From contig NZ_VCAO01000003.1 in assembly GCF_005884405.1 (NCBI RefSeq), positions 372,001-436,000 on the forward strand: a stretch of 64,000 nt of DNA. Direction: 5' to 3'. Origin of the DNA: Qipengyuania marisflavi. Its GTDB lineage: Bacteria > Pseudomonadota > Alphaproteobacteria > Sphingomonadales > Sphingomonadaceae. The notes beneath the pieces are model-generated. The model did not search any database and had not been told where the DNA came from. It was given only the letters and a program-made list of their open reading frames with translations. A program made the position numbers and the translations under genes. The stretch's first letter is position 1, and each line of letters starts with the position of its first letter. Positions 1 through 64,000 of the stretch are shown in pieces.

Positions 1-138
1 GGCCTCACCCGAAAGCTCGCCAAACCCCGTTTCGACCGGTTGCAACAGCGGCGCACCGGCTATCTGCACCGGCCAGCCATGCCGCAGCGCGTCCACCGCC
101 TGCGCCGCGCGGCGGGCGGGTGATGGCGGCTCGCTCAG
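1..138 (-). CDS. ribA: GTP cyclohydrolase II, N-terminal fragment
   Basis: The first 45 or so codons of a minus-strand gene that leaves the window on the left. The readable frame gives a stretch around ALRHGWPVQI followed by LLQPVETGFGEL, which resembles the N-terminus of alphaproteobacterial GTP cyclohydrolase II (riboflavin synthesis, GTP to diaminopyrimidine). The catalytic zinc site lies outside the window, so the call rests on the N-terminus only. There is no ATG in the frame: the candidates are a CTG at 138, overlapping the xth stop codon, or a GTG at 96. The first fits translational coupling to xth better. Other riboflavin or unrelated proteins cannot be excluded. Confidence 0.5.
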   Translation of the reverse strand, partial: MSEPPSPARRAAQAVDALRHGWPVQIAGAPLLQPVETGFGELSGEA

Positions 139-932
139 AGCGCGAACTCGGTAACCAGCGGGACGTGATCGCTGGGCTTTTCCCAGCTGCGACAATCCTC
201 ATGCACATGATGCGCGATGCTTTTCGCGGCCAGTTCGGGGCTGGCCCACATATGGTCCAGCCGCCGCCCGCGATCATTGACGCGCCAGTCCCTGGAACGA
301 TAGCTCCACCAGCTGAAATAGCGTTCGGGATCGGGGATATGCTTGCGGCCCAGATCGGTCCAGCCATGCGCATCCATAAACCGCTTGAGTGTTTCGACTT
401 CCAGCGGCGTATGGCTAACCACCTTGAGCAATTGCTTGTGATTCCACACATCGCTTTCCAGCGGGGCAATGTTGAAATCGCCCAGAATCAGCGTCGGCCG
501 GTCAACCGCGTCGGCCCAGCGGGTCATGCGTTCGAGGAAGTCCAGCTTTTGCCCGAATTTGGCATTGATTTCGCGGTCGGGCTCGTCACCCCCGGCGGGC
601 ACATAGACGTTTTCGATAATCATGCCCTGATGCGCGGGATCGGTCAGTTCCACCCCGACATGCCGCGCCTCGCCATTGGCCTGCCAGTCATGCCGAGAAA
701 ATTCGCGCAGCGGCACTTTCGCGACAGTGGCAACTCCGTGATAGCCCTTCTGCCCGTGCACGGCGAAATGCTCATACCCCAGCGCGCGGAACGCGTCATA
801 GGGGAACTGGTGTTCCTGACATTTGATTTCCTGCAGGCACAGCACGTCAGGCGCCTGTTCCTCCAGAAAGCGGGCGACCGACGGCATCCGCAAGCGGACC
901 GAATTGATATTCCATGAAGCGACTGAGACCAT
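135..932 (-). CDS. xth: Exodeoxyribonuclease III (AP endonuclease)
   Basis: Encodes 265 residues of the Mg-dependent exonuclease III/AP endonuclease family, which cuts DNA 5' of abasic sites and degrades 3' ends during base excision repair. The N-terminus reads SWNINSVR with the metal-binding Glu35 in LQEIK; a GDFN motif lies in mid-protein and the catalytic SDHVPL motif near the C-terminus. The frame is open further upstream, but the ATG at 932 gives the family-typical start just before SWNINSV, so the longer form starting at 1049 is rejected. Downstream it overlaps the presumed ribA start. Confidence 0.95.
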   Translation of the reverse strand: MVSVASWNINSVRLRMPSVARFLEEQAPDVLCLQEIKCQEHQFPYDAFRALGYEHFAVHGQKGYHGVATVAKVPLREFSRHDWQANGEARHVGVELTDPAHQGMIIENVYVPAGGDEPDREINAKFGQKLDFLERMTRWADAVDRPTLILGDFNIAPLESDVWNHKQLLKVVSHTPLEVETLKRFMDAHGWTDLGRKHIPDPERYFSWWSYRSRDWRVNDRGRRLDHMWASPELAAKSIAHHVHEDCRSWEKPSDHVPLVTEFAL

Positions 933-990
933 CGGGCGGAGATAGAGAGCGCCGTCGCACGGGTCCAGTGCGGCGAGGCCGGTAACAGGC

Positions 991-1030
991 AACAAAAAAC
1001 CCTCGCGCCGGGGGCATTGGCACGAGGGTT
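991..1030 (-). terminator. Intrinsic terminator downstream of lolA
   Basis: Read on the minus strand, AACCCTCG (1030-1023) pairs perfectly with CGAGGGTT (1005-998) around a 17-base loop, and the stem runs straight into six T residues followed by GTTG. This is a classic Rho-independent terminator for the lolA transcript and separates it from xth. Confidence 0.85.
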
Positions 1031-1204
1031 CCTTGTTAGCGTTCGTCACGCTTGGAACGAAACGGCGTTAGCCGGAGGGATTAACAGGGGGGAAACCCGC
1101 TCCGCGCCGCTTCGAAGTCACAAACTATGCCCAATGGGATTGCTGTCCAATGAACGTTGCCGCGCAAATAAACCGAAGGCGCGAACACCTCATGGTTCAA
1201 CCGT

Positions 1205-1870
1205 TCAGCGCGGGCGACGGGACGTGCGGCGCGGGTCCTTGAAGGTAAATGCGCTGTCCGCCACGCTGACCCCGTAACGGTGATTGGCCAGCCGCACGGT
1301 GGTGCGATGGTTCTGCGAATCGAGCGCCACCCAATGCGTCAGCCGCAAGCCGCCCGGTGCCGAGGCATCACGCGCAAAGATGAGCGTAATGACGCCGAAT
1401 TCGGGATGCTTGGTGTCGCGCACTTCGATGCTCACCACATCGGGGTGACTGGTGGGCAGCAATTTGCCGTATTTCTTCACATCGCGGCTGGGATCAAGCA
1501 GCGCGCCCAGCGGCGAGGAGCTGATGGGCCAGCGCTGGACCTGCTTCACTTCGTAATCGATCAGATACATCGACTTGCCGTTGGACACGACCAGCATGGG
1601 CACGCCCTTGCCATATTCGAAGCGGATCTTGCCGGGCCGTTTCAGCGTCATCACGCCCGCCATGGTCTGGCCAGAGCGGTCGGTCTGCGTGAAATCGGCC
1701 TTCATGGTCGAAATACCGCGCAAGGCGGCAACGGCCTTGTCCAGATCGCCAGCGGCCGCGGCTGCCGGGGCAGGCGCGGCGGCAAAGGACACGGGAACCG
1801 CCGCAGCGGCCAGCGCGAGCGCGACGGCGGTGCGAATCGGATTATGCGAGAAAAAAGACAAGTTGATCAT
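1205..1870 (-). CDS. lolA: Outer-membrane lipoprotein carrier protein LolA
   Basis: A 221-residue periplasmic protein of the LolA family, which takes lipoproteins from the LolCDE complex and carries them across the periplasm to the outer membrane. An N-terminal signal peptide with an Ala-rich hydrophobic core occupies roughly residues 12-31. The mature part shows the family pattern: a KADFTQTDRSG segment, GVMTLKRPGKIRFEY, and a late segment with LTHWVALDSQNHRT. It ends in an unusually basic tail (DPRRTSRRPR). The gene is followed by a strong terminator at 991-1030. In many alphaproteobacteria lolA lies between ftsK and xth; here xth is adjacent but ftsK is some 21 kb away. Confidence 0.9.
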   Translation of the reverse strand: MINLSFFSHNPIRTAVALALAAAAVPVSFAAAPAPAAAAAGDLDKAVAALRGISTMKADFTQTDRSGQTMAGVMTLKRPGKIRFEYGKGVPMLVVSNGKSMYLIDYEVKQVQRWPISSSPLGALLDPSRDVKKYGKLLPTSHPDVVSIEVRDTKHPEFGVITLIFARDASAPGGLRLTHWVALDSQNHRTTVRLANHRYGVSVADSAFTFKDPRRTSRRPR

Positions 1871-1906
1871 GCTCCTGCAATTAGTGTCGGAGCATTGAAC
1901 CGTCCG

Positions 1907-1932
1907 TGAACCCGGGTCGTTCCCGGTGTTCA
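1907..1932. terminator. Imperfect hairpin downstream of rpmG
   Basis: TGAAC-CCGGG and CCCGG-TGTTCA arms form about ten base pairs with one bulge and a short loop between the rpmG stop and the lolA start. No T-run follows on either strand, so it is at best a weak terminator or an attenuating structure. Confidence 0.3.
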
Positions 1933-1945
1933 GGCGGAACGCGGA

Positions 1946-2113
1946 TTACTTGATCTTCGCTTCCTTGAAGTCGACATGCTTCCGCACGACAGGGTCGTAT
2001 TTGCGGAAGGTCATCTTCTCGGTGGTGTTCCGGGGATTCTTCTTCGTCACGTAGTAGAAACCCGTGTCGGCAGTCGAGACGAGCTTGATCTTGACGGTTG
2101 CGGGCTTCGCCAT
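1946..2113 (-). CDS. rpmG: 50S ribosomal protein L33
   Basis: A 55-residue gene. The product begins [20 protein letters not shown], continues with the [14 protein letters not shown] segment and ends VDFKEAKIK, matching the proteobacterial L33 family over its whole length. L33 is a small, basic component of the large ribosomal subunit near the E site. The zinc-binding cysteines present in some L33 paralogues are absent (C- form). It stands alone between the terminator of the pabBC operon (2167-2213) and lolA, so it probably has its own promoter in 2114-2166. Confidence 0.95.
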
Positions 2114-2166
2114 GGCGTGTTCCTAAAGATCGCTGAGGGGCGGTTGGCCCCGGTAAAATTACAGTG

Positions 2167-2213
2167 AAAAAATAAGGGCGGCGCGCGATGCACCGCCGTC
2201 CGGCGCGCCCCTT
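2167..2213 (-). terminator. Intrinsic terminator of the pabBC-rluA-arfB operon
   Basis: On the minus strand AAGGG plus GCGCGC pairs with GCGCGC (two-base bulge) plus CCCTT, followed by ATTTTTTC. The GC-rich stem and T-tract lie 77 bases past the arfB stop and are oriented to end that transcript. Confidence 0.8.
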
Positions 2214-2289
2214 CGGTGATTCACGGGTAAAAGTCAAGCTGGTGTGCGCATCGGCCTATCGGCGGAATGGCGGCGTTTGACAGGGCGGA

Positions 2290-2694
2290 TTACAGTTCGG
2301 GTTTGCCGCGATTGGCTTTTACCGTGCCGCGCACCTTCTTGGCCTTGAGCCGTTTGACCTTACCCACGCGGTTGACGCGGCTTTTTTTACGGGCACGCGG
2401 CGGGTTGAGCGCATCGTCGAGAATCGCCGTCAGCCGCTCGCGCGCGGCTTCGCGGTTCTGCTCCTGCGTGCGAAATTCGCGGGCGGTCAGCACGATTTCC
2501 CCGGCTTGGGTCAAGCGGCTGCCGGCGATAATTTTGAGCCGCTCGAACGCTTCGGGCGGAATACCGATCTTGAACACATTGACGCGCAATTGCACTGCGG
2601 TGGCGACCTTGTTGACGTTCTGCCCGCCGGGGCCGGAGGCAGCGATAAACTTCTCCTCGGCAATCTCCAGCGCGCGGTCGACAATCTTACCCAT
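2290..2694 (-). CDS. arfB: Alternative ribosome-rescue factor ArfB (RF-1 domain protein)
   Basis: A 134-residue protein of the ArfB/YaeJ/ICT1 family, which enters stalled ribosomes lacking a stop codon and hydrolyses the peptidyl-tRNA. The catalytic GGQ motif is at residues 23-25 (ASGPGGQNVNK), followed by a conserved LTAREFRTQEQNRE segment and a Lys/Arg-rich C-terminal tail, the part known to insert into the empty mRNA channel. The ATG at 2694 overlaps the last eight bases of the upstream pseudouridine synthase gene, implying translational coupling. The longer open frame to 2985 is only the other gene read in a different frame. Confidence 0.93.
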   Translation of the reverse strand: MGKIVDRALEIAEEKFIAASGPGGQNVNKVATAVQLRVNVFKIGIPPEAFERLKIIAGSRLTQAGEIVLTAREFRTQEQNREAARERLTAILDDALNPPRARKKSRVNRVGKVKRLKAKKVRGTVKANRGKPEL

Positions 2695-3343
2695 CGGTAA
2701 AGCCGAGCGCGGCAAAATCCGCAGGCAGCGGCGCGGTGGCGGCCACTGGCGGCTTGCCCGCGCGCGGCACGGTGAGCGCTGCGGAATGCAGCATGGTGCG
2801 CGGCGCACCCTTGCCATTGCCATAGACCGGATCGCCCAGCAGCGCTGTGCCCAGCCCGGCCAGCGCATGGATGCGAATCTGGTGTGTGCGTCCGGTCTCG
2901 GGGAGGAATTCCAGCAGCGCGTGGCCGCCCACGTCCTGTAACATCCGCCAATGCGTGACCGAAGGTTTGCCCTTCTTGGCGGCAATCATCCGCCAGCCTT
3001 TTTCGGCGCTGCTGATTTTCGACAGCGCCAGTTCGATAGTACCCTCGGTCTGGTCGGGTACTCCCGCCAAAACGCCAAGATAGCGTTTCTCGACCACTCG
3101 CTCCTCGAACGCCCGGCCAAACCGCGACAGCGCCTTGGGATTGCGCGCCAGCAGCAGGCAGCCGCTGGTATCGGTATCCAGCCGGTGAACCGGGACCGGA
3201 TCGCGCTGGAACCCCAACCGCAGCTGTTCGAAATGGTCTTCGAGCGCGGGGCCGCCCTTGCGCGGGCGGTCAATCGACAGACCCGCAGGCTTGTCGATCA
3301 CCAATGCCTCGGCGTCTTCGAAGACGATAGCAATATTCTTCAT
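2687..3343 (-). CDS. RluA-family 23S rRNA/tRNA pseudouridine synthase
   Basis: A 218-residue single-domain pseudouridine synthase. The catalytic Asp is in HRLDTDTSG (Asp56), preceded by DKPAGLSI and followed by the C-terminal RTHQIRIHALAG motif, all hallmarks of the RluA/RluC/TruC group. There is no N-terminal S4 RNA-binding domain, so it is shorter than RluC/RluD and closer to RluA or TruC in layout; the target RNA cannot be told from sequence. The start ATG at 3343 overlaps the stop of the upstream pabBC gene (ATGA), and its own end overlaps arfB, so the three genes are one operon. Confidence 0.88.
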   Translation of the reverse strand: MKNIAIVFEDAEALVIDKPAGLSIDRPRKGGPALEDHFEQLRLGFQRDPVPVHRLDTDTSGCLLLARNPKALSRFGRAFEERVVEKRYLGVLAGVPDQTEGTIELALSKISSAEKGWRMIAAKKGKPSVTHWRMLQDVGGHALLEFLPETGRTHQIRIHALAGLGTALLGDPVYGNGKGAPRTMLHSAALTVPRAGKPPVAATAPLPADFAALGFTDG

Positions 3344-5166
3344 GAACCCTTCAATTCCGCGCGCACCAGCTGGCGCAGCGCATTGCCGAGGAAAAATCCG
3401 TCCTCGAGATCGGCGATTGTCAATTCGGCCTCGCGCGCCTGATCCGTGTCGATCAGCGACTGGCGCAGCACGCCGGGCAGCAGCCCCAGATACAGCGGCG
3501 GGGTCAGCAGCACACCGTCCTCCCCGCGCACGAAGATAGAGGAAATGCAGCCCTCGGTCAGCAGCCCGTCCTCGCACACGAACAGCGCCTCCTGCGCATC
3601 ATGTTCGCGCGCGATGCGCTGGCCCTCGTCATAAAAGCCGCGGTCGGTGGTTTTGTGGCGCAGCCGCCAGTCACCCGGATCGACTGGCAGCGGCAGCACG
3701 ATGCAGCGTGCGGGCTCAGGCCACGGCGCGGGAATGTCCGAGGCTTCTAGCGCGATGGCCCCGCTGCGCGCCGCGAGCAAGCGCACGCGAGATGGCTGTT
3801 CCAGCACAAAGCACAGCGCGTGCAGCTGGTTGCGCGCCTCGTGCCGGTCAAAGGCAAAGCCCAGCTCGGCAGCGCTTTGTTTCATCCGTAGCAGATGCGC
3901 CTCGAGCAGCGGAATCCCGCCATCGGGCATAAAGCGCATGGTTTCGATCAGATCGAATTGCGCGGCCTTGTGATCGGGCGAACTGGCGCGGGCGAACGCG
4001 CCTTTCAGCAGGGCTTCGCGCCATTCGGTGCGCATCTCGCTATCGGCGACGATGGCCCCGCCCACACCCAGCACCGCCTTGCCGCGCGCATTCTCGATCT
4101 CGGTCAGCCGCAGGGTGCGGATTGCGACATTGAACGCCGCATCGCCCGACGCATCGATTCGCCCGATGGCACCGCAATAGGGACCGCGCGGCGCCGCTTC
4201 GACCGCATCAATCAGCTCCATCGCGCGAATCTTGGGCGCGCCGGTGATCGATCCGCAGGGGAACAGGGCCCGCACCATGTCGATCGCGCCCGCATCCGGT
4301 TTCAGCCGCGCGCGCACTTCGCTCACCATCTGGTGCACGGTGGGATAGCTTTCGATCGCGAAAGGCGCATCGACCCGCACGCTGCCCGCCTCGGCAACCC
4401 GTGCCAGATCGTTGCGCATCAGGTCGACGATCATCAGATTCTCGGCCTTGTCCTTGGCCGAATTTGCCAGCTCTTCAGCCAGCGCCCGATCCTGCGCCGC
4501 ATCATTGCCGCGCGGGCGGGTGCCCTTCATCGGCTTGGCCTTGGCGTCTTGCCCCTTGAGCGAGACAAACAGCTCTGGCGACAGGCTGAGCAGCCAGTGC
4601 GAACCATCGAACACCACTCCGCCATAACCTGCCTGCGCAGCCGGACGCAGCGCAGCATAAAGTCCCAGCGGATCGCCGGTGAAGCCGCCGGCCAACGGTA
4701 AGGTGAGATTGGCCTGATAGATATCGCCCGCACGGATCGCTTCCTGCAATTGCGCGAACGCCTCGGCGTAGCCGCCCAGTGATATTTGCGGTTCGAGGGG
4801 GCCGACACTGCCGGGACCGGTCGCACGCGCGGCCAGCCATCCGGGCATTTCGGCAGCAGCAATGCGCTCGTGATTGTCAAACAGCCCCAGCCATACCAGC
4901 GGCCCCGCGCCGCCGCTGCGCGCATCGGCCAGCCCTTGCAACCTGTCCTCCAACGCCAGCCCGGCCTCGTAAGCGATATAGCCCGCCAGCGTACCGCCCG
5001 CCTGCCGCGCCGCATCAGCAGCGGCCAGCACCTCGGCCACATCTCCGGGCCGCCGCGCCACGAACACTGCGTGCGGGTTTTCAAACAGCAACGCGTCAGC
5101 CGCGCCGCTATCGCGGGCATCATCGAGGAGGACGAAGGGATGCCGGTCGGCCATCGGCAGCAGCAT
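3340..5166 (-). CDS. pabB: Aminodeoxychorismate synthase component I fused to aminodeoxychorismate lyase
   Basis: A 608-residue fusion for p-aminobenzoate (folate) synthesis. Residues about 1-395 form the chorismate-binding PabB part: GDIYQANLT, MKGTRPRG, the LMIVDLMRNDL segment and FPCGSITGAPKIRAMELI are all present. The remainder is a class IV aminotransferase-like PabC lyase domain, with KTTDRGFYDEGQR carrying the probable PLP lysine and LTEGCISSIFV near the end. The glutamine amidotransferase partner PabA is not in the window. Start: ATG at 5166, or MADRHPF four codons later at 5154. First gene of an operon with the pseudouridine synthase and arfB. Confidence 0.9.
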   Translation of the reverse strand: MLLPMADRHPFVLLDDARDSGAADALLFENPHAVFVARRPGDVAEVLAAADAARQAGGTLAGYIAYEAGLALEDRLQGLADARSGGAGPLVWLGLFDNHERIAAAEMPGWLAARATGPGSVGPLEPQISLGGYAEAFAQLQEAIRAGDIYQANLTLPLAGGFTGDPLGLYAALRPAAQAGYGGVVFDGSHWLLSLSPELFVSLKGQDAKAKPMKGTRPRGNDAAQDRALAEELANSAKDKAENLMIVDLMRNDLARVAEAGSVRVDAPFAIESYPTVHQMVSEVRARLKPDAGAIDMVRALFPCGSITGAPKIRAMELIDAVEAAPRGPYCGAIGRIDASGDAAFNVAIRTLRLTEIENARGKAVLGVGGAIVADSEMRTEWREALLKGAFARASSPDHKAAQFDLIETMRFMPDGGIPLLEAHLLRMKQSAAELGFAFDRHEARNQLHALCFVLEQPSRVRLLAARSGAIALEASDIPAPWPEPARCIVLPLPVDPGDWRLRHKTTDRGFYDEGQRIAREHDAQEALFVCEDGLLTEGCISSIFVRGEDGVLLTPPLYLGLLPGVLRQSLIDTDQAREAELTIADLEDGFFLGNALRQLVRAELKGS

Positions 5167-5260
5167 TTAACCGCTCGCGCCGCCATGTCGAGGCATTGCT
5201 TGACCGCGCCTGTACCGCTGCGCCACACGGGAGGCCAAATTTGAACGGGAGCGACAGGCG

Positions 5261-6835
5261 ATGAGCGAGATTTTTCTCGGATTGGGTGAGGATGGCCAGC
5301 GGCAGGTATTGCGACTGGCGCAGGCTAACCGGCACGGCCTGATCGCCGGGGCAACGGGCACCGGCAAGACCGTGACATTGCAGGGGCTGGCGGAGAGTTT
5401 TTCCGCCAATGGCGTGCCGGTGTTTCTGGCCGATGTGAAGGGCGATTTGTCCGGCATCGCCATGGCCGGTTCGGCGCAATTCAAGCATGCCGACAAGCTG
5501 GAAGCGCGCGCGCAGGAGTTGGGCATGGCGGATTATGCCTATGCCGATAATGCGGCGGTTTTCTGGGATTTGTTCGGCAAAAAAGGCTTCCCGATCCGCA
5601 CTACGGTAAGCGAGATGGGGCCGCTGCTGCTGGCCCGCCTGCTCGACCTCAACGACACGCAGGAAGGCGTGTTGAACATCGTGTTCAAATTCGCTGACGA
5701 GGAAGGGCTGCTGCTGCTCGATCTGGGCGATCTGCAATCGATGCTGGCCTATACGGTCGAGAATGCGAAGGATCTGTCGGCGCGTTACGGCAATGTCACC
5801 CGCGCCAGCGTGGGGGCGATCCAGCGCCAGCTGCTGTCCTTCGAAAGCCAGGGCGCGGATATGTTCTTTGGCGAACCGGCGCTGGAAATCGACGATTTTC
5901 TTAAGCTGGACGATCAGGGGCGCGGGATTATCAATATCCTGTCCGCCGACCAGCTGATGCGCAGCCCGAAGCTGTATGCGACTTTCCTGCTGTGGCTGCT
6001 GGCCGAACTGTTCGAAACGCTGCCCGAGGTCGGCGATTCCGACAAACCCAAGCTGGTGTTCTTCTTTGACGAGGCACATTTGCTGTTCGACGATGCGCCC
6101 AAGGCGCTGACCGACAAGGTGGAGCAGGTGGTGCGGCTGATCCGATCCAAGGGCGTGGGTGTCTATTTCGTCACGCAGAACCCGATCGACATCCCGGAAG
6201 AAATCGCCGGCCAGCTGGGCAATCGCGTCCAGCACGCGCTGCGCGCCTTTACCCCGCGCGACAAGCGGGCGATCAAGGCGGCGGCGGAAACTTTCCGCAT
6301 CAATCCCGACCTCGATGTCGAACAGGCGATCACCGAATTGCGCGTGGGCGAGGCGCTGGTGTCGACTCTGCAGGAAGACGGCGCGCCCGGCGTGGTCCAG
6401 CGCACGCTGATCAAACCGCCGCATTCGCGGTTGGGTACGGTTACAGCCAAGGAACGCGCGATCATCAATTCGCTCAGCCCGCTCGACGGCAAATATGATG
6501 AAGCGGTCGACCGCGAAAGCGCGGAGGAAGTGCTGGTGCAGAAAGCTTCTGATGCTGCTGCGACGGCAGAAGAGGTTGCCGAAAAGGGCCGCGAGAAAGT
6601 CGGCAAACGGGCGCGCAAGACCACTTCGCTGTGGGAGAAAGCCAGCAAGGCGGCGATGGGCGCGGCGGCGGGATCGGCGGCCAGCGTGGCGGCGGCGGCC
6701 ATCCTCGGCAAGAAATCGCGCGCCAATCCGGTGCGCACAGCGGCCACTGCGGCGGCAGGCACGGTGGCGACCAGTTTCGGCGGGGCATTTGCCGGGAGAT
6801 TTGTGCGCAATCTGGTCGGCGGGCTGATGCGTTAA
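5261..6835 (+). CDS. DUF853/HerA-like P-loop ATPase
   Basis: A 524-residue protein of the DUF853 (YjgR-like, HerA helicase C-terminal-like) family. Walker A GATGTGKT is at residues 30-37 and Walker B is in [20 protein letters not shown] segment and [11 protein letters not shown] are typical of the group, which is related to DNA-translocating ATPases of the HerA/FtsK superfamily; its cellular role is not established. After about residue 430 the sequence becomes Ala/Gly/Lys-rich with two stretches that could sit in or on a membrane. The stop codon overlaps the convergent histidine kinase stop, leaving no room for a terminator. Confidence 0.85.
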
Positions 6836-8253
6836 GCCAGCGGAATCCGGATTTCGGCGCGCAAGCCGCCTTCGGGGCGGTTGGCCAGCACGAGCGTGCC
6901 GCCATGCTGCTGCGCCACGGCGCGGGCCAGCGCCAGTCCCAAACCTGCGCCGCCGGTCTCACGGTTGCGGCTGTTTTCGCCGCGCGTGAACGGTTCGAGC
7001 ATTTCGGCGATGCGGCTCTCGGGAATCCCCGGCCCGTCATCATCGACGCGCAGTATCGCCTCGCCGCCCTCGGTCACCACTGAAACGCGCGCGCCGCCCG
7101 CATAGCGCAGCGCATTGGACACCAGATTGCGCAGACCGCGCTTCAACCATGTCAGATGCACCGGAGCCACCACGCGCTCGCCCAGCGCCAGCTCGACCGG
7201 CTCGTTTAGATCCTCGAATTCCTCGACCACAGAGGCCGCCAGCGCGCCCACGTCGGTACGCTCGGCAGCGGCATCATTGCGGCCAATGCGGGACAGCGCG
7301 AGGATTTCGTCAAGGGTGCGGGTGATCTCTTCGATGGTCGCGGCCATCTTGGTGCGCGCGGTTTCATCGTCAATGCCTTCGATCCGAACTCTCAGCGCGG
7401 TTAGCGGGGTTTTGAGATCATGCCCGATCGCCCCCAGCATCACGTCCTTTTCATCCAGCATCGCGCCGATCCGCGACTGCATGGCATTGTGTGCGGTGAT
7501 CAGGCGGCGGATGTCCTGCGGCCCGGTGTCGGGCAGCGGTGGCTCTTCCGAGCCAGTGCCGGTGAAGCGCCGGGTGCGCTCTGCCAGGGCCGCCAGAGGG
7601 CGCGTAATCCGCCGCAGCACCAGATACAGCAACCCGACCAGCACCGCGAACAGGATCAGCGTTTGCAGCACCAGCGTGCGCAGGATCTGGCCATCGCGCG
7701 GCGGGACCGGAAGCCGGGCGACCTGCCAGTTCTCGGCGCCCTCCTGTTTCAGGCCGATGACCATCACATCATGCGGCAGGCTGCGCAATGTCTGGTCGAG
7801 CAGCGGCAATTCTTCGCGCATCTGCTGCGCCAGAGGATCGTCCGCCAATGGATGGCGGGTGATGGCCAGGGCATCGATGGCAATACCTTGCGTCTGTAAC
7901 AGCGCGGTCAGCGCGCGTTCGCGGCGGGTGTCGCGCGGCTCGCCGGGTCCAATGGGATTGGTCCGGGTTTCGTCATAGCGGAAGCGGCGCGGCAGGCGGA
8001 TCGCCTCGGAACTATCGCGGGCGGGGTCAAAGCGGTGCGGCCCATGACGGCGGTCGCCGCGCATGGCCTCATGCCGCCCGCTGCGGCGCGGCCCGCTCAG
8101 CAATTGGAAAGCGGCGGCGTGGACGATCACCAATTCGCGGCGCTGTTCGGCGGCGCGGTACAGCAGCACTGCCGAAATTGCCTGCGCGATCAGCAGCGCG
8201 GCGGCCAACGCCAGCATCACCTGGCCCAGCATACTGCGCGGCAGCAGCCGCAT
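6832..8253 (-). CDS. Two-component sensor histidine kinase
   Basis: A 473-residue EnvZ/RstB-type kinase. A transmembrane helix (about 10-32) leads into a periplasmic domain of about 160 residues, then a second helix (about 190-213), a HAMP linker (RRITRPL), the phosphoacceptor His278 in [15 protein letters not shown], the N box NLVSNALRY, and the G boxes DDDGPGIPE and [10 protein letters not shown]. The periplasmic part starts with a His/Arg/Asp-rich stretch (about 56-80) that could bind metal or anions; that is inference. Its ATG overlaps the response-regulator stop as TGATG, so the two are translationally coupled and almost certainly cognate partners. Confidence 0.92.
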
Positions 8254-8990
8254 CAGCGCGCGTCCTGCGCGGCAGTGCGGGTGACATCGCAGCCGAATCG
8301 GTAGCCGCCGCCGCGCACGGTCTGGATGAAATGCGGGTTGCGCGTGTCGGCCTCTACCTTGCGGCGCAGGCGGCTGACCTGGTTGTCGACCGCACGGTCA
8401 AACAATTGCGCCTCGCGGCCCTGCACCATGTCGAGCAAGCGGTCGCGGTCGAGCACCTGACGCGGGTGGTCGCAAAACGCCCGTAGCAGGCGAAATTCGG
8501 CAGTAGAGATGGGGATCAGCGTGCCGTCGGGATCGGTCAGGCGGCGTTTGAGCGGATCAAGTGTCCAGCCTTCAAAATGATAGGCCTGCTGCTCATCCGC
8601 CGGAACGGCAGTGCGGTCCGACCGGCGCAGCACCGAACGGATCCGCGCCACCAGCTCGCGCGGTTCAAACGGCTTGGCCACATAATCATCGGCGCCAATT
8701 TCCAGCCCGACAATGCGGTCCATCGGCTCGCCCTTGGCGGTCAGCAGGATCACCGGCAGGCCATGCGCCTCGACCAGATGGCGGGTCAGCGACAACCCGT
8801 CCTCGCCCGGCATCATGATGTCGAGCAGCACCAGATCGGGCATTTCGCCCAGCAGCATACTGCGCGCAGCAGCAGCGCTGGCGGCCTCCTGCACGCGGAA
8901 CCCCTGGCGCGTGAGATACTCCGCCAGGGGTTCGCGCAGGGATTGCTCGTCATCGACCAGCAGCAGGGTGGTGGGCGCGGGTTCGGTCAT
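8253..8990 (-). CDS. OmpR-family response regulator
   Basis: A 245-residue regulator. The receiver domain has the acidic pair Asp13-Asp14, phosphoacceptor Asp57 (LVLLDIMMPGEDG), a Thr in VILLTAKGE and Lys in YVAKPFEP. The C-terminal winged helix (about 140-235) ends with the typical VDNQVSRLRRKVE and TVRGGGYRF segments that define OmpR/PhoB-type DNA-binding domains. The ATG at 8990 is chosen over the longer frame because the receiver domain begins directly after it. It lies 46 bases below the EF-hand gene and overlaps the kinase. OmpR-type proteins bind tandem half-sites about 11 bp apart, which is exactly what lies upstream of this operon. Confidence 0.93.
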   Translation of the reverse strand: MTEPAPTTLLLVDDEQSLREPLAEYLTRQGFRVQEAASAAAARSMLLGEMPDLVLLDIMMPGEDGLSLTRHLVEAHGLPVILLTAKGEPMDRIVGLEIGADDYVAKPFEPRELVARIRSVLRRSDRTAVPADEQQAYHFEGWTLDPLKRRLTDPDGTLIPISTAEFRLLRAFCDHPRQVLDRDRLLDMVQGREAQLFDRAVDNQVSRLRRKVEADTRNPHFIQTVRGGGYRFGCDVTRTAAQDAR

Positions 8991-9036
8991 GTCCTGTCCC
9001 GCGCCTACCGTCTGGTGCCGGTTTGAGGCAAGCGGC

Positions 9037-9741
9037 TCAGTTGCCAGCGCGGTCGCGGCGGCGTTCGTGCCGCTGGCTGCGCATGGCATTGTGCCCGGCC
9101 TTCAGCTCGGCTTCGGAAAGCGAGCCATTGGCATCGCTGTCCATCATGCCGAAATGTGCGGTGATGCCGGCATCGAATTCGGCGCGCGACACCGATTTGT
9201 CTCCATCGGCATCGGCCATCGCCAGCATGGTGTGAGCGCCGCCGCGCATTCCGTGATGGCCGCCGCGTTCGCCCTTGCCGCCACCCATGCGGTGCTTGCC
9301 GCGCTTGCCGTCACCCATCTGGTGGCCGCGGCCTTCGTGCGCTGTTTCAAGTTCGGTTGCGGACAGTCCGCCGCTGTTATCAGCGTCCATCTTGGCGAAG
9401 CGATCGGCCATGTGATCGCTGCGGCGCTCACTGCGCTGCTGCATCCGTGCGGCATGGGCGGCCTGCATTTCGGCCTGCGAGATTTCGCCATCACCGTCGG
9501 CGTCCATTCCGGCGAAACGCTCGCCCATCTTGGCCGTACGGTCGGCAGCGTTGATCGCGCCGTCATTGTTGACATCCATCCTGGCGAACATCTGCGCGCC
9601 ATGCGCCTGCATTTCCGCCAGCGTTACTGCGCCATCGCCATTGGCGTCAGGGTTGGGGCGGTCATGATCGCGGGCAAGCGCAGCGTGCGCGCCGGTCAGC
9701 GCCAGTGCGGCGGCTGAAAGGGTCAGGGCAAACTTCTTCAT
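9037..9741 (-). CDS. Secreted protein with six EF-hand calcium-binding loops
   Basis: A 234-residue protein with a clear signal peptide (cleavage probably after AHAALA). At least six EF-hand loops can be read: DANGDGAVTLAE, DVNNDGAINAAD, DADGDGEISQAE, DADNSGGLSATE, DADGDKSVSRAE and DSDANGSLSEAE. The third is canonical; the fourth and fifth deviate. Between loops four and five lies a Gly/His/Met/Lys-rich linker (about residues 135-170) that could bind another metal. It is probably periplasmic and is the first gene of an operon with the response regulator and kinase. A GGAGAA ribosome-binding site precedes the ATG. The arrangement suggests a calcium- or metal-responsive circuit, which is inference. 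Confidence 0.88.
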   Translation of the reverse strand: MKKFALTLSAAALALTGAHAALARDHDRPNPDANGDGAVTLAEMQAHGAQMFARMDVNNDGAINAADRTAKMGERFAGMDADGDGEISQAEMQAAHAARMQQRSERRSDHMADRFAKMDADNSGGLSATELETAHEGRGHQMGDGKRGKHRMGGGKGERGGHHGMRGGAHTMLAMADADGDKSVSRAEFDAGITAHFGMMDSDANGSLSEAELKAGHNAMRSQRHERRRDRAGN

Positions 9742-9835
9742 GGTGGTTCTCCGAATGTAAAAACGAAGAGCTGCGACGGTGCCTGCAACAGGGTGAGGGG
9801 GGGAAAGTGGCCGACCCGCCGCAACTCATGGATTG

Positions 9836-9896
9836 GTTATAGGCGCGCTTTGTCGCAGCTTTATCCCACGCCCAGCGTGAATTGTAACGCTTTGTC
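9836..9896 (-). promoter_or_regulatory. Promoter with 11-bp-phased direct repeats upstream of the EF-hand/two-component operon
   Basis: Read on the plus strand, GCTTTGTC (9847-9854) and GCTTTATC (9858-9865) are spaced exactly 11 bases apart, and a third copy GCTTTGTC lies at 9889-9896. On the minus strand a TATAAC hexamer (9841-9836) follows the pair, with the repeats sitting where a -35 box would be (17-base spacing). Such phased direct repeats replacing the -35 box are typical of OmpR/PhoB-type activators, so the regulator encoded at 8253-8990 is the obvious candidate to bind here. Confidence 0.5.
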
Positions 9897-9933
9897 CCGT
9901 TCATGCCGCGGTGTTCAGCCGCGTGACAGCTGG

Positions 9934-10332
9934 TCAGCGTGGGCGATGCTGGGTGCCCTCGCCAGCGGTGATGAAGATCGCGGTGGCCGTTCCTTCGACA
10001 TTGGCGGTGTGCCAGACGCCCGGCGGATTGACGATATATTCGCCCGCTTCGAGCATGACCGTCTGGTCTGTGCCGCCGTCAATTTCCTGGATCAGAGTCA
10101 TCTGGCCAGCGGTGCAGATCACCACTTCGCTGCCATGCGGATGCATTTCCCAGCTGGTCCAGTCTTCGGTAAACTCATATTGCGACACCAGCCGCCCTTC
10201 GGCCCCGTCCGCGCCGTGCCGCGCGCCATAGCCTTCGTACCATTCCATGCCCGAAAACTCGGGCTGCGGCACCGCAGTCGCACCCAGTCCGAGGTGCAGG
10301 AAGCTTTCGGACAGGGTGCGTTTGTCGGTCAT
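9934..10332 (-). CDS. Small cupin-domain protein
   Basis: A 132-residue single cupin. The first motif reads WEMHPHGSEVVICTAG with two His and one Glu as probable metal ligands, and the second EYIVNPPGVWHTANV with the closing His. Small cupins of this type include isomerases, dioxygenases and sensors; nothing here distinguishes among them. The ATG lies one base after the stop of the upstream VOC-family gene, so the pair is co-transcribed and probably functionally linked. Confidence 0.8.
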   Translation of the reverse strand: MTDKRTLSESFLHLGLGATAVPQPEFSGMEWYEGYGARHGADGAEGRLVSQYEFTEDWTSWEMHPHGSEVVICTAGQMTLIQEIDGGTDQTVMLEAGEYIVNPPGVWHTANVEGTATAIFITAGEGTQHRPR

Positions 10333-10333
10333 G

Positions 10334-10729
10334 TCAGGACACTTTGTCCATCAGGAAGGCGTTGAACTTGTTGCCATCGGGATCGCGGAAATAGGCGGCG
10401 TAGAAAACCACGCCAGTGGGGTCCGGCTCCCCGCGCGGGCCGGGTGCGCCCTCGTCACTGCCGCCATTGGCAAGCGCGGCATCGTAAATCCGCTGTACAT
10501 GGTCGCGGTCCTTTGCTTCCAGCGCCACCATCGTGCCATTGCCGGATGTCGCAGCCTTGCCATCGAACGGCTTGGTGGCCGCAAAGCCCGGCGCGCCGCC
10601 CATTTCGCCCCAGGCGATAAAGCTGTCGAATTCCATCATCCGCCCCACACCCATTTCCTTGGCGATGGCGTCATAGAAAACGGCGGCGCGTTCGAGATCA
10701 TTGGTCCCGAGAGTAACATAACCAAGCAT
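10334..10729 (-). CDS. VOC (glyoxalase/bleomycin-resistance) family protein
   Basis: A 131-residue protein with the paired beta-alpha-beta-beta-beta modules of the vicinal oxygen chelate superfamily. It starts MLGYVTLGTNDLERAAVFYD, typical of the family, and ends with the signature YFRDPDGNKFNAF, whose acidic and Asn residues often form part of the metal or substrate site. It resembles the uncharacterised bacterial VOC proteins rather than true lactoylglutathione lyases. The ATG at 10729 is chosen because the conserved fold begins there; the open frame to 10891 lacks family similarity. Operon with the cupin downstream. Confidence 0.85.
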   Translation of the reverse strand: MLGYVTLGTNDLERAAVFYDAIAKEMGVGRMMEFDSFIAWGEMGGAPGFAATKPFDGKAATSGNGTMVALEAKDRDHVQRIYDAALANGGSDEGAPGPRGEPDPTGVVFYAAYFRDPDGNKFNAFLMDKVS

Positions 10730-10787
10730 GCGATTTCTCCTATCAAGCGACTCGCAGCATCGGAACATTATGGGAACATAAGTGCTT

Positions 10788-12608
10788 CTACAAGGGTGCG
10801 CATTCGGCTTCGAGCCAGGCCAGATCATCGCCATCGAGCTGCGGCGCGAGGATAGCGCGAACCTGCGCGTGGTAATCGTTCCACCAGGCAATTTCGCGCG
10901 GTGTCAGCATGGTCTTGTCGACCAGCCGCCGGTCCAGCGGCACGAAGGTCAACGTCTCGAAGCCCAGATATTGGCCTTCGCTCTGAGCGATATCGGCGGC
11001 CACGGTCAGGATCAGGTTTTCAATGCGAATGCCGTATTCGCCTGCTTTGTAATAGCCCGGCTCGTTCGACAGTATCATGCCTTCGCGCAGCGGTGTTTCG
11101 GTTCCGGGGAACGCGCCGCCGGGCTTGGAAATCCGCTGCGGCCCTTCATGCACCGACAGATAGCTCCCGACGCCGTGGCCGGTGCCGTGGCCGTAATCGA
11201 CACCGCCAGCCCACAGATGCATCCGCGCCAGCGCATCCAGTGCGCCGCCGCTGGTGCCATCGGGGAAGACCGCCAGCGCCAGTTCGATATGACCCTTGAG
11301 CACCCGCGTGTTGCGGTCGATCATTTCCGCGCTCGGCTGCCCCGGCCCGACCCACACGGTGCGGGTGATGTCGGTGGTGCCGTCATCATATTGACCGCCC
11401 GAATCGCACAGGAAAATGCTGGAGGGCGGGATGGTGATGTTGCTGTCTTCATCAACCTTGTAATGCGGCAGGGCGGCATGGCCCGCCGCGGCGCTGATGG
11501 TGTCGAAGCTGGTATCGCGCAGCGCAGCGCTCTGCCCCCGGAATTCGCGCAGTTTGGCTGCCGCGCCCAGCTCGTCAAGCTCGCCCTTGGGCGCCTCCAC
11601 GCTCAACCAGCGCAGGAACCGCGTCACCGCCGCCCCGTCGCGCGCCTGAGCATCGCGGTGGCCCTGTTGTTCGGCGGGTGTCTTGATCGCCTTGGGCAAC
11701 ACGGCGGGATCGGCATCGCGCACCAGCTTCGCGCCGCCTGCCTGCAAGGCGTAGAATATGCCTGCCACCGCGTGCTTGGGATCGACCGCGACAGTCTTGC
11801 CCGACAGACTGCCCAGCGTGGGCAGGAAGTCCGCACGGTCGCGGACCTTTACCGCATTGCCGAGATGCTGCGAGAGTTCGGGGCTGACCTTTTCGGGCGC
11901 AATGAACAGTTCGGCAGTGCCATCGGCATGGGCGACCACATAGGACAGGGCCACCGGCGTGTTGGCCACATCGGCCCCGCGCATATTGAGCAGCCATGCC
12001 ACCGAATCCAGCGCGGTGATGACTGTGGCGTCATAGCCTTCGCGTTTCAGCCAATCGGCAATTTCGGCGCGCTTGTCGGCGCTGGACCGGCCCGCGAATT
12101 TGTCGTCATGCGGGACCGCGAGCGCGGCGGAGGGCGCCGGGCGATCCTGCCACACCGTGTCGATCGGATTGCTGTCCACCGGCACCAGCGTGATGCCGCG
12201 CTTGGCGAACAGCGCCTCGGCATCTTCGGCCCAGTCAATGCCGTGCAGCCATGCGTCATAGCCGATTTTCGCTCCCTGCGGCGCATTGGCGGCAAGCCAT
12301 TTGGCCGGGCTGGTGGCGGGGACATCCTCGTAATCATAGAGCTCGCCCGACACCTGATCGCGCACCTGCACGGTATAGCGGCCATCGGTAAACATCGCGG
12401 CACCCTTGCCCGAAAACTCGCCCGCCAGCACCGCCGCGCTGCCTGCGCTGCCGCCAAAGCCGGTCAGCCAGGCCAGCCGCTGGGCATATTCGCCGACGTA
12501 TTCGCTCATATGTTCGTCCGAGATCGGAATCACAAAGCCGTTCAGCCCGCGTTTGGCCAGTTCCTTGCGCAGGGCGTCGAGGCGGGCTTCATGGGTGTGC
12601 ATCAGCAT
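10788..12608 (-). CDS. pepP: Xaa-Pro aminopeptidase (M24B)
   Basis: A 606-residue three-domain aminopeptidase P of the long, eukaryote-like type, removing N-terminal residues before proline. Two creatinase-like N-terminal domains precede the pita-bread catalytic domain. Metal ligands are readable: Asp pair in DSGGQYDDGTTDITRT, His in GHGTGHGVG, Glu in NEPGYYK and Glu in GIRIENL. No signal peptide, so cytoplasmic. It is divergent from the prolyl oligopeptidase gene at 12752; both act on proline-containing peptides. The start could be the first ATG (12608) or the third codon (12602). A short hairpin (12635-12649) lies in the shared upstream region. Confidence 0.92.
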   Translation of the reverse strand: MLMHTHEARLDALRKELAKRGLNGFVIPISDEHMSEYVGEYAQRLAWLTGFGGSAGSAAVLAGEFSGKGAAMFTDGRYTVQVRDQVSGELYDYEDVPATSPAKWLAANAPQGAKIGYDAWLHGIDWAEDAEALFAKRGITLVPVDSNPIDTVWQDRPAPSAALAVPHDDKFAGRSSADKRAEIADWLKREGYDATVITALDSVAWLLNMRGADVANTPVALSYVVAHADGTAELFIAPEKVSPELSQHLGNAVKVRDRADFLPTLGSLSGKTVAVDPKHAVAGIFYALQAGGAKLVRDADPAVLPKAIKTPAEQQGHRDAQARDGAAVTRFLRWLSVEAPKGELDELGAAAKLREFRGQSAALRDTSFDTISAAAGHAALPHYKVDEDSNITIPPSSIFLCDSGGQYDDGTTDITRTVWVGPGQPSAEMIDRNTRVLKGHIELALAVFPDGTSGGALDALARMHLWAGGVDYGHGTGHGVGSYLSVHEGPQRISKPGGAFPGTETPLREGMILSNEPGYYKAGEYGIRIENLILTVAADIAQSEGQYLGFETLTFVPLDRRLVDKTMLTPREIAWWNDYHAQVRAILAPQLDGDDLAWLEAECAPL

Positions 12609-12751
12609 CGTAATCTACCTTTTGTCGGAGCCGTTCGCCCATCGGGCGAGTTGGCGCTTGCGGCCCATCACCGGGCGGCATAGTCAGGAACCCATCATAG
12701 CGATCTGCGGCGGGTCTTTCCACCGCTGCGGACATAGGTAAGGGACAAGCC

Positions 12752-14944
12752 ATGCGACTGCCGCGTTCGATTGCCTTCATCACCGCCTGCACATGGCTTG
12801 CTGCCGCGCCCGCAGCAATGGCCCAGACCCCTGCCGACAAGGATCAGACCCCGTTGAATCAGCCCGCCAAACCGCCCGTAAATCCGCCTTCGGCCGACAA
12901 GCGCGCGCATTCCTATACCCACCACGGGATCACCATTTCCGATCCCTATCACTGGCTGAAAGATCAGGGCTATCCCGAGGTTGATGACAAGGATGTGCTC
13001 GACCATTTGAAGGCCGAAAACGCCTGGTTCGAGACGCGGATGGCTTCGCAAAAGGGGCTGGTCGATACGCTGTTCGAAGAGATCAAGGGACGCATCAAGG
13101 AAGACGATTCCTCAGTGCCCCAGAAAGATGGCGACTGGCTGTACTGGTCCGAATTTTCGCCCGGTCAGGAATACCGCAAACATTACCGCCGCGCGGCCAG
13201 TGGCGGCGATCCGGTGCTGATCCTTGATGAAAACGCGCTGGCCAAGGATCTGGAATATTTCCGCCTTGGCGCCTTCGCGATGTCGCGCAGCGGGCGCTAT
13301 CTCGCCTATTCGACCGACACCAGCGGGGCGGAACGCTTCACCATCCGGATCAAGGATCTGACCACAGGCGAGCTGCTGGCGGACGAGATTCCCGGCACGC
13401 TGGCCGGTCCGGTCTGGGCGGCGGGTGACAGCGCCATTGTCTATGGTCTGGCGACCAAGGAATGGCGCGTCGACAATGTGCGGCTGCACCGACTGGGCGA
13501 GGCCAATGATCAGGATGTCGAGCTGTATCACGAGAATGACGAGACCTTCCGCGTTGGCAGCGGGTTGTCCGCGCAGGAAGACTGGCTGATCATCGCGGCG
13601 GGCGACAATGAAACCACCGAAGTGCGGCTGGTGCGCGCCGATGATCCCACAGGGCCGCAGTTGCTGGTCAAACCGCGCAAGAAAGGCGTCGAATATGATG
13701 TCGACGTGCGTGACGGGACGCTGTTCGTCCATACCAACGATGATCACGTCAATTTCCGCCTCGCCACCGCCAGCCTTGATGCGCCCGGTGACTGGACCAC
13801 GCTGATAGCGGGGTCGGACGAGTTTTATCTGTCGGAATTCGATCTGTTTGCCGATTTTTACATCACCGAAGGGCGGCTGAACGGCCTCGATCAGGTGCAG
13901 CTGCGCGATTACCGCGATCCGGCAAAGCTGACCGCGATCCCCTTCCCCGAGGCCAGCTATTCCGCAGGCCTGTCGAACAATCCCGAATACGCCTCAAACA
14001 AGCTTCGGCTGGCTTATGAAAGCATGGTCACGCCCGATTCGGTCTATGATTATCATGTCGCCAGCGGCGAGCTGGAACTGCTCAAGCAGCAGGAAATTCC
14101 CAGCGGTTACGATCCCTCGCTCTACACGACCGAGCGGCTGGAAATTCGCGCGCGTGACGGCACGATGGTCCCGGTCAGCGTGGTGATGCGCAAGGACCGG
14201 CCCAAGGCGGCAGACGGCGGGGCCGGACCGCTGCATCTCTATGCCTATGGCGCCTATGGCTATGCGGTGCCGCCGGGCTTCACCGTGTCGCGGCTCAGCC
14301 TGATCGATCGCGGGTTTGCCTATGCCATCGCGCATATTCGCGGCGGCGATGATCTGGGGCGCAATTGGTATCTGCAGGGCAAGATGAATGCCCGCACCAA
14401 CACCTTCAACGATTTCGTCGATGTGGCGAAGGGATTGGTGGAGCGCGGCATCACGCAAAAGGGCCGGATCAGCATTTCAGGCGGTTCTGCCGGCGGCGAG
14501 CTGATGGGCGCGGTGATCAACACCGATCCCGATCTGTGGGGCGCAGTGGCGGCGCATGTGCCGTTTGTCGATGTGCTCAACACCATGCTCGATGACAGCC
14601 TGCCGCTGACGCCGGGCGAATGGCAGGAATGGGGCAATCCGATCACCTCGAAACAGGCGTTTGCCTATATGCTCAGCTACTCGCCCTATGATCAGGTGGT
14701 GGCGCAGGATTATCCGCCGCTGCTGGTCACCGCCGGCTTGAACGATCCGCGCGTCACTTATTGGGAACCAGCCAAATGGGTCGCCAAGCTGCGCGAGCTG
14801 AAGACCGACGACAACGAACTGCTGCTCAAAACCAATATGGGTGCAGGGCACGGCGGCAAATCGGGCCGTTATCAATCGATCTATGAAACCGCCGAGGAGT
14901 TCGCTTTCATTCTGTGGCAGCTGGGTATGACCAAGCAGCCGTGA
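12752..14944 (+). CDS. ptrB: Exported prolyl oligopeptidase/oligopeptidase B family protease (S9A)
   Basis: A 730-residue serine peptidase. An N-terminal signal peptide (cleavage near AAMAQ) suggests a periplasmic location, unlike classical cytoplasmic PtrB. The beta-propeller region starts at about DPYHWLKDQ; the catalytic domain contains the nucleophile Ser in SISGGSAGGELM, the Asp in AGLNDPRVTYWEPAKW and the His in GAGHGGKSGR. The AHIRGGDDLGRNWYLQGK stretch matches oligopeptidase B, which cleaves short peptides after basic residues. It is translationally linked to the thioesterase that follows. Confidence 0.88.
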   Translation: MRLPRSIAFITACTWLAAAPAAMAQTPADKDQTPLNQPAKPPVNPPSADKRAHSYTHHGITISDPYHWLKDQGYPEVDDKDVLDHLKAENAWFETRMASQKGLVDTLFEEIKGRIKEDDSSVPQKDGDWLYWSEFSPGQEYRKHYRRAASGGDPVLILDENALAKDLEYFRLGAFAMSRSGRYLAYSTDTSGAERFTIRIKDLTTGELLADEIPGTLAGPVWAAGDSAIVYGLATKEWRVDNVRLHRLGEANDQDVELYHENDETFRVGSGLSAQEDWLIIAAGDNETTEVRLVRADDPTGPQLLVKPRKKGVEYDVDVRDGTLFVHTNDDHVNFRLATASLDAPGDWTTLIAGSDEFYLSEFDLFADFYITEGRLNGLDQVQLRDYRDPAKLTAIPFPEASYSAGLSNNPEYASNKLRLAYESMVTPDSVYDYHVASGELELLKQQEIPSGYDPSLYTTERLEIRARDGTMVPVSVVMRKDRPKAADGGAGPLHLYAYGAYGYAVPPGFTVSRLSLIDRGFAYAIAHIRGGDDLGRNWYLQGKMNARTNTFNDFVDVAKGLVERGITQKGRISISGGSAGGELMGAVINTDPDLWGAVAAHVPFVDVLNTMLDDSLPLTPGEWQEWGNPITSKQAFAYMLSYSPYDQVVAQDYPPLLVTAGLNDPRVTYWEPAKWVAKLRELKTDDNELLLKTNMGAGHGGKSGRYQSIYETAEEFAFILWQLGMTKQP

Positions 14945-15336
14945 GCGTCCGCTTCCGCAAGAGCTTTACGGCACTGCCCCAGCACATCGACGAGCTGGGG
15001 CACGTCAACAATATCGTGTGGGTGCAATGGGTGCAGGACCTTGCCACCGAGCATTGGCGCGCGCTGGCGGCGCCTGAACATGATGCGGCTTTCATCTGGG
15101 TCGTGGTGCGGCACGAGATCGATTATCGGGGCAATGTAGATGTAGGCGACAGTGTTACTGCTGAAACCTGGATCGAAGGGCAGCCGCTTGGGGCAACTTC
15201 GCTGCGCCGGGTCGATTTCAGCGATGCGGCTGGCAAGGTGATTGTCTCGGCAGCGACAAACTGGGCGATGCTGGACCGCGCCAGCGGGCGGCTGGTACGC
15301 GTCCGGCCGGAAGTGGTCGCGCCCTTCTTCGCTTAA
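14941..15336 (+). CDS. Acyl-CoA thioesterase (hotdog fold, 4HBT family)
   Basis: A small hotdog-fold thioesterase, 131 residues from the GTG at 14941, which overlaps the ptrB stop as GTGA; a second GTG at 14914 would add nine residues. The signature HIDELGHVNNIVWVQWVQD contains the Asp and Asn of the YbgC/4HBT active-site motif. The family hydrolyses acyl- or aroyl-CoA thioesters; the chain preference is not readable. The stop codon lies in a perfect 16-bp palindrome shared with the stop of the convergent cyclase gene. Confidence 0.83.
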   Translation: MSVRFRKSFTALPQHIDELGHVNNIVWVQWVQDLATEHWRALAAPEHDAAFIWVVVRHEIDYRGNVDVGDSVTAETWIEGQPLGATSLRRVDFSDAAGKVIVSAATNWAMLDRASGRLVRVRPEVVAPFFA

Positions 15337-17096
15337 GCGAAGGCAGTCGAGCCGGTTTCGTCCTCGTCTTCGGGAACAAACATTTCCAGCTGATCCTCGA
15401 CCGTACGGTTCCGCCCGCCGCATTTTGCCGCGTAGAGTAGCTGGTCGGCGCGCGAATACAGTGCGGTAAAGTCTATCCCCGGCTGGCCGACGACTTTTCC
15501 GAATTCGAGGAAGCCCATGCTGGCGGTCACCGGGCGATCAAACCCGTCCATTTCGGATAATGTGCGCGCAGTGATGGCGCGGCGGCGGGCTTCGGCGCGT
15601 TTGGCGGCGCCTTTGCCGCGCAGCAGCAGCAGGAATTCCTCGCCGCCGATGCGGAAGGCCAGCACATCCTGATCGCTACCCGCAGCCAGCGCATCCGCTG
15701 CGCATTGGATCACCGCGTCGCCCACCGGATGGCCGTAAATGTCGTTGATCGGCTTGAAATGATCCAGATCGACCACCGCCATCGCGTGGAAGCCGTCAGC
15801 GACCAGCGCTTCATAGCGCGTCTCCAGCGCCCTGCGGTTCAGCAGGCCGGTCAGCTCGTCACGCTCGCTCAGTGCGCCCAGCGTGCGCGCTTCATCCATC
15901 GCCTGGTCACGCTCGCGGCGGATGCGGATGAAGCGGTTGGCAACCGCCAGCGCGGTGGCGACCACTTCGAACAGCAACGCCAGATTTTGCGGCCAGGTTT
16001 CGTCGAATTCCCATCCCAGCACCGGGATGTAAACGCTGGCCAGCTGGGCCAGAATGATCGCGGACAGCGGCGCAAAGCCCCAGATCAGATAAGGTGCCAT
16101 CCGGCTGCCGCGCCGCTTGGCAACAAACAGCACGGTGAAATAGCCGGCCAGGATCAGCGCATAGACGCCAAAATAGACATGATCGATCCAATAGCCGAAT
16201 GCATCGGGCAGGAATGTGGTCATCACCCCGCTGGCGATTGCCAATGCCGCGATCGCGATCAGCAGCTTGCGATGCCAGCTGCCCAGATGTTCGCGTTCGA
16301 TAAAATTATAGGCGAACAGGAATGTCGCCGCGACCATGATGTCGAGGCTGAAATAAGTGATGATCAATTCGGTTGAAAAGCTCAGATTGGTCATCAGCGG
16401 GATCAGGCCCGATACTGCGGCGGTCTGCACAAATGCCATAATGCAAAACAGCGCATGAAACAGCGGGAATGGCTCACGCAGCGCGCGGAAGTAGCCCAGA
16501 TCGAACAGCATCGGGGCCAGCAGCAAACCGCACAGTAGCGCGGCGAAAAGATGCGGCAGCCCGGCAGTGGCGCGGGCCATGAGGCTGTCGGTGAGCTGCG
16601 CAGTCACCAGCACTTCGGGATACATTCCGCCATCCAGCACCATCACCACCGCAGCGGCGCGCTCCTTGATCTTTGGCAGGTCGACAACCGATAGCAGGCT
16701 GGACGATCCCAACCGCACATCGTCAAACGCAAAGCTCTTTGACGCGCGGCTGCCATCCACGCCTTCGACAATGACGGTCAGCCCGTCGAAATCATAGCGA
16801 TCGAACTGCGCAAACTGCGGGTTTGGCTGGTCTGCGGGCCGGGCGCGCAAATCGTGGCGGATGACATGGCGCGGTTGCTCCCAGTCCATCTCCGACCCTT
16901 CACAAACCCAGCGCGCCGGATCAGCCCGGAGGTCGGTATAGGATGCTGTAAGCTTGCCCGAAGTGTGACAGACCGAGCCGGGCGAAAACACGGCCTGGGC
17001 CGACGCTAAAGCAGGCACGACAAAAAAGCCCGCAAAAATCGCAAGCAAAAGCACACGCAAATTGCGCATCGAAAAGGCGGAAAATTCCCGTCCCAT
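15333..17096 (-). CDS. Membrane diguanylate cyclase with periplasmic sensor and seven-helix domain
   Basis: A 587-residue 7TM-type GGDEF protein. A signal sequence leads to a periplasmic domain with a conserved Cys pair (VCHTSG and WVCEG) that could form a disulphide. About seven transmembrane helices follow (roughly 180-395), then a GGDEF domain with DELTGLLNRR, VDLDHFKPIND and the active-site loop RIGGEEF. The product inhibition RxxD site before the loop is not present. It should make cyclic di-GMP in response to a periplasmic or membrane signal. It is a paralogue of the neighbouring gene at 17159-18916. The start could also be the Met at codon 10. Confidence 0.9.
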   Translation of the reverse strand: MGREFSAFSMRNLRVLLLAIFAGFFVVPALASAQAVFSPGSVCHTSGKLTASYTDLRADPARWVCEGSEMDWEQPRHVIRHDLRARPADQPNPQFAQFDRYDFDGLTVIVEGVDGSRASKSFAFDDVRLGSSSLLSVVDLPKIKERAAAVVMVLDGGMYPEVLVTAQLTDSLMARATAGLPHLFAALLCGLLLAPMLFDLGYFRALREPFPLFHALFCIMAFVQTAAVSGLIPLMTNLSFSTELIITYFSLDIMVAATFLFAYNFIEREHLGSWHRKLLIAIAALAIASGVMTTFLPDAFGYWIDHVYFGVYALILAGYFTVLFVAKRRGSRMAPYLIWGFAPLSAIILAQLASVYIPVLGWEFDETWPQNLALLFEVVATALAVANRFIRIRRERDQAMDEARTLGALSERDELTGLLNRRALETRYEALVADGFHAMAVVDLDHFKPINDIYGHPVGDAVIQCAADALAAGSDQDVLAFRIGGEEFLLLLRGKGAAKRAEARRRAITARTLSEMDGFDRPVTASMGFLEFGKVVGQPGIDFTALYSRADQLLYAAKCGGRNRTVEDQLEMFVPEDEDETGSTAFA

Positions 17097-17158
17097 CCGA
17101 CCGCCCTAGAGCCAACGCCTTAAAGGCGGGTTACGGAGAGCGGGATTAGCAATAATTC

Positions 17159-18916
17159 TTATCCGCGAAGATTCGCAGCCGGGCGGTAGTCATAGCCCAG
17201 CTCCATCGCACCTGCTTCACCGGCAGGTTCGGGATCAAATAACGACAGCCGTTCATGGGTGTAGCAATTGCGGCCCTGTTCCTTGGCGCGATATAGCAAT
17301 TGGTCAACGCGCGAATAGACAATTGTGAAATCGATATTGACCTCTTTGGCCACGTTTTCAATGTCCACAATTCCCATACTGGCAGTTACCGGACGATCAA
17401 GCACCGGCACTGCTGTCATCACCCTGTTGGTAATAGCTCGCCGCCGCCGCTCTGCTCGTTCGACGGCATTCGCGCCGCGTAGCAGCAGAATGAACTCTTC
17501 ACCGCCAATCCGGACAACAAGAGTATTCTCGTCAGGGCAAAGCGCCAGCGCTGTCGCTTTGAGTACTTCATCGCCAATTTGATGCCCAAATTCATCATTG
17601 ACCGATTTGAAATTGTCGAGGTCGATCAATGCCCAGATGGTAAACCCTTGTTCGAGCAAATGATCGAATTCAGGCTCAAGCCCGCGCCGGTTCATGACGC
17701 CTGTCAGGGGATCTTGTAGAACCAATTGTTCCATCACATCAGCCGCTTGCAAGGCTTGGTCGCGTTCGCGTTTAATCTGCAGGAAGCGGTGGCCAACGCC
17801 CAATGCGACAATCAGGACCTCGATCCCGACGGCAAGATGCAGCAACTGATCGAGCTCCGAAGGCCCTACATACAGTCCCATCCCGCGGGCAATACGCTCA
17901 ACCACTGCGAGAATAACAGCGGCCCAGCCGAAAGCGAGATAACGGGCCGCAATGCTTCCTCGGATCAGCGCTTGAAACACGCTAATGGCGTAAATTGCGA
18001 TTACCGGTAGGAACGAGATAAAATATGCCGAATTGTCAAAAGCGTGGGTAGCATGCAGTTGAAGTCCGAAGAAACCCGATACCGTGAAACTCCATACCGC
18101 AGAGACCAGCAGCGCTTTGCGCAATTGCAAGGGGAGCATGCCTTTCTCGATCAGGTCGCGCGCGAATACTGATGAGGATGCGACGGAAAACACGCAGCAC
18201 AGCGTTCCGAAAACCCACAGCCGGTCGGTGCGGGCATCGCTGACCAAGGAAACCAGCCCGCTTGATACGGCAAGAAAGCCGAGCATTCCGACGATGATAC
18301 AGGCATGCATCAGGGCGAAACGTTGGCGCAGTATCATGTAGGCTGCGAGATCAAGCACCAGTGCGACGATCAAAAGGCCCATGACCAGTGCCGTCAGCGC
18401 CACTGACCCGGTCGACCATACCTGCATGGTTTCGTCAGATGATACGCGCGATCCGCTTAATGACAGGATATTGTGGGCGCGGTCGATGCGGGCGATCAGT
18501 TGCACTGTATCGTCGCGGATTTCGGGAAGCGTGACAGTGTAAAACGGACCGGTTTCCGTATAAGACAGGTCCTCCGGCTGATGAACGATACTGCGCCGTT
18601 CACCATCCGCATCGATGGCCGTAAGCGTGACCGAACGAAGCTTTGCCATGTGAGCGCGGAAATCGAACGCGGGCTCGGTCTTGGTGAACCCCCTCATGTC
18701 GAAAGATAGCCAGGCTATCGGCAGCCGCGAATCCCAGCCCTCTGCGCTGCAATCCCAGTTAGAAGGTGATTTGAGTGCGCCATCAAGTGTCGCGCTATCA
18801 CCGGTAAAAAGGTGACATTTGGGTGCAACTTCAATGGCATTGGTCCGGGCGTGCGCAGATGCTGCGCCAAGCCAAAGCAATAGCGTTGCGCAAAAAAGGA
18901 AAACCAGACGAAGCAT
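17159..18916 (-). CDS. Second membrane diguanylate cyclase, with an alanine-dehydrogenase-like C-terminal tail
   Basis: A 585-residue paralogue of the gene at 15333-17096: signal peptide, periplasmic domain with the same Cys pair (KCHLF and WDCSA), about seven transmembrane helices and a GGDEF domain (QDPLTGVMNRRG, IDLDNFKSVND, RIGGEEF). Its base composition is visibly lower in G+C than its neighbours. The final 19 codons before RG match the end of the adjacent alanine dehydrogenase: ELGYDYRP here against ELGYAYRP there, 13 of 19 residues identical, while the paralogue has no such tail. The ATG at 18916 starts the signal peptide; a TTG at 18955 would extend it. Confidence 0.9.
   Translation of the reverse strand: MLRLVFLFCATLLLWLGAASAHARTNAIEVAPKCHLFTGDSATLDGALKSPSNWDCSAEGWDSRLPIAWLSFDMRGFTKTEPAFDFRAHMAKLRSVTLTAIDADGERRSIVHQPEDLSYTETGPFYTVTLPEIRDDTVQLIARIDRAHNILSLSGSRVSSDETMQVWSTGSVALTALVMGLLIVALVLDLAAYMILRQRFALMHACIIVGMLGFLAVSSGLVSLVSDARTDRLWVFGTLCCVFSVASSSVFARDLIEKGMLPLQLRKALLVSAVWSFTVSGFFGLQLHATHAFDNSAYFISFLPVIAIYAISVFQALIRGSIAARYLAFGWAAVILAVVERIARGMGLYVGPSELDQLLHLAVGIEVLIVALGVGHRFLQIKRERDQALQAADVMEQLVLQDPLTGVMNRRGLEPEFDHLLEQGFTIWALIDLDNFKSVNDEFGHQIGDEVLKATALALCPDENTLVVRIGGEEFILLLRGANAVERAERRRRAITNRVMTAVPVLDRPVTASMGIVDIENVAKEVNIDFTIVYSRVDQLLYRAKEQGRNCYTHERLSLFDPEPAGEAGAMELGYDYRPAANLRG
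17162..17218 (-). repeat. Copy of the ald 3' end inside the second cyclase gene
   Basis: The last 19 codons of this cyclase align without gaps to the region 19014-19070 of ald; over the best 42 bases about 32 are identical, and 13 of 19 encoded residues match (shared ELGY-YRP core). Both copies lie on the minus strand about 1.85 kb apart, flanking the cyclase gene. Confidence 0.65.
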
Positions 18917-19007
18917 CTGGACAAGGCTTAGCCGAAAATAGTTGAAACCAACCAAAAATTCAGTGCGTTGAATTCAGAGACGATTTCCGGGGCAATTCAG
19001 AAAAGAA

Positions 19008-20126
19008 TCAATGCCCCAGCAGTTCGGCGACCGGGCGGTAGGCATAACCCAATTCGGTCGCGACGGCTTCATACGTCACCTCGCCAGCATGGACGTTCAG
19101 CCCCTCGGCAAGATGCGGATCAGCCGCCAGCGCGCCCTGCCAGCCCATGCGCGCAATCCGCAGCGCGTGCGGCAGAGTGACATTGTTGAGCGCATAGGTG
19201 CTGGTGCGCGCCACCGCGCCGGGCATATTGGCGACGCAATAATGCACGACATCATCGATGATATAGGTCGGATCGGCATGGGTGGTGGCGCGGCTGGTTT
19301 CAAAACAGCCGCCCTGATCGATCGCGACATCGACCAGCACACTGCCCGGCTGCATCGATTTGAGCATTTCGCGGCTGATCAGCTTGGGCGCAGCGGCACC
19401 CGGGATCAGCACGGCACCGATGATGAGGTCGGCCTTGCAGACTTCCTCTTCCAGATTGGCCTTGTTGGAAAAGCGCGTCTTGGCGCGGCTTTCGAAATGG
19501 ATACCCAGCTTTTCCAGCACTTCAGGATCGCGGTCGAGGATGGTGACATCGGCGCCCAGGCCAACCGCCATCTGCGCGGCGTTGAAACCGACCACGCCTC
19601 CGCCGATCACAGTGACCTTGGCGGGCAGCACTCCGGGAACGCCGCCCAGCAGCACGCCGCGTCCGCCATGCGCCTTCTCCAGCGCGGTTGCGCCCGCCTG
19701 AATGCTCATGCGCCCGGCGACCTGACTCATCGGTTTGAGCAGCGGCAGAGTGCCGTTTGGCCCGGTGACCGTCTCATAGGCAATTGCGGTAACGCCCGAA
19801 GCGACCAGCTCGCGGGTCTGGTCGGCATCGGGAGCGAGGTGGAGGTAGGTGTAGAGGATCTGGTCGCGGCGCAGCTTGGCGCGTTCGACCGCCTGCGGTT
19901 CCTTGACCTTCACCACCATTTCGCATTCGGCGAAGATTAAATCGGGCCCGTCGACGATCTTGGCGCCCGCCATACGGTATTGGTCATCGCTCGCGCCGAT
20001 GCCGTTTCCGGCCCCGCTTTCGATCCACACTTCATTGCCGCGGTGCACCAGTTCGCCCGAGCTTTCGGGGGTCAGGCCGACACGGTATTCGTGGTTCTTG
20101 ATTTCCTTGGGGCAACCGATGCGCAT
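19008..20126 (-). CDS. ald: Alanine dehydrogenase
   Basis: A 372-residue enzyme catalysing NAD-dependent oxidative deamination of L-alanine to pyruvate and ammonia. It starts [20 protein letters not shown], contains the catalytic lysine and His segments VVKVKEPQ and YLHLAPD, the nucleotide-binding [17 protein letters not shown], and [28 protein letters not shown] is conserved (active-site NMPG). Length equals the family norm. AAGGAG sits about nine bases before the ATG at 20126; the longer frame is rejected. Its terminal codons are duplicated at the end of the next gene. Confidence 0.96.
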
Positions 20127-20241
20127 GGGGAGGACTCCTTTTCTCGCCCAGCTCGTTACAACTGCAACCACAGCGCGGCAAGATACTGCCTGCAAAGTCC
20201 TATTGCCCTAACGGCGAGAGGGTATGATGATAACAGCCACC

Positions 20242-21804
20242 TCAGCGAGAATTGACGGCGCGGGGGACGGGCGCTTTCCACCGGCCCCGCTGATCCGTCG
20301 GCGGCGCCCTGTGCTGGCCAGTGGTCGCGGCGGGGCGGGTCACTTCGCGCAAGGTCCGCGCTGTACTGATCAGATAGCCTTGCCCCAGATGACAGCCCAT
20401 CTGCATCAGCAAAGCGCGCTGATCCTCGGTTTCAATCCCCTCGGCAATCACCTTGATCCCCAGATTGTGCGCCATCGAAATCAGCGCCTGAACAATCATC
20501 CGGTTCTGGTGCACGGAGCAGATAGTTTCGACAAAGCTGCGGTCGATCTTGACCTTGTCAATCGGGAAGTCCCGCAGGTGAGACAGCGAGGAGAACCCTG
20601 TCCCGAAATCATCCAACGCGATCCGTACGCCCGCATCGTGCAGCGTGGTCAGTACCCGCTGCGCGCGGCGGGTGTCGTTGACCAGCAACATCGTTTCGGT
20701 CACTTCCAGCGCCACCGAATGGGGCGCGATTTGCTTGTCACGCAGGGTGGCGAGGAAATTCTCTGCAAAATCCCGGCTCAGGATGTCGGCCTCGGTCGCG
20801 TTGACACTGACGAACCGCAATCCGTTATGCGCTGCCTGCATAACTGACATGTCGCGGCACACGAAGCCAAGCATCCTATTGCCAATCTCGCGCGACAGAA
20901 CCGGATCGAGCAGCGCGGGCAACACCTCGCTTGCAGTCATGCGTACCCCGGAATCGGTATCCAGCCGCATCAGCGCCTCGAAGCCGACAATGGCTTTGTC
21001 TTCCAGACGTACGATGGGTTGATATCCGGCACATATCCGCTGGTTCGCCAGCGCGCTCTTCACTTCGGCAACGGCAATCTGGCGGGCATGATTCGACCGC
21101 TCAAGCGTGTCGTAATAAAAATGTGTCTGGCCCGGTTCGTATTTCTTGCCGTGATACAGCGCCAGATCGGCGCGGCGGACCAGTTCCTTACCTTCGATCA
21201 GACCATCGTGGACAGCCACGCCGCAAGTCGCGCCGACTGAAATCTTGCCGCCGGGGACATTGATGTCCTGCCTGACTGCCTCAGTGATCCGTCTGGCAAT
21301 AAACTCCAGCTGTTCACGCGATGCGCCGGGCGGGGCCAGCAGCGCAAATTCATCACCGCCCCAGCGCGCCACAACCGCCTGCTTTGGCGTTGCGCGAGCG
21401 ATCCGTTGGGCGGTCTGAGCCAGCACATAGTCGCCATTAAGGTGGCCAAAGGTGTCATTGACGTCCTTGAATCCGTCGAGATCGATCAGGATCAGCGACA
21501 GCGCGCCGCGCTGCCCCTGGCTCGCGGCGATCTTCTCGACGAGCAAACGATCGAAATGGAGCCGGTTGTACAACCCTGTCAGCAAATCATGGTTGGCAGC
21601 GTGGACCAGAGCAATGCGGTCGCGGTGACTCGAGGTGATGTCCATAAACACCCCGATCAGCGAATCCTGCCCAGTGCTGTCATCACGCATTCGTTCGCCC
21701 TGGCTGCGCACCCGGCGCACTGTCCCGTCTGGCCGCTGGATACTGGTTTCGAAATCGAAGGGTCGATCATGCGCCAGAGCCTCTTGGATGCTGCTGCTCA
21801 CCAT
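20242..21804 (-). CDS. GGDEF-EAL half: diguanylate cyclase/phosphodiesterase
   Basis: Downstream part of the interrupted gene, 520 residues from the first Met after the stop (21804; no clear ribosome-binding site). It has the end of the PAS domain (IQRPDGTVRRVR, GVFMDITSSHRDR), a GGDEF domain with intact ARWGGDEFALL, and an EAL domain with VGFEALMRLD, LEVTETMLL, ALDDFGTGFSS and KVIAEGIET, so both catalytic sites look intact. It ends in a basic, disordered tail. Whether it is translated independently of the GAF half is open. Confidence 0.75.
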   Translation of the reverse strand: MVSSSIQEALAHDRPFDFETSIQRPDGTVRRVRSQGERMRDDSTGQDSLIGVFMDITSSHRDRIALVHAANHDLLTGLYNRLHFDRLLVEKIAASQGQRGALSLILIDLDGFKDVNDTFGHLNGDYVLAQTAQRIARATPKQAVVARWGGDEFALLAPPGASREQLEFIARRITEAVRQDINVPGGKISVGATCGVAVHDGLIEGKELVRRADLALYHGKKYEPGQTHFYYDTLERSNHARQIAVAEVKSALANQRICAGYQPIVRLEDKAIVGFEALMRLDTDSGVRMTASEVLPALLDPVLSREIGNRMLGFVCRDMSVMQAAHNGLRFVSVNATEADILSRDFAENFLATLRDKQIAPHSVALEVTETMLLVNDTRRAQRVLTTLHDAGVRIALDDFGTGFSSLSHLRDFPIDKVKIDRSFVETICSVHQNRMIVQALISMAHNLGIKVIAEGIETEDQRALLMQMGCHLGQGYLISTARTLREVTRPAATTGQHRAPPTDQRGRWKAPVPRAVNSR

Positions 21805-21912
21805 TTCGCGATATTCGGGCAGATAGAACTCGATCGCCTTGTCGACTTCCAGCGGTGTTCCCGGCTCGACCCCGTGGATTGCATAGACCTGCGCCGACCA
21901 GTTCAGCGTGTT

Positions 21913-22548
21913 TTAGACCAGATCAAGATGCCATGATCCGATATTGGCGGTGCGTTCCGCCTGCTCGAAGATGCGGTTGGAATTGCTAAGTTCGCGCGAC
22001 CGGCCCTCAAGTTCGGAGTTAAGCTCGCTGATTGCCAGATGGCTGCGGTGCATCAGCAGCAATTGTTCGACCACCAGCGCCAGTTTCCCCAGCTGCGTGA
22101 CATGAGCGTCAGTGAACTTGGCGCGCTGCGGATCGGCCAGGCACAGTGTGCCGATACAGTGACCGCCCGGCCCCTTGAGCGGCTGACCCAGATAGGAAGC
22201 AATCCCATTCTGTGATCGAGCCATCGGGTGATCGGGAAAGCGCGGGTCGGCGGCCAGATCTGTGACCAGCAAGGGCTGTCCCGATGCGATGATGTGATTG
22301 CGCAGTGCCAGCTCGTGAGGCACTTCCAGGATCAGTGGGTCGGACGTCGATAGGAACCACTGGCGGTCAGCATCAAGCAGTGCGATGCCCGCCAGCTTAC
22401 ACGCGAAACTGGCACTGCACAGCGCGGTGATCGAATCGAAAATCGCTTGCGGCGCGGTGTCCAGAATGCCCAGAGCATGCAGCTCTGCGACACGCCGGTT
22501 TTCGGAAACCGCTACGGCGGGTGTGGTTGCAAAGTGTCCCTCGTCCAT
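21913..22548 (-). CDS. GAF half of the interrupted signalling protein
   Basis: The upstream 211 codons: a GAF domain (RRVAELHALGILDTAPQ, AGIALLDADRQWFLST, GTLCLADPQ) of the kind found before HWE kinases and GGDEF proteins, a coiled-coil-like linker (ELNSELEGRSRELSNSN) and the first strand of a PAS domain, where the TAA stop occurs. Alone it would be a truncated sensor without an output domain. Confidence 0.7.
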   Translation of the reverse strand: MDEGHFATTPAVAVSENRRVAELHALGILDTAPQAIFDSITALCSASFACKLAGIALLDADRQWFLSTSDPLILEVPHELALRNHIIASGQPLLVTDLAADPRFPDHPMARSQNGIASYLGQPLKGPGGHCIGTLCLADPQRAKFTDAHVTQLGKLALVVEQLLLMHRSHLAISELNSELEGRSRELSNSNRIFEQAERTANIGSWHLDLV

Positions 22549-22638
22549 GGCGAGGTTTAAAGCGGCACGGGGTAAATAATCCCGCGACCGGGGGCCTAGG
22601 TATTCCTGCGCATGTGCTGTGCCAGAGCGGGCGCTCGG

Positions 22639-24981
22639 CTACATCGGATTGCCATCGCGGTCGCGGAAGATTTCGCGGCGGCCGACGTGGTTGGCGGGTC
22701 CGACCAGCCCGTCGCTTTCCATCCGCTCGATCCATTTTGCAGCGGTGTTGTAGCCCACGCCCATCTGGCGTTGCAGCCACGAACCCGACGCTTTCTGGTT
22801 TTCGAACACGATCTGGCACGCCTGTCGGTATTTGCGTTCGTCAGGATTGTCGCTGGCGGTGAATTCGTCCTCGAAATTATAGCCGCCATCCTCGGGTTCT
22901 TCGGTAACGGCGTCCACGTAGTCGGGCTTACCCTGCGCGCGCCAGTGGTCGGCGACCCGCTCGACCTCTTCGTCCGCCACAAACGGCCCGTGGACACGCA
23001 CCATCGCGCCGGTGTTGGGCTTGTACAGCATATCGCCCTTGCCCAGCAGTTGCTCCGCGCCCTGTTCGCCCAGGATGGTGCGGCTGTCGATCCGGCTGGT
23101 GACCTTGAAACTGATGCGGGTGGGCAGGTTCGCCTTAATCACGCCGGTGATGACATCGACGCTGGGCCGCTGTGTCGCCATGATCAGATGGATGCCCGCC
23201 GCACGGCTTTTCTGGCTAAGCCGCTGAATCAGCACCTCGATTTCCTTGCCCACAGTGACCATCAGATCGGCCAGCTCGTCCACGATCAGCACGATCAGCG
23301 GCAGCGGCGCGTAATCCAGCTGCTCTTCCTCGTAAATTTCCTCGCCCGTTTCGGCGTCGAAGCCGGTTTGCACGCGGCGGCCCAGCGGCTTGCCCTTGGC
23401 GATGGCGGCGCTGATTTTCTCGTTGAAATTGGCGATGTTGCGCGAATTGACGCTGCTCATCATGCGATAGCGTTTTTCCATCTCCTCGACCGCCCATTTC
23501 AGCGCGCGAACCGATTTGTGCGGTTCAGTCACCACCGGGCTGAGCAGGTGCGGGATATCATCGTAAGTCTTGAGTTCCAGCACCTTGGGATCGACCAGAA
23601 TCAACCGGCATTCCTCTGGTGTGAAGCGGTACAGCAGGCTGAGCAGGATGGCGTTGAGGCCAACCGATTTGCCCGATCCGGTGGTGCCGGCCACCAGCAG
23701 ATGCGGCATGGCGGCCAGATCGGCGACAATCGGTTCGCCCGCGATATCCTTGCCCAGGATCATCGGCAGCGCGCCCTTGCTGTCGACGAACGCGCCGGAG
23801 GCGGCCAGCTCGCGGTAACTGACCATCTGGCGGTCGGCATTGGGCAGTTCGATACCGATCACCGTGCGTCCCGGAATGGGCGAAACGCGCGCGCTGATCG
23901 CGCTCATATTGCGGGCAATATCTTCGGCCAGGCCGACCACGCGGCTGGCCTTGATCCCGGCGGCGGGTTCCAGCTCGTACATGGTGACCACCGGCCCTGC
24001 GCGGACCGCTGTGATTTCGCCCTTGACGTTGAAATCGTCGAGCACGTTTTCGAGCAGGCGGGCGTTGCGTTCGAGCGCGATCTTGTCGAGCTTCGGCACC
24101 GAATTTTCGGGTATTTCGTTGAGCAGTTCCAGACTGGGCAGCTCGTAAGTGGCGAACATATCGCGCTGTTTGGGCTTGGCGGCGCGGGGCTGGGCGGGGG
24201 CCGATACCGGATCTGGGATCGTCGGACTGCGGCGCGGTTCGCGCATCGCGGGGGCGGCATCCTCTGCCTCCTCGTCATCATCCTGGGCGGCATTATCGCG
24301 AATGCGGCGTTTGGGCGTGACGGGCAGGTCGCTATCGGTTTCTGCGCGGCGGCGGGTCAGGAATTCAGGCAGGGTCAGGAACTGCGCCCAATCGATGGCA
24401 AACACGCGGGTGACCAGCGCAATGCCGCCAAACAGCGCCACCAGCGCCAGCGCCAGCACGATCCAGCCCGCTGCGCTTTCACCAAACCGCAGCGCCACGC
24501 CATCAACGCCCAGCGCACCCAGCTGGCCCAGCAGACCGCCCGGCCCGGCGGGCAGCGAGCCCGAAGCCGCATCGAAGCTGAGTGCCAACACTGTGCCCAG
24601 CAGCACCATCGCCAGCAACAGCAGCAGCAGCGGCCCCCACCAGCGGCCCGGTGTCTCGGTCTCGTCGGCATTTTCGACACCGCGCCACAGGCGGCGGGCA
24701 GCGATATACAGCAGCGGAAACAGCAGGATCGCCGTCAGGCCGAAGAAATTGAGCACGCGTTCGGCGGTCCACGCCCCGCTGGTCCCCATCCAATTGCGCA
24801 CATCCAGCCCGCTGGCGGCGGTGGAAGGGCTGGGATCGGTCTGGGTATAGCTGGCCACGCTCAGCGTCAGGAACGCCAGTACGGCCAGCAGCAGCCCCGC
24901 GCCCGCCATATGCGTGACCCGGCGCAGCGAGCGACGAAAGGCTGCGCGCCAGTCCGGTTTGGCGCCTGCGCGAGTTGCCAT
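22639..24981 (-). CDS. ftsK: DNA translocase FtsK
   Basis: A 780-residue septal DNA pump that clears and aligns chromosome termini at division. Four transmembrane helices occupy roughly residues 22-195, followed by an acidic and basic linker of about 90 residues, and then the motor domain with Walker A GTTGSGKS, Walker B LIVLIVDELADLM and the TQRPSVDVITG segment. The C-terminal gamma winged helix (GSWLQRQMGVGYNTAAKWIERM) recognises polar DNA motifs. The linker is short compared with E. coli FtsK, as usual in alphaproteobacteria. It stands alone between the GAF gene and the ThiE-like gene. Confidence 0.95.
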   Translation of the reverse strand: MATRAGAKPDWRAAFRRSLRRVTHMAGAGLLLAVLAFLTLSVASYTQTDPSPSTAASGLDVRNWMGTSGAWTAERVLNFFGLTAILLFPLLYIAARRLWRGVENADETETPGRWWGPLLLLLLAMVLLGTVLALSFDAASGSLPAGPGGLLGQLGALGVDGVALRFGESAAGWIVLALALVALFGGIALVTRVFAIDWAQFLTLPEFLTRRRAETDSDLPVTPKRRIRDNAAQDDDEEAEDAAPAMREPRRSPTIPDPVSAPAQPRAAKPKQRDMFATYELPSLELLNEIPENSVPKLDKIALERNARLLENVLDDFNVKGEITAVRAGPVVTMYELEPAAGIKASRVVGLAEDIARNMSAISARVSPIPGRTVIGIELPNADRQMVSYRELAASGAFVDSKGALPMILGKDIAGEPIVADLAAMPHLLVAGTTGSGKSVGLNAILLSLLYRFTPEECRLILVDPKVLELKTYDDIPHLLSPVVTEPHKSVRALKWAVEEMEKRYRMMSSVNSRNIANFNEKISAAIAKGKPLGRRVQTGFDAETGEEIYEEEQLDYAPLPLIVLIVDELADLMVTVGKEIEVLIQRLSQKSRAAGIHLIMATQRPSVDVITGVIKANLPTRISFKVTSRIDSRTILGEQGAEQLLGKGDMLYKPNTGAMVRVHGPFVADEEVERVADHWRAQGKPDYVDAVTEEPEDGGYNFEDEFTASDNPDERKYRQACQIVFENQKASGSWLQRQMGVGYNTAAKWIERMESDGLVGPANHVGRREIFRDRDGNPM

Positions 24982-25066
24982 GAATATTCCCCTGCGAGCG
25001 GTGTGAGCGCGCAGTATGAGTCCTGTGCGAGTCCGCCGTCAAGCGGCGTTCGTCGAGCTGTGGGAT

Positions 25067-25600
25067 TTAGCTCAAGCCGTCAATGGCTCCCCAACGCGGC
25101 CAGGCAAGCTCTTCAGCGCGGTCGTGGGTCATCCCGCCCAGCGCGATTATCGGGATAGGGGACTGCTGCGCCAGCACCTGAAAACCATGCACGCCCAGCG
25201 TCGCGCCGCCAGGGTGGGAGCGGGTCGGAAAGACGGGGGAGAGGAACACGCCATCGGCCCCCGCAGCCTCTGCGGCCTGCAATTCAGCGCCGTCATGCGC
25301 GGCGGCGAGGCGAAGCATATCCTCTGCGTCTGCGATGGCGGCGGGCGAGCCGTATATACCGTCTGCGCCAAGGCTGCGCGCCAGTCCGGCCTCGCCCGCC
25401 ATGATCACAAGGTGCTCGGATTTCCGCGCCAAGTCAGCCAGTTCGCCAAACCGGCGTGCCCGCTGCGCCGGGTCCAGATGATAGTGCCGGAACACGAAGC
25501 CTGACCCCTTGGGCAGTGCCTGCAGGCCGTTCTCCAGCACGGCATCATTGCGCGCATCGCTGAGCAGCCATAGCAGGGGTAGGGACTGGCGCGGGGACAT
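25067..25600 (-). CDS. ThiE/TenI-family thiamine phosphate synthase-like protein
   Basis: A 177-residue TIM-barrel protein. The C-terminal half is diagnostic: AGADGVFLSPVFPTRSHPG, then GVHGFQVLA and PIIALGGM, matching the phosphate-binding end of ThiE/TenI. The N-terminal half (LLWLLSDARND, FRHYHLD) is less conserved, and the protein is shorter than E. coli ThiE, so it may be a TenI-like paralogue rather than the real thiamine phosphate synthase. The ATG at 25600 faces the yggS start 23 bases away. The open frame extends upstream to 25972 but only by reading yggS backwards. Confidence 0.75.
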   Translation of the reverse strand: MSPRQSLPLLWLLSDARNDAVLENGLQALPKGSGFVFRHYHLDPAQRARRFGELADLARKSEHLVIMAGEAGLARSLGADGIYGSPAAIADAEDMLRLAAAHDGAELQAAEAAGADGVFLSPVFPTRSHPGGATLGVHGFQVLAQQSPIPIIALGGMTHDRAEELAWPRWGAIDGLS

Positions 25601-25603
25601 GGC

Positions 25604-25617
25604 TGCGCTATAGCGCA
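25604..25617. promoter_or_regulatory. Perfect 14-bp palindrome between divergent starts
   Basis: TGCGCTATAGCGCA lies alone in the 22 bases between the ThiE-like ATG (25600) and the yggS ATG (25623). It is too close to both start codons to contain ordinary promoters, so it may be an operator over overlapping or leaderless transcripts, or a chance palindrome. Confidence 0.3.
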
Positions 25618-25622
25618 ATGCG

Positions 25623-26285
25623 ATGGAAAAGGCAGAGACTCCGCTCGGTGAGGTGCAACAGGCAATAGCCGCCGCGTGCAAACGCGCGCGCCGCGATGCG
25701 GGTGAGGTAACGCTGGTGGCGGTCAGCAAGACGCATCCCGCAGAGGCGATCAAGCCGCTGCTGATCGAAGGCCAGCGCCATTTCGGGGAAAACCGCGTGC
25801 AGGAAGCGGCGGCCAAATGGCCCGCGCTGCGCGAGGAACATCCCGCCGTGCAGCTGCATCTGATCGGCGCGCTGCAATCGAACAAGGCAGAAGATGCGGT
25901 GCGGCTGTTCGACTGCATCCACTCGCTCGACCGGCCCAGCCTGGTGACCGCCCTGGCCAAGGCGTTCGACAAGACCGGGCGGCAGGTGCCGTGTTTCGTT
26001 CAGGTCGATATTGGCGAAGAACCGCAAAAGGGCGGCTGCGCAGTCGCCGAACTGCCAGCCCTGCTGGATCAGGCGCGTGCGGCGGAGATCCCGCTGGCCG
26101 GCCTGATGTGCCTGCCGCCTGCCGACATCGAACCGGCGCCGTTTTTCGCGCTGCTCGACAAGCTGGCGCGCGATCACGGGCTGGAGGGGCGCAGCATGGG
26201 GATGAGCGCCGATTTCGAAAGCGCCATCATGCTGGGCGCGACCCATGTCCGGGTCGGCTCTGCGCTGTTTGGCGAACGCGGCTAA
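25623..26285 (+). CDS. yggS: YggS/PLPBP family pyridoxal phosphate homeostasis protein
   Basis: A 220-residue PLP-binding protein with a single alanine-racemase-like barrel and no second domain. The PLP lysine is in LVAVSKTHPAE; the GENRVQEAAAKWP, LIGALQSNKAEDAV and FVQVDIGEEPQKGG segments are all conserved, and the C-terminus has the phosphate-binding SMGMSADFESAI and VRVGSALFGER. The family buffers PLP and affects amino-acid homeostasis rather than catalysing a known reaction. Its stop overlaps that of the convergent glnD gene. Confidence 0.93.
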   Translation: MEKAETPLGEVQQAIAAACKRARRDAGEVTLVAVSKTHPAEAIKPLLIEGQRHFGENRVQEAAAKWPALREEHPAVQLHLIGALQSNKAEDAVRLFDCIHSLDRPSLVTALAKAFDKTGRQVPCFVQVDIGEEPQKGGCAVAELPALLDQARAAEIPLAGLMCLPPADIEPAPFFALLDKLARDHGLEGRSMGMSADFESAIMLGATHVRVGSALFGERG

Positions 26286-29035
26286 GCGTCTTCCAGCCGC
26301 GCCTGTGTGGCATCGCTCGCCGCATCGAGCAGCTGCTTTTCGATTTTCACCATCCGCTCTGTCGAGGCCAGCTTATGGCCGGTCAGATCGGTCACATAGA
26401 ATGTATCCGCCGCGCGCTCGCCATAGCTGGTGATATGCGCCGAATGGACCACCAGACCCGCCTCGAACAGCGTGCGCGCCAGCCGATTGAGCAGCGCCGG
26501 ACGGTCGCGGGCATTGACCTCGATCACCGTGAAGCGGCCCGATGCCTTGTTGTCGAACAATACGCGCGGGCTGACATCGAACGCCTTGGAGCGGCTGTGC
26601 GGCAGCGGGCGCTGTGCCAGACGCGGCGTCAGATCGATCCGGTTCGCCAGTGCATCGCCAATACTGGTCTTCAGGCGCTCCAGCTGGCCCGCCTCGCCAA
26701 AGGGCGCGCCATGCGGATCCTGCACCAGGAAATTGTCGACCGCCCAGCCTTTGCGGTTGGTGTGAATGCGCGCATCGATAATGTTTGCGCCCGCCAGATG
26801 GATGCCCCCGGCGATCCGGTAAAACAGGCCCGGATGGTCGGCGGCAATCACTGTCACCAGCGTGGCCCCGCGCGAGGGATAGAACTCGCAATGAATGGAT
26901 AGTTCGTGGCCCATGCGGCGCGCGGCGGCATAATGGACCATGTTCAGCGCGATGATATCGGGCGGCTCGGCAATCCAGTATGCATCATCGAACAAATCCG
27001 CATCAGCAGCGACCAGTCCGCCCTTGTCGGCCAGCAACTTGGCAACCTCTGCCTGCCGCGCTGAAACCTGTGCCTCGCGCCCGTGGCGCATATGGCCCAG
27101 CCGCAGCCGCTCGCTTGCCTGATCGTACAATTCGCCCAGCAGCTGGCCCTTCCAGCTGTTCCATGTTCCCGGCCCGACCGCGCGAATATCGACCGCGGTC
27201 AGGATCGCCAGATGGCGCAGCCGCTCGCCGCTTTGCACGCGGGTGACAAAATCCTCGATGGTCTTGGGGTCGGTCAGGTCGCGCTTGAAGGCGGTGGCGC
27301 TCATCAACAGATGTTCGCGCACCAGCCATGCCACAAGATCGGTCTCGCTCTCGGTCAGACCAAATCGCGGGCACAATTCATGCGCCACTTCGGCCCCCAG
27401 CACCGAATGATCGCCGCCGCGCCCCTTGGCGATATCGTGCAGCAGCACTGCAACATAGGCGGCACGGCGGCTGTTCACCTTGTGGATCAGGCGACTGGCA
27501 CGCGGATGGTCGTCGGTCAGCTGGCCCTTCTCGATCGCGCCCAACAGGCCGATCGCGCGGATCGTATGCTCGTCCACTGTGTAGTGGTGGTACATATCGA
27601 ACTGCATCTGTGCGTTGACCTTGCCGAAATCGGGCACGAACCGCCCCAGCACGCCGACTTCATTCATCCAGCGCAGCACGGGTTCGGGATCGTTGCGCCC
27701 ACTCAGCAGGTCGAGGAACAGCGCATTGGCGCGCGGATCGTCACGCACGGCGGCATCGATTAAACGGCTGTCGCGGTCAGCGCGGCGCATGGTGTCGGGG
27801 TGGATTTCCAGCCCCTCGGCCTCTGCCACCTGAAAGATTTCGACCAGCCGGACCGGGTCTTTCTCGAACCAGTCCTCTGACGGGGCGGCGATGCGCCCGC
27901 CATAGACCCGGTAACCGCGAATGCTGCGCGCGCGCTGGGTGAAGGCAGCGAAGAAGCCTGCGCGCTGGCGGGTCTGCGCCAGTTCCTCGTCGATGTGCGA
28001 GAGAAACACGCCCGTCAGGCCGCCAACGCGTTTGGCCTGCAGGAAGTAATATTGCATGAAACGTTCGACCGCGCTCTTACCCGTGCGTTCGGCAAATTTC
28101 ATGCGTTCGGCGACTTGCCGCTGCAAATCAAAGGTCAGCCGGTCCTCGGCACGCTCGGTGACGATGTGCAGGTGACAGCGGACCGCCAGCAGGAAGTTTT
28201 CCGCGCGGCGGAAGCTGCGATATTCAACCGGCGTGAACAGTCCCTTGTCCACCAGCTCGGCGGCGCTGCGCACGCGGTGGATGAATTTGCCGATCCAGTA
28301 CAGCGTCTGCAGATCACGCAAGCCGCCTTTGCCGTCCTTGATGTTGGGTTCCACGACATAGCGGCTGTCGCCCATCCGCTTGTGCCGGGCGTTTCGTTCG
28401 GCCAGCTTTTCGGTCAGGAAGGTGCGTTCGTGGCCCTTCATTACCTCACGCTCGTAGCGGCGCGATCCTTCGTCATACAGCTCGCGGTCGCCCCAGACAT
28501 AGCGGCCTTCGAGCAGAGCGGTGCGGATGGTCAGATCGCCGCGCGCCAGCCGCAAGGTATCATCCATCGTGCGCGTGGAATGGCCGATTTTCAGGCCCAA
28601 ATCCCACATCATATACAGCATCGCCTCGACCATCTGTTCGCACCACGGGGTGCGCCGATGGCCGACCAGAAAGGCGATATCGACATCCGAATGCGGCGCC
28701 ATTTCCATGCGCCCATATCCGCCCACCGCCATGATCGCGAGCCGTTCGGCCTGTGACCGATTGCTGCCCGCAACCAGATGGGTGGTCACATAATCATAGA
28801 TGACGCGCACCAGCTGATCGACCAGGAAGGCATAGCCCGCCGTGATCTCGTGACCTGCCGATGGCTTGTCGGCCAGCCGCCGCTCCAGCTCGGCGCGGCC
28901 GTTTTCCAGTGCGCTTTTGAGCAGCGCGACAACTTCGCCCCGCGCATCGTCGCTCGCCGCCAGCGCTGCAATTTCGCCGACCAGCCTGCGCCGGTCGATG
29001 ATCGCGCGCTGACGGGGGACATCGACCCGGTTCAA
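26282..29035 (-). CDS. glnD: Bifunctional PII uridylyltransferase/uridylyl-removing enzyme GlnD
   Basis: A 917-residue nitrogen sensor. Domains in order: a nucleotidyltransferase domain with GGYGRMEMAPHSDVD (about 108-122), a GlnD-type helical region, an HD hydrolase domain (VDEHTIRAIGLL; LLHDIAKGRGGDHS), and two C-terminal ACT domains that sense glutamine (starting near TLVTVIAADHPGLF and FTVIEVNARDRPALL). It uridylylates PII under nitrogen limitation and reverses this when glutamine is plentiful. The start is a TTG at 29035 that overlaps the stop codon of the upstream acyl-CoA ligase gene, since no ATG is available in front of the first conserved segment. Confidence 0.95.
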   Translation of the reverse strand: MNRVDVPRQRAIIDRRRLVGEIAALAASDDARGEVVALLKSALENGRAELERRLADKPSAGHEITAGYAFLVDQLVRVIYDYVTTHLVAGSNRSQAERLAIMAVGGYGRMEMAPHSDVDIAFLVGHRRTPWCEQMVEAMLYMMWDLGLKIGHSTRTMDDTLRLARGDLTIRTALLEGRYVWGDRELYDEGSRRYEREVMKGHERTFLTEKLAERNARHKRMGDSRYVVEPNIKDGKGGLRDLQTLYWIGKFIHRVRSAAELVDKGLFTPVEYRSFRRAENFLLAVRCHLHIVTERAEDRLTFDLQRQVAERMKFAERTGKSAVERFMQYYFLQAKRVGGLTGVFLSHIDEELAQTRQRAGFFAAFTQRARSIRGYRVYGGRIAAPSEDWFEKDPVRLVEIFQVAEAEGLEIHPDTMRRADRDSRLIDAAVRDDPRANALFLDLLSGRNDPEPVLRWMNEVGVLGRFVPDFGKVNAQMQFDMYHHYTVDEHTIRAIGLLGAIEKGQLTDDHPRASRLIHKVNSRRAAYVAVLLHDIAKGRGGDHSVLGAEVAHELCPRFGLTESETDLVAWLVREHLLMSATAFKRDLTDPKTIEDFVTRVQSGERLRHLAILTAVDIRAVGPGTWNSWKGQLLGELYDQASERLRLGHMRHGREAQVSARQAEVAKLLADKGGLVAADADLFDDAYWIAEPPDIIALNMVHYAAARRMGHELSIHCEFYPSRGATLVTVIAADHPGLFYRIAGGIHLAGANIIDARIHTNRKGWAVDNFLVQDPHGAPFGEAGQLERLKTSIGDALANRIDLTPRLAQRPLPHSRSKAFDVSPRVLFDNKASGRFTVIEVNARDRPALLNRLARTLFEAGLVVHSAHITSYGERAADTFYVTDLTGHKLASTERMVKIEKQLLDAASDATQARLEDA

Positions 29036-30729
29036 GCGCCCGCCAGTTCCTGCACATAGACGGCTTTGACCGCGCGCTTGTCGACCTTCTGGGTGCCCAG
29101 ACGCGGCAAATGATCGTCAGCCCGCCATAGATGCGACGGGATTTTGAACGGTGCGATATGCTCGCGCAGATAGGCCTGCAATTCCTCTGGCGCCAGTTCC
29201 TGACCCGGATGGAGGAAATAGACCGCTGCGGGGGTTTCGCCGAGCCGCTCGTCCGGCACACCGAAGACCGAGCATTCGGCGACGGCGGGATGTTTGTAGA
29301 GCGCTTCCTCAACCTCGATACAGCTGATGTTCTCGCCGCCGCGGATGATAATATCCTTCTTGCGGTCGACAATGAACAGATAGCCGTCCGGGTCGACGTA
29401 ACCCAGATCACCAGTGCGGAAATAGGCATCCTCGGTAAACGCCGCAGCGGTCGCATCGTCATTGCGCCAATAGCCCAGGAAATTGCAGACCGAACGGATG
29501 CAAACCTCGCCCACAGCGCCGCTTTCCAGTTTGTTGCCATCATCATCGATGATCGCCAGATCGACCAGTGGCCGCGATGCCATGCCGGTCGAACCGGGTT
29601 TGGCCAGGTAATTCTCGTTCAGATTGCCGCAGCCGACCGCATTGGTTTCGGTGAGGCCATAGCCCAGCAGCGGGAAGCCATCGGGAAATGCCTCGCGGAT
29701 TTTGGTGACGTGTTCGGGCGGACGCGGTGCGCCGCCAGCGGCAAAGCTCTTGCACGATGTCAGGTCGAAGCTGCCACGTTCCGGGTGTGTGGCCATCTCG
29801 AAGCTCATCAATGGCACGCCGACGAAATAGGTGATCTTCTCCTCGTCGAGCAGCCGCAGCGCCTCGCGCGCGTCCCATTTGGGCATCAGCACCAGCTTGC
29901 GACCCAAGGCGAAGCTTTGCAGCAGCAGCGGCACTTCGCCGGTCACATGGAACAGCGGCACCGCGATCAGCGCGGATGGCTGCACTGTAGGTGCCTCGCC
30001 CCGCTCGGTCAGGATTTGCAGGATCATGACCGTCTGCGCGACATAGTTCATCACGCCATTGACCACGCCGCGGTGGTCCGAATAGGCGCCCTTGGGATTG
30101 CCGGTCGAACCCGAAGTGTACAGGATGGTCGCCAGATCATCCGGGCCCAATTCGCCCAGCATCGCCGCCGCCGTGGTGCCGGTGCCCCAGATCGGACCAA
30201 GCCCCAGCTCGGCCGGGGCCTGATGGCCGAATACGATCAGCTTGGCGCCGTGGTCATGCCCGTCGAGCCGCGCGGCGCGCTGTTCATCGGCCAGCACCAC
30301 CGAACATTCGCCCAGCCGGATGCCGTAAGCCAGCTCCTCGCCTGTCCACCAGCCATTGAGCAATGTGGCGCAGCCGCCCGCCATCAGCACGCCCATATAG
30401 GCGATGATCCAATTGGCGGAGTTGCGCGCGGCAATGCCGACGCGGTCGCCCTTGGTGATGCCGTGGTCATGCGCCAGCCCGTGCGCGACATGCGTGGCAG
30501 CGGCATAGACCTGTGCAAAGGTCATCCGCTGATCGCCATCGACCAGAAAAACCGCTTCGCGATGTTCGTTGCAGAAATGCGCGAAATAATGCGCGAGGCT
30601 GGGGGGGGCGCTTTTGAAGGCAGGCATTTCCACGCCGCGGCGCGTGGTTTCCTCGGTCTCGAACATTTGCCCCGGTGAGGTAACAGCGGCGGTAAAACGT
30701 GCGATATCCTGGTCGAGTTCGGTCGGCAT
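29032..30729 (-). CDS. AMP-forming acyl-CoA synthetase/ligase
   Basis: A 565-residue member of the ANL superfamily, activating a carboxylic acid as acyl-AMP and transferring it to CoA. Core motifs: ILYTSGSTGNPKGAYSDHRG, GYGLTETNAVG, RTGDLGYVDPDGYLFIVDRKKD, IIRGGENISCIEVEEAL, and the C-terminal catalytic lysine region LGTQKVDKRAVK. The substrate cannot be read, though fatty or aromatic acids are typical for this subgroup. ATG at 30729 is preferred, with GAGAGGA upstream; an in-frame ATG at 30750 is the alternative. A run of eight G at 30601-30608 is a possible slippage site but the frame is intact. Confidence 0.88.
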   Translation of the reverse strand: MPTELDQDIARFTAAVTSPGQMFETEETTRRGVEMPAFKSAPPSLAHYFAHFCNEHREAVFLVDGDQRMTFAQVYAAATHVAHGLAHDHGITKGDRVGIAARNSANWIIAYMGVLMAGGCATLLNGWWTGEELAYGIRLGECSVVLADEQRAARLDGHDHGAKLIVFGHQAPAELGLGPIWGTGTTAAAMLGELGPDDLATILYTSGSTGNPKGAYSDHRGVVNGVMNYVAQTVMILQILTERGEAPTVQPSALIAVPLFHVTGEVPLLLQSFALGRKLVLMPKWDAREALRLLDEEKITYFVGVPLMSFEMATHPERGSFDLTSCKSFAAGGAPRPPEHVTKIREAFPDGFPLLGYGLTETNAVGCGNLNENYLAKPGSTGMASRPLVDLAIIDDDGNKLESGAVGEVCIRSVCNFLGYWRNDDATAAAFTEDAYFRTGDLGYVDPDGYLFIVDRKKDIIIRGGENISCIEVEEALYKHPAVAECSVFGVPDERLGETPAAVYFLHPGQELAPEELQAYLREHIAPFKIPSHLWRADDHLPRLGTQKVDKRAVKAVYVQELAGA

Positions 30730-30893
30730 GTGGTGTTCGGTCCTCTCCATTTGTGGTCGCCGCGCGGCGCCAACCGCCACGCATCCGCCCACAGGCATGC
30801 GGTGCAGGCTTTCCCCAAATCCCCTGCTATGCCAAAAGCCGCGCCCGATGGGTCGCCGGTGCGGCTTTGCCTTCTCTCTAAGGGGATACGAAC

Positions 30894-31760
30894 TTGCTGT
30901 CACTATTGGCTGCGACTGCAGCGGCCGAACCGATCCAATGGGCCGAGCTGGGATTAAAGCCCGGTATCGATTTGGGATTCTTCACGCTGCGCTATTATTC
31001 GCTCGCCTATCTAGGCGGTCTGGTGCTGGGCTTCTGGCATCTGTCCCGGATGATGAAGGCACCCGGCAGCCCGCTGGCGCAGCGTCATTTTGACGATCTG
31101 TTTTTCTATTGCACGCTGGGTGTGATCCTAGGCGGGCGATTCGGTTATGTCGTATTCTACAAGCCTGAACTGTTCGGCACGCTGGACATGTTCAAGCTGT
31201 GGGAAGGCGGGATGAGCTTTCACGGCGGCGTTATCGGCGTGCTGCTGGCGATCACCTGGGTGGCATGGCGCGGCGGGCTCAACTGGCTGCGGGTTTGCGA
31301 TTATCTGGCGGTCAATGTGCCTTTCGGGATGCTGCTGGGTCGGCTCGCCAATTTCATCAATGGCGAGTTGTATGGCCGCCCCACCGATGTCAGCTGGGCG
31401 ATGGTCTTCCCGACCGATCCTATGCAAGTTGGTCGCCATCCCAGCCAGCTGTATCAGGCCGGGCTGGAAGGCTTGTTGCTGCTGGTCATCATGCTGCCGC
31501 TGTTCTGGAAAACACGCGCGCGGTATCGTCCCGGCCTGCTGGTCGGCGTGTTTACCGTGGGCGTTGCCGGAGCGCGCTTTATCAACGAATTCTTCCGCGA
31601 ACCCGATAGCTATCTGGTGCATGTGGTCACTGACACCGGGCTGTCGCGCGGTCAGTGGCTCAGCCTGCCGATGATCGCGGTCGGACTGCTGGTGATCGGC
31701 TATGCGCTGACCCGCCCGCCGGTTGGAGGGGCCAAGGCGCCAGCGCCGCAGGCAGCATGA
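30894..31760 (+). CDS. lgt: Prolipoprotein diacylglyceryl transferase
   Basis: A 288-residue inner-membrane enzyme that adds diacylglycerol from phosphatidylglycerol to the lipobox Cys of lipoprotein precursors. Seven or so helices are visible, with the signature GRLANFINGELYGRPTD, the HGGVIGVLLAI loop and the C-terminal GARFINEFFREPD. The start is TTG at 30894, supported by an AAGGGGA ribosome-binding site eight bases upstream. It overlaps the next gene by four bases (ATGA), beginning a three-gene chain. Confidence 0.95.
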   Translation: MLSLLAATAAAEPIQWAELGLKPGIDLGFFTLRYYSLAYLGGLVLGFWHLSRMMKAPGSPLAQRHFDDLFFYCTLGVILGGRFGYVVFYKPELFGTLDMFKLWEGGMSFHGGVIGVLLAITWVAWRGGLNWLRVCDYLAVNVPFGMLLGRLANFINGELYGRPTDVSWAMVFPTDPMQVGRHPSQLYQAGLEGLLLLVIMLPLFWKTRARYRPGLLVGVFTVGVAGARFINEFFREPDSYLVHVVTDTGLSRGQWLSLPMIAVGLLVIGYALTRPPVGGAKAPAPQAA

Positions 31761-32833
31761 GCGAGGCGGGCGATCCCGCCGACCTTGGCGCGCGCTTCCG
31801 CCGCCTGATCGCGGCGCATGGGCCGATGCCGGTCGCCCGATATATGGGCGAAAGCAACGCGCAATATTACGCCAGCCGCGATCCGCTGGGTGCGGGCGGG
31901 GACTTCACCACTGCGCCCGAAATCAGCCAGATGTTCGGCGAGATGGTCGGGCTGTGGCTGGCCGATGTGTGGACCCGCGCGGGCCGGCCGGCAGACGCGA
32001 TCTATGTCGAGCTGGGGCCGGGGCGCGGAACGCTGGCGCGCGATGCGCTGCGGGCGATGGCGGCGCAGGGATTGCAGCCGCAAGTGCATCTGGTCGAAGG
32101 CTCTCCTGCGCTGCGCCAGACCCAGGCAGGGACACTGGCGGGCGCGCATTTTCATGACAGTCTGGACAGCCTGCCCGAAGGCCGGCCGATCCTGCTCGCC
32201 GCCAATGAATTCTTCGATGCGCTGCCTATCCGCCAGTTGGTGAAAACCGAAAGCGGCTGGCGTGAACGGCTGGTGGCGCTGGACGGCGAGGACTTCGTCT
32301 TTGCCGCCGGACCGCAGCCGATGAATGATGCGGTGCCTGCGCGATTTGCCGATGCTGATGCCGGGACCGTGATCGAAACTTGCCCCGCTGCCGCTGCGAT
32401 CCTGCAGGACGCCGCGCGCCGGATTGATGTCGCAGGCGGCGCGGCGCTGTTCGCCGATTACGGGCATCTTTCGCTCCGCACCGGTTCCACCCTGCAAGCG
32501 GTGCGGGCGCATCAGAAAGTCGATATTTTCTCCGCGCCGGGCGAGATCGACCTCACTGCGCATGTCGATTTTGCCACGCTGGTGCAACTGGCGCAGCGGG
32601 AAGGGCTGGCGGCGCTAACGGCCACGCAGGGGGCCTGGTTGGGCGCGATGGGCATCGGATTGCGCGCGCAGGCACTGGGTGTGCGGGCGCCCGACCGGAT
32701 CGAAGAAATCGCCGCTGCGCACAATCGGCTTGTCGCGCCCGACCAGATGGGCGATCTGTTCAAGATAATGGCGATCACCGCGCGCGACTGGCCGCGCGGG
32801 GCAGGATTCGCCGAAGGGAAGCGCCGCACATGA
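31757..32833 (+). CDS. MidA/NDUFAF7-family SAM-dependent methyltransferase
   Basis: A 358-residue class I methyltransferase of the DUF185/MidA family; the mitochondrial homologue NDUFAF7 dimethylates an arginine of a complex I subunit. Evidence: ARYMGESNAQYYASRDPLGAGGDFTTAPEISQ at the start (read in parts), the SAM-binding VELGPGRGTLARD, NEFFDALPI and LFADYGHL. The ATG at 31757 overlaps the lgt stop, and the gene overlaps DUF2147 downstream by four bases, so the three proteins are co-translated. The bacterial target is unknown; complex I is a fair guess from homology. Confidence 0.9.
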   Translation: MSEAGDPADLGARFRRLIAAHGPMPVARYMGESNAQYYASRDPLGAGGDFTTAPEISQMFGEMVGLWLADVWTRAGRPADAIYVELGPGRGTLARDALRAMAAQGLQPQVHLVEGSPALRQTQAGTLAGAHFHDSLDSLPEGRPILLAANEFFDALPIRQLVKTESGWRERLVALDGEDFVFAAGPQPMNDAVPARFADADAGTVIETCPAAAAILQDAARRIDVAGGAALFADYGHLSLRTGSTLQAVRAHQKVDIFSAPGEIDLTAHVDFATLVQLAQREGLAALTATQGAWLGAMGIGLRAQALGVRAPDRIEEIAAAHNRLVAPDQMGDLFKIMAITARDWPRGAGFAEGKRRT

Positions 32834-33249
32834 AACGTCTCGCAATCACCGCTGCTGCTGCACTGCTGGTGGCCGTCCAGCCGCTGCTCGCGGTGCAGCC
32901 GATCACAGGCCGCTGGGTCACGCAAAGCCGCGATGCGGTGGTCGAAATCGCCCCCTGCGGTGTCAAGCTGTGCGGGCGGATCGCCAAATTCCTCGTTGCA
33001 CCTCCCGGCGGCGCGGATCAGCGGGATGTGAACAATTCGGACGCCGGCAAACGCAGCCGCAAGCTGATGGGCATGGCGATCCTGACCGGCTTTACTGCCG
33101 ATGGCGATGTCTGGCGCGGACAGATCTATGATCCCAAAAGCGGCAAGACCTACCGCTCGATCCTGCGCCGCAAGGGCGCCTCCCAGCTTGAAGTCAAAGG
33201 CTGCCTCGGCCCGTTCTGCCAAACCCAGAAATGGCAGCGCGGCGGCTGA
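32830..33249 (+). CDS. DUF2147 exported protein
   Basis: A 139-residue protein with a signal peptide (AALLVAVQPLLA) and a DUF2147 domain: GRWVTQSRDAVVEI, CGVKLCGRI, IYDPKSGKTYRS and VKGCLGPFCQTQKW. The four Cys could make two disulphides in the periplasm. The family is lipocalin-like and of unknown function. It ends a translationally coupled chain with lgt and the MidA-like gene, and its stop touches the convergent transporter gene. Confidence 0.85.
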   Translation: MKRLAITAAAALLVAVQPLLAVQPITGRWVTQSRDAVVEIAPCGVKLCGRIAKFLVAPPGGADQRDVNNSDAGKRSRKLMGMAILTGFTADGDVWRGQIYDPKSGKTYRSILRRKGASQLEVKGCLGPFCQTQKWQRGG

Positions 33250-34788
33250 TTACAGGCCGGAGCGCGCCGCCAATTCCCGCGCCGCTTGCGCAAAGGATTG
33301 CTTGTTGTCCGGACGGTCGACGGCAAAATTTGCCGCGCGCATGGCTTCCACGTCGATTGCGCCGATCAGCGGTTGCAGGGCGGCGACCAGTGCTTCGTTG
33401 CGTCCAGCGGCGGGGCTGAGCACCAGCACGGCGTCATAGCTGGGCAGCGCCTGCTGCGGATCGTCCAGCACCGTCAGCCCATCTGCCGCAATGCGTCCGT
33501 CGGAAGTATAGGCGCTGATCACGTCGGCCTCGCCCGATTGCAGCGCATCATACATGAAGGTGGGCGAAAATGTCCGCTTGTCGCGGAAGCGCAGGCGATA
33601 GGCATCGCGCACCGCGACCCATTCGGGTCGCTCGAAAAACTCCGGATCGCCGCCGATTACCAATTGCGGGGCCAGCGGGATGATATCCTCCAGTGAGGTC
33701 AGCCCCTGCGCGCGGGCCTGATCGCCCCGCATGGCGAAGCCATAGGCGTTTTCAAAACCCAGCCGCCCCAGCACGCGCGCACCGCTGGTCTCGCTCTCCC
33801 AGCGCACGATTTCCTCATACATTTCCGCGCGGCCCGGATTGTCAGTGCGTTTGAGCTGGTTGGTCCAGATCGTGCCGGTGTAATCGACATAGAGGTCAAT
33901 CGCGCCGGTCGCCGCTGCATCATGCGCCACAGCCGATCCCAGCCCATCGCGGTATTCCACGGCGAAGCCTTCGGCCTTCAGCCGCTGACCAATCAGGCGG
34001 GCCAGCACATATTGTTCGGAAAAGGTCTTTGCGCCGATCACCACGCGGTCCTGATCGCGAGCGCCGAACTGCACGAACAGCGCCGCGCCGATGCCCAGCA
34101 TCACCGCCACCAGACCGCCCAGCCACAGCGCGCGTTTGCGCAGCGCAAAGCCGCGCTCGGCCAAGCCCAGCAGCGCATCGGTCAGCATTGCCAGACCGGC
34201 GCTGGCGATACAGCCGGCCAGCACCAGCACCCAGTTCTGCGTCTGCAATCCGGCAAAGATCGGATCACCAAGACTGGGCTGGCCAATGGTGGTTGCCAGC
34301 GTGGCCGCGCCGATGGTCCAGACTGCGGCGGTGCGGATGCCCGCCATCACAAAGGGTGCGGCCAGAGGAGCCTCGACCAGCCGCAATTTCTGCCAGCTGC
34401 CCATGCCGACCGCGTCCGCCGCCTCCAGCACGCCGGGATCAAGCTGCGCCTGTGCGGTGACCGCATTGCGCAGGATCGGCAGCAGCGCATAGAGCGCCAG
34501 CGCCAGCAGCGCGGGCAGGAAGCCCAGCGTCGGCAGCCCTTCGCCAAACACCGCGCGTAGGCTGAGCAGGATCGGGAAGAACAGCGCCAGCAGCGCCAGC
34601 GCCGGAATGGTTTGCACCAGGCTGGCAAATCCGAGCGCAATTTTCGCCACCGGGGGCGAGCGGCTGGCCCACACCGCCAGCGGTAAGGCCACTGCGATGC
34701 CCAGCGCCAGTGCCGCCGCCGACAGCAACACGTGTGCGGCCAGCTTGTCGCCCAATGCGAACATCGCGGTGCCCAAGCCTTCCATCAA
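33250..34788 (-). CDS. Glycine betaine/choline-type ABC importer, permease fused to substrate-binding domain
   Basis: A 512-residue fusion. The first 235 or so residues form an OpuCB/ProW-like permease with about six helices and the EAA-like loop (EAADAVGMGSWQKLRLVEAPL); the rest is an OpuAC-type binding domain tethered to the membrane, starting DRVVIGAKTFSEQYVLARLIG and containing LYVDYTGTIWTN. Such permease-binding fusions import quaternary amines for osmoprotection or catabolism. The exact ligand is not readable. The ATPase gene lies 13 bases upstream. Confidence 0.9.
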   Translation of the reverse strand: MMEGLGTAMFALGDKLAAHVLLSAAALALGIAVALPLAVWASRSPPVAKIALGFASLVQTIPALALLALFFPILLSLRAVFGEGLPTLGFLPALLALALYALLPILRNAVTAQAQLDPGVLEAADAVGMGSWQKLRLVEAPLAAPFVMAGIRTAAVWTIGAATLATTIGQPSLGDPIFAGLQTQNWVLVLAGCIASAGLAMLTDALLGLAERGFALRKRALWLGGLVAVMLGIGAALFVQFGARDQDRVVIGAKTFSEQYVLARLIGQRLKAEGFAVEYRDGLGSAVAHDAAATGAIDLYVDYTGTIWTNQLKRTDNPGRAEMYEEIVRWESETSGARVLGRLGFENAYGFAMRGDQARAQGLTSLEDIIPLAPQLVIGGDPEFFERPEWVAVRDAYRLRFRDKRTFSPTFMYDALQSGEADVISAYTSDGRIAADGLTVLDDPQQALPSYDAVLVLSPAAGRNEALVAALQPLIGAIDVEAMRAANFAVDRPDNKQSFAQAARELAARSGL

Positions 34789-34801
34789 AACACTCCGGCC
34801 A

Positions 34802-35566
34802 TCAGGTCATCTCCGCCAGCCGGGCGGCCTGCGCGCGCGGAACGGCGACCAGCGCCTGCGCCACTGCGCTGCCATTGCCCGCCAGCAGCGAATGCGGCGT
34901 TTCATCGGCGACAATGCTGCCGGCATCCATCACCAGCACCCGGTCGGCCAGCAGCAGCGCTTCGGCCATGTCATGCGTGACCATCACTGTGGTCAGGCCA
35001 AATTCGTCATGCAGCCGCCGCACCGCAGTGCCCAGCGCATCGCGCGTGATCGGATCCAGCGCGCCAAAGGGTTCGTCCATCAACAGCAGATGCGGATCGC
35101 CCGCCAGCGCGCGTGCCACGCCCACCCGCTGGCGCTGCCCGCCCGACAATTCATCGGGCATCCGCAGCGCCATCGCTGGGTCAAGCTCGACCAGTTCGAG
35201 CAGTTCGGCAATGCGCTCCGCCACCAGTCGCTCCCCAGCCAGCCGGGGACCGATCGCGATGTTTTCCGCCACGCTCATATGCGGGAACAGGCCGATCGAC
35301 TGGAACACATAACCGATCCGCCGCCGCAAGGCGGGCAGCGGGACGCCGCTGACATCATCGCCTTCAAACAGAGTCGCGCCGCTGCTGGGCACGGCCAGCC
35401 GGTTGACGGTTTTCAGCAGTGTGGATTTGCCCGAGCCCGACGCGCCCACCAGCGCCACGAAACTGCGCGGCGCGATTTCCAGCGACACGCCCGCTACCGC
35501 GTCAACCGCGCCATAACTTTTGTACAAATCGCGAAATTCAAGAGCCGGCGGCGGGGCTGAGGTCAC
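34802..35566 (-). CDS. Glycine betaine/choline-type ABC importer, ATP-binding protein
   Basis: A 254-residue ATPase: Walker A GASGSGKS, Q-loop VFQSIGLFPHMSV, signature LSGGQRQRVGVARAL, Walker B LLLMDEPFGALD and the H-loop MVTHDMAEA. It lacks the C-terminal CBS domains found in some OpuCA/ProV proteins, so ionic-strength sensing through them is unlikely. The start is GTG at 35566, overlapping the stop of the upstream lipoprotein gene (GTGA), which puts all three genes in one operon. Confidence 0.92.
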   Translation of the reverse strand: MTSAPPPALEFRDLYKSYGAVDAVAGVSLEIAPRSFVALVGASGSGKSTLLKTVNRLAVPSSGATLFEGDDVSGVPLPALRRRIGYVFQSIGLFPHMSVAENIAIGPRLAGERLVAERIAELLELVELDPAMALRMPDELSGGQRQRVGVARALAGDPHLLLMDEPFGALDPITRDALGTAVRRLHDEFGLTTVMVTHDMAEALLLADRVLVMDAGSIVADETPHSLLAGNGSAVAQALVAVPRAQAARLAEMT

Positions 35567-36003
35567 GTTTCGCCGTCATCCTCTGGGGCGATATAGTCGA
35601 CTTGCTCCAGCGCAATCCTGCGGCCTCTTGGCCCGGTGGCATACATGGTGTCGCCGTCCATCCGGCCCGGTTTCCAGCAAGTGGTCGCAGCGCCTTCGTC
35701 CTCTGGCGTGAAACACAGCCGTTTCTTGCCGCTGGTGTCATAGGTCCAATTGCCTTGCTGCCACGGATCGCCATTGCGCAGATCGCGGTAACTGCCGTCC
35801 TCGTCGATATAGGTGGTATAACGTGCGCCATCTTCGGCCGCCGACCGCCACGCGGTCTGGGCGTAGATTTCGGGGAGTGGCTGATCGGGTGTCGGCACAG
35901 CCTCAACCGCAGCATCGGTGTCCTCCGCCACTGGCGCATCATCGACGGGCGGCGCGCACCCGGCGAGCAGCAGTGCCGCTGTCATTCCGATCGCTATCCG
36001 CAT
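35563..36003 (-). CDS. Small lipoprotein of unknown function
   Basis: A 146-residue protein with a lipobox (LLLAGC, Cys about residue 17), then an acidic, Ala/Pro/Asp-rich linker and a compact domain with YTTYIDEDGSYRDLRNGD, NWTYDTSGKKRLCFTPED and TTCWKPGR, whose two Cys may form a disulphide. It belongs to a poorly known alphaproteobacterial group of exported small proteins. The first gene of the operon with the betaine-type importer, so a link with osmotic or envelope stress is possible but unproven. Confidence 0.75.
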   Translation of the reverse strand: MRIAIGMTAALLLAGCAPPVDDAPVAEDTDAAVEAVPTPDQPLPEIYAQTAWRSAAEDGARYTTYIDEDGSYRDLRNGDPWQQGNWTYDTSGKKRLCFTPEDEGAATTCWKPGRMDGDTMYATGPRGRRIALEQVDYIAPEDDGET

Positions 36004-36097
36004 GGTCTCGTCCCGCTTTATTGTCCTGCAATTCGGCCACCATAGGCGGGGCAGCCGTGTCTTGCGACCCCCAAGCCTCGCGAATTGTCCCGGCCGT

Positions 36098-37624
36098 TCA
36101 GCCGGCGATGCGGTCCATCGGAAATTCGAGGAGCACATCCAGCCCGTCATCGGAAAACTCGCGGGTGAAGCGTCCGCCCAATTGCCCTTCGATGGCCAGC
36201 CGCAGCAGGCGCGAACCAAAGCCTTCGTCGGCCTTGATGACAGGGACGATGGTGACATCGGAAGATTCGCGCCAGGCGACGCTGATCCCGTCATCGCCAT
36301 CTTTGGGCAGCGTAATTTCCACCGTCACGCGGCCGTCGTGCGACGACAGCGCGCCATATTTCGCTGAATTGGTCGCCAGCTCGTGAAAGATCAGGGCCAG
36401 CGGCGTGGCAGTGCGCGGGCTGATCGCGACATCTCCGCCGGTAATGTCGAAGCGTTTGCCATTGTTGTCATAGGGCGCCAGCAAATCGCGTAGCAGGCCC
36501 TGCAGCTTGTCGGTCTTGCGGCCATCGAAGGGGCGCACATAATCATGCGCAATGCCCAGCGCGCGGATGGCCGTGCTCAGCTCGCCAACGAAATCCTTGA
36601 CCTCCGGCTTGCCGCGTGACCGCACGGCAATCAGGCCGGACACCACTGCAAAAATGTTCTTGATCCGGTGCGACAGCTCGTTCGCCAGCAGATCGCGCGA
36701 TTCGGACAGGCGGTACGCCTTGTCGATATCGATTACTGTGCCGAACCAGCGATTGCCGCCCGACCCTTCTTCCAGCACGGGGATCGCGCGCGACAGTACC
36801 CAACGGTGCGAACCGTCGGCGTGCAGCATGCGGATTTCATCCTCATGCGCCTCGCCATTGCGCATGGATCCGGTCCACCGCGTCAACGACGCCTCACGGT
36901 CATCGGGATGGATATGGTCGGCCCATTCCTTGACCGATTGCGGGACCGGCGCGCCGGTAATCTCGCTCCACCGCGCGTTGACGTAATCAAGATTGCCATC
37001 CGCATCAGCGGACCAGGCGATGCCGGGAACGCTGTCGATCATGGTCTTCAGCCGGTTTTCGCGGCGCTTGATCGCGTTGGTCGCGGCGCGCCCCTGGCGT
37101 CCCTGCGACAGCCGCCGCATCACCGCCTCGGCCAGCACCGCGAGCGTTTCGCGTTGCAATGGCGTCAGCCCCATCGGCCGCGGCACCATATCGATCACGC
37201 ACAGCGCGCCCAGCGGTGCACCTTCGTCCGAGATCAGCGGCTGCCCGGCATAAAACCGCAGAAACGGATCGCCAGTGACCAGTTCGTTGTCAGCAAAGCG
37301 CGGATCGACTGTGGCATCATTGATGACCATCGGCTCGTCACCCAGCATCGCGTGCGCGCAAAAGCTGGTCGGGCGCGGGGTCTCTCGCTCATCGACACCG
37401 AATTTGGCGAGGAAATGCTGCCGGTTCGCTTCGACCATGGTGACCATCGCCACCGGCGCATCGCAAATTCTGGCGATCAGTTCGACGATACGCTGCAGTT
37501 CAGGATCATCGATCAACGCATCGGTGCCGTACGCGGCCAGCACCGTCAGGCGCTTGTCCTCAGCACAGAATGCCTGTGCCGGAGCTACGCCCTGCGGCCA
37601 CAATTCACGCGATTTCGGATACAC
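36098..37624 (-). CDS. HWE-family sensor histidine kinase (GAF-PAS-HWE)
   Basis: A 508-residue soluble kinase. An N-terminal GAF domain (ELQRIVELIARICDAPVA, FCAHAML, GALCVIDM) is followed by a PAS domain (DSVPGIAWSADADGN, GTVIDID) and an HWE catalytic core: phosphoacceptor His in NELSHRIKNIFAVVSGL, FHELATNSAKYGALS, the defining Trp-x-Glu in SVAWRES, and GFGSRLLRLAIEGQLGG. No transmembrane helix. HWE kinases commonly feed PhyR-type general stress responses in alphaproteobacteria; no partner regulator lies here. The start is a GTG at 37624, with GGGGGC upstream; no ATG precedes the GAF domain. Confidence 0.9.
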   Translation of the reverse strand: MYPKSRELWPQGVAPAQAFCAEDKRLTVLAAYGTDALIDDPELQRIVELIARICDAPVAMVTMVEANRQHFLAKFGVDERETPRPTSFCAHAMLGDEPMVINDATVDPRFADNELVTGDPFLRFYAGQPLISDEGAPLGALCVIDMVPRPMGLTPLQRETLAVLAEAVMRRLSQGRQGRAATNAIKRRENRLKTMIDSVPGIAWSADADGNLDYVNARWSEITGAPVPQSVKEWADHIHPDDREASLTRWTGSMRNGEAHEDEIRMLHADGSHRWVLSRAIPVLEEGSGGNRWFGTVIDIDKAYRLSESRDLLANELSHRIKNIFAVVSGLIAVRSRGKPEVKDFVGELSTAIRALGIAHDYVRPFDGRKTDKLQGLLRDLLAPYDNNGKRFDITGGDVAISPRTATPLALIFHELATNSAKYGALSSHDGRVTVEITLPKDGDDGISVAWRESSDVTIVPVIKADEGFGSRLLRLAIEGQLGGRFTREFSDDGLDVLLEFPMDRIAG

Positions 37625-37770
37625 TTGATGCCCCCAACCAGGACGGATGTCCTCCCATATAATAACCGAATTACATTGTCATCCATGAACCACGGCTTAC
37701 GATTTGCCCGCGCGGGCCGGCTCGGCTATCCGCCCGGTCGCACCATCATCGCGAGCCATGAGGAGAGAGC

Positions 37771-38937
37771 ATGCGCGCGACCCCTGATTTCGATTTCCAG
37801 CTTGGCGAAAACGCCAAGATGATCCGTGAGACTGTCGGCCGTTTTGCGGACGAGCAGATTGCACCGCTGGCCGAAAAGGCCGACCGCGAGGACTGGTTCC
37901 CGCAGGAGCTGTGGCCCAAGATGGGAGAGCTCGGCCTGCACGGCCTGACCGTGGACGAGGACGATGGCGGGCTGGGCATGGGCTATCTGGAGCATGTCAT
38001 CGCGGTGGAGGAAGTCAGCCGGGCCAGCGCCAGTGTCGGGCTGAGTTATGGCGCGCATTCGAACCTGTGCGTCAACCAGATCCGCCGCTGGGGCAATGAT
38101 GACCAGAAGGCCAAATATCTGCCCAAGCTGATCTCTGGCGAACATGTCGGCAGCCTGGCCATGAGCGAGGCGGGCGCCGGTTCGGACGTGGTTTCAATGA
38201 AGCTTAAGGCGGATGCCGCGGAGGGCGGATATGTCCTCAACGGCACCAAGTTCTGGATCACCAACGCCACCCATGCCGATACTCTGGTAGTATATGCCAA
38301 GACCGACAATAGCGCCGGATCGCGCGGTATTACCGCCTTCCTGATCGAAAAGGACATGCCGGGTTTCTCCATCGGTCAGAAGATTGACAAGATGGGGATG
38401 CGCGGCAGCCCGACGGCAGAGCTGGTGTTCGACGATTGCCACGTGCCGGAAGAAAATGTGATGGGCGCGCTGCATGGCGGCGTGGGCGTGTTGATGAGCG
38501 GGCTGGATTACGAGCGCGTGGTGCTGGCCGGATTGCAGCTGGGCATCATGCAGGCGTGCCTCGACACGGTGATTCCTTACCTTCGCGAACGCAAGCAGTT
38601 CGGCAAACCCATTGGCAGCTTCCAGCTGATGCAGGCCAAGGTGGCGGACATGTATGTCGCGCTGCAATCTGCGCGCGCCTATGCCTATGCGGTGGCGAAA
38701 AGCTGCGATGCCGGACACACTACACGGTTCGACGCAGCAGGGTGCATCTTGCTGGCGAGCGAGAATGCCTTCCGCGTGGCGGGCGAAAGCGTGCAGGCGC
38801 TGGGCGGGGCAGGCTATACAAAGGATTGGCCGGTCGAACGCTATCTGCGCGATGCCAAGCTGCTCGATATTGGCGCTGGGACGAACGAGATCAGGCGGAT
38901 GCTGATCGGGCGCGAATTGATCGGGGCGGCGGGGTGA
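37771..38937 (+). CDS. ivd: Isovaleryl-CoA dehydrogenase
   Basis: A 388-residue FAD-dependent acyl-CoA dehydrogenase converting isovaleryl-CoA to 3-methylcrotonyl-CoA in leucine breakdown. The catalytic Glu is at the isovaleryl-specific position in [14 protein letters not shown]. Other motifs: [60 protein letters not shown] and [25 protein letters not shown] ribosome-binding site precedes the ATG. The pathway partner mccB follows, separated by a foreign-looking methyltransferase gene. Confidence 0.95.
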
Positions 38938-38941
38938 GGAT

Positions 38942-39610
38942 ATGCCAGTTGCAGTAGGCGAAGAACTGAAGAAGTCGAAACCGGCGATGCGTGCACGCGC
39001 GAACGCGATAAAGCCATTTGTCTGCAAGAACTTGATAGCGGTGATCGAAGACCCTGCGGACATGAAGAATATCGGCACCGTCATTCGCAACGTAAACGCG
39101 CTGGGCGTCGAAAAGGTCTATGTCGTAGATCCACGGAAGGCGTTGCCCGATGACTGGCAAGACATGCGTGAAAAGAAGTCGATTTTCAAAACATCCGTAT
39201 CAGCGGTCAAATGGAGTTTCGTGAAGCGGTTTGACAGCACCGAAGAGTGCTTGGACCACTTGGAAAAGAACAATTTTCATTCGGTTGTGACATCGCCTCA
39301 TGTAAAAGGGCAGGTCAATGCCGTACTTCACGAAGGCGACTATACCGAACATGCTAAACTGGCGGTTTGGTTCGGAAACGAGAAACGGGGAATCAGCGAT
39401 CTCGCCGTAAAGCGAAGCGAAATTTGCATTTCCATTCCGATGTTTGGGATGATTGAAAGCCTCAATCTCGGCACATCATCGGGCATCGTTTTGTATGAGA
39501 TTACAAAACAGCGCCGCGCATACCAGAGCAAGTATCGTAAACGCGGTCAGAGGGGAGAGCGCGCGACCGCGCTGCCATTGGTAATGCCACCAGAGGATAA
39601 TCAGGTATGA
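38942..39610 (+). CDS. TrmH/SpoU-family RNA 2'-O-methyltransferase, probably acquired
   Basis: A 222-residue SPOUT methyltransferase. The three motifs are all present: [25 protein letters not shown] and [26 protein letters not shown], predicting 2'-O-ribose methylation of tRNA or rRNA with SAM. It resembles the tRNA Gm18 enzyme TrmH, but the exact target cannot be told. The gene begins four bases after the ivd stop and overlaps mccB by ATGA, so it is transcribed within the leucine-degradation operon. Its base composition (about half A+T, with many AAA/GAA codons) differs strongly from the flanking genes, which points to recent transfer. Confidence 0.88.
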
Positions 39611-41211
39611 CCGCACCAACTCTAACCTCAAAAATCGACCGTGAAGCCCCGGAAACCAAGGCGCGGTTTGCGCACAATAAGGGGCTGGCCGACGAGTTGC
39701 GCGCCAAGGTGGCCGAGGCGGCGCTGGGCGGGAGCGAGAAGCACCGCGAGCGGCATGTGTCGCGCGGCAAGCTGTTACCGCGCGAGCGGGTGGAGCGGTT
39801 GCTCGACCCCGGCTCGCCTTTCCTCGAAATCGGGCAGCTGGCCGCCAATGAAATGTATGGCGGCGATGTCAACGGCGCCTCGATGATTGCGGGCATTGGC
39901 CGGGTGTCGGGGCGGCAGGTGATGATCGCCTGCAACGATCCCACCGTGAAGGGCGGCAGTTATTACCCGCTGACCGTCAAGAAGCACCTTCGCGCGCAGG
40001 AAATCGCGCAGGCCAACCGCCTGCCCTGCGTCTATCTGGTCGATAGCGGCGGCGCGAATTTGCCGTTTCAGGCCGAGGTTTTCCCCGATCGCGACCATTT
40101 CGGGCGGATCTTTTTTAATCAGGCGAATATGTCGGCGCAGGGCATTCCGCAGATCGCCTGTGTCATGGGCAGCTGCACTGCGGGCGGGGCCTATGTCCCG
40201 GCGATGTCGGACGAGAGCGTGATTGTGCGCAATCAGGGCACGATTTTCCTTGCCGGGCCGCCGCTGGTGAAGGCCGCGACGGGTGAGGAAATCACTGCCG
40301 AGGATCTGGGCGGCGGCGATCTTCATGCGAAGAAATCGGGCGTGGTCGATCACCTCGCCGAAAATGACGAGCATGCGCTGACTATCGTCCGCGATATCGT
40401 CAGCCATCTGGGCGCCAATGGCGGTGCGGAAAATATCGACCTGCGCGATCCGCGCCCGCCCAAATTCGACGCTGATGATCTCTACGCCATCATCCCCGAC
40501 GATGTCCGCGCGCCCTATGACGTGCATGAAGTGATCGCGCGGCTGGTCGATGGCAGCGAGTTTCACGAGTTTAAACAGCATTACGGTAGCACGCTGGTGT
40601 GCGGCTTCGCGCATATCTGGGGGATGCCGGTGGCGATCCTGGCCAACAATGGCGTGCTGTTTTCCGAAAGCGCGCAAAAGGGCGCGCATTTTATCGAACT
40701 GGCGTGCCAGCGGCGCATCCCGCTGCTGTTCCTGCAGAACATCTCCGGTTTCATGGTTGGCGGCAAATACGAAGCGGAAGGCATCGCCAAGCACGGCGCC
40801 AAGCTGGTCACTGCGGTTGCCACTGCGACAGTTCCCAAGATTACCGTAGTCATCGGCGGCAGCTTTGGCGCAGGCAATTACGGCATGTGCGGGCGCGCCT
40901 ATGACCCGCGTTTCCTGTTCACCTGGCCCAATGCCCGCATCAGCGTGATGGGCGGCGAACAGGCCGCATCGGTGCTGGCTACCGTGCACCGCGATGCGGA
41001 CAGCTGGACCCCCGCGCAGGTCGAGGAATTCAAGGCCCCGATCCGCCAGACCTATGAGGACGAAGGCAACCCTTATTACGCCACCGCCCGCCTGTGGGAT
41101 GATGGCGTGATCGACCCGGCCCAAACCCGCGACGTGCTGGGCCTGGCCTTCGCCGCAACGCTGGAGGCACCCATCCCGGAACGTCCCGCGTTTGGCGTGT
41201 TCAGGATGTAG
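39607..41211 (+). CDS. mccB: Methylcrotonyl-CoA carboxylase beta subunit (carboxyltransferase)
   Basis: A 534-residue carboxyltransferase that transfers CO2 from carboxybiotin to 3-methylcrotonyl-CoA, the step after isovaleryl-CoA dehydrogenase. Motifs: [64 protein letters not shown], and the [19 protein letters not shown] stretch characteristic of MccB/PccB-type subunits. The biotin-carrying alpha subunit (mccA) is not in this window. Start overlaps the methyltransferase stop (ATGA). Confidence 0.95.
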
Positions 41212-41258
41212 CTCGCATTCGCCGGATGTTTCGCTATGAGCGAAAACAGGGAGAGAGA

Positions 41259-41885
41259 ATGCCGAACGATCCGAACCGCCAGCCGTCACTGCTGTCGCGC
41301 CTGTTTAAGCGGCTGCTGATCGCGTTGTATCGCTGGAAGGGGTGGACGATTGAGGGCACCCGACCGGCGGTGCGCAAATTCGTGATTCTGGGCGCCCCGC
41401 ACACGTCCAATTGGGACTTCATCTTCTTTCTTGGCGCGACGCATGAATTGGGGATCAAGCCCAGTTTCATGGGCAAGCACACGCTGTTCAAATGGCCGAT
41501 GACCAATTTCATGTATGATATGGGCGGGGTGTCGGTGAACCGGAACAAGCGGGCTAATTATGTCGAGCAGGTCGCTGATGCCTTTACCAAGGCAGACGAT
41601 CTGGCGCTGGTTATCGCGCCTGAGGGGACGCGCGGTTCAAACGGCGAATGGCGCACCGGCTTCTATCACATCGCCATGGCGGCGGGCGTGCCGATCCTGC
41701 CCGCATGGGTCGACAATGATATGATGCGCGGCGGTGTCGGCGAACCGCTGATGCCGACCGGTGATTACCGCGCCGATCTGGCCAAGCTGGCCGCATTCTA
41801 CCGCGAAAAACGCCCCGATTGTGACCGCTTCAATGTCTTGGAGGCATCGCTCGACACAGCCGGAGAGATAAAACGCCGTGATTGA
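41259..41885 (+). CDS. Lysophospholipid acyltransferase family protein
   Basis: A 208-residue acyltransferase of the PlsC-like superfamily. The catalytic HxxxxD motif is in APHTSNWDFIFF and the second motif in APEGTRGSNGEW; MGKHTLFKWPM lies between. It is short and has no transmembrane helix beyond an amphipathic N-terminus, resembling the group annotated as 1-acyl-glycerol-3-phosphate acyltransferase in sphingomonads. Substrate unknown. ATG at 41259 is supported by a GGGAGAGAG site; the frame is open to 41226. Its end overlaps the DUF1295 gene by eight bases. Confidence 0.85.
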   Translation: MPNDPNRQPSLLSRLFKRLLIALYRWKGWTIEGTRPAVRKFVILGAPHTSNWDFIFFLGATHELGIKPSFMGKHTLFKWPMTNFMYDMGGVSVNRNKRANYVEQVADAFTKADDLALVIAPEGTRGSNGEWRTGFYHIAMAAGVPILPAWVDNDMMRGGVGEPLMPTGDYRADLAKLAAFYREKRPDCDRFNVLEASLDTAGEIKRRD

Positions 41886-42681
41886 AGCGCTGATTGGCAA
41901 TGCCGTGATTTTGCTGGGGCTGGTCCTGCTGCTGTGGGTAATTTCGCTGCAGGTGAACGACGTATCCTTTATCGATGCCTTCTGGGGCGGCGGGATGGCG
42001 CTGCTGGCGCTGGTCAGCTGGCTGCGGCTGAAGCAACCCGGCCCCTTGGCGACATTGCTGATGGCAATGACCGTGATCTGGGGGCTGCGGCTGGCGATCC
42101 ATCTGCTGCGCCGCTGGAGGGCCGAGGGTGAGGACAAACGGTACGAGCGGATGCTGCGCAAGGATCGCGCGAAAGGCCGCTTTGGCTGGGCCGCGCTGAC
42201 CAAGGTGTTTCTGGGGCAGGCAGTGCTGCTGTTTATTGTCTCCAGCCCCGCGCAATACGGGATTCTCGAAGCCGGCACGTTCGAGCCGATCAGCGGGCTG
42301 GCGATCACCGGCTTTGCCCTGTGGTGCGTGGGAATTTTCTTCGAATGGGTGGGTGATTGGCAATTGGCCCGGTTCAAGGCCGATCCCGCCAATGCCGGTC
42401 AGGTGATGGACCGCGGGCTATGGCGCTATACCCGCCATCCCAATTATTTCGGCGATGCCTGCGTGTGGTGGGGGATCTGGATTGCTGCCTGCTCTGCCGG
42501 ATGGTGGGTAGCAGCCTTCACGATTATCGGGGCGCTGTTTCTGACCTTTACGCTGATGAAATGGTCGGGCGCCGCGCTGCTGGAAAAGGGCATGGCGAAG
42601 TCTCGCGCCGGATATGCCGACTACCAACAACGTACCTCGGCCTTCTTCCCGCGCCCGCCGCGGGCCGCGCCGCAGGGGTAA
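41878..42681 (+). CDS. DUF1295 integral membrane protein (steroid 5-alpha reductase-like)
   Basis: A 267-residue protein with six or seven transmembrane helices. The C-terminal signature GLWRYTRHPNYFGDACVWWGIW, read in two overlapping parts, is typical of DUF1295 and the related isoprenylcysteine methyltransferase/steroid reductase group, where it binds a cofactor such as NADPH. The substrate is not known; the overlap with the acyltransferase gene hints at a lipid. The GTG start at 41878 overlaps the acyltransferase end. Confidence 0.85.
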   Translation: MIEALIGNAVILLGLVLLLWVISLQVNDVSFIDAFWGGGMALLALVSWLRLKQPGPLATLLMAMTVIWGLRLAIHLLRRWRAEGEDKRYERMLRKDRAKGRFGWAALTKVFLGQAVLLFIVSSPAQYGILEAGTFEPISGLAITGFALWCVGIFFEWVGDWQLARFKADPANAGQVMDRGLWRYTRHPNYFGDACVWWGIWIAACSAGWWVAAFTIIGALFLTFTLMKWSGAALLEKGMAKSRAGYADYQQRTSAFFPRPPRAAPQG

Positions 42682-42762
42682 GTTTCTTCATAAGGACTTT
42701 AATCCTGCGCCGCCAGCGCCTAATTTGACACAACGGGTTAGCGGACAGGTGGAAATCGCGCG

Positions 42763-43389
42763 ATGACACAGGACAACAAGGCGCGTGAACGCGACCGGCT
42801 GGCGGCGCTGGCGATGGAAGTTACCGCGCGCCGCGGGGTCGAGGTGACACCCGAAATCCTCGCGGGCGAGTCCGGGCTGTCACGGGCGCGCATCGATGCG
42901 ATTTTCCCCGAGAGCAGCAATCTGTTTGACGCGGTCGCCGAACGCTGGTTCGCGCCGCACATTGAAATTATGGAAGCGGTGATGGCCAGCGATTTGCCGG
43001 CCAATCGCAAGCTGTACGAATTTTTCGCGCGCCGCTTCGTGCATCAGCGGGCCTATTTCCGCAGCGATCCCGACACTTTTGCGCTGCTGTGCGATCTGGG
43101 TTCGCGCCGGTTTGAGCGGGTGCGATCCTATATCGATCTGGCGGATCATTATCTGTGCGAACTGATCGCGCAGGCGCAGGACGAAGGCTATTTCGCGAAG
43201 CTGGAGATTGACGAGGCGCTGAGCCTGATCAACCAGATGGTGGTCGCCTATACCATGCCCGATATGCTGATGATGCTGGATGACCGGCTGAGCGAGGCAA
43301 AGTTGGGCGCGATTATCGACACCCTGTTTGCCGGGCTTTCGGGCAGCGACGGCGGCGCGCGCGGACGCAGCAGCCTGCACGCCGCATGA
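42763..43389 (+). CDS. TetR-family transcriptional regulator
   Basis: A 208-residue regulator with an N-terminal helix-turn-helix (RRGVEVTPEILAGESGLSRA, then IFPESSNLFDAV) and an all-helical C-terminal domain without recognisable ligand residues. The recognition helix region is less canonical than in TetR itself, so assignment rests on the overall pattern and length. The stop overlaps the glycosyltransferase start (ATGA), suggesting that it controls its own operon or the divergent polysaccharide genes; no clear operator was found. Confidence 0.75.
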   Translation: MTQDNKARERDRLAALAMEVTARRGVEVTPEILAGESGLSRARIDAIFPESSNLFDAVAERWFAPHIEIMEAVMASDLPANRKLYEFFARRFVHQRAYFRSDPDTFALLCDLGSRRFERVRSYIDLADHYLCELIAQAQDEGYFAKLEIDEALSLINQMVVAYTMPDMLMMLDDRLSEAKLGAIIDTLFAGLSGSDGGARGRSSLHAA

Positions 43390-44624
43390 CCGCAGGGCCG
43401 CCGCGCAAAATCCTTTTCATCGGGCTGAATTACGCGCCCGAACCCATCGGCATCGGGCCGTTCAGCGCGGGTCTGGCGGAATCGCTGGTGGCACGCGGGC
43501 ACCGGGTCCACGCGGTGGTCGGACAGCCTTATTACCCCGACTGGAAACTGCATCCGCGCTTCAAGGGGCGCTGGCAGGCGAGCGAGGAAAACGGCGTCAC
43601 CGTGATGCGCTGTCCGCATTACATCCCCGCCAATCCAACCGGCAAGAAACGGCTTGCGCACCATATGAGCTTTGCCAGCAGCGCCTATCCCGCCGCCCGT
43701 GCGGCGCGGCGGGCGCTGGAACCCGATCTGGTGTTTACCGTCGCGCCGTCACTGGTCGCTGCGCCGGTCGCTGCGCGTATGGCGCGGCGCGAGGGCGTGC
43801 CGCTGTGGCTGCATGTCCAGGATTTCGAAGTCGGCGCGGCCTTTGCCACCGGCCTGCTCGACCGCGAGGGCGGAATCGCCGATGCCGCCACCCGGTTTGA
43901 AGACAGGATGCTGCGCGCGGCGGACATGATCTCGACCATCAGCGAACCGATGTGCACGTTGCTGACGCATAAGGGCATCCCGCCCAGCCGGGTGCTGGAA
44001 CTGCGCAATTGGGCCAATCATGCGCAGCAGATCGCAGCGGCTGACGGCGGCGGCCTGCGCAAGGAATGGGGGCTGGAGGGCAAATTCGTCGCGCTCTATT
44101 CGGGGAACATCGCCAACAAACAGGGGCTGGAGGTGGTGATCGAAGCAGCGCGCCGTCTGGCCCATCGCAGCGATATAGCCTTTGTGGTTTCTGGTGAGGG
44201 GCCAAACCGAGTGCGGCTGGAGCAGCAGGCGCAGGGCCTGCCCAATATGCAGTTTCGCGACCTTCAGCCGCCCGAAAACTTCGGCGCGCTGCTGACTTTG
44301 GCGGATGTCCATCTGCTGCCGCAATTGCCCGGTGCGGCCGATCTGGTGCTGCCGTCCAAGCTGGGCAATATGTTCGCGTCGGCCCGCCCGGTCATCGCCA
44401 CAGCTGCGCCGGGGACCGGCATCGCGCGCGAGGTTGAGGGCTGCGGGATAGTGATCCCGCCGCTGGATGATGCGGCAATGGCGCAGGCGATCGAAGCGCT
44501 GGCAGCCGATCCGGCACGCCGCGCGGAAATGGGCGCAAATGGCCAGCGACGCGCCGAGGCGCTGTGGTCCAGGACTGCGATTGTCGACAAATTCGAAACC
44601 GCGATGCAGGCGTTGCTGGGCTAA
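43386..44624 (+). CDS. WcaI-like glycosyltransferase (GT4)
   Basis: A 412-residue GT-B enzyme. The N-terminus (KILFIGLNYAPEPIGIGPF, then VVGQPYYPDWK) is the signature of WcaI-type transferases of exopolysaccharide clusters; the nucleotide-binding half has YSGNIANKQGLEVVIEAA, VVSGEGPNR and LLPQLPGAADLVLPSKLGNMFASARPV. It probably adds a sugar in capsule or exopolysaccharide synthesis. Convergent with, and overlapping by four bases, a second glycosyltransferase. Confidence 0.88.
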   Translation: MTAGPPRKILFIGLNYAPEPIGIGPFSAGLAESLVARGHRVHAVVGQPYYPDWKLHPRFKGRWQASEENGVTVMRCPHYIPANPTGKKRLAHHMSFASSAYPAARAARRALEPDLVFTVAPSLVAAPVAARMARREGVPLWLHVQDFEVGAAFATGLLDREGGIADAATRFEDRMLRAADMISTISEPMCTLLTHKGIPPSRVLELRNWANHAQQIAAADGGGLRKEWGLEGKFVALYSGNIANKQGLEVVIEAARRLAHRSDIAFVVSGEGPNRVRLEQQAQGLPNMQFRDLQPPENFGALLTLADVHLLPQLPGAADLVLPSKLGNMFASARPVIATAAPGTGIAREVEGCGIVIPPLDDAAMAQAIEALAADPARRAEMGANGQRRAEALWSRTAIVDKFETAMQALLG

Positions 44625-45844
44625 ATCCCCATATCAGCGAGCAGCGCCGCGATATTGCCGCGATAAGCGTCAAAACTGAACGCCTGCGATTCGCGCCATG
44701 CCGCCCGGCGCATGCCCAACAATACATCACGGTCGGCTGCCATCGCCGCCATCGCCTGTTCCACCCCGTCCGCCGATGGCGCGTCCAGCACGATGCCGCT
44801 GTTCGCCGATGCGCCCAGCCCCGCCTGACGGCTCTGAATGATGGCGAGGCCCGAGGCCATCGCTTCGAGCAGGATGATCGCTGAGCCTTCGTAATGGCTG
44901 GGAAACACCAGCGCCTCGTGCTGCCGCATGATCGCCGGGACCGCGCTGCGTGGTTGTTCACTCAGCCAGTCGATCCGTTCGGCATAGGGGGCCAGCATCC
45001 GGTCGGGCACCATGCGCGGGCCCATCACGCTGAGCCGGGCATCGCGGCGTGGCAGACGCTGGACTGCTTCGAGCACATGCTGGATGCCCTTGCGCGGCGA
45101 AACCTGACCCGCGAACAGGAAGCGCACCGGCTCTCCCGAAGGCGGCGGCACCGGTTCGGGCGCTCCGCCGAACAGCGCGGTGTCGAAGGGGTAGGGCAGC
45201 ACGGTCAATTTGGCGTCGAGACCGGCGGCTGCGCTGTGGTCACGGATGCTCTGCGCCACGAAGGGGCTGCCGCAGACGATCCGGTCGGCATGGGCGTATT
45301 CCAAATCGTCGCGCGCAATCTGAGCAGCTTCGGCGGGCCACGGCCCTTCCGCCAGCCAGCCCGGATGACTGGCGCGGATCACTTCCAGCTCGGCGTTCCA
45401 GAAGCGCCAGTCTGCCACTGTGCGGTCGAGGATCTTGGGGCAATCGCGCAGCCGCGGATCGGCGAAGGCGCGCGCCGATGCGCCGTTGAAACCCCATAGC
45501 GCGAGCGGTGTTTCTCGCGCCGCTTCCCCCGCCAGCCATCCTCCAAAACGGCGATTGCCCAAGCGGTCAATCCGGCGCGCTAATCGCCGCGCGCCAAGCT
45601 TGGCGGCAATCCGTTCCACCCATTCCTCCGCCCCGTGGGTGCGGACCAATGCGGGATCGAGCGCGGGGAAGCGGTGCCCGGCCAGCGCAGTGTCCATCGC
45701 GCGGCCCAGCGGACCGGGCCAACGCTTGCGACCGGGATGGTCGAACAGGCTGGTGGCCAGGAAGGCCAGAAGCTCAAGCTGCTGCAACGCCAGCGCGGTC
45801 TGGCGCGAATGCTGCGTACCAGGATGGAAAACGGCGACTTTCAT
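44621..45844 (-). CDS. Glycosyltransferase family 4 protein
   Basis: A 407-residue GT-B transferase. N-terminus MKVAVFHPGTQHSRQTALALQ; the C-terminal donor domain has FLFAGQVSPRKGIQHVLEAV, VMGPRMVPDRML and the GT4 motif FPSHYEGSAIILLEAMASGL. Acceptor and donor sugars cannot be told. It lies next to the WcaI-like enzyme and upstream of, but divergent from, the spike-like cassette, which in phages and gene transfer agents recognises surface polysaccharide. Confidence 0.88.
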   Translation of the reverse strand: MKVAVFHPGTQHSRQTALALQQLELLAFLATSLFDHPGRKRWPGPLGRAMDTALAGHRFPALDPALVRTHGAEEWVERIAAKLGARRLARRIDRLGNRRFGGWLAGEAARETPLALWGFNGASARAFADPRLRDCPKILDRTVADWRFWNAELEVIRASHPGWLAEGPWPAEAAQIARDDLEYAHADRIVCGSPFVAQSIRDHSAAAGLDAKLTVLPYPFDTALFGGAPEPVPPPSGEPVRFLFAGQVSPRKGIQHVLEAVQRLPRRDARLSVMGPRMVPDRMLAPYAERIDWLSEQPRSAVPAIMRQHEALVFPSHYEGSAIILLEAMASGLAIIQSRQAGLGASANSGIVLDAPSADGVEQAMAAMAADRDVLLGMRRAAWRESQAFSFDAYRGNIAALLADMGI

Positions 45845-45952
45845 TACCCCAGCCTATCGCGCATCAAATACCCCAGCGCAAAAAATCATTTTCCTACACG
45901 GCAATCGCTGATTAACCGATCTGGCTCTTTTCAAACAAGGAGCAAACCGGAA

Positions 45953-46384
45953 ATGAATGATCCGATTCGCGTTGAAGCACCCGGCGGCTTCGCCCCCCTG
46001 ATCGCGCTGGGGCAGGAAGACGCCGCAGGGATTTGCGCCGCCGTCGGCCCGGCCAATCCGCTGCCCACCTTCGCCGCCCGCCCGCAATCACCCGCGCCGC
46101 TGTCCGGTCAGGCCGCCGCACCGCAGGTCGCCGGGCCGTTCACGCCTGCACCCTTCGCGCCAGTCTATCTGCGTCTGTCCGGCGCATGGGAGGGCAGCGT
46201 GCGGCTGCTGCGTTCGACCGATGGCGGCGCGACCAAATTTCCCGTCACGATTGGCGGCGCGCAATGGGGGGTATTTGCCGCCAATGCTTGTGAGCCGGTG
46301 TGGGAGGACAGCGAAGCGGGGGCGGAATTGTATCTGGAACTGACGCCGCAATCGGGCACGATCAGCTACCGGGTGTCGCAATGA
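45953..46384 (+). CDS. Phage-type small structural protein, candidate head-spike base (GhsA-like)
   Basis: A 143-residue protein with a Pro/Ala-rich first half (about 1-72) and a compact domain reading VYLRLSGAWEGSVRLLRSTDG, GGAQWGVFAANACEPVWEDSE, and TISYRVSQ at the end. This pattern (a sandwich-fold domain for 'strands with Asp-Gly-Gly' followed by Glu-x-Glu-Ala-Gly) recurs in phage virion proteins adjoining tail or head spikes. No signal peptide. AAGGAG lies ten bases before the ATG. It overlaps the beta-helix gene by ATGA, so the two are made together. The resemblance to RcGTA head-spike genes is inference. Confidence 0.55.
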   Translation: MNDPIRVEAPGGFAPLIALGQEDAAGICAAVGPANPLPTFAARPQSPAPLSGQAAAPQVAGPFTPAPFAPVYLRLSGAWEGSVRLLRSTDGGATKFPVTIGGAQWGVFAANACEPVWEDSEAGAELYLELTPQSGTISYRVSQ

Positions 46385-48333
46385 GCGGGCTGGCGCTCCC
46401 GGCGCTGGGGCTGGCGCAGCGCGCGGTGCAGGCCTTGCCCGCGCTGTTCGCCGATCTCTCGCTGCGCAGTCCGGCGGGCGAAATAGTGCTGTTGGAGAGC
46501 AGCGGATATGCCGCAGCGGGCAAGGGTGCGGCGCGCTATATCGCCGATGATTTATGCGATGCGGCACTGCTGGACGCGCATCCGCGTTTCGTGTTCGCTG
46601 CCGCCAATGGACGCATCTTTCGCCTGTTCCCCGAGGCCGGTTCGCTCAGCGCCGAACAGGGCGGGGCATTGGGTGACGCCTTGAGCAATGACCAGCCCGC
46701 AATCCAGGCCGCGATCGATTATGCTGAGGCGATCGGCGCGCGCGAGCTGCGTTTCGAAAGCGCGCATTACCGCATCCACTGCCCGGTCCGCACGTCGCCC
46801 GCCGCCGACACCCGCGCGGAGGATGGCCATCCGCTCGTGGTCCGCCGCACGCTGGCGCTGCGCGGCTGTGCACCAGACCGCAGCGTGCTCGATTTTCGCG
46901 GGGTGGGCGGCGCCGATCCCGACAGCAATTGGCAGACAGTCGCGCGGTCCGTAGCGGACTCCGCCCCGGCGGTGTGGCGCGGCGGCGGGCTGTATGTTCA
47001 GGGCGACACCCCGCGCCCGACCACCCAGCCGCGCCGCATTGCCCGGCTGACGCTCGACCGGCTGGTGTTGCAGGGCAACCGTACCCGCACCGGCGTCGCC
47101 ACCTGGCCCGCCGATCCCGTAACGGGCGACGGGTGGGACATATCGGACAAGGCGTTCTGGTCGCAGGATTGCTATCTGGGCGAAATCCACTGCACCGATA
47201 CCGATATGATTGGCTGGCGCGGCGAGATTTTCTACCTCGCCGGAGCGGTCGATGCGGTGCGCCGGTTAAGCGTGACGAGGTGCCGCTTCCTGACCACCAA
47301 TGGCAATGCTTTCAATCCCGGCGTCGATTGCGATCTGGTGGCGCGCGACTGCGAATTTGGCGATTGTTTTCAAGCGCAGGAGGAAACCGGCAAGACCAGC
47401 GCGGTCTATCGCAATTGCCTGTGGCGCGATTGCGAAACGCTCGGCCTGGGCAGCGGCCCGGCGGGCGGTTATCTGTACAACATCGCCTTTCCCACTCGTG
47501 ACGAGGCCGCCGCGCCGCCGGCGACTGTGCTGGATGGCTGCCGATTCCATTCCGCCGGGCTGCTGAGCATCGCCAGTTGGGTGCGCGGGCATATCGTCAC
47601 CGTGGATACGCGCGTGCATATGACCGGCAATGCGGCGATGGCGCTGCGCGATGTCGATCTGAAAATCGACGCGTGGATCGACCGCCGCCCGTCGTTTCAG
47701 GCGCTGACATTCTACGGCGTCTATACGCTGACCGAAGCTGTGCCGGGCGCGCCAGCAGACACGCATAAGCAGCCGCCCACGCAGGTGCGGATCACGCTAC
47801 GCCATTTCCGCACCGCACTGGCCGAGACGCTGGGCAATGAGTGGCTGGGCATAGTGTGGGCAGGCTATATCGCGCGCAATTGCCGGATCGCGGTGTCGGG
47901 CGATTATGCCAGCGCGCGCACGCCCAATGGCGGCGACAATCCGCTGTCGATGCCCTTCGTCGCCTTTACTGGCGGGACGGCGACCACCGCTTACACGCCG
48001 CAGGGCATCTACAAGGGTGCGAGCCTGAGCGCGTCAGGCGTGCTGGCACCCGCCGGTCCGCTGATGGCGCTGGCGGTGACTGGCGAGAGCGCCTTGGCGC
48101 TGACCCTGCCTGCCTATCCGGCGGGCGGCGCAGCTTATGGTTATGCCGACCGTCAACAGGTGCGGCTGGTGAAACAGCTCGATCAGGGCAGCGTGACCTT
48201 TACCAAGGGTGCCGCGCCGAGCATGGCGATGATGGCCACCCGCACACTCGACCATAGGGATGACTGGATCGAATTTACTTACAATCGCAGCCGCGCGCGC
48301 TGGGAGGAAAGCGGGTTCTTCAGCACCGCCTGA
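46381..48333 (+). CDS. Right-handed beta-helix protein, candidate head/tail spike (GhsB-like)
   Basis: A 650-residue protein. Residues about 1-75 resemble the neck region of phage spikes (LRSPAGEIVLLESSGYAAAGKG, then ARYIADD), about 100-125 match the start of a pectate-lyase-3 domain (NDQPAIQAAIDYAEAIGARELRF), and the rest has repeated short strands with many Asn, Asp and Gly, ending in a C-terminal cap (WIEFTYNRSRARWEESGFF). No secretion signal, which argues against a free pectinase. It overlaps the small protein gene and neighbours polysaccharide glycosyltransferases, as expected for a surface-sugar-binding spike. Confidence 0.6.
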   Translation: MSGLALPALGLAQRAVQALPALFADLSLRSPAGEIVLLESSGYAAAGKGAARYIADDLCDAALLDAHPRFVFAAANGRIFRLFPEAGSLSAEQGGALGDALSNDQPAIQAAIDYAEAIGARELRFESAHYRIHCPVRTSPAADTRAEDGHPLVVRRTLALRGCAPDRSVLDFRGVGGADPDSNWQTVARSVADSAPAVWRGGGLYVQGDTPRPTTQPRRIARLTLDRLVLQGNRTRTGVATWPADPVTGDGWDISDKAFWSQDCYLGEIHCTDTDMIGWRGEIFYLAGAVDAVRRLSVTRCRFLTTNGNAFNPGVDCDLVARDCEFGDCFQAQEETGKTSAVYRNCLWRDCETLGLGSGPAGGYLYNIAFPTRDEAAAPPATVLDGCRFHSAGLLSIASWVRGHIVTVDTRVHMTGNAAMALRDVDLKIDAWIDRRPSFQALTFYGVYTLTEAVPGAPADTHKQPPTQVRITLRHFRTALAETLGNEWLGIVWAGYIARNCRIAVSGDYASARTPNGGDNPLSMPFVAFTGGTATTAYTPQGIYKGASLSASGVLAPAGPLMALAVTGESALALTLPAYPAGGAAYGYADRQQVRLVKQLDQGSVTFTKGAAPSMAMMATRTLDHRDDWIEFTYNRSRARWEESGFFSTA

Positions 48334-48339
48334 GCCGGA

Positions 48340-50943
<2,604 letters not shown>

Positions 50944-51002
50944 CTATGCGGTTTCAGCTGCAACCACTTGCTTTGCGCGGCGGCGGGGCGCATGTCTGGG
51001 CG

Positions 51003-52388
51003 ATGCTATCTGTCCTCGACATCTTTCGGATCGGGATCGGTCCATCCTCCTCGCACACGGTCGGCCCGATGCGGATTGCCGCGATGTTTTCGCGCGCTTT
51101 GGCCAAGACGGGAAAGCTTGGGCGAACCGCGCGGGTCGCTGTGGAGTTGCAAGGCTCGCTGGCGCTGACCGGGGTGGGGCACGGCACGCTGGATGCGGCC
51201 ATGCTGGGCCTGATGGGCTTTGTGCCCGAAGATACCTGCCCTGACGAAGCCGTCGCCGCGCTGGACGCGCTGAAGAGCGAAGGCAGCCTGCTGCTGGGCG
51301 GCAAGCAAGCCATCGACTTCGATCCCGCACGCGATATCGATCTGGCGGGGCATATCATTCCCGCGTTGCATCCCAATGGCATGGAGCTGACCGCCAGCGA
51401 TGCAGGCGGGCAGACACTGCTGGCGCGCACCTATTATTCCACCGGCGGCGGGTTCGTTGCCAGCGAGGCGCAGCTGAAAAAGCCGCCCAAGAATGACCGG
51501 ATTTCAGCCGGGACAATGGTGCCGTTCAATTTCGGATCGGCTGCCGAACTGCTCTCCAGCTGTCATGCCACCGGGCTGGCGATTGCCGATCTGGTGCTGG
51601 CCAATGAAGACGCGCTGCGCCCGCGCGCCGAGACGGTGGCCGGGCTGGACCGCGTGGCGCAGGCGATGGATGCCTGTATCGATCGCGGGCTGACGCAGCG
51701 CGGGGTGCTGCCCGGCGGGCTGAAGGTCACCCGCCGCGCGCCCGATCTGTGGGAGAAATTGTCTGCCAATCCGCTGTCGAACGAGCGTGAGCAATTGTTC
51801 GACTGGCTCAATTGCTATGCAATGGCGGTGAACGAGGAAAACGCGGCGGGCGGCCGCGTGGTCACTGCGCCCACCAATGGCGCGGCGGGGATTATCCCGG
51901 CAGTAATGCGCTTTTACTGCAAGACGCAGGATGATCAGGATTGCGCGGAAAGCCGCCGGATATTCCTGCTGACTGCGGGCGCGATTGGCCTGCTGTACAA
52001 ACAGCGCGCGAGTATTTCCGGCGCGGAAATGGGCTGTCAGGGGGAGGTCGGCGTGGCCTGTTCAATGGCGGCGGGCGGACTGGCGGCGCTGTGGGGCGGC
52101 AGCGCAATGCAGATCGCCAGCGCGGCGGAGATCGGCATGGAGCACAATCTGGGTCTGACCTGCGATCCGGTAGGCGGACTGGTCCAGGTGCCCTGCATCG
52201 AACGCAACGCCATCGGCGCGGTCAAGGCGGTCAACGCCGCGCGCCTCGCGCTGCACCGCACCGGCGCGGAAGGCTGCGTCAGTCTGGATCAGGTCATCGA
52301 AACCATGCGCCAGACCGGGCTGGATATGTCGACAAAATACAAGGAAACCAGCAAGGGCGGGCTGGCGGTCAACGTCATCGAATGTTGA
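51003..52388 (+). CDS. sdaA: L-serine ammonia-lyase, single-chain iron-sulphur type
   Basis: A 461-residue L-serine dehydratase making pyruvate and ammonia. It begins [22 protein letters not shown], contains [14 protein letters not shown], and the Cys residues for the catalytic [4Fe-4S] cluster are visible in [18 protein letters not shown] and [19 protein letters not shown]. It fuses the beta and alpha domains that are separate in Firmicutes. The first in-frame start (50919) adds residues outside the family, so ATG 51003 is preferred. Divergent from gyrB. With alanine dehydrogenase it could supply pyruvate from amino acids. Confidence 0.95.
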
Positions 52389-52395
52389 GCGGCGG

Positions 52396-53289
52396 TTAGG
52401 CCGGGAGGCAGGACAGGCGGATTTCCTCTGCCTGCTTGTCAAAAGTCAGCGTTGAACACGCGGCCAGGCTGTCGGGGCCGACAAACAGCCGGTGCATCGG
52501 CTTGCCCTTGCCGGCGGTCACCACGATTTCATTCGGATCGCGCTCGTCGTCGGGAATATCCGCGGTCGATCCGGTATCCTGCGTGCGCACCACCAGATTG
52601 GCGAGCGGCAATGCGCCCAGCATCACCGGCTGTGCAAACACCATCGCACGCACCGGGCGCTCGACCGCCAGTTCCAGCGTCATGGGCCGCGCTTCGCCTG
52701 CCATCCGTCCGGCAAATTTCTCGCTCAGCAGCGCGCCAGCGGCCGCCGTGACCATGGTTTCTGCCCGGTCAAAGGTGAAATAGGTGGGCACGTAGTCGTC
52801 GCCAACCAACAGCTTGGTATAAAGCCCGCCGCGATTGTGACTGAACAGCGGCAGCACAATTTCATGCTCTCCCGCCACTGTGCCGCGCAGGCGATAGGTG
52901 ATGACGGAGTGGGGCAACGCATACGGGCTGACGCGGCCTTGTGCCACCGTGCCATAGGGCCGGTCGAACCAGAAAACGCGGCGCTTCTTCGCTTTGCCAT
53001 CGCCGAAATCCACACGCTCAAGGCTGGAATCGGCCTTGATCCGGGTCCGCCCGACAAGATGGATGCCGTCGACGAACCCGCCCTTCAGGCCCAGTTCGGC
53101 AGCGACCGCCGGATCGACAATGGGATTGCTGGCACCATCGGGTGCGATCTCCACCAGCACATCCTGCCCGTCGATCACAATGGTGGCGGTTGCCGGGGCC
53201 GCCAGCTCAATAGCGGGCGTGTCTTGCGCCAGTACGGCGGATGACAGCAGCGCGGCCAGACAGGCCAGCACGGGTTTGCAAGCGGTCAT
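52396..53289 (-). CDS. Exported protein, possibly retropepsin-like, with a TonB-box-like motif
   Basis: A 297-residue protein with a signal peptide (cleavage near AVLAQD). A stretch at about residues 45-70 (EIAPDGASNPIVDPAVAAELGL) resembles the active strand of retropepsin-like aspartic proteases, which have a DTGAS motif followed by a variable-length region and xLGL; the catalytic Asp would be shifted, so activity is uncertain. Near the C-terminus, RDPNEIVVTAGKGK looks like the TonB-box (IVVTA) of sphingomonad outer-membrane receptors. The function is not recognised. ATG at 53289 is supported by a GAGGGAGAA site. Confidence 0.65.
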   Translation of the reverse strand: MTACKPVLACLAALLSSAVLAQDTPAIELAAPATATIVIDGQDVLVEIAPDGASNPIVDPAVAAELGLKGGFVDGIHLVGRTRIKADSSLERVDFGDGKAKKRRVFWFDRPYGTVAQGRVSPYALPHSVITYRLRGTVAGEHEIVLPLFSHNRGGLYTKLLVGDDYVPTYFTFDRAETMVTAAAGALLSEKFAGRMAGEARPMTLELAVERPVRAMVFAQPVMLGALPLANLVVRTQDTGSTADIPDDERDPNEIVVTAGKGKPMHRLFVGPDSLAACSTLTFDKQAEEIRLSCLPA

Positions 53290-53376
53290 AAATTCTCCCT
53301 CATGCCGCACGCCTAAGCAGCATTGGCTTGCACCATTGTGAACAAGCGGCGGCATGAGGGTAGGCTGGAAGTTTGC

Positions 53377-53460
53377 TCAGACGAAAGTGTGCGCCAGCAT
53401 CAGGGTGCTGAGCGTGCCAGCAGCGAACAGGGAAAAGGCGCGGGTGGCGAAAATGGTCAT
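53377..53460 (-). CDS. 27-residue single-span membrane peptide
   Basis: A short frame with its own ribosome-binding site (GGAGAA six bases before the ATG at 53460). It encodes MTIFATRAFSLFAAGTLSTL followed by MLAHTFV: one hydrophobic helix with an Arg near the N-terminal end. It lies alone in the sdaA-guaA interval, pointing away from guaA. Many proteobacterial small membrane proteins look like this, including type I toxins; nothing further supports a role. A longer frame through 53697 shows no coding pattern. Confidence 0.45.
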   Translation of the reverse strand: MTIFATRAFSLFAAGTLSTLMLAHTFV

Positions 53461-53947
53461 GGGATTCTCCATCGGGATGGGTTTGGGGAGGACGTGCAAA
53501 TTTCGCGCGAAACTGCGCGAAAAGTGCAGAGTTGTGGAATATTCAAACCTGCCCCGCAAAGGACAGCGCGTTCGAGACGCGGCACCGAAACTAGGGGGGG
53601 AGGGGGAGAGGAAGTTCGGTGGCCGCGTCTCTACTCGCTGCCATATCGCCTGTCCGGCGGGACACGCCGCACACCGGAGAGGAAGGCCAGGACCCACACC
53701 ACGCTAAAGCGCGCCGAGGGTCCTGTCATGCCAGAAGGCTGCTGGGAGGGATGCAGCATTCCGGCTTGAGGGCTGTAATATACTTGCTTACTTTTGAACT
53801 AAAGTGCGAAAATCTCGACGGGTGTTGCGTTTGACGCAAGTGTCATGGAGCGGGAAGGGTGTGCACGATGCTCTAATGCCCGGCTCGGATCGCCATGCGC
53901 ACAGGGCAATGCTGGACAGGCGCGCCGCGCTGGCCTTATCGGGGCGC
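53461..53947. other. Non-coding interval of about 490 bases with nested hairpins and an operator-like palindrome
   Basis: No convincing gene. It holds two adjacent hairpins: AGGACCC (53689-53695) pairs with GGGTCCT (53718-53724) around an inner CGCT-AA-AGCG stem, and a 12-base arm at 53731-53742 pairs with 53753-53764 with two mismatches around a GGGAGGGAT-containing loop. A poly-G stretch lies near 53592-53610. Closer to guaA are an imperfect 16-base palindrome (53790-53805, 12 of 16 symmetric) and an inverted repeat TTGCG/CGCAA (53825-53839). It may be an untranslated RNA or a long guaA leader. Confidence 0.4.
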
Positions 53948-55522
53948 ATGGACGCTTCTCATCTCCCCGATTCCATCCTTATCGTCGATTTCGGTAGCCA
54001 GGTTACCCAGCTGATCGCGCGCCGTGTGCGCGAGGCGGGGGTCTATTCCGAAATCGCTCCCTATACGATGGCGGAGGAAGCCTTTCACCGGATGAGGCCC
54101 AAGGGCATCATCCTGTCCGGCTCCCCCGCCAGTGTGCCCGAAGACGGCAGCCCGCGCGCGCCCGATGTCCTGTTTGACGCGGGTGTGCCGATCCTGGGCA
54201 TCTGTTACGGCCAGCAGGTGATGACGCAGCAGCTGGGCGGCGAAGTCCGTCCGGGGCATGAAACCGGGGAAGGCGGCGAATTTGGCCGCGCGTTCCTGAC
54301 CGTCACCAAACCCTGCGCCCTGTTCGACGGGATGTGGGAAGAGGGCGAGCGCCATCAGGTGTGGATGAGCCACGGCGACAAGGTCACGCAGTTTGCCCCC
54401 GGCTTCGAAATCGTCGCCACCAGCGACGGCGCGCCGTTCGCAGTGATCGCGGATGAAGCCCGCAAATTCTACGGCACGCAGTTCCATCCGGAGGTTGTCC
54501 ACACCCCCGATGGCGGCAAATTGCTCGCAAATTTCGTGCGCCATGTCTGCGGGCTGGCGGGCGACTGGACGATGGCGGAGTTTCGCAAGACCAAGATCGC
54601 GGAAATCCGCGCGCAGGTGGGCGATGGCAAGGTCATCTGCGGCCTGTCCGGCGGTGTCGATTCGGCAGTCGCGGCGGTGCTGATCCACGAGGCGATTGGC
54701 GAGCAACTGACCTGCGTGTTCGTCGATCACGGGCTGATGCGGATGAACGAGGCCGAGCAGGTCGTCACCCTGTTCCGCGACCATTACAATATCCCGCTGG
54801 TCCATGTGGATGCCGAGGACATGTTCCTCTCCGGCCTCGCCGGGCTGACTGACCCGGAGAAAAAGCGAAAATTCATCGGCGGCGCTTTCATCGATCTGTT
54901 CGAGGAAGAGGCCCGCAAGATCGGCGGCGCGGATTTCCTTGCGCAGGGCACGCTCTATCCCGATGTCATCGAAAGCGTCAGCTTCACCGGCGGACCAAGC
55001 GTCACGATCAAAAGCCATCACAATGTCGGCGGCCTGCCCGAACGCATGAATATGCAGCTGGTCGAACCCTTGCGCGAACTGTTCAAGGACGAGGTGCGCG
55101 ATTTGGGCCGCGAGCTGGGCCTGCCCGATGTCTTTGTGGGCCGCCACCCCTTCCCCGGCCCCGGCCTGGCAATCCGAATTCCCGGTGAAGTGACCAAGGA
55201 ACGCTGCGACATCTTGCGCAAGGCCGATGCGATCTATCTGGACGAGATCCGCAACGCGGGCCTGTATGACGCGATCTGGCAGGCGTTCGCGGTGCTGTTG
55301 CCGGTCAAGACTGTGGGCGTGATGGGCGACGCGCGCACCTATGACAGCGTCTGCGGCCTGCGCGCCGTCACCAGCACCGACGGCATGACCGCCGATGTGT
55401 ATCCCTTCGACGCCAGCTTCCTGACCGGCTGCGCCACGCGGATCGTCAATGAGGTGAAAGGCATCAATCGGGTGGTCTATGACTACACCAGCAAGCCGCC
55501 CGGGACGATCGAGTGGGAATAG
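53948..55522 (+). CDS. guaA: GMP synthase (glutamine-hydrolysing)
   Basis: A 524-residue enzyme converting XMP to GMP. Class I glutamine amidotransferase domain with nucleophile Cys in [10 protein letters not shown] and the His/Glu pair in [13 protein letters not shown]-pyrophosphatase P-loop in [15 protein letters not shown]-terminal dimerisation domain with [12 protein letters not shown] and the family-typical [11 protein letters not shown] end. Length matches the family. The frame is open from 53804, but ATG 53948 begins the conserved [12 protein letters not shown] region and fits normal length. Upstream lies an unusual long structured interval. Confidence 0.96.
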
Positions 55523-55526
55523 CGGT

Positions 55527-56126
55527 TTAGTCGAGCAGGTCTGAATAGAGCGCCTCGAACCAGTCAGGGCGTTGCTCTGCCCGGCGCACGACCCGGGCAT
55601 TGCTCAATTCCATCAGTACGCGCGGCTTTTGATTGAGAGCCGAGGCATCGAGTATCTGCGCATTGTCAGCCAGTAACACCGCCTGCCGGATGAGCGCCTG
55701 ATTGCGTTCATAGCGCGCGCGCGTTTTTGCTTCGGGAACGTCGTGCCCTCCCTCGGCCCTGCGAGCGCGAACGCGGGCCACCGCGAGGTCCGGGCTTGCA
55801 ACATTGAGATGGAAAACCACGATGCGAAATCCCGCTTTGCGCGCGTAGCGGAGCAGTTCCAGCTTCGAGGGGTGCGAGAAAACCGTTTCCGTCACGAAGC
55901 TGCGCCGCTCGGCCAGAAATTCCCTGCGGCGTTCTTCGGCCATACTTGCCGCTTTATAGGACGCCTCAGGCGACGGATCGCACAATTCGTCGCGCTGGAT
56001 TAGGTCGGCATTTACAAAAGGCGCGGCGATCCGGCTTGCCAGAACGGTGTCGTAGAAAGTAGATTTGCCTGCCCCGTTCGGTCCGGCGATAAGGAACAGG
56101 GTTGGCCGGGACGGCGGCGACGCCAT
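55527..56126 (-). CDS. Zeta-toxin-family P-loop kinase (putative toxin)
   Basis: A 199-residue AAA/P-loop kinase. Walker A GPNGAGKST at residues 15-23, then NADLIQRDE and TETVFSHPSKLELL, matching the zeta toxin/Zeta-like family that phosphorylates UDP-N-acetylglucosamine and blocks wall synthesis. The ATG overlaps the stop of the upstream antitoxin gene (TGATG), the usual toxin-antitoxin arrangement. A non-toxic cellular kinase is an alternative. It ends five bases past the convergent guaA stop. Confidence 0.78.
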   Translation of the reverse strand: MASPPSRPTLFLIAGPNGAGKSTFYDTVLASRIAAPFVNADLIQRDELCDPSPEASYKAASMAEERRREFLAERRSFVTETVFSHPSKLELLRYARKAGFRIVVFHLNVASPDLAVARVRARRAEGGHDVPEAKTRARYERNQALIRQAVLLADNAQILDASALNQKPRVLMELSNARVVRRAEQRPDWFEALYSDLLD

Positions 56127-56482
56127 CAGCCCGGTGCAACCTCATCCGATTGCGCGACGATCACACCGTCACGCAGGCCCACGCCCAAGCCCTCAGCGCG
56201 GCGTGCGGTGAAGAAACGGTCCTGTTCGGCCGTGCCTTCGCGCGCTGCCTCGAACAGGCCTTCGACAAAGCTTTCCTGCTCGGCACACGAAAGCGCATCT
56301 GGACCAATTCGCCCGCCAAGCGCAGCGGCCACATGCGATTGATCGAAATCGCTTGAGCGTTCTATGGTCATGCCGATGCGCAACCAATGCCTCACCTGAC
56401 CCGCCAGGGAACGGCTCATCACCGACGCCTCACGCGCGACTATATCGATCAGTTCGTCATCAATCTTGACTGTCTTTGCCAT
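56126..56482 (-). CDS. ParD-like antitoxin
   Basis: A 118-residue protein. The first 45 residues match the ParD_like family (KTVKIDDELIDIVAREASVM, then SRSLAGQVRHWLRIGMTIE), a ribbon-helix-helix DNA-binding domain; the rest is acidic and probably wraps the toxin. It precedes the zeta-type gene with a one-base overlap. A perfect palindrome immediately upstream of its ATG is the likely autoregulatory operator. No ribosome-binding site is visible, consistent with a leaderless message. Confidence 0.8.
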   Translation of the reverse strand: MAKTVKIDDELIDIVAREASVMSRSLAGQVRHWLRIGMTIERSSDFDQSHVAAALGGRIGPDALSCAEQESFVEGLFEAAREGTAEQDRFFTARRAEGLGVGLRDGVIVAQSDEVAPG

Positions 56483-56521
56483 GGTGTCAAATTGACACCT
56501 TTACGGCATTTTGTCAATAAC
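56483..56521. promoter_or_regulatory. Shared operator/promoter of the toxin-antitoxin pair and the nth-like gene
   Basis: GGTGTCAAATTGACACC (56483-56499) is a perfect inverted repeat of eight bases around one A, touching the antitoxin ATG (56480-56482). TTGACA lies on the minus strand at 56517-56512 and on the plus strand at 56492-56497, serving two face-to-face promoters with weak -10 boxes (CAATTT-type for the antitoxin; AATAAC, 56516-56521, for the nth-like gene). Both predicted transcripts would start at or within a base or two of the ATG codons (56482 and 56527). Confidence 0.5.
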
Positions 56522-56526
56522 GGGCC

Positions 56527-57243
56527 ATGCATCTCCCCCTCGGCTCCGACCCGCGCACCGATATTCTGCGCCGCACGCAAGCGGCGCTGATCGCGCGGTT
56601 CGGACGGATCACGCCGCGGCTAGAGCGGCAGCGTGATCCGCTGTGGACGTTGGTGCAGGGGGTGATCGGGGCGCGGACCAAATCGGCGGTTTCCAATACT
56701 AATACCGACAGCCTGCTGACCCGTTACGGATCGTGGGAGGCGGTGGCCGAGGCTGAGGAGGAGGCGCTGGCGGCGATGCTCGCTACGGCGACCTATCCCA
56801 ATATGATGGCCGGGCGGCTCAAGGCCTGCCTCACCGCCATCGTGGCCGATCGCGGGGCGGCGGATTTGCGACATCTGTCCAATCTGTCCACTGACACGGC
56901 GATGGCATGGCTGGAGGCGCTGCCCGGGGTCGGGCGCAAGATCGCGGCGGGGGTGATGAATGTCTCCAGCTTCGATCGCCGCGCCATGGTGCTCGACGGT
57001 CATCATCGCCGGATTATGCAGCGGATGGGACTGGTGCCGGCCAAAGCCGACACCGCGCGCGCCTATGATGCGCTGATGCCCATCGTGCCGGACGAATGGT
57101 CAGCCGCCGATATGGATGAGCATCATCTTCTGCTGAAGAAACTGGGGCAGAGCCTGTGCCGCCCTTCGCGCATGGCGTGCGGCGAATGTCCGGTCAGCGG
57201 CGATTGCCACACCGGGCAGGCGCGGAACGCCAAGGGCGCTTGA
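56527..57243 (+). CDS. Endonuclease III-like DNA glycosylase
   Basis: A 238-residue HhH-GPD protein. The helix-hairpin-helix LPGVGRKIAAGVMN carries the catalytic lysine of the Nth family, and LDGHHRRIMQRMGL carries the catalytic Asp. A C-terminal [4Fe-4S] loop is present as C-x6-C-x2-C-x5-C (LCRPSRMACGECPVSGDC). It should remove oxidised pyrimidines. The spacing of segments differs from E. coli Nth (VDTH becomes LDGH), so it belongs to a related subfamily. The start is close to the divergent toxin-antitoxin promoter. Confidence 0.88.
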   Translation: MHLPLGSDPRTDILRRTQAALIARFGRITPRLERQRDPLWTLVQGVIGARTKSAVSNTNTDSLLTRYGSWEAVAEAEEEALAAMLATATYPNMMAGRLKACLTAIVADRGAADLRHLSNLSTDTAMAWLEALPGVGRKIAAGVMNVSSFDRRAMVLDGHHRRIMQRMGLVPAKADTARAYDALMPIVPDEWSAADMDEHHLLLKKLGQSLCRPSRMACGECPVSGDCHTGQARNAKGA

Positions 57244-57303
57244 GGCGTTGATCCCGTGGCTTGGCCCGCAGGACTGACGGGCCGCCACATGAGGAGAGCT
57301 GTC

Positions 57304-57759
57304 ATGAAACGGGTACGCATTTATCAGATCGCGGCCACCATTGCCGGTGCCGCTGCACTTTCGGCCTGTGCCACATTGGAGGAATCCATCGCAGAAGCCA
57401 CATCCGACACCTATCGCGCAACGCTGACCGGCGCGCAGGAAGTGGGCGGCGGTGATCCCGATGGCGCGGGCATGGCGGAAATCACTGTATCGGACGAAGC
57501 CAACCAGGTTTGCTGGGATCTCAACGATATCCGCAATATAGGGCCGATTACTGCTGCGCATATCCATTTGGGCGCACGCGGCGTCGATGGCCCGCCAGTC
57601 TATACGCTCAAGCCGTCGAACGAGGGCGGTTACAAGGGTTGCGCCAATGCGATGGAATGGCAACAGAACCGCATCGAGGGCAATCCCGAAGCGTTCTATG
57701 TCAATGTCCACACTGCGGCATTTCCCAATGGCGCCATTCGCGGCCAGCTGAGCCGCTGA
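57304..57759 (+). CDS. CHRD-domain lipoprotein
   Basis: A 151-residue protein with a lipobox (ALSAC, Cys about residue 22) and a CHRD domain: YRATLTGAQEVGGGDPDGAGMAEI in parts, NIGPITAAHIHLGARGVDGPPV, and the ending FYVNVHTAAFPNGAIRGQL. CHRD domains occur in chordin and in bacterial envelope proteins of unknown role. An AGGAGAG site precedes the ATG at 57304; the longer frame from 57256 is not supported. It follows the nth-like gene by 60 bases. Confidence 0.85.
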   Translation: MKRVRIYQIAATIAGAAALSACATLEESIAEATSDTYRATLTGAQEVGGGDPDGAGMAEITVSDEANQVCWDLNDIRNIGPITAAHIHLGARGVDGPPVYTLKPSNEGGYKGCANAMEWQQNRIEGNPEAFYVNVHTAAFPNGAIRGQLSR

Positions 57760-57769
57760 TCGCCTGACC

Positions 57770-57808
57770 ACGCGCCGCGCCTCCGGTCCAATGCGTCCGG
57801 GGGCGCGT
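57770..57808. terminator. Candidate bidirectional terminator hairpin
   Basis: Between the convergent CHRD and DUF924 genes, ACGCGCC plus CTCCGG pairs with CCGG plus GGGCGCGT with a small bulge and a ten-base loop. The stem is very GC-rich, but neither side has a T-run, so it may end transcription only with Rho or as a structural block. Confidence 0.4.
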
Positions 57809-57818
57809 GCACGGCGTC

Positions 57819-58370
57819 TTACCAGCTGAAGCCGCTGTCGATGGCGGCCTGTTCTTCCGTAGTGGTCTCGCGCCCCAGCACATTATTGCGGTGCGGGAAG
57901 CGGCCAAAGCGCGCGATCATTTCGCGGTGTGACTGGGCAAAGGGCAAAGCTCCGGGCGCATGTTGTTCGAACAGCGCGACGCTCAGATCCTGATCGGCCA
58001 ACTGTTCGCTATGCATCAGCGGCATCAGCACAAATTGCCGCTCGCGCTCGGCAAATGTCGCCAGCCAGCCACGCTCTATCACCCCATCCGTAATCGCGCG
58101 CGCCAGCGGGTCACTGGCAAAGGCGAGCGCACTTTTGCGGTGAATGTTGCGGGGCACCTGATCGAACAACAGGATCGCAGCCTGCGCGGTTTTGGGGTCG
58201 GTCAGGAAATCAGCGGAGTCGCCATCGGCCAGCTGCGTCAGATCACCAGCAAACCGCTCGCGCAATATGTCATCGACCCGCGCGCTGCCATTGTACCAGT
58301 CGGTGCTGTCCAGCTCCCTGAACCAGAAATGGACCAGCTCGGCGGCCCAATCGCGATTGTCTGAATTCAC
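57819..58370 (-). CDS. DUF924 family protein
   Basis: A 183-residue helical protein. Family features: AAELVHFWFRELDSTDWYNG near the start, FDQVPRNIHRKSALAF (the conserved DQxPRN motif), LMPLMHSEQLADQD and RFGRFPHRNNVLGR. DUF924 is TPR-like with no established activity. The start is GTG at 58370, 10 bases below the next gene's stop; no ATG fits the family N-terminus. Convergent with the CHRD gene. Confidence 0.85.
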   Translation of the reverse strand: MNSDNRDWAAELVHFWFRELDSTDWYNGSARVDDILRERFAGDLTQLADGDSADFLTDPKTAQAAILLFDQVPRNIHRKSALAFASDPLARAITDGVIERGWLATFAERERQFVLMPLMHSEQLADQDLSVALFEQHAPGALPFAQSHREMIARFGRFPHRNNVLGRETTTEEQAAIDSGFSW

Positions 58371-58380
58371 AATAGGCGGC

Positions 58381-58785
58381 TTAGCTATCGACTCTGCGAT
58401 AGGGCACGAAATCACCAAGGAAAATGACGCCATTCATAAAATGACCGGAGCGGTCGTAGGTGTCCACGATGTCCTGGCGGCACAAGCTCGATCCGAACAT
58501 CCGCGTGACCATGACGTCGCTATCATCCAGATGCTCGGCGTTGGCGGGGATATTGACCCACAGCGTGCTGCCATCGCGGTACACGATCGCAGTGCCGTCG
58601 ATCACCTGCATCCGGCGCATCTTGTAACTGCTCAGGCAATTGCGTCCCTCACCGGCCACGCGCCCGTCGAGCAGCTTGGCCAGCTTGGCATCGCCCGACA
58701 ACCGCTCGCGCGCACCCACGGACGGGGCGGCCAGCAAACCGGCAGCGGCAAGCGAAAAAAAGGCAGTGGCAGCAAATTTGCGCAT
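58381..58785 (-). CDS. Exported hypothetical protein, DUF6491-like
   Basis: A 134-residue protein with a signal peptide (KFAATAFFSLAAAGLLAAPS). The mature part has RNCLSSYKMRRMQVIDGTAIV and SLCRQDIVDTYDRSG, with two Cys that could pair, and ends FLGDFVPYRR; this pattern recalls the DUF6491 group of exported sphingomonad proteins (conserved Cys, 'ID-x-T' and final G-F-P), but the match is by eye. Translated start MRKFAATAF at 58785. It runs with DUF924 on the minus strand. Confidence 0.6.
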   Translation of the reverse strand: MRKFAATAFFSLAAAGLLAAPSVGARERLSGDAKLAKLLDGRVAGEGRNCLSSYKMRRMQVIDGTAIVYRDGSTLWVNIPANAEHLDDSDVMVTRMFGSSLCRQDIVDTYDRSGHFMNGVIFLGDFVPYRRVDS

Positions 58786-58844
58786 GGCGAGTCTCCTGAT
58801 GAAGCGCAGTGTATAGCACAGTTGGGCTGAACCCACGATGAGTG

Positions 58845-59340
58845 TCAGAACGGACCTGCAAACAGAATTTCCAAGCGCAAACGACTAGCCAGTGAAACAG
58901 GATGCATGGCCACAGATTGTTGGTCTTCAGACGCAAGGCGGCGAGCGTCACACCGAGCACAGCGACCGCCATAAGGAAGCCGGGCTTCAGAAAGATCGCC
59001 GACCATGCAGGGCCTAACCCGCTCCATGCCTGAACCGGATGCCACAGGACGAAAAGAGCGACCGACATGCCGACCAGCGCCTTGTGAGCGCGAATGCCTG
59101 TTCTGGGAAACAGCAGCCAGCGGAACAGGAGTTCTTCGGCCAGAGCGGGGACCAATAACAGCATGAGCGCGGTAGACAGGGCCGATGGGTTGAGTTCGGC
59201 TGGCGAAAATGTGCAAGTCCGGTAAGCCAAGCTATCAGTCCCAGCGCAGCGCCGCCGATGCCCGCCACTGGCAGTGCTGATCGCCACACACGCGGTTTTG
59301 GCCAAGCCGGCAAGCGGCGCAGTGGCCCGTTGACGAGCAT
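58845..59340 (-). pseudogene. CPBP intramembrane protease gene with two frameshifts
   Basis: A CPBP (type II CAAX protease) gene starting MLVNGPLRRLPAWPKPRV ten bases after the tldD stop. The first transmembrane stretch (PVAGIGGAALGLIAWLTGLAHF) is in one frame; from about 59206-59209 (an AAAA run on the plus strand) the continuation SPAELNPSALS, then the active-site EELLFR and a His segment (LFHWLVV), lie in the second frame; from about 58866 the normal ending (LFAGPF, stop) is in the third. Two single-base losses explain everything and give about 165 residues. It is either a decayed gene or contains sequencing errors. Confidence 0.7.
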
Positions 59341-59349
59341 TGCTGCGCC

Positions 59350-60774
59350 CTAACCCGTGCCGCCCACGGTGATGCCGTTGATCAGCAGCGTCGGCTGGCC
59401 CACCCCGGCGGGAATGCTTTGCCCACCCTTGCCGCACATTCCGATGCCTTCATCCAGCGCCATATCGTCGCCAATGCCGATCACACGGGTCAGCACGCTG
59501 GGGCCGTCGCCGATCAGTGTGGCGCCCTTGATCGGGGCGATGATCTTGCCCTTTTCGACCTTGTAAGCCTCGGTGCAGGCGAAGACGAATTTGCCGCTGA
59601 CGATATCGACCTGTCCGCCGCCGAAGCTGGTGGCGTAAATGCCGTCATTGACGCGGCTCAGCAGTTCGGCGGGATCGTCGCTGCCGCCGCGCATAAAGGT
59701 ATTGGTCATGCGCGGCATGGGCGCGTGTTCATAGCTTTCGCGGCGGCCATTGCCGGTCGGCTCGACCCCCATTAGCCGCGCGTTGAGGCGGTCCTGCATA
59801 TAGCCTTTGAGGATGCCGTCTTCGATCAGCACAGTCTCGCGCGTTGGCGTGCCTTCGTCGTCAATGCTGAGCGAGCCGCGGCGGTTGGCGATAGCGCCAT
59901 CATCGACCACGGTTACGCCGGGTGCGGCGACCCGTTCGCCGATGCGGCCAGAAAAGGCGCTGGTGCCTTTGCGGTTGAAATCGCCTTCCAGACCATGACC
60001 GACCGCCTCGTGCAGCAGCACGCCGGGCCAGCCGGGGCCAAGCAGCACAGTGCATTCGCCCGCCGGGGCAGCCACGCTGTCCAGATTGGTGGTGGCTTGC
60101 CGGACCGCCTCATCCACCGCGCGCAGCCAGGCGCCTTCGTCAAACAGACGGTCATAGAGATAGCGCCCGCCAAAGCCGTAACTGCCACTTTCGCGCCGTC
60201 CGTTGCTTTCGGCCACGATGCTGACGTTGAGCCGCACCAGCGGGCGGATGTCGCGCGCGGTGAAGCCATCGGCGCGGACGATTTCGATCACGCTCCAGCT
60301 GGCCGCCATGCTGGCGCTGACCTGCGCGACGCGCGGATCCTTGGCGCGCGCAACTGCGTCAATCTTCTCCAGCAGCGCGACCTTTTCGGCGAATGGCACC
60401 AGGTCCAGCGGGCTGTCTTCGGTGTAGAGATGGCGGTTGGTGCGTTCGGGCGGCGGGGCCTTGGCGCCGCTTGCCGGGTCGAGCAATTGCAGCGTTTCGC
60501 CTGCTCGCGCGATAGCGGGGGCGCTGATTTCATTGGCATGGGCAAAGCCGGTGGTCTCGCCCGTGACGCCGCGCAGGCCAAATCCCGAATCGCGTGAGTA
60601 ATTGGCGGTTTTCAGCCGCCCGTCATCGAAGGAGAACACTTCGGTGGCGCTGAACTGCAGATATAGCTCGCCATCATCGCAGGGGGCGAGGATGCGCGCG
60701 GTCAACGCCTGTGCTTCATCGGGTGAAAAGGTGCTGCCGTAAAGCAGGCCGAAGGGATCACTGAGCTGGGTCAT
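59350..60774 (-). CDS. tldD: TldD metalloprotease
   Basis: A 474-residue member of the TldD/PmbA family, which acts with TldE (PmbA) on peptide antibiotics such as microcins and as an intracellular protease. The zinc motif HEAVGHGLEGD (HExxxH) is intact, as are the C-terminal ESYEHAPMPRMTNTFM and GMCGKGGQSIPAGVGQPTL segments. The partner gene tldE is not in the window. The frame is open to 61179 but the ATG at 60774 gives the family N-terminus. The CPBP pseudogene follows closely and is probably transcribed with it. Confidence 0.95.
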   Translation of the reverse strand: MTQLSDPFGLLYGSTFSPDEAQALTARILAPCDDGELYLQFSATEVFSFDDGRLKTANYSRDSGFGLRGVTGETTGFAHANEISAPAIARAGETLQLLDPASGAKAPPPERTNRHLYTEDSPLDLVPFAEKVALLEKIDAVARAKDPRVAQVSASMAASWSVIEIVRADGFTARDIRPLVRLNVSIVAESNGRRESGSYGFGGRYLYDRLFDEGAWLRAVDEAVRQATTNLDSVAAPAGECTVLLGPGWPGVLLHEAVGHGLEGDFNRKGTSAFSGRIGERVAAPGVTVVDDGAIANRRGSLSIDDEGTPTRETVLIEDGILKGYMQDRLNARLMGVEPTGNGRRESYEHAPMPRMTNTFMRGGSDDPAELLSRVNDGIYATSFGGGQVDIVSGKFVFACTEAYKVEKGKIIAPIKGATLIGDGPSVLTRVIGIGDDMALDEGIGMCGKGGQSIPAGVGQPTLLINGITVGGTG

Positions 60775-60830
60775 AAACACCCATGTAGGGTGCCGGGCGC
60801 CGGGGTGGAAGCCGCGATTGCGCCGCGCGG

Positions 60831-61091
60831 TCAGCGGTGTCCCGGATCGCCGCCTTCGGAGATGTCGGGCAGGCTGGCCTGATCCGCACCATCGGCAGGC
60901 CCGCCCGCCAGCACAAAGCGGCGGTCGCAATAGCCGCAATCGACATAGCCATGCTCGTCGATCTGCAGCCACACCTTGGGATGGCCCAGCACCGCCGGGC
61001 GATAATTCTTGCCGCTGCGGATATCGGTCGCGCCATCGCACCAGACGCGGCGGGTTTCGACAGTGGTGATTTCGGGCGGGGGCAGGCTCAT
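60831..61091 (-). CDS. Zinc-finger CHCC-type protein
   Basis: An 86-residue protein with a zf-CHCC domain: Cys in RRVWCDG, His in LGHPKVWLQ, then CGYC, and an N-terminal METT-like acidic stretch. Bacterial members resemble the mitochondrial complex I subunit NDUFS6, which binds zinc, and are common in alphaproteobacteria beside tldD. It lies 56 bases upstream of tldD on the same strand and is probably co-transcribed. Complex I assembly is a reasonable guess from homology. Confidence 0.85.
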   Translation of the reverse strand: MSLPPPEITTVETRRVWCDGATDIRSGKNYRPAVLGHPKVWLQIDEHGYVDCGYCDRRFVLAGGPADGADQASLPDISEGGDPGHR

Positions 61092-61232
61092 GGTGGCTCC
61101 CGATAAAGAGTTTTGTGTTTCGCCTCAAGCGCCGGTGTTCGCAATCGCTCACTTGGCTTTCCTGCTGGTCGGACGCCACACGCCAGCATTGCCGCTTGCC
61201 CCGTGCGGGCCGCGCGTCCTAGGGCGGCGGGC

Positions 61233-62171
61233 ATGACCACCACGCCTGCCATCCGCATCGAAAACCTCGTCAAACGCTATGCCGCTCCGGGTGCGGGCGA
61301 GGTGGGCAAGCTGGCGCTGAAAGGCGTAACTTTCGACGTGCCGCAAGGTGGCATCTTCGGCCTGCTGGGCCCCAATGGCGCAGGCAAATCGACGCTGATC
61401 AACATTCTGGCCGGGCTGGTGCGCAAGACCAGCGGCAGCGCGGAAATCTGGGGTTTCGATATCGATGACAACCCCCGCAACGCCAAACGCTCGATTGGGA
61501 TTGTCCCGCAGGAAATCGTTTTCGACCCGTTCTTTACGCCGTTTGAGGTGCTGGAGAATCAGGGCGGGTTTTACGGCATCGCCAAAACACTGCGCCGCTC
61601 GGAAGAATTGCTGCGCGCGGTGCATCTGGCGGACAAGCGCAATGCGTATGCGCGCACGCTGTCAGGCGGGATGAAGCGCCGCCTGCTGATTGCCAAGGCC
61701 ATGGTCCATTCGCCGCCGATTCTGGTGCTGGACGAGCCGACGGCGGGCGTCGATGTCGAGCTGCGGCGGTTGCTGTGGGAACTTGTCACCCAGCTCAATC
61801 AGGACGGGGTGACGGTGGTGCTGACCACGCATTACCTCGAGGAAGCCGAGCAATTGTGCGACCGCATCGCCATCATCAATCACGGCGAGTTGATCGCTGA
61901 CAAGCCGACTCGCGAACTGGTGGGCATGGCGCGCGAGAAGATCGTGGCGGTTACGGTGGACAAGGATCTGGCCGGCCCGTTCATGGAGCCGAGCTTCATC
62001 AAGGCCGAAGTGGTCGAACCGCGCCGTCTGGAGGTTACCTATGACCGTGATGCCATCAGCGCGGGGCAGGTGCTGGCACTGGTGCAGGGCCACGGCTATG
62101 CCATCGAGGACGTCTCCACGCGCGAAGCGGATCTGGAGGATGTGTTCGTCCAGCTGACCGGCGCGGGATAA
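61233..62171 (+). CDS. ABC-2 type transporter ATP-binding protein (YadG-like)
   Basis: A 312-residue exporter ATPase: Walker A GPNGAGKSTLIN, signature LSGGMKRRLLIAKAM, Walker B ILVLDEPTAGVDVE, H-loop LTTHYLEEAEQL, and a C-terminal extension (VDKDLAGPFM onward) typical of YadG-type proteins. No membrane partner is present: the next gene is on the opposite strand. The partner may be elsewhere in the genome. ATG at 61233 is chosen because the domain begins just after it. Confidence 0.9.
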   Translation: MTTTPAIRIENLVKRYAAPGAGEVGKLALKGVTFDVPQGGIFGLLGPNGAGKSTLINILAGLVRKTSGSAEIWGFDIDDNPRNAKRSIGIVPQEIVFDPFFTPFEVLENQGGFYGIAKTLRRSEELLRAVHLADKRNAYARTLSGGMKRRLLIAKAMVHSPPILVLDEPTAGVDVELRRLLWELVTQLNQDGVTVVLTTHYLEEAEQLCDRIAIINHGELIADKPTRELVGMAREKIVAVTVDKDLAGPFMEPSFIKAEVVEPRRLEVTYDRDAISAGQVLALVQGHGYAIEDVSTREADLEDVFVQLTGAG

Positions 62172-62187
62172 TTCGCCCGCTACCGGA

Positions 62188-62373
62188 TTACCGGAAGCGG
62201 TGGCTCAGTCCCGCATCGCGAACCTGCTGCACCACCCAATGGTCTGGATGCTGATGTTCAAGCGCGGCCGAACAATGCCGACACCGGCCAACATCGGTCC
62301 CGTGAATATGTTTGATAGCCTGCTTGTCGATAGTGTGGCGGCCGATAGCGCAGCCGATATAGCCCAATGTCAT
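62188..62373 (-). CDS. Small CxxC protein of unknown function
   Basis: A 61-residue frame starting MTLGYIGCAIGRHTIDKQAI, with a RCRHCSAALE zinc-ribbon-like half site and a conserved-looking ending DHWVVQQVRDAGLSHRF. Only one CxxC is present, so metal binding would need a dimer. Similar tiny 'GRH...CxxC' proteins are seen in other sphingomonads as I recall them, but I cannot name a family. The frame extends to 62502 with a second ATG that overlaps the nadB start. Convergent with the ABC gene. Confidence 0.5.
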   Translation of the reverse strand: MTLGYIGCAIGRHTIDKQAIKHIHGTDVGRCRHCSAALEHQHPDHWVVQQVRDAGLSHRFR

Positions 62374-62500
62374 GTGTGCGACCCTGCACCCCCGAATCCC
62401 CGTCGAATCGGAGGTAACGCAAACCAGCCATGCCGTGGCCACTTCTGCGGCAAGCCGTTCTGTTCTTGCCGCGCGCCGAAAGCGCCGCCATTGAGCGCGC

Positions 62501-64000
62501 ATGTATGAAGAACTCCACGATGTCCTGGTCATCGGTTCTGGCGCTGCTGGACTGACCGCCGCGCTGGCGCTGGCCGAGCACAAGAAGGTGCTGGTGCTGG
62601 CCAAGGGTTCGCTTGATGGCGGATCGACTGCCTGGGCGCAGGGCGGGATTGCCGCCGTGCTGGATGCGGGCGACACGTTCGACAACCATGTGCGTGACAC
62701 GATGGTGGCGGGCGCAGGGTTGAACCGGCTGGAAACGGTCGAATACGTTATCGAACGCGCGCCCGAAAGCATTGCCCGGCTGGTCGAGCTGGGCGTACCG
62801 TTCAATCAGGACAGCGGCGATCTGCACCTGACGCGCGAGGGCGGGCATTCGCACCGCCGCATCGTCCATGTCGATGATGCCACAGGCTGGGCAGTGCAGG
62901 AGGCCCTGCTGAAGGCCGCCACGGCAAACCCCAACATTACGCTGTTGCCGGGGCAGACCTGCATCGATCTGATCACCGGGCGCAATCAGGAACACTATTC
63001 GGGATCGGGCCGCGTATGGGGCGCCTATGCGCTGGACGAGGCGAGCGGCAAGGTGCTGACCCATGTCGCGCGCGCCACGGTGCTTGCGACCGGCGGCGCG
63101 GGCCGCGTCTATCTGTTCTCCACCTCGCCGCGCGGCGCGACGGGGGACGGGATCGCGATGGCATGGCGCGCCGGGGCGCGGGTTTCCAACATGGAAATGA
63201 TGCAGTTCCACCCGACCTGCCTGTACAATCTTGAGGTCAAGAATTTCCTGATCACCGAGGCTGTGCGCGGCGAGGGTGGGCATCTGATCAACCCGGTCAC
63301 CGGACACCGCTATATGGCCGATTACGATGCCGAGCGGATGGAGCTGGCCCCGCGCGATATCGTGGCGCGTGCCAATGATGACCAGATCAAACGCTATGGT
63401 CTGGACTATGTCCATCTCGACATCAGCCACCAGCCCGCCGATTTCGTAAAGGCGCATTTCCCCACCATCTATGACAAATTGATGGGGCTGGGGATCGATA
63501 TGACCACGGATCCGATCCCGGTCGTCCCGGCGCAGCATTATACCTGCGGCGGGGTGCTGATCGGGCTGGATGCCAAGACCGATCTGCCCGGCCTGTGGGC
63601 GGCGGGCGAATGCACTGAAAGCGGGCTGCATGGTTCCAACCGGCTGGCGTCCAATTCGCTGCTGGAATGCTTCGTCTTTGGCGAGGCGGCGGCCAAGGAT
63701 GTGCTGGCCAGCTGGGATGATCTGGAAGATCCGCCCGCGATCCTACCGTGGGATGAAAGCCGCGTCACCGATTCTGATGAAGAGGTGGTGATTAAGCAGA
63801 ACTGGACCGAAATCCGCCGCTTCATGTGGAATTACGTCGGCATTGTCCGCACCACCAAACGGCTGGAGCGGGCAGCGCACCGCATTCGGATGCTGCGCGG
63901 CGAGGTCGAGGATTATTACGGCCATTTCCGCGTCACCACCGATCTGATCGAGTTGCGTAATCTGATTGAATCGGCGGATCTGATCGTCACCAGCGCGCTG
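62501..64000 (+). CDS. nadB: L-aspartate oxidase, 3' end outside the window
   Basis: The first 500 codons of an FAD-dependent L-aspartate oxidase (first step of NAD synthesis, aspartate to iminoaspartate). The dinucleotide-binding motif VLVIGSGAAGLTAALALA, STAWAQGGIAAVL, the catalytic-site HRRIVHVDDATG, FHPTCLY and GLWAAGECTESGLHGSNRLASNSLLEC are all present and match NadB rather than succinate dehydrogenase. The ATG at 62501 begins at YEELHDV. The gene runs past the right edge, so its end is not seen. Confidence 0.95.
   Translation, partial: MYEELHDVLVIGSGAAGLTAALALAEHKKVLVLAKGSLDGGSTAWAQGGIAAVLDAGDTFDNHVRDTMVAGAGLNRLETVEYVIERAPESIARLVELGVPFNQDSGDLHLTREGGHSHRRIVHVDDATGWAVQEALLKAATANPNITLLPGQTCIDLITGRNQEHYSGSGRVWGAYALDEASGKVLTHVARATVLATGGAGRVYLFSTSPRGATGDGIAMAWRAGARVSNMEMMQFHPTCLYNLEVKNFLITEAVRGEGGHLINPVTGHRYMADYDAERMELAPRDIVARANDDQIKRYGLDYVHLDISHQPADFVKAHFPTIYDKLMGLGIDMTTDPIPVVPAQHYTCGGVLIGLDAKTDLPGLWAAGECTESGLHGSNRLASNSLLECFVFGEAAAKDVLASWDDLEDPPAILPWDESRVTDSDEEVVIKQNWTEIRRFMWNYVGIVRTTKRLERAAHRIRMLRGEVEDYYGHFRVTTDLIELRNLIESADLIVTSAL

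Follow-up and report, generated by a model that had tools for sequence, protein, structure and literature searches.

The gene pair described here raises the question of why a small and a large protein, both predicted to have folds known from virus particles, should be encoded side by side next to polysaccharide genes. The window (the whole stretch of DNA that was analysed, 64 kb long and corresponding to positions 372001–436000 of its contig) belongs to a genome of 2.67 Mb. A sequence-only reading had proposed that the pair, hereafter the cassette, could be the spike unit of a sphingomonad gene transfer agent (GTA) that recognises the surface sugar produced by the neighbouring genes, or else the leftover of a prophage spike. 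Spikes determine which cells a GTA reaches; in the literature examined, the head spikes of R. capsulatus and a Rhodobacterales tailspike are described, and no spike for sphingomonad GTAs. The features of the locus, in window coordinates, are the following.

43386–44624, + strand: glycosyltransferase of GT4 type (Pfam PF13579/PF13692), co-occurring with the cassette
44621–45844, − strand: glycosyltransferase of GT4 type (Pfam PF00534), divergent from the cassette, with a common intergenic region
45889–45898, + strand: conserved element TTTTCCTACA preceding the cassette
45912–45928, + strand: GTA-type promoter box TTAACCGATCTGGCTCT, a 17 bp degenerate palindrome TAACC-N5-GGTT, matrix score 18.6
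45953–46384, + strand: small gene P0001 (143 aa), whose product is GhsA-like in its predicted fold and a candidate for the base of a spike
45953–46084, + strand: N-terminal arm of P0001, residues 1–44, candidate particle-docking part
46381–48333, + strand: large gene P0002, 650 aa, predicted right-handed beta-helix spike or fibre, presumed glycan-binding or glycan-cleaving
46381–46431, + strand: hydrophobic peptide MSGLALPALGLAQRAVQ at the N-terminus of P0002, a candidate for the plug that enters the base
48340–50874, − strand: gyrB, downstream of the cassette

The arrangement read from the sequence was confirmed at these positions, with the stop of P0001 and the start of P0002 sharing an ATGA overlap, and the polysaccharide glycosyltransferases said to neighbour the pair correspond to the two GT4-type genes assigned by Pfam. 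No phage genes for head, tail or lysis were found among the open reading frames of 38–56 kb, and inspection of the P0001 and P0002 sequences by eye revealed no signal peptide, both in agreement with the earlier reading. ARAGORN returned no tRNA in the window, and P0001 and P0002 are without match in Pfam and NCBIfam. Further downstream in the window (55527–56482, − strand), a zeta-toxin-like P-loop protein of 199 aa follows directly after a 118-aa antitoxin-like gene, and the two are a possible toxin-antitoxin pair.

The AlphaFold model of P0001 (pLDDT 88) comprises a loose N-terminal arm followed by a jelly-roll at residues 44–143, which bears out, at the level of prediction, the earlier description of a sandwich-like protein. 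The closest structural neighbour by VIA is YomS of the SPbeta prophage (Z 10.4), and the lower-ranked matches, to viral turret and protrusion jelly-rolls, include the turret proteins of HFTV1 (Z 7.7) and STIV. The N-terminal arm is conserved in chromosomal copies of the gene and is replaced or missing in the phage and prophage copies L139, L151 and L154. It may be through this arm that P0001 docks on a particle.

The AlphaFold2 model of P0002, predicted as a monomer with relatives supplied as alignment, is a right-handed beta-helix (pLDDT 90.9) with an N-terminal helix at residues 5–17, so that the beta-helix anticipated for the 650-residue protein is supported by the model. The best structural neighbour by VIA is the A-module of the AlgE-type mannuronan epimerase AlgE4 (Z 30.8), followed by the Vibrio polysaccharide lyase RbmB (Z 28) and by the beta-helical spikes of tailed phages, namely Sf6 and CBA120 TSP2 (Z 26–27) and phi29 gp12 (Z 25); the Foldseek matches include WceF of Pantoea stewartii (PDB code: 6TGF, E 4e-4). 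The pectate-lyase-3-like start that had been noted proved real but weak, with a PHROG tail spike match at E 0.016 and, using the family profile, a match to the AlgE epimerase start at E 3e-7. Residues E282, E334, D409 and D434 are invariant among the aligned relatives of P0002, and a known active-site pattern was not recognised. Structural similarity to spikes was obtained for the Sf6, CBA120 and phi29 gp12 tailspikes and, in the case of P0001, for viral turrets. GhsA/GhsB, the head-spike proteins of the R. capsulatus GTA (RcGTA), do not appear among the PDB structural matches listed for P0001 and P0002, which excludes nothing.

The second gene of the pair is not constant between loci. The small gene is retained, whereas its partner may be P0002-like, another beta-helix or an SGNH hydrolase, and these otherwise unrelated proteins have in common the N-terminal motif MxxDxIARGLA, of which the P0002 version is MSGLALPALGLA. 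A start of this type is also found on phage proteins in a motif search of viral contigs. The N-terminal peptides were compared by eye, namely MSGLALPALGLAQ in P0002, DxIARGLA elsewhere and IALGLGLGL in the RcGTA head fibre, and the peptide of P0002 may likewise be a plug into a base formed by P0001. A three-gene form occurs in L052, L053, L079 and L089, in which the small protein is followed by an SGNH hydrolase and then by a beta-helix protein; here it is the SGNH protein, encoded next to the small gene, that has the DxIARGLA start, and not the beta-helix.

In the RcGTA head spike, as seen by cryo-EM, the jelly-roll base Rcc01079 forms a pentamer that holds one fibre Rcc01080; the N-termini of the base attach the spike to the capsid, and residues IALGLGLGL of the fibre plug into the base (PMC7296036). 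The spike genes of R. capsulatus adjoin the capsule genes rcc01081–86 and are co-regulated with them (PMC10218006). The cassette is like GhsA/GhsB (Rcc01079/Rcc01080) in comprising two adjacent genes away from the head-tail cluster and near polysaccharide genes, in the predicted jelly-roll of the first protein and the apparent short hydrophobic N-terminus of the second, and, as judged from the box sequence considered below, in a promoter control that is apparently common with the GTA. It is unlike them in its outer protein, a 650-aa beta-helix (elsewhere an SGNH hydrolase or other beta-helix) in comparison to the 325-aa lectin-like fibre of RcGTA, and in that head-tail genes are missing from the window's genome. 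Phages RcapNL and RcapMu are reported carriers of GhsA/GhsB relatives, and their proteins served as stand-ins for Rcc01079/Rcc01080. The resemblance proposed by the earlier reading did not extend to sequence similarity, as none was found between the cassette proteins and the proteins of these phages. Family profiles gave no matches to GhsA/GhsB among PDB chains, and an indirect route to the RcGTA chains in the PDB by way of three RcapNL proteins also gave no match.

The P0001 family was found in 39 of 298 genomes of the order, all within the bacterial family to which the window belongs, and in 24 of 60 congeneric genomes; in a set of 385 genomes drawn from the class, it was represented in one other genome, by a short, weak match. 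Relatives of P0002 are present in 23 of the 298. In the loci examined the large gene is adjacent to the small gene, and the pairing is far above chance, with the small gene conserved and a low dN/dS in both genes. The syntenic order is a glycosyltransferase, usually a divergent glycosyltransferase, the small gene and the large gene; the divergent arrangement of glycosyltransferase and cassette recurs in 20 of 32 loci across genera. Outside the genus, small and large gene are embedded in larger polysaccharide loci containing polymerase-like genes of the repeat-unit type together with flippase-, Wzc-, Wza- and priming-transferase-like genes, and they sometimes adjoin lptC–lptA. Within the genus, 23 of the 24 genomes with a cassette have the glycosyltransferase of 43386–44624, versus 2 of 36 others; it tracks the cassette partly because it is adjacent, and in G050 it is located away from it. 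Both genes are under purifying selection (dN/dS 0.08–0.29), also between GTA-negative genomes, as for the large gene in the pair G222/G138, where both genomes are GTA-negative (dN/dS 0.12). Single broken copies do occur, with the small gene interrupted by a TGA in G138 and in-frame stops or frameshifts in the large gene of L062 and L073, and the unit can therefore be lost.

These observations bear on a particle-independent explanation, in which a phage-derived enzyme has been domesticated for the cell's own exopolysaccharide, which it would trim, modify or loosen, as WceF does for stewartan, and in which co-regulation with the GTA would arise merely from one starvation or lysis programme. The position in polysaccharide loci in most cases, the co-occurrence with a glycosyltransferase, the selection that persists without a GTA, the closest folds (AlgE epimerase and RbmB lyase), the SGNH hydrolases that fill the second-gene slot elsewhere and the precedent of WceF all speak for it. 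WceF is indeed a tailspike-like beta-helix from an exopolysaccharide cluster, but it has a Tat signal and a P22-type head domain (PMC7949094), whereas no signal peptide or dedicated export route is apparent for the cassette proteins; for WceF, neither a separate base protein nor a link to a GTA is described. Domestication also leaves unexplained the constant jelly-roll base, the phage-type N-terminal plug on unrelated enzymes and the specific sharing of a GTA promoter box, and we regard it as rather unlikely. The promoter box is what tips the balance away from a GTA-independent exopolysaccharide enzyme; the missing association within the genus, described below, still argues for part of this view.

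A conserved element is present upstream of the cassette in nearly all loci. Within the 1.85 Mb of loci that were fetched, TTTCCTAC-N8-22-TAAC has 28 matches, of which 27 precede a cassette and one is a chance match in a phage contig. RcGTA-type head-tail clusters were fetched from 16 relatives for comparison, and their promoter contains a palindrome-like box, AACCTATTTGGTT, approximately 8 bp before TTGACA. A matrix learned solely from 14 of these GTA head-tail-cluster promoters was scanned over 1.76 Mb, and the top matches comprise the GTA promoters and the cassette promoters. At a threshold score of 15, a box was found upstream of 35/55 cassette-family genes versus 2/887 other genes (Fisher p 5e-47), and both of the exceptions are divergent neighbours whose upstream region is the intergenic region of the cassette itself. 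In the window the best match is the box before the cassette (18.6), the runner-up in the 64 kb being a site inside gyrB (14.7). The background in a GTA-positive relative amounts to one site at or above threshold in 400 kb, sampled as twenty evenly spaced 20-kb pieces.

The cassette thus apparently shares its transcriptional control with the GTA head-tail cluster, the box being the shared regulatory sequence and membership of the regulon putative; the regulator of the box could be one that is not specific to the GTA. Since a box learned from GTA head-tail promoters recurs upstream of the cassette, an ectopic spike unit of a GTA is the most likely identity of the cassette. Specifically, we consider it probable that it represents the ectopic head-spike unit of an RcGTA-type GTA of the Erythrobacteraceae/Sphingomonadaceae, orphaned in this genome. 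The base/fibre plan published for RcGTA leads us to favour a head over a tail position, the position itself being putative. The P0001-type arm was also seen on other proteins of 115–453 aa (L143:9921, L144:9863, L147:9775 and L148:10167), and as these likewise have a GTA-type box, further GTA-regulated or particle-attached proteins may exist.

The term orphaned refers to the GTA genes themselves. The earlier reading had suggested looking for an RcGTA-like cluster elsewhere in the same genome; profile searches, on which its absence rests, gave no match there to TIGR02217, PF13550, portal or HK97 capsid. No head-tail cluster is detectable in the window's genome, and we therefore describe the cassette as an orphan unit of GTA-spike type and not as a functional GTA spike here. 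In the GTA-positive relatives G126 and G140 the head-tail cluster lies approximately 390 kb from the cassette. The proposed co-occurrence of cassette and GTA did not hold within the genus, where PF13550 marks a GTA in 12/24 cassette genomes versus 21/36 others (p 0.60, 60 genomes); outside the genus it did, with TIGR02217 (GTA gp12) in 18/20 strong carriers versus 135/255 non-carriers, an association with p 0.0009 that is uncorrected for relatedness. Pfam GTA_TIM (PF13547) proved useless as a GTA marker here, as it matched 0/298 Sphingomonadales genomes, among which matches to TIGR02217 are frequent; the megatron protein has apparently lost its TIM-barrel part in Sphingomonadales, or this part is unrecognisable. 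A broken portal remnant of phage or GTA type, with an in-frame TAA and a short match, was observed in G161 (G161:C2:834322–834585), the cassette of which is intact, and it is possibly a GTA loss in progress.

Taken together, the proposal of a sphingomonad GTA spike directed at the surface sugar of the locus is strongly, though indirectly, supported by an architecture like that of the RcGTA head spike, by the polysaccharide-gene neighbours and by the common promoter box; it is opposed by the lack of a head-tail cluster in this genome, of co-occurrence within the genus and of similarity to the GhsA/GhsB relatives.

Copies in phages provide an indication of where such a unit may come from. L139, an IMG/VR siphovirus contig on which genes for a tape measure and a central fibre J are present, encodes a 110-aa jelly-roll relative (profile E 1e-18, positions 45–143) that overlaps by ATGA an SGNH hydrolase starting MSIDSIARGLA. 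It is like the cassette in this overlapping pair of a small jelly-roll protein and an enzyme, and is likely to be of the phage ancestor type; the module probably derives from phage spikes. L151 and L154 are prophage-like copies of the unit. L139 surfaced solely via the N-terminal motif search of viral contigs; 50,697 phage records compared with P0001 and P0002 by tblastn yielded no relatives, nor did 2.9 million viral contigs scanned with family patterns. The phage copies differ from the cassette in the N-terminus of the small protein and in the GTA-type box, which is absent from L139, L151 and L154. In L139 two tandem small jelly-roll-like proteins precede the SGNH hydrolase (9458–9787 and 9944–11583), between tail-fibre and lysis genes.

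The phage-type folds, the copies in L139, L151 and L154 and the broken single copies of G138, L062 and L073 would be compatible with a functionless leftover of a decayed prophage spike. The dN/dS of 0.08–0.29 in both genes, the synteny and divergent promoter conserved across genera, and the N-terminal arm and box not seen in phage copies make such decay very improbable; given the purifying selection and conserved synteny, the leftover suggested by the earlier reading is unsupported. The cassette might also supply the spike of another particle in the same cell, such as a tailocin, a contractile injection system or an unrelated prophage, and a P2-type prophage (L055, G226:C13) does have a spike with an N-terminal neck as in P0002, at ~50% identity. 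However, no tail sheath was found in the window's genome nor in any of 12 GTA-negative carriers, and as the former also gave no match to a portal or an HK97 capsid, we attach very little weight to another particle.

Among the carriers compared the box is weak in the GTA-negative G161 and G265 and also in the GTA-positive G077, and it is kept in most GTA-negative carriers. This retention, together with the retained selection, favours an account in which the pair was once a GTA spike and in GTA-negative lineages would be a free, lysis-released polysaccharide-degrading enzyme comparable to TspA (Rcc02623), the detachable tailspike of Rhodobacterales GTAs. TspA is, like the cassette, an ectopic GTA-regulated beta-helix spike, and it acts as a free enzyme degrading biofilm polysaccharide (PMC13420450). 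Unlike the cassette, it is a single gene with a fused N-terminal beta-sandwich, it is placed on baseplate and tail, it adjoins lysS and not polysaccharide genes, and it is reported solely in Rhodobacterales. With lysis, release and catalytic residues all putative, this specific account is improbable. Where the GTA has been lost we can only infer the role of the pair, and by analogy with TspA a free polysaccharide-acting role may be the main alternative to a spike, or its successor, in this genome. A broader proposal, which we put forward tentatively and as one joint claim, is that of a GTA head-spike locus outside Rhodobacterales, with a constant jelly-roll base and an exchangeable polysaccharide-acting enzyme, situated among the genes for the receptor sugar and controlled through the GTA box, that selection maintains after GTA loss as the cell's free polysaccharide-acting tool.

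For the preferred reading of an ectopic head-spike unit, the following mechanism can be envisaged. The small jelly-roll protein would form a base seated on the particle via its N-terminal arm, and the large beta-helix protein would dock into the base by its short hydrophobic N-terminal peptide and project outward. There it would grip, and perhaps cut, the surface polysaccharide for which the adjacent glycosyltransferases are responsible, sugar binding being presumed; because the receptor locus adjoins the receptor-binding genes, the spike would be able to follow changes in this sugar. On an unchanging base, different genera would carry different outer proteins, namely several beta-helices or SGNH esterases, and transcription would be coupled to GTA production via the common promoter box and a presumptive regulator. 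A GTA spike unit is the simplest account of the base, plug, exchangeable outer protein, receptor-locus position and GTA box.

The cassette provides a testable spike candidate for sphingomonad GTAs, one that ties spike to receptor sugar both physically and through its promoter, and its persistence in GTA-less genomes bears on why hosts retain GTA parts. The box sequence is usable for finding further members of the GTA regulon. Another repeated element of operator-like appearance, distinct from this box, GTAAC...GGTTACATGTAACC...GGTTAC, was observed near the GTA cluster at L169:5009 and L177:3486.
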